22,078 nucleotides of DNA from a virus. Shown here piece by piece: positions 1 through 22,078 of this stretch. A program made the position numbers and the translations under genes. Positions within the stretch are counted from its first letter, which is position 1. Each line of letters opens with the position of its first letter. The notes under the pieces were generated by a model that did not search any database, had not been told where the DNA came from, and was given only the letters and a program-made list of their open reading frames with translations. The DNA is taken from IMG/VR virus record IMGVR_UViG_3300026367_000003, positions 1 through 22,078 of that record. One strand, written 5' to 3'.

Positions 1-653
1 AGATCAGCAAAGAAGGCAGAGCCGCATTCAGCGCGAAGTTGCACCTGGCCAGCGGCAAGTCCGCCAAGACTGTCCTCAACACTTTCGATCAGGGCCTGGC
101 AGCGTTTGCGCAGCGCCCCCGAGCCCGGGGTGGCATTGTCGAGGTCAAAATCCACTTCCACCGCAGGCGTGATACCAAACTCAACGTAGTAATTGATCAC
201 CGTCGCACCGTCCTTGGGGTCTTTCACCACCCCTTGGATACCGTTGAAGAGGTGGAACTCAAAGGTGGCCTCAGCGTCATTCCTAAGCCGCCCCATCTTG
301 CGCGCAACCTCTGCCTGCACCTGTTGGGTTGCGGTTTCTGAGCCAAAGTCACGGATACCCTGGATCTCTGAGGCCCAGAGAACATCCTGCTTTTTAAACT
401 GTCGACAGACAAAGGCCCGCATGTCGCGCCGTTCGGGGACCTGTTGTTCATAAGCCGAGCCACGCTCCGAGAACGGGATCAACGACAGCGTGCCATTGCG
501 GCTCTCAATCATAATCGTACGCGCCCGCACACCGCGCGCGCCAAACAGGTTTGCTCCCGACAATATTGCAGGCTTGAAGGGGATGTTTTCGAGCGCGCGG
601 GTCAACTCGATGATGCTGAAGGCGTCGCCTTCAAAGATGTCCATGGTGGCCAT
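1..653 (-). CDS. Phage major capsid protein, lambda gpE family (partial, C-terminus off the left edge)
   Basis: This gene forms the icosahedral head shell. The visible N-terminal 217 residues match the lambda gpE-type capsid family: a start near MATMDIF, an early ELTRAL segment, then the stretch ending in EQQVPERRDMRAF and the RDFGSE..TQQVQAEVARKM region that is typical of the family. The reading frame is open to base 1, so the rest of the protein (normally about 330-350 residues in total) lies outside the window. The start at 653 is chosen because a clear AGGAGG ribosome binding site (661-666, minus strand) sits 7 bases upstream. A second ATG three codons later is less well placed. It lies 47 bases after the decoration gene, giving the classic lambda order D then E. 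Confidence 0.88.
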   Translation of the reverse strand, partial: MATMDIFEGDAFSIIELTRALENIPFKPAILSGANLFGARGVRARTIMIESRNGTLSLIPFSERGSAYEQQVPERRDMRAFVCRQFKKQDVLWASEIQGIRDFGSETATQQVQAEVARKMGRLRNDAEATFEFHLFNGIQGVVKDPKDGATVINYYVEFGITPAVEVDFDLDNATPGSGALRKRCQALIESVEDSLGGLAAGQVQLRAECGSAFFAD

Positions 654-700
654 GAGCCGACCTCCTATTCAGGTGGGGATGATGGGTCTGCGCCGATCGC

Positions 701-1072
701 TCAGCGCAAAATGATGCCAAGGGCTGCCAATGCCGTGATGGCAGCAGTGATCTGCGCCTCAGTGGCGCCCTCGGGCAGGATGATCTCAGCGCGGTTCACG
801 ATGGCAGGGCCGCGCAAGATCACTACGCTGGCCGCGTCGGCGTCCGTGGCATCAATCGCAGCCCAGAGGATGCCTGCCGCGTTTTGGCTGCCATTTGTAG
901 CTGCAGGTACGAGGCCGGTGTATTTACCACCCGTGGTGATTTTGCCGAGCACTGTGCCCGGGGCAAGTTTGCCCGCGCCAGAGGCGACTGTGATGGTTTC
1001 GCGGGTATAATCGCGCAGCACTTCCCAGACGAGGAAGTCGCCTGGATGTGGGCCTTCGGTGAGCGTGGTCAT
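701..1072 (-). CDS. Head decoration protein, lambda gpD family (HDPD)
   Basis: A 123-residue protein of the lambda gpD type, which trimerises on the outside of the expanded capsid and stabilises it. The opening TEGPHPGDFLVWE, the central LAPGTVLGKIT and the AAGILWAAIDAT..A..VVILRGPAIVN segment are the usual family pattern, and the length is normal. The start at 1072 has an AAAGGAT ribosome binding site at 1082-1088 that overlaps the stop codon of the protease gene (1079-1081), so the two genes are tightly coupled. It is followed by the major capsid gene, as in lambda. Confidence 0.88.
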   Translation of the reverse strand: MTTLTEGPHPGDFLVWEVLRDYTRETITVASGAGKLAPGTVLGKITTGGKYTGLVPAATNGSQNAAGILWAAIDATDADAASVVILRGPAIVNRAEIILPEGATEAQITAAITALAALGIILR

Positions 1073-1078
1073 GCAAAT

Positions 1079-2206
1079 TTATCCTTTCAACTTGAAGGTG
1101 CGGGCGATCACATCGCCCCAGGGATGGGTGGAACTTGCCGAGCCCGGTTGGGCATGGGCGCTGCTGATATCAGGATCGATATCTGCCTTGGCGGCCAGAA
1201 GGGCTGCGCGAATGTCATCAAGACCTCTGTCCTCTTCCAAGAACCGTCCCGCCATTTGCGGCTGACCGGCGAGGCGGCACAGATCAATCACAGTGCGCGC
1301 ATGCGCGATGGCTTCAGCACGGATGGCGCTGGCGTCGGGAGCAGTGTTGCCAACTCCAACAGTGCTCCGTCCCTCAGAGAGGGGAGCTGGTTCTGGACCC
1401 AGATCAAAAGTCTTGTCAGCCGCAAGAGTTTCTGGATCCGGCGCGGGTTCCGCGTCTGGACCTGCTTCAAGGTGAGCCCCAGCAGCTTCGACGCTCTTAT
1501 TGGGGTCCGTAACGGTGGAACCGGACTCACGCGACAGCGGATCGCTGATCTGAATACCGTCGTGACTATCAACAGTTTCACCCACCCCAGCCTCTGCCGC
1601 CTCTGCCGCCTCGACGGCCTCGACAAGCACCGGCGGTGCATTGCGGAAGCGCCCGATGTCGAAGCTGGCGGCAATACGGACTGGCTCTGCCATCCGCGTG
1701 GCCAGTCCCAGATCCAATGCGTCCTGCGCATCGAACCATGTCTCTGCAGCCATCAGGGCTGCAATCTCCGTCTCGGGCTTGCCAGATTTGGCGGCATAAC
1801 CCCGGGTCATGCTCCCCGCAATCTTGTCCAGCGTGTCAGCCATCCCTCGCATCTCAGTGGCTGTGCCCATGACAAGGCCGGAGGGATCATGGATCATCAT
1901 GAAAGCATTCTCCGGCATGACGATCTCGTCACCCGCCATTGCAATGTAGCTGGCAGCCGAAGCCGCAATCCCGTCGATCCAAACGGTGATCTCGCCTGTA
2001 TGACGCTTTAGCGCATTGTAGATCGCCACTGCATCAAACACCGAGCCGCCCGGACTGTTGATCCGCAAAGCCAGCGGCGTGCCATCCGGCAACGCGCCCA
2101 GTTCCGCCAGAAACCCCTTTGCCGAGACGCCATAAGCCCCGATTTCGTCATAGATCACCACCTCCGCGCCCGTGGCTAGGGCGCGGATCGTGTACCAGCT
2201 GTTCAT
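1079..2206 (-). CDS. ClpP-like head maturation protease (lambda gpC role) with long C-terminal extension
   Basis: A 375-residue serine protease of the ClpP/S49 type used by phages to process the prohead. Residues about 1-180 are the ClpP fold: NSPGGSVFDAVAIYNAL near 50-66, the nucleophile Ser83 in GIAAS, and His106 in MMIHDPSG. The catalytic acid is probably Glu155 or Asp159 in AETWFDAQDALDLGLA. Residues about 195-290 are a low-complexity Ala/Glu/Pro linker. The last 80 residues (AEAIAHARTVIDLCRLAG onward) look helical, like phage scaffold domains. The start MNSWYTIRA at 2206 has a CAGGAG site (2214-2219). A longer in-frame extension to 2425 is rejected because it overlaps the portal gene. 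An internal GTG at 1585 may give a separate scaffold product. Confidence 0.87.
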   Translation of the reverse strand: MNSWYTIRALATGAEVVIYDEIGAYGVSAKGFLAELGALPDGTPLALRINSPGGSVFDAVAIYNALKRHTGEITVWIDGIAASAASYIAMAGDEIVMPENAFMMIHDPSGLVMGTATEMRGMADTLDKIAGSMTRGYAAKSGKPETEIAALMAAETWFDAQDALDLGLATRMAEPVRIAASFDIGRFRNAPPVLVEAVEAAEAAEAGVGETVDSHDGIQISDPLSRESGSTVTDPNKSVEAAGAHLEAGPDAEPAPDPETLAADKTFDLGPEPAPLSEGRSTVGVGNTAPDASAIRAEAIAHARTVIDLCRLAGQPQMAGRFLEEDRGLDDIRAALLAAKADIDPDISSAHAQPGSASSTHPWGDVIARTFKLKG

Positions 2207-2210
2207 GCTG

Positions 2211-3725
2211 TCACTCCTGTTCAGATGTATCGTTGGTGCCAGCACCAGCGTCGCCGCCAGCATCCGGCAATTGCGCCGGTGTCGCCCGCGCGCCCTGCGT
2301 CTCGCCCGGACTGGTGCGGTACTGCAGGCCCAGTGCCGCCACGCGGGCCGCGTCGGTCGCGTTTTCTCGGTCGATTTCCTCGACGTCGTAGCCCGTCGCC
2401 TGGACGACCTTGCGGCGCGAGACAATCCCTGCCTCCATCGCCAGCACCTGCGCCTGGATGTCTTTCAGCGGATCGACCCAATCCCAGCGGGGCGGGATCC
2501 AGTTCACCGGGCGGTAACGCGCCGGAGACCGCGCGAAGTCCGGTATCTCCAATGCGCCCGACAGCACCGCCGTTTCCAGCCAGCGCGCCCAGACCGGGCG
2601 GCAGAGCTGGTGCGCGACAACACCGTGCTGCAACTGCTCGACGCGGCGGCGAAACTCGACCAGTTCGGCGCGCAGGCTCGAATAGTTGGCTTGACGCACG
2701 TCGCCAGTTACCAGGTGATAGGGCAGCCCCAGCGAGGCCGAAACCGACAGCAGCGTCCGGTACTGGAACGCCTCATAGCCGCCACCGACGTCGGCAGGGC
2801 TGGAGAACTTCACGTCTTCGCCCGGGAGCAGAACCTGCAGGGTGCCGGGTTCCAGGCTGACGGTCGCGCCGCTGTCGTCGGTCGCCTCGATCTCGCCCAT
2901 CAACTGTTCTTCGGGCGCGGTCTTGGTGATGAAGCCCGCAAACATCGCCGCCGTCTTCTTCCGGTCAAGTTCTGCATCGTCGTACTGGTCGAGCAGAAAC
3001 AGCCGGACCATGGCAGGTGCCACATGCGGCAGACCCCGGATCTGGCCCGCATCGATGGGCCGGTAGATGTGCAGCACGTCCCCGGCAGGGACACGGACCG
3101 TTTCCGACGTGAACATGCCCTGATCGGTGCTGTCGCCGGGATGGCGGCGGCGAAAGTGATAAGCTTGGCGTCGCCCGATGGCATCGAATTCGATCCCGCA
3201 GCGGATGCGGTTGCCGTTTGCGGCGGTTTCGGTTTTCTCGAAGGGCAGCATCTCCGATTGCAGCAGTTGCAGCTGGATCGGCACCAGCAAGCCATCTTCT
3301 GCCCGGCGCGGCCGCAGCCGCACGAAGCATTCGCCCGCGACGAACATCTCGCGCGCCACCATGGCTTGCAGGCCGTAGAAATCGGTCAGGCCGTCGGCAT
3401 CGGCCTCGTCGGTCCATGCGAGCCACAACCGCTGGACCTGATCGCGCAGGGCCGCATCCTCGATCAGTGACGACGGCTTGATCCCATCGCCCACCAGGTT
3501 CGACGCAAACGCCTCGCAGGCATTGGCGGCATAACCGTTGGTCACCACCAGTTCGCGCGACCGCGCCAGCAGACGCGGACCGCCCGAGGCGACCAGCGAG
3601 TTGATGTTTTCCATCGGCGGTTGCCAGCCGCGCAGCCGCCGCTGCGACATCGCCCCTTCCAACCGGGCACGCACGGCTGTGGGGCCACCGGCCTTCCGGC
3701 GGCGGAATGCATCGAGCCAGGCCAT
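2211..3725 (-). CDS. Phage portal protein, lambda gpB family
   Basis: A 504-residue portal protein. It forms the dodecameric ring at one capsid vertex through which DNA is packaged and to which the tail joins. The N-terminal region with RSRELVVTNGYAANACEAF, the central FYGLQAMVAREMFVAGECFVRLR block and the GDVLHIYRPIDAGQIRGLPHVAPAM segment followed by the KTAAMFAGFI block are characteristic of the lambda gpB family, and the length is normal. The C-terminal 30 residues are Gly/Ala/Asp-rich and probably disordered. It starts 3 bases after the gpW stop, and its own stop lies just before the protease start, so gpW, portal and protease look like one translation-coupled series. Confidence 0.93.
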   Translation of the reverse strand: MAWLDAFRRRKAGGPTAVRARLEGAMSQRRLRGWQPPMENINSLVASGGPRLLARSRELVVTNGYAANACEAFASNLVGDGIKPSSLIEDAALRDQVQRLWLAWTDEADADGLTDFYGLQAMVAREMFVAGECFVRLRPRRAEDGLLVPIQLQLLQSEMLPFEKTETAANGNRIRCGIEFDAIGRRQAYHFRRRHPGDSTDQGMFTSETVRVPAGDVLHIYRPIDAGQIRGLPHVAPAMVRLFLLDQYDDAELDRKKTAAMFAGFITKTAPEEQLMGEIEATDDSGATVSLEPGTLQVLLPGEDVKFSSPADVGGGYEAFQYRTLLSVSASLGLPYHLVTGDVRQANYSSLRAELVEFRRRVEQLQHGVVAHQLCRPVWARWLETAVLSGALEIPDFARSPARYRPVNWIPPRWDWVDPLKDIQAQVLAMEAGIVSRRKVVQATGYDVEEIDRENATDAARVAALGLQYRTSPGETQGARATPAQLPDAGGDAGAGTNDTSEQE

Positions 3726-3728
3726 GCG

Positions 3729-3944
3729 TCAGAGGCCTTTGCGGGTGATCACGCGCACCTGCCGGATGATCTTGCGCCCCTCGGCTGCCGCGATCTCGCG
3801 GTCCAGCACCTCAATTGCCCGGTCGATTTCGGCGATGCTGCGGTAATCGACGGTTTTGCCGTCATAGCTCACGCGGGCCACGCCAGAGGAACGTTGCGTC
3901 GCGAGAGTTTCGCGGCGGGAGCGGAGGTCAGCAGTCGTCGTCAT
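3729..3944 (-). CDS. Head-tail joining protein, lambda gpW family
   Basis: A 71-residue protein of the gpW family, which in lambda binds the portal after packaging and provides the site for gpFII and the tail. The pattern ADLRSRRETLATQRSSGVARVSYDGKTVDYRSI followed by an Asp/Glu-rich helix (EIDRAIEVLDREIAAAEG) and a basic C-terminus is usual. The start MTTTADL at 3944 has a GAGG site at 3953-3956. A longer in-frame start at 3992 is disfavoured because it would run back towards the neighbouring divergent gene and lacks the conserved N-terminus. It lies between terminase and portal, as in lambda, but here separated from terminase by an inserted plus-strand gene. Confidence 0.82.
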   Translation of the reverse strand: MTTTADLRSRRETLATQRSSGVARVSYDGKTVDYRSIAEIDRAIEVLDREIAAAEGRKIIRQVRVITRKGL

Positions 3945-3955
3945 GTGAATTGACC

Positions 3956-3965
3956 TCAAGCTTGA
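3956..3965. promoter_or_regulatory. Short palindrome in the gpW/SEC-C divergent gap
   Basis: A perfect 10-bp palindrome (TCAAGCTTGA) lies in the 65-bp gap between the divergent gpW and SEC-C genes, directly before the gpW ribosome binding site. A TTGACC hexamer (3950-3955) on the plus strand could act as a -35 element for the inserted gene, but no convincing -10 box is visible at the right spacing. It could be an operator or chance. Confidence 0.2.
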
Positions 3966-4009
3966 AAGTGTTCCATTTGATAGGCTTGCCACCCATTGAA
4001 AGCGAATCC

Positions 4010-4903
4010 ATGACCCACTCCGAAATCATGCGCGATTTGGCGCGGGACGACATTTTCCCAAAGGCCGCCATGGCCGATGCAGGCGAGCAGCGTGACGCAA
4101 TGACGCCGATCTTTCTCGAACTGGTTGCACGGCTTGGGCGCCAAAACGTGTCCGCCATGCGCGGCGCTGATCTGATGGCACTAATCCCGGTCTTCTATCT
4201 GCTAGGCGAATGGCGGGTCACGCATGCCTATCGCCCTTTGCTTCACATGCTGCGCCGCCCGACCAAAACCATCGATCACACCCTCGGCGATGCGGTGACG
4301 GAAGTCAGTTTTCGCGTCATCGCGGGCACCTTCGATGGCGATCTGCAGCCCTTGTTCGAGGCAATTCTTGACCTGCAAGCCGACGATTTCGCGCGCAGCT
4401 CCCTGATGAGCGCCCTTGTCCTGATCGCAGACATCCATCCTGATCAGCGCCCTGCGATCGAGGATTTCATCCGGACCTTCCGGACGCGCCACCTCAAGGC
4501 ATCGACTGATGTGCTGATGGGGTGGACCGAAACCATTGCCGATCTTGGTCTTGATGACATGACCGAAGCAGTTCGTGAACTTTTCGACAAAGGCCTGATC
4601 CCCAAGGATTACTGCGACTTCTCGCATTTTCTCGAAGACCTGCAGGCGACGCGTGATGCGAACGGTGCCCCTGGCAACCCCCGTTATGGCGAGGGACTGA
4701 TCACCGATTCCATCGCTGAGCTGTCAAAATGGCACTGCTACACAGACGCGTTCTTCGAGCAGCAAAAGGTGCGCAAGGTCAGCAACGACCTGCGCGTGGC
4801 TCCTTGGACCGAGTTTTTCAAGAACCCGGCGCCGCCGGTCGGCCGCAACGACCCTTGTCCTTGCGGCAGTGGCCAGAAGTACAAGAAATGCTGCCTGCAA
4901 TGA
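4010..4903 (+). CDS. DUF1186-like protein with C-terminal SEC-C zinc motif (moron)
   Basis: A 297-residue soluble protein. The N-terminal 250 residues are helical and resemble DUF1186-type proteins (helical-repeat-like, e.g. FYLLGEWRVTHAYRPLLHMLRRP and SLMSALVLIADIHPDQRPAIEDFIR). The last 20 residues form a textbook SEC-C motif, RNDPCPCGSGQKYKKCC (residues 279-295), which binds zinc through the CxC and CC cysteines as at the end of SecA. It is the only plus-strand gene in the packaging block, set between terminase and gpW, where lambda has nothing similar, so it behaves as a moron with its own transcription. The start at 4010 is the most likely; only a weak purine-rich stretch precedes it. 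It ends 22 bases before the convergent terminase stop. Its function in the phage or host is unknown. Confidence 0.8.
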   Translation: MTHSEIMRDLARDDIFPKAAMADAGEQRDAMTPIFLELVARLGRQNVSAMRGADLMALIPVFYLLGEWRVTHAYRPLLHMLRRPTKTIDHTLGDAVTEVSFRVIAGTFDGDLQPLFEAILDLQADDFARSSLMSALVLIADIHPDQRPAIEDFIRTFRTRHLKASTDVLMGWTETIADLGLDDMTEAVRELFDKGLIPKDYCDFSHFLEDLQATRDANGAPGNPRYGEGLITDSIAELSKWHCYTDAFFEQQKVRKVSNDLRVAPWTEFFKNPAPPVGRNDPCPCGSGQKYKKCCLQ

Positions 4904-4925
4904 AGCAGCAACAGACCCGGGCCGA

Positions 4926-6932
4926 TCACCGCATGTAATTCGACGCCACAGACCTGCGCCGAGCGGGACTGCGCACTGCACGGATGGATCCCGCTGCGGC
5001 TATTTCACCTCCCCCGTCAGTCTTGCCGTCCCCTGCCACCTGCGCCTCCAGATCGACCCAGCGCGCCTCGGACCACCGATCTGCGCCGACGATCCAGGCG
5101 GCGGCGCGGGCGTAGACCCGGCAATCCAGCGCTTCGTTGCGTTCGCGCAGCTTTTGCCATTCGAGGCGGGCGAAGCCGCGCTTCGTGCGCACGGTGACCA
5201 GCTCTTCGGCCACAAGTTGCTTCAGCCATTCGCTTTCCACCCAATCCGGCAGATGCACCGTGCCGGGCGGGAACATTACGCCCTCGGCCAATTCCTCCTT
5301 CGTCGGGCGCGGCAGACCGAGATGGCGGTAGGTTTCCGCCTTGAAGGTGGAGACCGCCACCGTCCAGAGCCTCGCGCCCCGGCGCAGGCGTTTGCCCGCG
5401 TCGGTGACATCGACATAGGTCGGGCCCGAGACCGGGCTGGAACGATTGAACCCCTCGGCGCCCTTGACCGGTGCGACCTGCGCCACCCCCTGCCGCCGCG
5501 ACCAGCCATAAACGGCTGGAGCCTCATAGCCGGTATCGATGGCGAGTTTGGCCAGCCGCAGCTGCGCGCCGTTCTGATGCACCCACGTCCGGTCAAGAAG
5601 CTTTGTCAGCTCGGCCCACGCACCCTGATGGTCCGGGCCGCCCTCGATCACGATGTGATCGACCAGCCAGCTTGTGCCGCCCCGACCCCAGGCCCAGACG
5701 TCAACCTCGATCCGGTCCTTCTGCACATCGGCCCCGGCGGTCAGGAACAGACCGCCCGCAGGGACGATGCCCGGCTTCCATGTCTCGCGCCGATCATAGA
5801 GCCGCGACCAGTCCGGCGCTTCGCCGGTTTCCACCCATGTTTCGCCAAGGATGGTGTTCTTGAACGCCCGGATTGCTTCATCCGAGCCTTGTGCCGCCTC
5901 CCACGCCCGCACGATCCGCTCCCAGCTGAGCCAGCCGATCGGCGAGTAAAGCGCCGAAAGGTGATAGCCGACGGTGCCCGGATCGGCGGCAGTCGCGGTT
6001 GCCCGCCACTCGCCCGCCTCCAGCAGTGCCGTCTTGTGATGTTCGGCGATGGCGCGGTCGCAGCCCTCGCAATGGTACGCCGCCGCCTCGGGGCGCCCCT
6101 TTTCCCAGCGCAGCCGCTCGAACTTCAGCCACTGGAACTGGCTGCAATGCGGGCATGGCACGAAGAACCGGCGCTGATCGCTGGTCTCGTATTCCCGCTC
6201 GATCCGGCTCAGCCCCCGGATCGTCGGGGTGGAGACCAGGAAAACCTTGCGCCGGTGCGCGAAGGTCAGCGTCCGGGCTTCGGCCAAACTGACCGGGTCG
6301 CCCTCCTCGTCGGCTGAGGCGGGATAGGCGTCGACCTCATCGAGGAAAATATAGCGCGCCGGGGTCGAGCGCAGCCCGACCGCCGAATTGGCCCCGGTCA
6401 TGATCAGAATGCCGCCCGCGAATTCCTTGGACAGCATGGTGTTGCCCGCGTCACGCGACCGCGCCGGTTTGACCCGTTCGCGCAGTGTCACGCTTTCCTC
6501 GATCAGCGGGTCGATCCGCTGGCGCGAGTTGCGTTTCGCCAGTTCCACCGTCGGCTGCACCGCGAGCATCGGGCCCGGCGCATGGTGGATGGCAAAGCCG
6601 ATCCAGTTGTTCCCGGCCTCGGTAGCACCGACCTGTGCCGCCTTCATGAACACGATGCGCTGGACAGCAGAGCTGGGCGACAGCGCGTCCATGATCTCGC
6701 GCATGTAGGGCGTGCGTGCTGTACGATAGCGCCCCGGTTCAGCGCTGGCGCGGGACCCCAGCATCCGGTGCGCATCGGCCCATTCCGACACCGTCAGATC
6801 GGCATCCGGCCGGAGGCCCCGGCCCCAGTTGCGCAGCAGGTGGTCGGCCCCTTCGAAGGTCACCAAACCGTCACTGTCCTCAGCGAAGGTCGATGCGGAC
6901 CTCGGCGAGGCTTTCGAGTTGGGCACGGACAT
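4926..6932 (-). CDS. Terminase large subunit, lambda gpA (GpA) family
   Basis: A 668-residue packaging motor and nuclease that cuts concatemeric DNA and drives it into the prohead using ATP. The ATPase domain shows the GpA-type Walker A KAAQVGATE (residues 97-105), Walker B YIFLDEVDAYP (Asp198, Glu199) and a coupling motif LVSTPT (232-237). A zinc ribbon follows (Cys260, Cys263, Cys288, Cys291). The C-terminal half is the nuclease, with acidic residues in GADVQKDRIEVDVWAWG and LAIDTGYEAPAVYGW. The start at 6932 overlaps the end of the small-subunit gene by about 50 bases and has a GGAAG site just upstream; a somewhat later start cannot be excluded. Its stop converges on the SEC-C gene. Confidence 0.93.
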   Translation of the reverse strand: MSVPNSKASPRSASTFAEDSDGLVTFEGADHLLRNWGRGLRPDADLTVSEWADAHRMLGSRASAEPGRYRTARTPYMREIMDALSPSSAVQRIVFMKAAQVGATEAGNNWIGFAIHHAPGPMLAVQPTVELAKRNSRQRIDPLIEESVTLRERVKPARSRDAGNTMLSKEFAGGILIMTGANSAVGLRSTPARYIFLDEVDAYPASADEEGDPVSLAEARTLTFAHRRKVFLVSTPTIRGLSRIEREYETSDQRRFFVPCPHCSQFQWLKFERLRWEKGRPEAAAYHCEGCDRAIAEHHKTALLEAGEWRATATAADPGTVGYHLSALYSPIGWLSWERIVRAWEAAQGSDEAIRAFKNTILGETWVETGEAPDWSRLYDRRETWKPGIVPAGGLFLTAGADVQKDRIEVDVWAWGRGGTSWLVDHIVIEGGPDHQGAWAELTKLLDRTWVHQNGAQLRLAKLAIDTGYEAPAVYGWSRRQGVAQVAPVKGAEGFNRSSPVSGPTYVDVTDAGKRLRRGARLWTVAVSTFKAETYRHLGLPRPTKEELAEGVMFPPGTVHLPDWVESEWLKQLVAEELVTVRTKRGFARLEWQKLRERNEALDCRVYARAAAWIVGADRWSEARWVDLEAQVAGDGKTDGGGEIAAAGSIRAVRSPARRRSVASNYMR

Positions 6933-7503
6933 GGGCTTCCAGAACCTTCTGCATCATGACGGGCTCCAGACTTCCGTGATCCGCGATCATCACCCCCAGT
7001 TCCGACGCCATCAGCGCCGCCGCCCGCGCGGGCCAAGTCACCCAAGCGTCGCGTTCCTCTCGCGCCAGCCGGAACACCAGCCCAACCGCGCGATCCCGGT
7101 CGATCAACTCGCACTTCAGCTTCGCGAGCTTCAGCTTGCGCTCCTGCGCCTTCAGCACCTCGTTGGCAGTCTTGGCTTGAAGGAAAGTGGTGCCGCCGCC
7201 AGTGACTGGGGCGGGCAACCCTTCCTCGCGCAGGGTGTCGCCAACCGCCGACAGCGCAGTGTCTGGCACCGGCTTCAGTTTGGGTGCCGGTGGCGGGGCA
7301 TTCGCTGACGCACCGCGCTGCTTTGCCGGATCCGTCATCGCGGCGCGGTGCACATCGGATGCGGCCGCATCAATCGACCCATCGGCGTGCTGAACCAGCC
7401 GCCCGGTATCCTTGGCCTTCTGGATGGCACCCCGCGACAGGCCGACATGGGCGGCATACTGGCGCTCGCTCATCCCCAGCATAGTGTGCCCCGCGCCCGT
7501 CAT
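6880..7503 (-). CDS. Terminase small subunit-like protein (Nu1 type)
   Basis: A 207-residue protein directly upstream of, and overlapping, the large terminase gene. The N-terminus carries a helix-turn-helix-like segment, MSERQYAAHVGLSRGAIQKAKDTGRL (starting at residue 11), as in Nu1-type subunits that bind the cos site. Residues about 60-100 are a Pro/Ala-rich linker. A charged helix follows (FLQAKTANEVLKAQERKLKLAKLKCELIDRDRA), then a helical C-terminus that would bind the large subunit. The order small then large subunit fits lambda. The start at 7503 is the outermost ATG; starting at the internal MSERQY would also keep the DNA-binding domain. It is divergent from the plus-strand island, with a palindrome immediately before the start. 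Confidence 0.75.
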   Translation of the reverse strand: MTGAGHTMLGMSERQYAAHVGLSRGAIQKAKDTGRLVQHADGSIDAAASDVHRAAMTDPAKQRGASANAPPPAPKLKPVPDTALSAVGDTLREEGLPAPVTGGGTTFLQAKTANEVLKAQERKLKLAKLKCELIDRDRAVGLVFRLAREERDAWVTWPARAAALMASELGVMIADHGSLEPVMMQKVLEAHVRAQLESLAEVRIDLR

Positions 7504-7504
7504 A

Positions 7505-7521
7505 AAGCAATGATATTGCTT
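7505..7521. promoter_or_regulatory. Perfect operator-like palindrome in the divergent promoter region
   Basis: AAGCAATGATATTGCTT is a perfect 7-bp inverted repeat with a 3-base spacer. It starts one base from the small terminase start codon and lies 75 bases before the plus-strand gene at 7596. Its right half plus spacer (TGATATTGCTT) recurs at 8387-8397 in front of the gene at 8478, with a degenerate left half. This suggests a dimeric regulator binding both sites, though the protein is not identifiable from the window. Confidence 0.5.
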
Positions 7522-7541
7522 GGAAATGAGTTGATTACACG
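7511..7541 (+). promoter_or_regulatory. Composite upstream element, copy 1 (TGATATTGCTT ... TGATTACACG)
   Basis: Two words, TGATATTGCTT (7511-7521) and TGATTACACG (7532-7541), are separated by 10 bases upstream of the gene at 7596. The same two words occur in the same order at 8387-8397 and 8435-8444, there separated by 37 bases. The shared words and the GC-poor context point to a common promoter or operator, but no standard -35/-10 pair is assigned. Confidence 0.45.
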
Positions 7542-7561
7542 CGGCGATGGAGCGATTCTGA

Positions 7562-7583
7562 GATCAGGAAATCATCCCTGATC
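7562..7583. promoter_or_regulatory. Inverted repeat before the ribosome binding site of the 7596 gene
   Basis: GATCAGG (7562-7568) and CCTGATC (7577-7583) form a perfect 7-bp inverted repeat with an 8-base spacer. It ends immediately before the GGAG ribosome binding site (7584-7587) of the plus-strand gene at 7596. It could be an operator or an mRNA hairpin limiting translation. Confidence 0.35.
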
Positions 7584-7595
7584 GGAGACCAGATC

Positions 7596-7817
7596 ATGAC
7601 CCAAGCGACCAAACCCGCCCCCGCCGTCCCAAAGGCGCTGATCCTAGAGATCGCCACCAGGCACTTCTTCGTCGAGACGCTGAAAACCCGGAACAGAGAC
7701 CAACTGGATTTCCACGATGTGGCGGTCTGGGCGATGCGCACCGCCCTTGAAGATGCCTTTGAGGCCGGGCGCATCGCCGGTGCCAAGGCCATGCTCGCCG
7801 CCGCCACTTCCCGCTGA
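7596..7817 (+). CDS. Small DUF6900-like protein
   Basis: A 73-residue protein. The core HFFVETLKTRNRDQLDFHDVAVWAMRTALEDAFEAGR closely recalls small proteins I know as DUF6900, found on plasmids and in prophages, where the pattern ETL.TR..D.LDFHDVAVW is constant. That assignment is from memory. No catalytic motif, membrane segment or signal peptide is visible, and the function is unknown. The start at 7596 has a GGAGA site 8 bases upstream. It is the first gene of a plus-strand island and lies 12 bases before the next gene, so the two probably share an mRNA. Confidence 0.72.
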   Translation: MTQATKPAPAVPKALILEIATRHFFVETLKTRNRDQLDFHDVAVWAMRTALEDAFEAGRIAGAKAMLAAATSR

Positions 7818-7829
7818 AAGGATCGAACC

Positions 7830-8045
7830 ATGGCCACCACCACCATCCGCATCGACATCGCCACGCTGCCAGACCATCTGGACCGCAGCCGTCTGAACGG
7901 CGTCGCCGCCAGCATCGAGGAGGCGCTGAAGGAGGCAGGGATCAAGGCCGACTGCTCGGACCTGTTCTCTCACCTCAAGATCGAACTGCCGACAGCACAA
8001 CTGGCCGCCGCCAGCGCAGTGCTGGCCGATCTGCAGCTGATCTGA
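7830..8045 (+). CDS. Hypothetical small protein
   Basis: A 71-residue protein that I do not recognise. It has an alternating hydrophobic beginning (TTIRIDIATL), an amphipathic helix (LNGVAASIEEALKEAGIKA), then a Cys/Asp turn and a second helix (AQLAAASAVLADL). This reads as a small alpha/beta fold. An AAAGGA ribosome binding site overlaps the end of the preceding gene, 9 bases before the ATG, which supports it as a real gene. The next gene begins 9 bases after its stop, indicating a short operon. Confidence 0.65.
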   Translation: MATTTIRIDIATLPDHLDRSRLNGVAASIEEALKEAGIKADCSDLFSHLKIELPTAQLAAASAVLADLQLI

Positions 8046-8054
8046 CGCAGGCCG

Positions 8055-8357
8055 ATGAGCACCCGCGCGCAGATCGCCATCCAGATCGGACCCGACGAAT
8101 GGGCCCATGTCTATGTCCATTTCGACGGCTACCCCGCCCATATGCTGCCCGCGCTGGCGCGCTGGAAGCCCGATGACATCCTCGCCGCGCGCGAGATACG
8201 GCAGGTCGCGTCCGAGGCGTTGGATTGCTTCAGCCCGCCGTGCGACCCGCGCATCCTGCCGCGTCCGACGCGGGAGTTTGCGCATCTTTACATGTGGATC
8301 GGTTGCCAATGGGTGACCGTCGTGCCGCAGGCCGATGCGGACCGGCCCCAGCCGTGA
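8055..8357 (+). CDS. Hypothetical protein of the YVHFDGYP type
   Basis: A 100-residue protein. It begins MSTRAQIAIQIG and contains AHVYVHFDGYPAHMLPALARWKPDDILAAREIR, a pattern I recall from conserved hypothetical proteins of alphaproteobacterial prophages and plasmids. It carries a Cys-containing loop (DCFSPPCDPR) and a Trp-rich end (YMWIGCQWVTVV). No known catalytic motif is visible. It lies 9 bases after the preceding gene and is probably cotranscribed. The downstream region carries the second copy of the island's repeated control element. Confidence 0.68.
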   Translation: MSTRAQIAIQIGPDEWAHVYVHFDGYPAHMLPALARWKPDDILAAREIRQVASEALDCFSPPCDPRILPRPTREFAHLYMWIGCQWVTVVPQADADRPQP

Positions 8358-8386
8358 TCGCGCGGCGAAGTATGATGAGAAGGCAC

Positions 8387-8444
8387 TGATATTGCTTAAA
8401 ATTTCCTACACTAAGCGTCCCGTCAGAGCGAAAGTGATTACACG
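8387..8444 (+). promoter_or_regulatory. Composite upstream element, copy 2
   Basis: TGATATTGCTT at 8387-8397 and TGATTACACG at 8435-8444 repeat the two words found before the gene at 7596, but with 27 extra bases between them. The half-palindrome on the left (AGGCACT) is a degenerate match to AAGCAAT. The ribosome binding site of the 8478 gene (AAGGAG, 8464-8469) follows. This gap (8358-8477) therefore looks like an independent promoter region. Confidence 0.45.
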
Positions 8445-8477
8445 AAAACGATGCAACTCAGCCAAGGAGACCACGCC

Positions 8478-8708
8478 ATGACCACCCGCAGCACCTCCGC
8501 CCCGAACGACAAAGCCCTGAACGCCTTCCTTACCGCCAAGATCGAGATCGACGCGATGCTGGCGCGGCTGGCCGCACTGAGCGACAACCACTTCGGGACA
8601 TGCCCCGACGAGATCAACTGGGGTCATGTCGGCGATCTGAACCGCTACGCCGAACTGCTGCGCCGCATCACAGACGCCGCATTCAGCGAAGGCGAGCACG
8701 CCGAGTGA
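8478..8708 (+). CDS. Hypothetical small protein
   Basis: A 76-residue helical protein, not assigned to a family. After a Thr/Ser-rich start it reads KALNAFLTAKIEIDAMLARLAALSDNHFGTCPDEINWGHVGDLNRYAELLRRITDAAF. Two helices flank a short loop containing the only Cys and the Trp. The acidic C-terminus and small size suggest a phage accessory protein, perhaps an inhibitor or adaptor, but nothing proves this. The ATG at 8478 is preferred over one at 8451 because AAGGAG (8464-8469) is 8 bases upstream of it. It has its own upstream element, copy 2 of the repeated control sequence. Confidence 0.65.
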   Translation: MTTRSTSAPNDKALNAFLTAKIEIDAMLARLAALSDNHFGTCPDEINWGHVGDLNRYAELLRRITDAAFSEGEHAE

Positions 8709-8728
8709 AAAGACCATCTTCGGGTCAT

Positions 8729-8746
8729 GCCCGCCGACTGGCGGGC
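8729..8746. terminator. GC-rich hairpin after the 8478 gene
   Basis: GCCCGCC (8729-8735) and GGCGGGC (8740-8746) form a perfect 7-bp stem with a GACT loop, 20 bases after the stop codon at 8708. The following bases (TTGGCCTCG) are not a true U-run, so this may be a weak terminator or an mRNA-stabilising hairpin before the next gene. Confidence 0.4.
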
Positions 8747-8799
8747 TTGGCCTCGTAGAAGGCACCGTATCTTGCGCTGCCATCCTGCTGGAGACAAGC

Positions 8800-9315
8800 A
8801 TGACCCAGATCCACCTCACCGACCCCCAAGCCGCCATCCTGTCAACCGCCTGCGCGCGCGAGGACGGGATGGTGTTCCCCGTCACCGCCAGCCTCAAGGG
8901 CGGCGCGGTGGGCAATGTCTGCAAGAGCCTGCTGAAGCGCGGGCTGATCGAGGAAATCGCCGCTGCCAATCCCGACACGGTCTGGCGGCATGACGAAGCG
9001 GGCCCCCTGACGCTGCGTGCCACTCGGCTCGCCTATTCTGTACTCGGCATTGGCGACGCCGACGGTGCAGAGCCTGCCACTCAGCCCGACCTGACGCCCC
9101 CGACCCAGCGCAAGGGTACCAAGCAGGCACAGCTGATCGCGCTGCTGGAGGCCCCCGATGGCGCAACCATCGACGAGATGGTCATCGCGACCGGCTGGCT
9201 GAGACACACTTTGCGTGGATCAATGTCTGGGGCGCTAAAAAAGAAACTCGGCTTGACCATCAGGTCGGAAAAGGTCGACGGTCGGGGGCGGTGCTACAAG
9301 ATTTCTTCAGCCTGA
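8800..9315 (+). CDS. DUF3489 domain protein (winged-helix-like)
   Basis: A 171-residue protein. The C-terminal 65 residues (KGTKQAQLIALLEAPDGATIDEMVIATGWLRHTLRGSMSGALKKKLGLTIRSEKVDGRGRCYKI) match the DUF3489 pattern, which looks like a winged helix and is common in alphaproteobacterial mobile DNA. The N-terminal 60 residues (LTDPQAAILSTACAREDGMVFP ... LLKRGLIEEI) are a second helix-turn-helix-like unit. The two together suggest a DNA-binding or regulatory protein, though no target is known. The start follows a GGAGA site 8 bases upstream. It ends the plus-strand island and converges on the minus-strand gene at 9390. Confidence 0.75.
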   Translation: MTQIHLTDPQAAILSTACAREDGMVFPVTASLKGGAVGNVCKSLLKRGLIEEIAAANPDTVWRHDEAGPLTLRATRLAYSVLGIGDADGAEPATQPDLTPPTQRKGTKQAQLIALLEAPDGATIDEMVIATGWLRHTLRGSMSGALKKKLGLTIRSEKVDGRGRCYKISSA

Positions 9316-9341
9316 CCTCAGGCAACAACACTGCCCATATT

Positions 9342-9373
9342 GCCGCCGTCGACCGAACCCGGTCGGCGGCTTT
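9342..9373. terminator. Terminator-like hairpin between convergent genes
   Basis: GCCGCCG and CGGCGGC arms continue into GACCG/CGGTC with a small bulge and an AACC loop, followed by CTTTC on the plus strand. The hairpin lies in the 74-base gap between the DUF3489 stop (9315) and the stop of the convergent gene (9390), the right place for a bidirectional terminator. The T-tract is short. Confidence 0.5.
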
Positions 9374-9389
9374 CACGTGACCAGTCTGA

Positions 9390-9836
9390 TTATTGGCCGA
9401 TCTGGCGCTGCTCCAGTGTTTCGTCGTCACCGTCCGACTTCATGACATCGGCGATGAGGTGGTTCACCATCTCGTCGAAATAACGGGTCAGTTCCCGATG
9501 AAGGCTTTGAAACTCGGCGGCGATTGTCGCCTCGAAAACACTCTTGCGGGCCCGCACCATGACCGTCGTTCGTCGCTGACGAGGGTACCGATAAGGCTTC
9601 ACATCATGCTTGCGGCACAACGCCACGAACACCCGCACGGCCCAGACATCCGGAAGGATATACTGCAATTCTGTTTCTGGCTCAGCGGCCTTGGTTCCTG
9701 CCAGATCCAACCTTGCTTGCATCCGTCCGAGCGCCGCCCCGGCTGCTGCCCGTTCCCCGGGCGTCGCCCCGCGCGCGAAGAGCGCCTCGAGTTTTATCAA
9801 CTTGTCACGGATGTCTTGGTGGTTGTTCATCTTCAC
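9390..9836 (-). CDS. Hypothetical protein, N-terminus DUF2786-like
   Basis: A protein of about 148 residues. The N-terminal LIKLEALFARGATPGERAAAGAALGRMQARLD resembles the small DUF2786-type helix-turn-helix segment. The central LPDVWAVRVFVALCRKHDVKPYRYPRQRRTTVMVRA is basic and could contact nucleic acid, and the C-terminus is acidic. The start at 9836 is GTG; an ATG two codons later (9830) is equally possible. It overlaps the end of the DUF7220 gene by about 30 bases and ends the methyltransferase operon. The function is not known. Confidence 0.65.
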   Translation of the reverse strand: MKMNNHQDIRDKLIKLEALFARGATPGERAAAGAALGRMQARLDLAGTKAAEPETELQYILPDVWAVRVFVALCRKHDVKPYRYPRQRRTTVMVRARKSVFEATIAAEFQSLHRELTRYFDEMVNHLIADVMKSDGDDETLEQRQIGQ

Positions 9837-10113
9837 CGCGCCCTGTTGCTTCCGGAGCGGCCGTAAAGCACCACCGCTTCAGCAGGTCAACCACGACTTG
9901 GGCGTCTCGTCCTCGCTCGAACAGCCGCCGCAGCAGATAACTGCGCACCAGCGACACGCCGACGAAGGCGAGCCCGATGGTCAGGTGCTCAGCAAGACCG
10001 GTCTCGATTCCGAACCATGGGAACACCACGATCTGCGTCGCGATGGCCAGCGCATAGCCGACGACGACATTCGTCGCGGCTTCAACCAGCGACATGGCGC
10101 GCGATTGCTTCAT
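9805..10113 (-). CDS. DUF7220-like small membrane protein
   Basis: A 102-residue protein that begins MKQSRAMSLVEAATNVVVGYALAIATQIVVFP. Two hydrophobic stretches, residues about 10-31 and 42-58, can cross the membrane. A RSYLLRRLFE motif follows, then a polar tail. This is the DUF7220 pattern I know from prophages, and it is of holin-like size, although no lysis genes are next to it. The start at 10113 has a GAGGTGAC ribosome binding site (10117-10124) that overlaps the methyltransferase stop. The stop of the alternative reading frame over the methyltransferase also overlaps this start as ATGA. The tail overlaps the next gene, so the true C-terminus may be hard to judge. Confidence 0.72.
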   Translation of the reverse strand: MKQSRAMSLVEAATNVVVGYALAIATQIVVFPWFGIETGLAEHLTIGLAFVGVSLVRSYLLRRLFERGRDAQVVVDLLKRWCFTAAPEATGRGEDEQPPRHP

Positions 10114-11300
10114 GTCGTCACCTCATCCATCGGCCAGCAGTTCAGCTGCCAAAGTTCGGAGCGCATGCGCTGCAACCAAGGGAACCACTCCGTTGCCACA
10201 AAGGCGAAGCCGGTCCACCCGGTGGGCCAGCCCATCAGCGCCTCGACGAACAGCGGGTTCAAGGTCCGGCGCACATCGCAGGTATTGCTCCCAGCCACCT
10301 TCATCACCAGGACCTGGCGGCCAAGCAGGCCATTGACCGGAGTGTTCGCCAATGTCGTCGCGCCATCCTTGTGGTCGCGCGCCGTCGGGGTCATCCACAT
10401 CCCCGCCGCATGGGTCAGATCGGCCGTCCTGCGGTTGCCCGCACTCGGCTTGCAGCCGTCGTTCGCCATCGGTGTCGGCCAGTCGCGCGCCATGCGGTCC
10501 AGACCCTTCTCGTCGCGCCTCTCGCCACCCCGGCTGCGGAAACTGTCGATCTGCGGCGTCGGCCACATCGCGGCCGTCGTCGCGAGGTTCATCCCGTGCT
10601 GGCCCGCTTCCTGCGAAGGGGTCGGCTTTGTCTGCCGGTTCTCGTTGGCGCTGGCCCTCGGCGTCGGCCAGAGTCGCAGCAATTCCGTCCGGTTCCCGCC
10701 ACTCGACCGGGTCCCAGAGCAGGCGCGCGGGGTCGGCCAGCGTGTCGCCTTCTCGGATGGCAAGGATGAACAGCCGCTCGCGTCGATGGGGCGCACCGAC
10801 TTCCGCCGCCGTAAAGAGGCCTGCCGCAAGGCGGTAGCCCATGTTGACCAGTCCGCTGGCGACATCGGGGAAGCCGAGGCGGAGATGATGGGCGACATTC
10901 TCGAGGAAGACGAAAGGTGGTTCGACTTCGCCGATGATGCGGGCGACATGGGGCCAAAGGTGGCGGGGATCCTCGGTACCGAGGCGTCGCCCCGCGACCG
11001 AAAATGGCTGGCAAGGATACCCGGCCGAGAGGATATCCACGCTGCCGCGCCACGGTCGGCCATCGAAGGTGGCAACGTCGTCCCATATAACCGCTTGATC
11101 CAAGGACGCGTCTTCCATCCGCGCCACGAGAGTGGCTGCGGCGTATGTTTCCCGTTCGACATAGCCCACAGCACGATATCCGGGGATGGCGATGGTGAGA
11201 CCGAGGTCGAGACCGCCTGCGCCGGAGCAGAGGGAGAGGCCGAACAGGCATGCGTCTGCGGTTCCGGAAGCGCGTCCGGTGGGATGTAGAGCCAGGTCAT
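10110..11300 (-). other. Second open frame across the cytosine methyltransferase (possible overlapping gene)
   Basis: A second minus-strand frame stays open for about 396 codons over the whole methyltransferase gene. Its translation resembles a phage protein type I recall: SWRGWKTRPWI near residue 60, four WPTP motifs plus one variant WMTP, and the ending LNPLFVEALMGWPTGWT. Each WPTP lies over a LADx repeat of the methyltransferase, one base out of phase. The frame ends as ATGA on the DUF7220 start. A GTG at 11309 or the ATG at 11300 could start it. It may be a real overlapping gene or a frame kept open by the composition of the repeats; the methyltransferase frame is clearly coding. Confidence 0.3.
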
Positions 11301-11304
11301 GCAT
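10123..11304 (-). CDS. C5-cytosine DNA methyltransferase (Dcm family)
   Basis: A 393-residue enzyme that transfers a methyl group from S-adenosylmethionine to cytosine C5 in DNA. It has motif I LFGLSLCSGAGGLDLG (residues 20-35), motif IV GYPCQPFS with the catalytic Cys98, motif VI FLENV (134-138, Glu135), motif VIII RRERLF (174-179) and motif X LCGNGVVPLVAAHAL near the end. Between VIII and X lies a target-recognition region with five degenerate repeats of the form LADxxG.R. No endonuclease is adjacent, so it probably protects phage DNA from host restriction. The start at 11304 directly follows the stop of the preceding methyltransferase. A longer upstream frame to 11664 only shadows that gene. 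The whole gene is also open in a second frame. Confidence 0.9.
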   Translation of the reverse strand: MHDLALHPTGRASGTADACLFGLSLCSGAGGLDLGLTIAIPGYRAVGYVERETYAAATLVARMEDASLDQAVIWDDVATFDGRPWRGSVDILSAGYPCQPFSVAGRRLGTEDPRHLWPHVARIIGEVEPPFVFLENVAHHLRLGFPDVASGLVNMGYRLAAGLFTAAEVGAPHRRERLFILAIREGDTLADPARLLWDPVEWREPDGIAATLADAEGQRQREPADKADPFAGSGPARDEPRDDGRDVADAADRQFPQPGWREARREGSGPHGARLADTDGERRLQAECGQPQDGRSDPCGGDVDDPDGARPQGWRDDIGEHSGQWPAWPPGPGDEGGWEQYLRCAPDLEPAVRRGADGLAHRVDRLRLCGNGVVPLVAAHALRTLAAELLADG

Positions 11305-11305
11305 G

Positions 11306-12679
11306 TCACGCTGCGGATTTGGGTTTGCGGGCAGGTTCTGGATCGGCGTCTTTGTCGGGTGCATCGGCGGGGGCGTCAGCATTATCGCCCAGCCGCTCGG
11401 TTCTGATCTGCCCAAAAGCTCTGCCATCGCCATCAAGAATTGCGTCGCGGCCGGTGTCGGCCTGCCAGCGTTCAACGGCGACGTCGATATAGGCCGGGCT
11501 GATCTCCATCGCGAATACGCGCCGCCCATTGGCCTCCCCCGCCATGATCTGCGAACCCGAACCACAGAACGGCTCGTAGCAAAGCCCACCCCGCGCCACA
11601 TGCTGGCGCATCGGGATCCCAAAGGCGTCCAGCGGCTTCGGCGTGGGATGATCGGGCCGGTCAACCTTGGCGAAACTGGGCAGCGCCCATGTCGATGGCA
11701 GCGTTTCCTCGGCCACCTTTGGCGGACGGTTCGGGCGGCGCCAGCCCATGAAACAGGGCTCGTGTTTCCACAGGTAATGCGACCGGGTGAGAACCCCGCG
11801 GTCCTTCACCCAGATGATCTGCTGATGGACGAACGCCCCGACCTTTTCCCAGCAGGCTTCCAGCATCGCCTGGCGACGCGAGGCGTGCCAGCAATACCAG
11901 GCGGCATTTTCAGCGATTGCTTCCGCGACGGCGGCCGCGATGAAGCCGTCGTACAGTTCCGCGCCCTGCGAACTGTCATCCCAGGTAGTGCCGTAGGACG
12001 CCGACCAGTCCTTGTTCCGGGTCGGATGGTTCGAGCCGTCGTAGTCGACGAGGTAGGGAGGATCGGTCGCAAACAGGATCGCGCGTTCGCCGTTCATCAG
12101 GCGGCGCACATCGGTGGCGCTGGTGCTGTCGCCGCAAAGGAGTCGGTGATCGCCGAGAATCCACAGATCGCCGGTGCGCGACGCCGGGTTGCGCGGCGGT
12201 TCCGGGATCACGACCGGCGGCACATTGGCACCGCCGCCTTCTTCGCCTTCGCCTTCCGGCACGAAAGCCAGCAGCTTGTCCAACTCGCCGTCGGAAAACC
12301 CGACCAGCGACAGGTCGAAATCATCTGCCAGCAACTCGTTCAACTCTGCTGACAGCAGCGCCTCATCCCATGTGCCAAGTTCCGTAAGCTTATTGTCCGC
12401 GATCCGATAAGCCCGTCGCTGCGCTTCCGTCAAATGGCCGAGAACGATCACCGGCGCTTCCGTCAGCCCGAGCTGCGTGGCGGCCAGCACCCGGCCGTGC
12501 CCCGCGATCAATTCGCCATCTTCCGCGACCAGGCACGGCACGGTCCAGCCGAACTCGGCCATGCTGGCGGCGATCTTGGCAACCTGATCTGCGCCATGCC
12601 CCTTGGCATTGCGGGCATAGGGCTGCAAACGCGCGAGCGGCCATTGCTCGATGCGCTCCGGGGCGAAGCTGAGGGTCAT
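11306..12679 (-). CDS. ParB-N/DNA N-methyltransferase fusion (DNA modification methylase)
   Basis: A 457-residue protein. Residues 1-130 form a ParB/Spo0J N-terminal-like domain with the GHGR motif (60-63, ELIAGHGRVLAATQLG). A Glu/Gly/Pro linker (about 140-165) follows, then an amino-methyltransferase domain with the catalytic DPPY (206-209) before the S-adenosylmethionine motif FCGSGS (371-376). This is the beta-class order, so it should methylate adenine N6 or cytosine N4 in DNA. The ParB-like domain probably helps DNA binding. The Lys/Pro/Asp-rich tail is likely disordered. The start at 12679 has an AGGA site about 8 bases upstream. It is coupled to the cytosine methyltransferase, and no nuclease is nearby. 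The repeats upstream (12718-12802) may be its control region. Confidence 0.88.
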   Translation of the reverse strand: MTLSFAPERIEQWPLARLQPYARNAKGHGADQVAKIAASMAEFGWTVPCLVAEDGELIAGHGRVLAATQLGLTEAPVIVLGHLTEAQRRAYRIADNKLTELGTWDEALLSAELNELLADDFDLSLVGFSDGELDKLLAFVPEGEGEEGGGANVPPVVIPEPPRNPASRTGDLWILGDHRLLCGDSTSATDVRRLMNGERAILFATDPPYLVDYDGSNHPTRNKDWSASYGTTWDDSSQGAELYDGFIAAAVAEAIAENAAWYCWHASRRQAMLEACWEKVGAFVHQQIIWVKDRGVLTRSHYLWKHEPCFMGWRRPNRPPKVAEETLPSTWALPSFAKVDRPDHPTPKPLDAFGIPMRQHVARGGLCYEPFCGSGSQIMAGEANGRRVFAMEISPAYIDVAVERWQADTGRDAILDGDGRAFGQIRTERLGDNADAPADAPDKDADPEPARKPKSAA

Positions 12680-12717
12680 GTTGATGGTCCTGTTGCAGGA
12701 TTGGCTGGCTTCCGGGC

Positions 12718-12802
12718 TGGACTCCGGTTGCGGAATCCATGGTGGATTTCACTGGCTTCAAACTGGACTCCGGAGTCCAGGGTATCCACCCCGGAGTCCA
12801 CC
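12718..12802. repeat. GGACTCC repeat cluster 1 with an 18-bp palindrome
   Basis: Copies of TGGACTCCGG occur at 12718-12727 and 12764-12773. The second is part of the perfect 18-bp palindrome CTGGACTCCGGAGTCCAG (12763-12780). Inverted copies follow (CCGGAGTCCA at 12791-12800), with weaker forms between them (GGAATCCATGG, GGTGGATTTC). The cluster begins 39 bases upstream of the ParB-N methyltransferase start. The rest of the gap to 13056 holds GTGGATTCCAC (12845-12855) and a run of seven A (12871-12880 region) but no supported gene. Confidence 0.6.
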
Positions 12803-13056
12803 AGCCAAGTGTTTGTTTTATTGTGTTATTTCAGGGGTTCAGGGGTGGATTCCACGAGGGGTGGCTTCCCAAAAAAATCGCTCTGACGCTGGCGATATGC
12901 CGCGCTGCGCCCCCCAGCATACGTTTTCGGCCAGAAAGGAACCGGAAAACAATGGCCTAGGGTTTTCGCTCAGTCCCGTTCGGTCATCGCTTGATCCGAA
13001 AAAACTATTGCCACCCTCGCACCCCGTCAACCGCCTGCCACTCGCCTTTCTAACCG

Positions 13057-13092
13057 TCTGGACCCCGATCTGGATTCCGGTTCGGACTCTGG
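13057..13092 (+). repeat. GGACTCC repeat cluster 2: three tandem 12-bp units
   Basis: TCTGGACCCCGA, TCTGGATTCCGG and TTCGGACTCTGG follow each other without gaps (13057-13068, 13069-13080, 13081-13092), and an inverted half copy GGGTCCACC follows. The consensus TCTGGAYTCCGG is the same as in cluster 1, about 280 bases away. The period of 12 bp and the mixture of direct and inverted copies suggest a protein-binding array rather than coding sequence. Confidence 0.55.
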
Positions 13093-13202
13093 GGTCCACC
13101 ACGGCATCCACTTCAGCATCCGATCACCAGCGGTTTGTTTAACGCAGAACACCGACCCTGAGAAACTTGTAGCCTCAATCTCGGAGATTGTCTTGCCTCC
13201 CG

Positions 13203-13269
13203 GTGTCCCACCGAAAAGTGTCCCGCAAACACGAAACGGGTTGACAGGGCGGCCATGGCACGACCGCCC
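13203..13269. promoter_or_regulatory. GTGTCCC direct repeats and GGGCGG/CCGCCC hairpin after the DUF6362 gene
   Basis: GTGTCCC occurs at 13203-13209 and 13218-13224, 15 bases apart. GGGCGG (13247-13252) and CCGCCC (13264-13269) form a hairpin just past the stop codon of the minus-strand gene ending at 13277. The hairpin could terminate that transcript, but no U-run follows on the minus strand. The roughly 180 bases between here and repeat cluster 2 show no gene that I can support. Confidence 0.3.
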
Positions 13270-13276
13270 CGCAGGT

Positions 13277-13699
13277 TTACGCGGTTTTCTCAATGACAAA
13301 GTCCATCGATCGCTTGCGCGGTACGGCTTTGCCGTTAAGACGCCAGACGATCACGGCCAGCCCGTATTCGTGCCGTCTGTTGGCGGAAGATCGGCTGATC
13401 CCATGCGCATAGCAGATGCCTTTCCAGGCCTTGCGGTTGGCCCGCGCCCAGAGGATCTGGGCGATTTCCTTGTCGACCCAGCGCAGCCACAGCATGGCCT
13501 CATCGGCCTGCGTGATCATTCGCGGTGATGGCAACGGTTTACGCATGCGCGGCTCCTGACTTACCTGATCGGCGAAGCTGGAGAGGTATTCAGGCCAGGC
13601 GCTGACATAGCCCTGCGGGCGCACCGGTGGCATCGCACGCATGACGTCTGCCGCAAGGTCCAGCCGATCCGCAACCATGGCGCGGGTCCAGTCAGCCAT
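13277..13699 (-). CDS. DUF6362 family protein
   Basis: A 140-residue protein matching the DUF6362 pattern that I know from alphaproteobacterial prophages: WTRAMVADRLDLAADVMRAMPPVRPQGYVSAWPEY at the start, DEAMLWLRWVDKEIAQILWARANRKAWKGICYAHGISRSSANRRHEYGL, then IVWRLNGKAVPRKRSMDFVIE. The middle contains a helix-turn-helix-like unit (ICYAHGISRSSANRRHEYGLA), so DNA binding is likely, perhaps regulation of late genes, though this is unproven. The start MADWTR at 13699 is supported by a strong AGGAGGTG site (13704-13711). Its start overlaps the stop of the preceding small gene by 8 bases. It ends the early operon before the repeat region. Confidence 0.78.
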   Translation of the reverse strand: MADWTRAMVADRLDLAADVMRAMPPVRPQGYVSAWPEYLSSFADQVSQEPRMRKPLPSPRMITQADEAMLWLRWVDKEIAQILWARANRKAWKGICYAHGISRSSANRRHEYGLAVIVWRLNGKAVPRKRSMDFVIEKTA

Positions 13700-13892
13700 G
13701 GCGCACCTCCTGCCCGGCAGGGCGCTTGCCATAGAGTTTCTCGCCAAGCTGGCGGACCAGTGCGCGCTCAGGCCAGGTTAGCCGGTGGTCGTCGATGGTA
13801 ACGGCCAGAAGCCCCTGTTCCTGCCAGCCGTCGCGCTTGACCTGATCGGGATCCCGGCGCTGGCCGCCGTAGCCTCTGGGGATGAACCTCAT
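13692..13892 (-). CDS. Small hypothetical protein
   Basis: A 66-residue basic protein: MRFIPRGYGGQRRDPDQVKRDGWQEQGLLAVTIDDHRLTWPERALVRQLGEKLYGKRPAGQEVRHG. I do not recognise a named family, but the segment LTWPERALVRQLGEKLYG reads as a conserved amphipathic helix and the gene is clearly built into the operon. The start codon overlaps the resolvase stop (ATGA), a strong GGAGGTG site precedes it, and its stop overlaps the DUF6362 gene. A longer frame to 14090 only shadows the resolvase. Confidence 0.65.
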   Translation of the reverse strand: MRFIPRGYGGQRRDPDQVKRDGWQEQGLLAVTIDDHRLTWPERALVRQLGEKLYGKRPAGQEVRHG

Positions 13893-14425
13893 GCCACACC
13901 TCCGCCGGTCTCGACGGCCCAGAGCAGCAGGGCGATTGCATCGGCCTCGTTGTCGTCGGCCGGGGTGAAGCCGCGCGAGCGGGCGGCGGCAATCATCGCC
14001 TGCTTCAGTGCATTGCCCTTGCCGGTGGCGTGGCGCTTGATCGTGCCCACTGGTACGCCCTGATAAGGCACGCCGCGCAGCTCGGCCCATGCGGTCAGCG
14101 TGGCCATGAGGCCGCCGTAGACGTGGGCAGCGTCAGTGCCTGCGTGGCGCCGGACCTCTTCGAACCAGATTGCTCCCACCGGTCCTGACAACCGGTCCAG
14201 TTCACCCAGCCAGTTGGTGAAGCGCAGGTAGCGCATGCCGCCACCGTCGAAGCGGCCGGGCCGGAAGCTGGCGGTGCCGCTGGTGATCAGCCCATCGTAG
14301 CCGCGCAGAGCCCAGCCGGTGGTGGTGCCGAGATCAAGCGCGAGGATGCTGCGCGACCGCTCCGGCGGCGGCGGCATTTTCGGGGTTGCGCCTGCATCGG
14401 CGCTGGACAGAGTCAGGTTAGCCAT
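13889..14425 (-). CDS. RuvC-like Holliday-junction resolvase
   Basis: A 178-residue RNase H-fold nuclease of the RuvC type. The first catalytic Asp is Asp31 in ILALDLGTTTGWAL. An acidic pair sits at Glu89/Glu90 in AIWFEEV, and the C-terminal DDNEADAIALLLWA (Asp157, Asp158, Asp162) completes the metal site. Its task would be to cut branched DNA before packaging or after recombination. The N-terminal 25 residues are a Pro/Ser tail. The start at 14425 has an AAGGAGA site 6 bases upstream. It follows a 416-base gap full of repeats and a stem-loop leader. It is coupled through ATGA to the next gene. Confidence 0.82.
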   Translation of the reverse strand: MANLTLSSADAGATPKMPPPPERSRSILALDLGTTTGWALRGYDGLITSGTASFRPGRFDGGGMRYLRFTNWLGELDRLSGPVGAIWFEEVRRHAGTDAAHVYGGLMATLTAWAELRGVPYQGVPVGTIKRHATGKGNALKQAMIAAARSRGFTPADDNEADAIALLLWAVETGGGVA

Positions 14426-14462
14426 GGGTGGTCTCCTTTTTGGGTTGGCTGCTCGGGCGGAA

Positions 14463-14505
14463 GACGACGGCGATCATGTTCTTGGCGGAGCGGGTCGCCG
14501 TCGTC
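14463..14505 (-). promoter_or_regulatory. Long stem-loop in the resolvase leader
   Basis: GACGACGGCGA (14463-14473) and TCGCCGTCGTC (14495-14505) are perfect 11-bp arms around a 21-base loop. The hairpin ends about 38 bases before the resolvase start codon on the minus strand and would be in its leader RNA. It could stall ribosomes or RNA polymerase, or protect the transcript; no aptamer is recognised. Confidence 0.45.
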
Positions 14506-14549
14506 GGATTGGAGTTTGGTGCAAGACTTGGATCCCAGAACGATGCCCA

Positions 14550-14597
14550 GGGGTAGGTGGTGATCCTCCCGCGTTTAGCGGGGAGGTCACCTACCCC
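14550..14597. repeat. Large imperfect inverted repeat next to a 10-G tract
   Basis: GGGGTAGGTG (14550-14559) pairs with CACCTACCCC (14588-14597). Inside it CCTCCC (14565-14570) pairs with GGGAGG (14581-14586) around a GCGTTTAGCG loop. Directly beside it are CCCCC and a run of ten G (14602-14611). No U-run follows on either strand, so it is not a simple terminator. Confidence 0.5.
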
Positions 14598-14613
14598 CTT
14601 AGGGGGGGGGGTA

Positions 14614-14819
14614 AATCCGGTTTTTGTGCTTTAGCGTAACCTGTTGTATTCAATGAAATATTCTTACTTTCCAAAAACCGTTTTGACCAAAGGCAATCCG
14701 GGTTCTGGGATCTAGCGCAAGTCTCTGATTTCAATGGGAGATTTCTAAAGTACAAAAACCGCCACCCTGAAAACCGGGCCGGTTTTTGGCAGAAAACCGG
14801 ACAATCCGGATTCTTGGAC
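14614..14819. repeat. 81-bp degenerate tandem repeat, GC-poor, beside the primase-helicase gene
   Basis: Unit A starts at 14614 and unit B at 14695. The landmarks AATCCGG, TAGCG, TTCAATG and CAAAAACCG all recur at exactly 81 bases. By eye about two thirds of the first 67 positions are identical. A third partial copy begins at 14803 (AATCCGGATTCTTGGA). Unit B is followed by AAAACCGGGCCGGTTTT (14770-14786), an inverted repeat with one central base. The stretch is visibly less GC-rich than its surroundings. An 84-codon minus-strand frame across it mirrors the repeat and is not supported as a gene. Confidence 0.6.
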
Positions 14820-14841
14820 GGACCCATTTGGACAGAATAAA

Positions 14842-17268
14842 TCATTCTGAACCCCCATCCTGATCGACCCAGATCTCGGGATTTTCGACGGGCAGAAGGG
14901 CACCGGATTCAGCGCACATGTAGTCAGATGGGAAGACGCCAACGACCGCAGGAATGACTTCCCCGGTATCGGCATCGATCACCTCGGTATCGGTTTTGAG
15001 GCACATATCTTGGACACAGATGTAACCGAATTTCGACTTCGTTGGCTTCAAACCGAGCTCGTCCAACTTCTTGCCGCGGACAAACTTGACGTGGCCTTTT
15101 GTCGCCAGAACGTGGAGCCGATCTGCGATACTGGTCTTGCCTCCGAGGCTGCCTTTGTTCTCGAACTTTGCGGCAAATTGGGTCAACGTGAACATCTTGC
15201 CCCGAGCTGCTTGCTCAGCAATCATTTGCAGGATCACATCTCCCTTGCGCGCCCGCTCCGCGTCATGCTTGGCCCCGACCTCCTGGCGCACCAGCCGCTC
15301 GTTCATGGGGTTGATCTCCACCCACTCGCCATTGACCTTGTCGATCAGTTTCGGTGCCAAGGCAGGCCCATTGCGCAGTTCGATCTCCAGTTTGCGCTGG
15401 GGGCTTTCCTCGTCGGGACGGTGCAGGATCAGACCGGAGGTATAGAACCCGCGCAGCGCACTGGCCCCGGAGAGCGCCAGAAAGGGATCGTCCTTGACCT
15501 GCTGCTTGCTGAGTTTTTTCGTGTGATGGGCGAGGATCACGCCGCAGTCAGGGTTGATGTGGTCGCGCAGAACTTCGACCCGGTCCTTCAGAAAGAACAT
15601 CATTGCACCGTTATCGTTTTCGCCGCCGCCGTCGGGCCCGCCGTCAAAGATATTGCGAATTGGATCGATGCAGATGATGTCGACCGGATCGGTCGGGAAG
15701 GACCGCCGAATGGCCTCGGCCACGCGCATGCTGCCTTCGGTGTCGAGCAGCATCTTCAGCTTCGGTGTCGCGACCAGGTTGTCGCGCGCGCCAGCCAAAA
15801 CCCTTTGCGGCAGCGCAATCTGCTTCATCCGTTCGCGCAGATAATGATACTGGATTTCGGCCTGCAGGTAGAACACGCGCAGCGGACGCGGCGGTGTGAA
15901 GTCGAGAAACGGCACGCCCGCGGCCATGTGCACGAGCCAGGAGATCAAGAGATCGCTCTTGCCGACCTTGGGCGCACCGCCCAGCACCAACAACCCGCCC
16001 GGTGTCAGCACGCGCGGCGCGATGATATCAGCGGGCATAGGGCTCGCGTCGTCGAGCAGCGCCCCAAGGGTGAAGGCTGGCATCTCATTGGGCACAGGGG
16101 CCGCGCTGTCGAGCCGTATCAGGGGGGCACCGTGCTTTTCGACATGGATGGCCCAGAGCCGCTCGGACTCGCGCTTGAGCCGCTCCACCGGCCACTGTGG
16201 GCGCAGCATGGCGGCGTTGTAACCGCAGATCGCCTCCCAGCCGTCGCCCTTCGACAGCCGGCCGTCATGGACCATGCGGATGAAATAGCCGATCGCCGCA
16301 CTGGCCCCCTCAAAGCGTGACCAGTCGTCTTGCCCGCCTTCGCGAACGGGCGTGACCAGGACCTCGTCGGAGCGGGGCTTGTCAGGGGCCACGAAATCCG
16401 GCTGCAATGACACGCCCGGCGCGGGCGGCATGTCGGCGACGGTATCGATGAACTCGCCCAGATCGCGTTCCACCGCCGGGTTCATTTCCACGATCCGAAC
16501 TTGGGTCTTGAGGTTGTTCTTGTAATAGACCGAGCCTGCCACCCGGATCGGCTGGTGCGCCGAGCGGAAGTGCATGTCACCGCCGACCTTGGCAGCTATG
16601 TCGCCGCGCAGGCGGCACAGGCGACGAATGTCATCGCCCTCGGCAGGCTCGCTGAGTTTCCACCAGACATGGGCCTTGTGCTGCCCCTCGGGCGTCACGC
16701 CGCCGCTTTCGACCACCATGGTCGGCTGACCGAGGTGGCGCTCCAGATGCGCCCGCTTGGCGGCAATATCGCCGGTGTCGATATCCACGACCACGGTTTG
16801 CATCTGCAGGACTTCTGCGGCTTTGGCTTGGCCGGGGGCAGCGACTGTACCAGGGATGACATAGACCGCTGCACCCTCGCGTGACGCCCATGTGGCGAAG
16901 GTGGCCATCTTGTCGGGGGCGGCCTGATCCGCCTCGATCCAGATGTTGTGCGGGCGGCCATCGATGCCTTGGCCCTTGTCGATGAAACTGCGGACCGGGA
17001 TCAGCCCGTCGCAATAGCCGAAGACCACCGCCATGAACTGGGCGATTTGCGCCGGGTCCGGTTCGTCTCCGAACACATCCACCAGCGAGACCGCATCGTT
17101 GAAATCCCGCCATGGGTTGAAATGGATCAGGTTTTCTTTGGGCTGGTCGATGGGCGGCGGCGTGTCGGACGGCGCGTGGTGATCGTCGTGATCGTCGTGG
17201 TCAGTACTCATTTTGGATCCCTCAAATTGATCTGGTGAACGGGGCGGGTCTTTGGGTGTGTCGGTCAT
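14842..17268 (-). CDS. Primase-helicase: RepB-type primase domain fused to RepA-like hexameric helicase
   Basis: An 808-residue replication protein. After a disordered, Asp/His-rich tail (DHDDHDDHH, about 23-31), residues 70-270 resemble a RepB/prim-pol primase: hydrophobic-D-x-D at VVVDID (159-164), then a His/Arg cluster in HFRSAHQPIRVAGSVYYKN (233-251). Residues about 415-640 form a RecA-fold AAA_25/RepA-like helicase: Walker A GGAPKVGKS (430-438), Walker B VDIICIDP (529-536) and VILAHHTKK (577-585). A winged-helix-like segment follows. The start at 17268 overlaps the nuclease stop as ATGA. An alternative start is at 17211, where a GAGGG site is seen. It probably opens and primes the phage origin, which may be the repeat block just downstream. 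Confidence 0.87.
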   Translation of the reverse strand: MTDTPKDPPRSPDQFEGSKMSTDHDDHDDHHAPSDTPPPIDQPKENLIHFNPWRDFNDAVSLVDVFGDEPDPAQIAQFMAVVFGYCDGLIPVRSFIDKGQGIDGRPHNIWIEADQAAPDKMATFATWASREGAAVYVIPGTVAAPGQAKAAEVLQMQTVVVDIDTGDIAAKRAHLERHLGQPTMVVESGGVTPEGQHKAHVWWKLSEPAEGDDIRRLCRLRGDIAAKVGGDMHFRSAHQPIRVAGSVYYKNNLKTQVRIVEMNPAVERDLGEFIDTVADMPPAPGVSLQPDFVAPDKPRSDEVLVTPVREGGQDDWSRFEGASAAIGYFIRMVHDGRLSKGDGWEAICGYNAAMLRPQWPVERLKRESERLWAIHVEKHGAPLIRLDSAAPVPNEMPAFTLGALLDDASPMPADIIAPRVLTPGGLLVLGGAPKVGKSDLLISWLVHMAAGVPFLDFTPPRPLRVFYLQAEIQYHYLRERMKQIALPQRVLAGARDNLVATPKLKMLLDTEGSMRVAEAIRRSFPTDPVDIICIDPIRNIFDGGPDGGGENDNGAMMFFLKDRVEVLRDHINPDCGVILAHHTKKLSKQQVKDDPFLALSGASALRGFYTSGLILHRPDEESPQRKLEIELRNGPALAPKLIDKVNGEWVEINPMNERLVRQEVGAKHDAERARKGDVILQMIAEQAARGKMFTLTQFAAKFENKGSLGGKTSIADRLHVLATKGHVKFVRGKKLDELGLKPTKSKFGYICVQDMCLKTDTEVIDADTGEVIPAVVGVFPSDYMCAESGALLPVENPEIWVDQDGGSE

Positions 17269-18032
17269 GTCGGCATCCCCCAGCAGCGCTCCGCCCATGG
17301 GCAGAAGCGGCATTCAAAGAAGTCTCGATTTTGGGCCACACGCGGCAGCAACTCGCCCGCGTCGGTGGCCTGCAGGATCCGCACACCGCGATCCGACATC
17401 CGCTGCGCCAGATCCGCATCGAAGGGCACCAGCTCGTGGTGCATCTCGGCGGTGTCCTTGTTGATGGCGGTGAACAGCGCTGGCGCGGCCGCGATGCCTG
17501 GGATCGTCGCGTCCATATAGGCCTGGTAGACTGCGATCTGGGCTGCATAGACCGGCTTGGATTTGGTGACGCCATCTTTGACGCAAGCACGCCAGTTCTT
17601 GGCGTTCATCGTCTTGCATTCCCACAGCGCGGGGATGGCCAGCCCGAAGCCTTCGGGGCTTGCGGCGATGATGCCGTCGACATGGCCACGGATGCGCCCA
17701 CCGGCGATCGAGAAGCCGAACTGGCCCCCATCGGGGCGATTGCCCTTGCGGGTATAGAGATCGAAGCCCGCGCCGCGCAGCCATGCCACCGCCAGATCCT
17801 CAAGGACATGGCCGATGGCGAAGATGCGCAGCAGCTGGCCGCTGAAGTCCTGGCCCTCGTCTTTCGGCGCATGCGTGAACTCGAACTGCAAGGCCCGTTC
17901 GCAAGCATGGCCAAGGCGCGAGCCGCCGAGATAATCGCGCGGGGTGCGTGCGGCATTGTCGGTGGTCAGGGCTGCGTCGATGGCGGCGTTCACCTTGTCG
18001 GCAAAGCTGGGCCTGTGATTATAGTCCAGCAT
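17265..18032 (-). CDS. Cas4-like PD-(D/E)XK nuclease with cysteine cluster
   Basis: A 255-residue nuclease. It has the N-terminal Cys44 in GHACERAL, the GHVLED helix (74-79), catalytic Asp119 in GHVDG, the E-C-K pair (Glu138, Lys140) in LWECKT, and the Q-motif Gln165 followed by Tyr169 in AAQIAVYQAY. The end FFECRFCPWAERCW gives Cys241, Cys244 and Cys250, which with Cys44 should bind a 4Fe-4S cluster, as in Cas4 and AddB. It would resect DNA ends for the phage recombination system. Start and stop are coupled to neighbours on both sides. The longer frame to 18371 is rejected because it overlaps the DUF6511 gene. Confidence 0.83.
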   Translation of the reverse strand: MLDYNHRPSFADKVNAAIDAALTTDNAARTPRDYLGGSRLGHACERALQFEFTHAPKDEGQDFSGQLLRIFAIGHVLEDLAVAWLRGAGFDLYTRKGNRPDGGQFGFSIAGGRIRGHVDGIIAASPEGFGLAIPALWECKTMNAKNWRACVKDGVTKSKPVYAAQIAVYQAYMDATIPGIAAAPALFTAINKDTAEMHHELVPFDADLAQRMSDRGVRILQATDAGELLPRVAQNRDFFECRFCPWAERCWGMPT

Positions 18033-18460
18033 CAGAAGGGGATCTCCGATTGGCTGGCGATCTCGGCCATTTCTGCGCGGAATGCCTCGACGATCATCAC
18101 GATCAACCGGTGCATGTCGTTCCGGGTCAGCTGGCCCAGCGAGCGGTCCCAGCCGATGCGTTCCATCTCCGGGGCGAGCGCGCGCATCACAGCGGGCAGC
18201 GCCTGCGTTTCCTCTTCGGTAAAATCGACCATCTTCAATCCTTTTCGGGCCTTGAGGGTGAAAGCCGCCTGGCAGCCCATTGAGCAAAACCAGCGGCGGG
18301 TTCGGTGCGGGCGTGGCTGGTGGGGATCGAACCAACCGAAACCTCGGGTTCGAGATGTGCAGACGGCGCAAAGCAAAGGGCGCGGATGCCAGAGGCGATC
18401 AAGGCCTGGCTGATCCGGAGCCGCCGGGGACGGGGATGAGATTTGCGCGACATGGCTCAC
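18032..18460 (-). CDS. DUF6511-like small zinc-finger protein
   Basis: A protein of about 142 residues. LLCAVCTSRTRGFGWFDPHQPRP ... RRWFCSMGCQAAFTLK supplies a CxxC and a CxxxC pair that should bind zinc. The helical ending TQALPAVMRALAPEMERIGWDRSLGQLTRNDMHRLIVMIVEAFRAEM fits the DUF6511 pattern as I remember it. No ATG lies before the zinc finger in this frame, so the GTG at 18460 is proposed. It overlaps the helicase stop as GTGA and has AAGGG upstream. The start is uncertain; the ATG at 18232 would lose the zinc finger. An overlapping frame (18235-18453) with an ATG start lacks any recognised pattern. Confidence 0.65.
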   Translation of the reverse strand: MSHVAQISSPSPAAPDQPGLDRLWHPRPLLCAVCTSRTRGFGWFDPHQPRPHRTRRWFCSMGCQAAFTLKARKGLKMVDFTEEETQALPAVMRALAPEMERIGWDRSLGQLTRNDMHRLIVMIVEAFRAEMAEIASQSEIPF

Positions 18461-20169
18461 GCTGCCCTTCGCTGGTCGGGGGCGGCGGTCATGACGAGAT
18501 GGCGGATTGCCCGCTTGTTGAAGGTGAAGGTCATCAGCGCCGAGGCGTGATAGCGCGTCAGGCCGTAATCCTGCCGATAGGCGGGCGGCAGATATTGCAG
18601 CTGCTTGTCCGTGGCGGCCTGTTTCAGCCAGCCGCGCGTCTTGAAGGCGCTTTCGTCGGTCTCGACCTCGTTCAGCCAATCATCGGCTTGTGCGAGGCAG
18701 ACGGTCCGCTCACCGATGCCCAGCAGGCGCGGGCTTTGGCCCTTTGCGCCGCCGACAGCATGCCAGCGTCCTTCCAGAAAGAAGATGCCGCCCCAGGCGT
18801 TGAACCCGTTGGCCATCAGCGCGTCATCCGCCCCGAACAGATCGATCCAGGCGAAGCTGGACCTCTTCAACAGATCAATCTCGGTCATAATGAAACCGCT
18901 CAGCGTCCCATCATCGGCCTCTTGTGAACGCAGGTCCTCCTCGCGATCGAACACCTCGCCACAAAGCGGGCACTCAAAACAGGCCAGTGGAATGTCGCCG
19001 CCACAGGCCGGGCACACCTTGGTCGGGGCCTCACCAGTCTCGGTTTTGCCGTCGAGATCCACATCCTGCTCCAGCGTGCCGTGGATCAGGCTCGACGTGC
19101 CGAAATCCAGCACGACGCAGTCGGTCTTGATGATGCCGGGGTGTTCCTCCGGATCGATGGTGCGCAGCCCGCGCCCGACCATCTGGATCATGGTCGATTT
19201 GTAGGATGAGGGCCGCAGCAGCACGACGCAGGAAGTCGGCGGATGGTCCCAGCCTTCGGTCAGCACCGCCACGTTGACGATGACGCGAATATCCCCGGCC
19301 GCGTAGGCGGCAAGAATCTCGCGGCGATCCTCGCTTGGTAGATCACCATGGATCAGCCCGGCAGGCACATCTGCGGCGTTGAAGGCCTCCGTTACATGGG
19401 CGGCGTGGGCGACAGTGGAACAGAACACCACCGTTTGCCGGTAGACATGTTCGCCGCCTGGCTCTTGCGCCTTTTCCTTCCAGTGCCGGATGACCTCGTC
19501 CGTCACTGGCGCACGGTCCATGATCGACGCGACCTCGGCCATGTCGAAGTCCGCCAGCGACTTGCGCACAGCGCGCAGCTTGTCCTGCACGCCCACATCG
19601 ATCACGAAGGTGCGTGGCGGGACCAGATGGCCCGAGGCGATCAACTCACCCAGACGCACCTGGTCGGCGACATTGTCGAACACCTCGCGCAGGCCCTTTT
19701 TGTCGCCCCGGTTTGGGGTGGCGGTAACGCCGAAGATGCGGGCGTCAGGGTTTGCATTGCGGACATGGTCGATGATGCGGCGGTAGCTTGCCGCCACCGC
19801 ATGATGCGCCTCGTCGATCACCAAAAGATCGAGGCGCGGCATGGCGGCGAGATTGCCGGTCCGGGCCAGCGTCGGCACCATGGCGAAGGTCACCTGACCC
19901 GCCCACGACTTGGCACTGGCATCGACCACCGACGTGGTCAGGCCGGGATTGACCCGGGCAAACTTGCCCCGGTTCTGATCGGTCAGCTCGTCGCGGTGCG
20001 CCAGCACGAAGGCCTTGGCATCGGTTTCGGCAATGCGCTGCCCAACAACCGCAGACAAAGCCAAAGTTTTACCAAACCCGGTGCTCGCCACACTCAGCGT
20101 GTTGCCGCGTGTTGCGAGCGCAGCAAGGCTGCGCTCAACAAAGGTTTTCTGACGGGGGCGAAGGCGCAT
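18457..20169 (-). CDS. Superfamily 2 DEAH-box helicase
   Basis: A 570-residue helicase of the superfamily 2 type seen in phage replication modules. Motif I is ASTGFGKT (residues 28-35), motif II DEAHH (119-123), motif III VTATPNR (148-154), and motif VI QMVGRGLR ends the second RecA domain. A zinc ribbon with two CPxCG-type pairs (CPACGGDIPLACFECPLCGEVF) follows near residue 385. The C-terminal 150 residues (FAWIDLFGADDALMANGF onward) are a phage-specific extension. It may unwind DNA for recombination together with the nuclease and Sak4. The start MRLRPRQK at 20169 has GGGGAAG upstream; a GTG five codons earlier (20184) is also possible. Confidence 0.88.
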   Translation of the reverse strand: MRLRPRQKTFVERSLAALATRGNTLSVASTGFGKTLALSAVVGQRIAETDAKAFVLAHRDELTDQNRGKFARVNPGLTTSVVDASAKSWAGQVTFAMVPTLARTGNLAAMPRLDLLVIDEAHHAVAASYRRIIDHVRNANPDARIFGVTATPNRGDKKGLREVFDNVADQVRLGELIASGHLVPPRTFVIDVGVQDKLRAVRKSLADFDMAEVASIMDRAPVTDEVIRHWKEKAQEPGGEHVYRQTVVFCSTVAHAAHVTEAFNAADVPAGLIHGDLPSEDRREILAAYAAGDIRVIVNVAVLTEGWDHPPTSCVVLLRPSSYKSTMIQMVGRGLRTIDPEEHPGIIKTDCVVLDFGTSSLIHGTLEQDVDLDGKTETGEAPTKVCPACGGDIPLACFECPLCGEVFDREEDLRSQEADDGTLSGFIMTEIDLLKRSSFAWIDLFGADDALMANGFNAWGGIFFLEGRWHAVGGAKGQSPRLLGIGERTVCLAQADDWLNEVETDESAFKTRGWLKQAATDKQLQYLPPAYRQDYGLTRYHASALMTFTFNKRAIRHLVMTAAPDQRRAA

Positions 20170-20180
20170 CGGTCTTCCCC

Positions 20181-20846
20181 TCACTCGGCCCAGCTGGGAC
20201 GCCCGGAAAAACCGGGGGTCGCAGGGGTTTGCGGTGTCTGCTGCTGGGTGCCGGGTGCGATGTAGACCTGCGCCGGGGCGACATAACCCTGCTGCGGCGT
20301 ACTGGTTGCCGGGGGCTGGCTGTAACCCGGCATCGGGGCAGCATTGCCGTGTCCCATCAACTGCGCATAATCGCGGTGGCTGGGCGTGACGGCAGATCGG
20401 ACCTCGTTCTTGTCCTCGCCATTGGTGTCGGACCCGATGTCCATGCGGGCGATGAATTCGATCCCGTCCAACTCGGCAAAGCCGCTGATCCGGCGGCGGG
20501 CCTGCGCTTGGGCCGAATTATCCTTGTCGGCGATGCCGCGCGCCGAATTCAGGATGCCCTTGATCAACCCGCGCCCAGCGTTGCCCCAATCCGGGCCCTT
20601 GGGGCTGTAAAGCCCGATCAGCGACCAGATCTTGCGCTTGGCATAAGGCCCCTCGACCACGGTATATTCGGCATCGAGATAGACCGCCACGGTGGCACCG
20701 CGCTTGGCATAACCACCAGTCCACCCTTGCGAGGGATCGTCGAAACCGCCGGGGCGGATGGTCAGACGCACCTTGGCCAGTGTGCCCTTCGGGATGACGT
20801 TGCCGCTGCTTTGCGCGGAGTTGAAATCGTTCCAGAGTCCGGTCAT
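20181..20846 (-). CDS. DUF669-like protein, possible ssDNA-binding partner of Sak4
   Basis: A 221-residue protein. The middle matches the DUF669 pattern from memory: AEYTVVEGPYAKRKIWSLIGLYSPKG, then LDGIEFIARMDIGSDTNGEDKNEVRSAVTP, a beta-rich fold. The C-terminal 60 residues are Pro/Gln/Tyr-rich (PQQGYVAPAQVYIAPGTQQQ) and end in Trp-Ala-Glu. This resembles the disordered tail and acidic tip of single-stranded DNA-binding proteins. A place beside a Sak4-like ATPase supports a recombination role, but ssDNA binding is inferred. The start at 20846 has an AAAGGA site about 10 bases upstream. Confidence 0.68.
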   Translation of the reverse strand: MTGLWNDFNSAQSSGNVIPKGTLAKVRLTIRPGGFDDPSQGWTGGYAKRGATVAVYLDAEYTVVEGPYAKRKIWSLIGLYSPKGPDWGNAGRGLIKGILNSARGIADKDNSAQAQARRRISGFAELDGIEFIARMDIGSDTNGEDKNEVRSAVTPSHRDYAQLMGHGNAAPMPGYSQPPATSTPQQGYVAPAQVYIAPGTQQQTPQTPATPGFSGRPSWAE

Positions 20847-20859
20847 CGGATTAATCCTT

Positions 20860-21747
20860 TCAATTGACGTGGGAGGGGTTTGCGGCGGCAGCGGCAGACG
20901 GACTTTCGACTGCTGCGGGATAGGTCAGGCGGGCTGCCGCGGGGCGCACCGGGCCGTGGATCTTGGCCATCAACTGGCCCAGATGCGGCACTTCGACCAT
21001 GTCGAGCCGCCCGGAACGATCCTTGGCCGGAAAGCCGAAGGGGTTCAGCGTCTGACAGACGAAGGCGCGTGCGGTCTGGCCATCGGCACTGGCAATCTCG
21101 GCCATGGTGATGACCTGATCGACGATTCCGGGCAGTTCCAGCCCGGTCTTGGCGCCGTCGATCTGCGGCGAGAACACCTTGCGGTTGAAGTCATCGAGCT
21201 TCTCGTCGAGGATCCCGACGAACCAGATGTTCTTGCGGCGGGTGTGCTGCAGATGGGTGAGCCAGGCGATCATCTCGCGGCCATGCAGCCCGTAAGCCCC
21301 CCGGACATCCGGCTTGCCGGTCTTTTCCGAAAACGCCTCGGGCTGGCCCTTGCACCACTGGAAGCAGAGCCGCCCGGCAACGGTGATGGAATCGACGAAC
21401 AGCGTCTCGTAGCGGTCAACGGCAGTCGGATCGCCGAACTTCTGGCAAACGGCGGCATGATGCGCCGGGCTGTAAGCCTGATCATCGCGCAAGCTGGGGT
21501 TCGCACCACCGATGAACACCGCAAAATCGCGGCACTCCATCCATGTGCGCGGCCGGATCGTGTCGCCCTGCCAGCCCTCGATGGCGAGATCGCCCGCCTC
21601 GAGATCCATGAACAGGGTCGTCGTGGCATTCAGCGACCACAGCAGGCTGGTCTTGCCGATGCCGGATTTGCCGAAGATGCAGCCCTTGATGCCGCGCGGT
21701 TCGGCCAGCCGCTGATCGGCAGTGATGATGGGCAGCGCGCCGGTCAT
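20860..21747 (-). CDS. Sak4-like RecA-fold ATPase (AAA_24), putative single-strand annealing/recombination protein
   Basis: A 295-residue ATPase. Walker A is GKSGIGKT (residues 26-33) in KGCIFGKSGIGKTSLLWSL, then TTLFMDLEAGD, and Walker B is ETLFVDS (114-120). These, with the compact RecA core, are the AAA_24/Sak4 pattern of phage recombinases. The C-terminus is Ala/Pro-rich. Sak4 proteins pair DNA strands in replication and repair, helped by a single-stranded DNA-binding protein; here the next gene could serve. The start at 21747 overlaps the preceding stop as ATGA and has GAGGTG just upstream. Confidence 0.8.
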   Translation of the reverse strand: MTGALPIITADQRLAEPRGIKGCIFGKSGIGKTSLLWSLNATTTLFMDLEAGDLAIEGWQGDTIRPRTWMECRDFAVFIGGANPSLRDDQAYSPAHHAAVCQKFGDPTAVDRYETLFVDSITVAGRLCFQWCKGQPEAFSEKTGKPDVRGAYGLHGREMIAWLTHLQHTRRKNIWFVGILDEKLDDFNRKVFSPQIDGAKTGLELPGIVDQVITMAEIASADGQTARAFVCQTLNPFGFPAKDRSGRLDMVEVPHLGQLMAKIHGPVRPAAARLTYPAAVESPSAAAAANPSHVN

Positions 21748-21938
21748 GCCGACACCTCATGCTGCGCCTGCAACGCATCAGAACCTTCGGCAGTCACCGC
21801 GACGTAGAGCGCATCCAGTCGGTCAGCTTCGTCCAGGCATTCCTTGCCCTTGCGCCGCATGAAACGACGGGCATCGTCGAGGAGCTCGGGTTCCGCAATG
21901 AGGGCCGGGATCGCGACGTATTCTTCGGCGCTTTCCAC
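21744..21938 (-). CDS. Small hypothetical protein, possibly truncated at its 5' end by the neighbouring IS-like sequence
   Basis: A 64-residue frame: GTG start, then ESAEEYVAIPALIAEPELLDDARRFMRRKGKECLDEADRLDALYVAVTAEGSDALQAQHEVSA. It is acidic and helical, of no recognised family, but its coupling to the next gene (ATGA) suggests that it is genuine. Only the GTG at 21938 is available, because a TAG stop lies five codons upstream (21951-21953), and no ribosome binding site is visible before it. The residues read through the frame above the GTG (KSYF) join smoothly to the protein, as if a longer gene were cut by the insertion just to the right. Real or remnant is undecided. Confidence 0.5.
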   Translation of the reverse strand: MESAEEYVAIPALIAEPELLDDARRFMRRKGKECLDEADRLDALYVAVTAEGSDALQAQHEVSA

Positions 21939-22035
21939 AAAGTAGGACTTCTACCAAGCGGCGCGAAGGCTGACTCAGGAGGGGATTCCCAACGCGCCGA
22001 AAGTCTGAATCTATGGCGGCAGGTCTTGGGAGGAC

Positions 22036-22078
22036 ATGGTCATGGGTACAGCGATAGAATTGCGGGCGGATTTTGATG
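22036..22078 (+). CDS. Start of a transposase, IS630-like (partial, runs off the right edge)
   Basis: Only the first 12-14 residues are in the window: M(VM)GTAIELRADFD. I recall MGTAIxxRxDF as the beginning of IS630-family transposases of Rhodobacterales and Rhizobiales. A GGGAGGA ribosome binding site (22028-22034) precedes the ATG at 22042; another in-frame ATG is at 22036. The 90-odd bases before it (21945-22035) hold no gene and would be the left end of the element. IS630 elements insert at TA, and TA is present at 21943-21944 and 21952-21953. With so few residues the assignment is tentative. Confidence 0.45.
   Translation, partial: MVMGTAIELRADFD

Follow-up and report, generated by a model that had tools for sequence, protein, structure and literature searches.

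A probable two-polypeptide cytosine-5 DNA methyltransferase encoded by overlapping reading frames of one stretch of viral DNA

Two-chain methyltransferases and the layout of the locus

The cytosine-5 DNA methyltransferase (C5-MTase) M.EcoHK31I targets YGGCCR, and the gene for its small chain, in a 1995 paper on this enzyme, reportedly overlaps the gene for its large chain in another frame. Two-polypeptide C5-MTases are biochemically established, two chains giving an active enzyme in both M.EcoHK31I and M.AquI (PMC3404938). The large chain of M.EcoHK31I carries motifs I-VIII and X and the smaller second chain motif IX; the predicted recognition domain has been placed in the large subunit, the small one having only motif IX (PMC3404938).

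These two-polypeptide enzymes are the closest known kind to the locus described here, which lies on the minus strand of a viral contig (IMG/VR record IMGVR_UViG_3300026367_000003; "the window" is the whole stretch of 22,078 nucleotides that was analysed). Judged by sequence, its large chain, alpha, resembles that of M.EcoHK31I in having motifs I-VIII and X, with motif IX on a separate chain, beta. Unlike in M.EcoHK31I, the whole variable region of the window's enzyme, an array of WPTP modules, is in beta together with motif IX, only the beta frame is constrained there, and beta overlaps all of alpha. Because the literature puts the predicted recognition domain of M.EcoHK31I in the large chain, we class the window's locus as working like M.EcoHK31I but not as a member of its kind. 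In M.AquI, catalytic motifs I-VIII and the recognition region with motif IX are on two chains, as they are in several relatives of the window's locus (L129, L133, L184, L292 and others); the small chain of M.AquI has the distal variable region, IX and X, whereas motif X of the window is in alpha instead. We found no description of an overlap of the alpha/beta type in the open-licence literature.

The ORF listing confirms the original prediction that two minus-strand frames are open together over some 390 codons (10110-11309, about 393 codons; Table 1). Beta is +1 to alpha, its codon positions 1, 2 and 3 being alpha positions 2, 3 and 1, and its stop overlaps the next start as ATGA at 10113-10110, as had been predicted. 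An alternative beta start, GTG 11309, would give 399 aa, and the TTG start listed for alpha at 11664 falls within the upstream gene. Since that gene is a ParB-like and N6/N4 DNA methylase, the phage has adenine/N4-type and cytosine-type methylases in tandem. The alpha and beta ATG codons are 4 bases apart; the double start reads ATGCATG in 81 of 94 sequences and ATGAATG in 7 more, the N-terminus of beta is MTWLYxP in the close family, and Shine-Dalgarno-like sequence ahead of the double start is weak (20 of 93).

Table 1. Positions of the features of the locus in the window
Feature	Position	Strand	Details or basis
Alpha, MTase frame, C5-MTase catalytic polypeptide	10123..11304	-	393 aa; ATG 11304, TGA 10123; motifs I-VIII and X
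Beta, WPTP frame, predicted target-recognition array and motif IX	10110..11300	-	396 aa from ATG 11300; TGA 10110
Double start ATGCATG	11298..11304	-	alpha ATG 11304, beta ATG 11300; directly after upstream TGA (11308-11306)
Upstream gene, ParB-like and N6/N4 DNA methylase	11306..12679	-	stop abuts alpha/beta starts
Doubly constrained segment, alpha codons 46-75; beta ...KHTPQPLSWRGWKTRPWIKRLYG...	11080..11169	-	2.3-3.7 changes at alpha fourfold sites, other 15-codon windows reaching 17
Doubly constrained segment, alpha codons 136-165	10810..10899	-	alpha fourfold sites 3.7-3.8 changes
Alpha LAD-repeat segment, codons ~195-345	10270..10722	-	kept open and read through; no amino-acid constraint at codons 201-320
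Beta module 1, WPTPRACSG at start	10720..10739	-	first residues marked
Beta module 2, WPTPRASAN at start	10651..10670	-	first residues marked
Beta module 3, WPTPQIDSF at start	10546..10565	-	first residues marked
Beta module 4, WPTPMANDG at start	10462..10481	-	first residues marked
Beta module 5, WMTPTARDHKDG... until motif IX	10263..10397	-	sequence
Beta motif IX, LNPLFVEALMGWPTGWT	10212..10262	-	conservation, frozen alpha fourfold sites
Alpha motif X, LCGNGVVPLVAAHALRTL	10150..10203	-	third position of alpha once more free at codons 361-380

Both frames are under purifying selection

At least 146 IMG/VR contigs carry a beta relative, and 80 of these relatives, covering most or all of beta at about 75-86% identity, were kept; alpha as query returned 44 contigs. 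Parsimony changes were counted per codon position across 92 aligned homologous loci. Changes accumulate freely at alpha position 3 over most of codons 1-200 and again over about codons 361-393, but between codons 201 and 320 they do so at the first position of alpha, the third of beta. Changes per codon at alpha positions 1/2/3 run to 2.1/1.5/15.4 at codons 101-120 and to 12.9/1.9/1.7 at codons 241-260. Beta is thus the constrained protein over codons 201-320, where the amino acids of alpha are free, and because the third position of beta is free over the WPTP part, the LAD repeats of alpha are a shadow of beta. The suggestion that one frame merely shadows the other therefore fails for the WPTP frame and holds in the opposite direction; a neutral WPTP frame beside a constrained MTase frame is the reverse of what is found over the WPTP modules. 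Fourfold sites of alpha took 9-17 changes in windows at codons 16-30, 91-135 and 166-195, and those at codons 346-360, over motif IX of beta, are nearly frozen at 0.4 changes. Constraint acts in both frames at codons 46-75, 136-165 and 346-360.

Stop codons are avoided in both frames. Across codons 5-195 a single beta stop was observed (in L055) against about 103 expected when alpha codons are resampled synonymously in the 92 sequences, and across codons 201-330 no alpha stop was observed against about 184 expected with the beta protein kept (L060, with an alpha stop at codon 236, was left out of the count by a length filter); these counts are not independent, the sequences being related on a tree 7.5 substitutions per site long. 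T occurs in none of the 2235 cases (28 sites) in which a T at position 3 of beta would introduce a stop into alpha; its share elsewhere is 14%. Each homologue has about 10 stops in its third frame. Because stops are avoided in both frames, we take alpha to be read through the module region and beta to be read from near the alpha start. Purifying selection acts on alpha and on beta, in segments that complement each other, and both are kept free of stops; stops do not appear freely in the second frame among relatives, and the codon-position and stop-avoidance tests alike support the first of the two original alternatives, that the overlapping genes are a true pair. The sole clear internal stops in the close family, leaving aside loci with indels or insertions, are those of L055 (beta codon ~181) and L060.

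Division of the motifs between the chains, and its variants

Alpha contains motifs I-VIII (SAM site, PCQ, ENV, RxR) and matches Pfam PF00145 with an E value of 5e-32, the match being limited to profile positions 4-167 of 324. It scores under the NCBIfam dcm cut-off, and its alignment with M.HhaI covers only M.HhaI residues 12-174. Alpha had been described as a normal C5-methyltransferase with all motifs, but its matches to PF00145 and M.HhaI end after motif VIII, and profile comparison locates the variable region and motif IX in the beta frame and not in the alpha chain. Motif X (GNxVxP) is present in alpha as the conserved LCGNGVVPLVAAHAL (GNGVVP).

SWRGWKTRPWI, four WPTP motifs, one WMTP and motif IX are all found in beta as first reported; motif IX had also been called the end of the protein, which it is not, as 33 further residues follow. 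Repeats of the LAD type do underlie the TP modules of beta, module by module, reading LAD/LAD/VAD/LAD/VDD in alpha. Multispecific phage C5-MTases have several exchangeable recognition domains, each of which confers a target. The window's beta has five modules, their number and content varying among relatives (L107, L112, L115), and residues L, N, P, L, M, G and P of motif IX are invariant among 93 diverse homologues. Beta matched no family in Pfam or NCBIfam. The beta frame does match PHROG 1008 ('DNA methyltransferase', E 8e-18) and PHROG 27243 (unknown function, E 4e-12), two annotation clusters that share these beta-frame matches; PHROG 1008 also matches alpha motif X weakly (E 0.008) and probably reflects loci with beta and motif X in one frame. 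The beta profile had no sequence match in the PDB. AlphaFold2 modelled beta alone poorly, with a mean pLDDT of 51 and ~45 in the modules; the model is confident only at motif IX and two helices and had no structural match in the PDB; a modelled helix at 148-167, with pLDDT up to ~81, lies in the second doubly constrained segment.

Single-chain relatives show where beta belongs. Three loci, L288, L290 and L293 (annotated as DNA cytosine methyltransferase), together with further actinophage and other viral loci, hold everything in one frame in the order motifs I-VIII, three to five LPTP/WPTP modules, L(S/A/N)PxFxEWxMGxPxGW and motif X. With hhalign, the alpha profile falls on columns 3-188 of the single-chain profile (E 2e-42) and the beta profile on columns 245-433 (probability 99.0, E 3e-18). 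The AlphaFold2 model of the single chain of L295 matches M.HhaI (Z 21.8, rmsd 3.4, 250 residues) and superposes on M.HaeIII also, its TP modules being of low confidence as in the model of beta alone. The single-chain layout, the profile placement and the match of L295 to M.HhaI identify beta as the variable, target-recognising region with motif IX, and on these comparisons beta supplies that part of the same MTase as alpha. Single-chain actinophage C5-MTases such as Mycobacterium phage prophiGD91-2 gene 27 (L293/L295) have the catalytic motifs, TP modules, IX and X in common with the window's alpha/beta, from which they differ in having them all in one frame. L181 and L182 were dropped as one-frame fusions, L182 joining at a G run and the L181 array lying partly in another frame; L288, L290 and L293 are used in their place.

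Distant relatives were drawn from viral contigs and GTDB genomes. In all of 245 distinct nested loci beta lies +1 relative to alpha, and in none -1, with a mean overlap of 360 codons and a mean of 12 stops in the third frame; the ten loci below 50% GC have the same layout, with a mean overlap of 323 codons and 24 third-frame stops. Outside the window's clade the free position switches in 20 of 20 independent pairs; over the catalytic part their mismatches at alpha positions 1/2/3 number 336/160/761, and over the module region 530/204/147. Genomes carrying the WPTP protein without an intact MTase frame were looked for, and beta without alpha motifs I-VIII was found only where a contig end cuts the locus: of 42 loci left unclassed by the motif filter, a few are interrupted or frameshifted, and tblastn finds alpha sequence in all but L120, whose contig begins inside beta. 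The proposal that the WPTP frame encodes a phage-like protein of its own finds no support here: such cuts apart, every beta locus also has motifs I-VIII.

Other layouts occur as well. In L129, L133, L173, L184 and Gordonia phage Upyo (L292), alpha ends shortly after motif VIII and the WPTP ORF has IX and X. In gene 88 of Gordonia phage CheeseTouch (L291:1489-2523), the alpha frame has I-VIII, IX and X, and only the LPTP modules lie elsewhere, in a +1 ORF of 267 codons that carries no annotation. The one-chain, nested, split and CheeseTouch layouts together indicate that the specificity cassette occurs in several frame arrangements. We rate at even chances a broader reading, in which a large phage and bacterial C5-MTase clade would encode specificity in the +1 frame, superimposed on the catalytic gene, with beta translated in full across ~390 codons; the cassette would have moved between frames, giving the one-chain layout, the nested one in which it goes with IX, the split one in which it goes with IX and X, and that of CheeseTouch, where the modules alone are displaced; and the first half of beta, also constrained in part, would be a further functional domain over the catalytic core.

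Inserts of ~1.1 kb with a ~318-aa ORF, which we take to resemble IS110-family transposases, were observed within the alpha/beta gene at L111:3790-4960, L118:1840-3010 and L119 ~1920-3070. They lie after alpha codon 156 in two loci and codon 55 in one, have the same TTGTCTTATGACTT at or near the left junction, and gave no match in an Rfam search. A second, more distant C5-MTase-like match (L145:21-530 and 2036-2530) lies ~2 kb upstream of a split pair on the same contig.

Proposed mechanism, rival readings and significance

We consider it very likely, from motif placement and comparison with relatives, that a single DNA stretch at this locus specifies both chains of a two-polypeptide cytosine-5 DNA methyltransferase, with alpha as catalytic chain, beta as recognition chain with motif IX, initiation at the double start, and assembly of the two. 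Alpha would supply the catalytic domain, and beta, in the +1 frame, the variable target-recognising region of WPTP modules. Both chains would initiate at ATGCATG, with termination-reinitiation at the stop of the upstream methylase probable; reinitiation after that TGA could start either chain, and beta would be initiated separately rather than by frameshifting. In E. coli, AUGUG and GUGUG are documented cases in which translation initiates at both of two neighbouring starts (PMC9841429). Alpha and beta would then assemble into one active, DNA-methylating enzyme, as the chains of M.EcoHK31I do. The modules, though of low confidence in both models, may form a folded recognition domain, and each is predicted to contact DNA and may bring in a target.

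Programmed +1 frameshifting after motif VIII, joining the catalytic part of alpha to the recognition region of beta in one chain, is unlikely. It would fit with beta being always +1 to alpha, and a +1 shift in the split loci would yield a complete I-X chain. However, since motif X of the window is encoded in the alpha frame, the joined chain would be without it, and beta is open well upstream of the junction, and for these reasons frameshifting is the weaker rival; it leaves unexplained the openness of beta across alpha codons 5-195, the conserved beta ATG beside the alpha ATG, and the openness of alpha across the modules. That beta might be an independent protein with a function unrelated to the MTase, for example in anti-restriction, overlapping alpha by chance, seems to us highly improbable: two doubly constrained segments in its first half would suit such a protein, but beta was not found without alpha, its last half is what single-chain C5-MTases have as variable region and motif IX, and alpha lacks exactly those parts.

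It is scarcely conceivable that the WPTP frame is an annotation artefact, a mere shadow of MTase repeats. Long open frames are common at the GC content of 66% found here, even an antisense ORF of 559 aa being open, and parts of the first 195 codons of beta are without amino-acid constraint; such a shadow would nonetheless not account for the codon-position switch, the near-absence of stops where tens are expected, the invariance of motif IX, the same layout at low GC, or the same modules in frame in single-chain MTases.

The nested layout is common to hundreds of phages and bacteria, of which usually only one frame is annotated. Annotations call beta a hypothetical protein or a second methyltransferase, or pass it over. 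In Synechococcus phage Ssp-JY39 (L124:2969-4084) beta is a 'hypothetical protein' and the overlying alpha is unannotated; in Paenibacillus phage Bloom (L126:3176-3880), in a stretch of 43% GC, two overlapping CDS are both called 'DNA cytosine methyltransferase', the inner one being beta. In many genes annotated as ordinary C5-MTases the annotated frame contains neither the recognition region nor motif IX, and an attempt to express the annotated ORF from a construct whose other frame has been recoded or truncated would probably fail. As a long same-strand overlap in which selection can be measured in both frames, alpha/beta offers a natural test case for dual coding, double-start translation and changes of frame by specificity modules.
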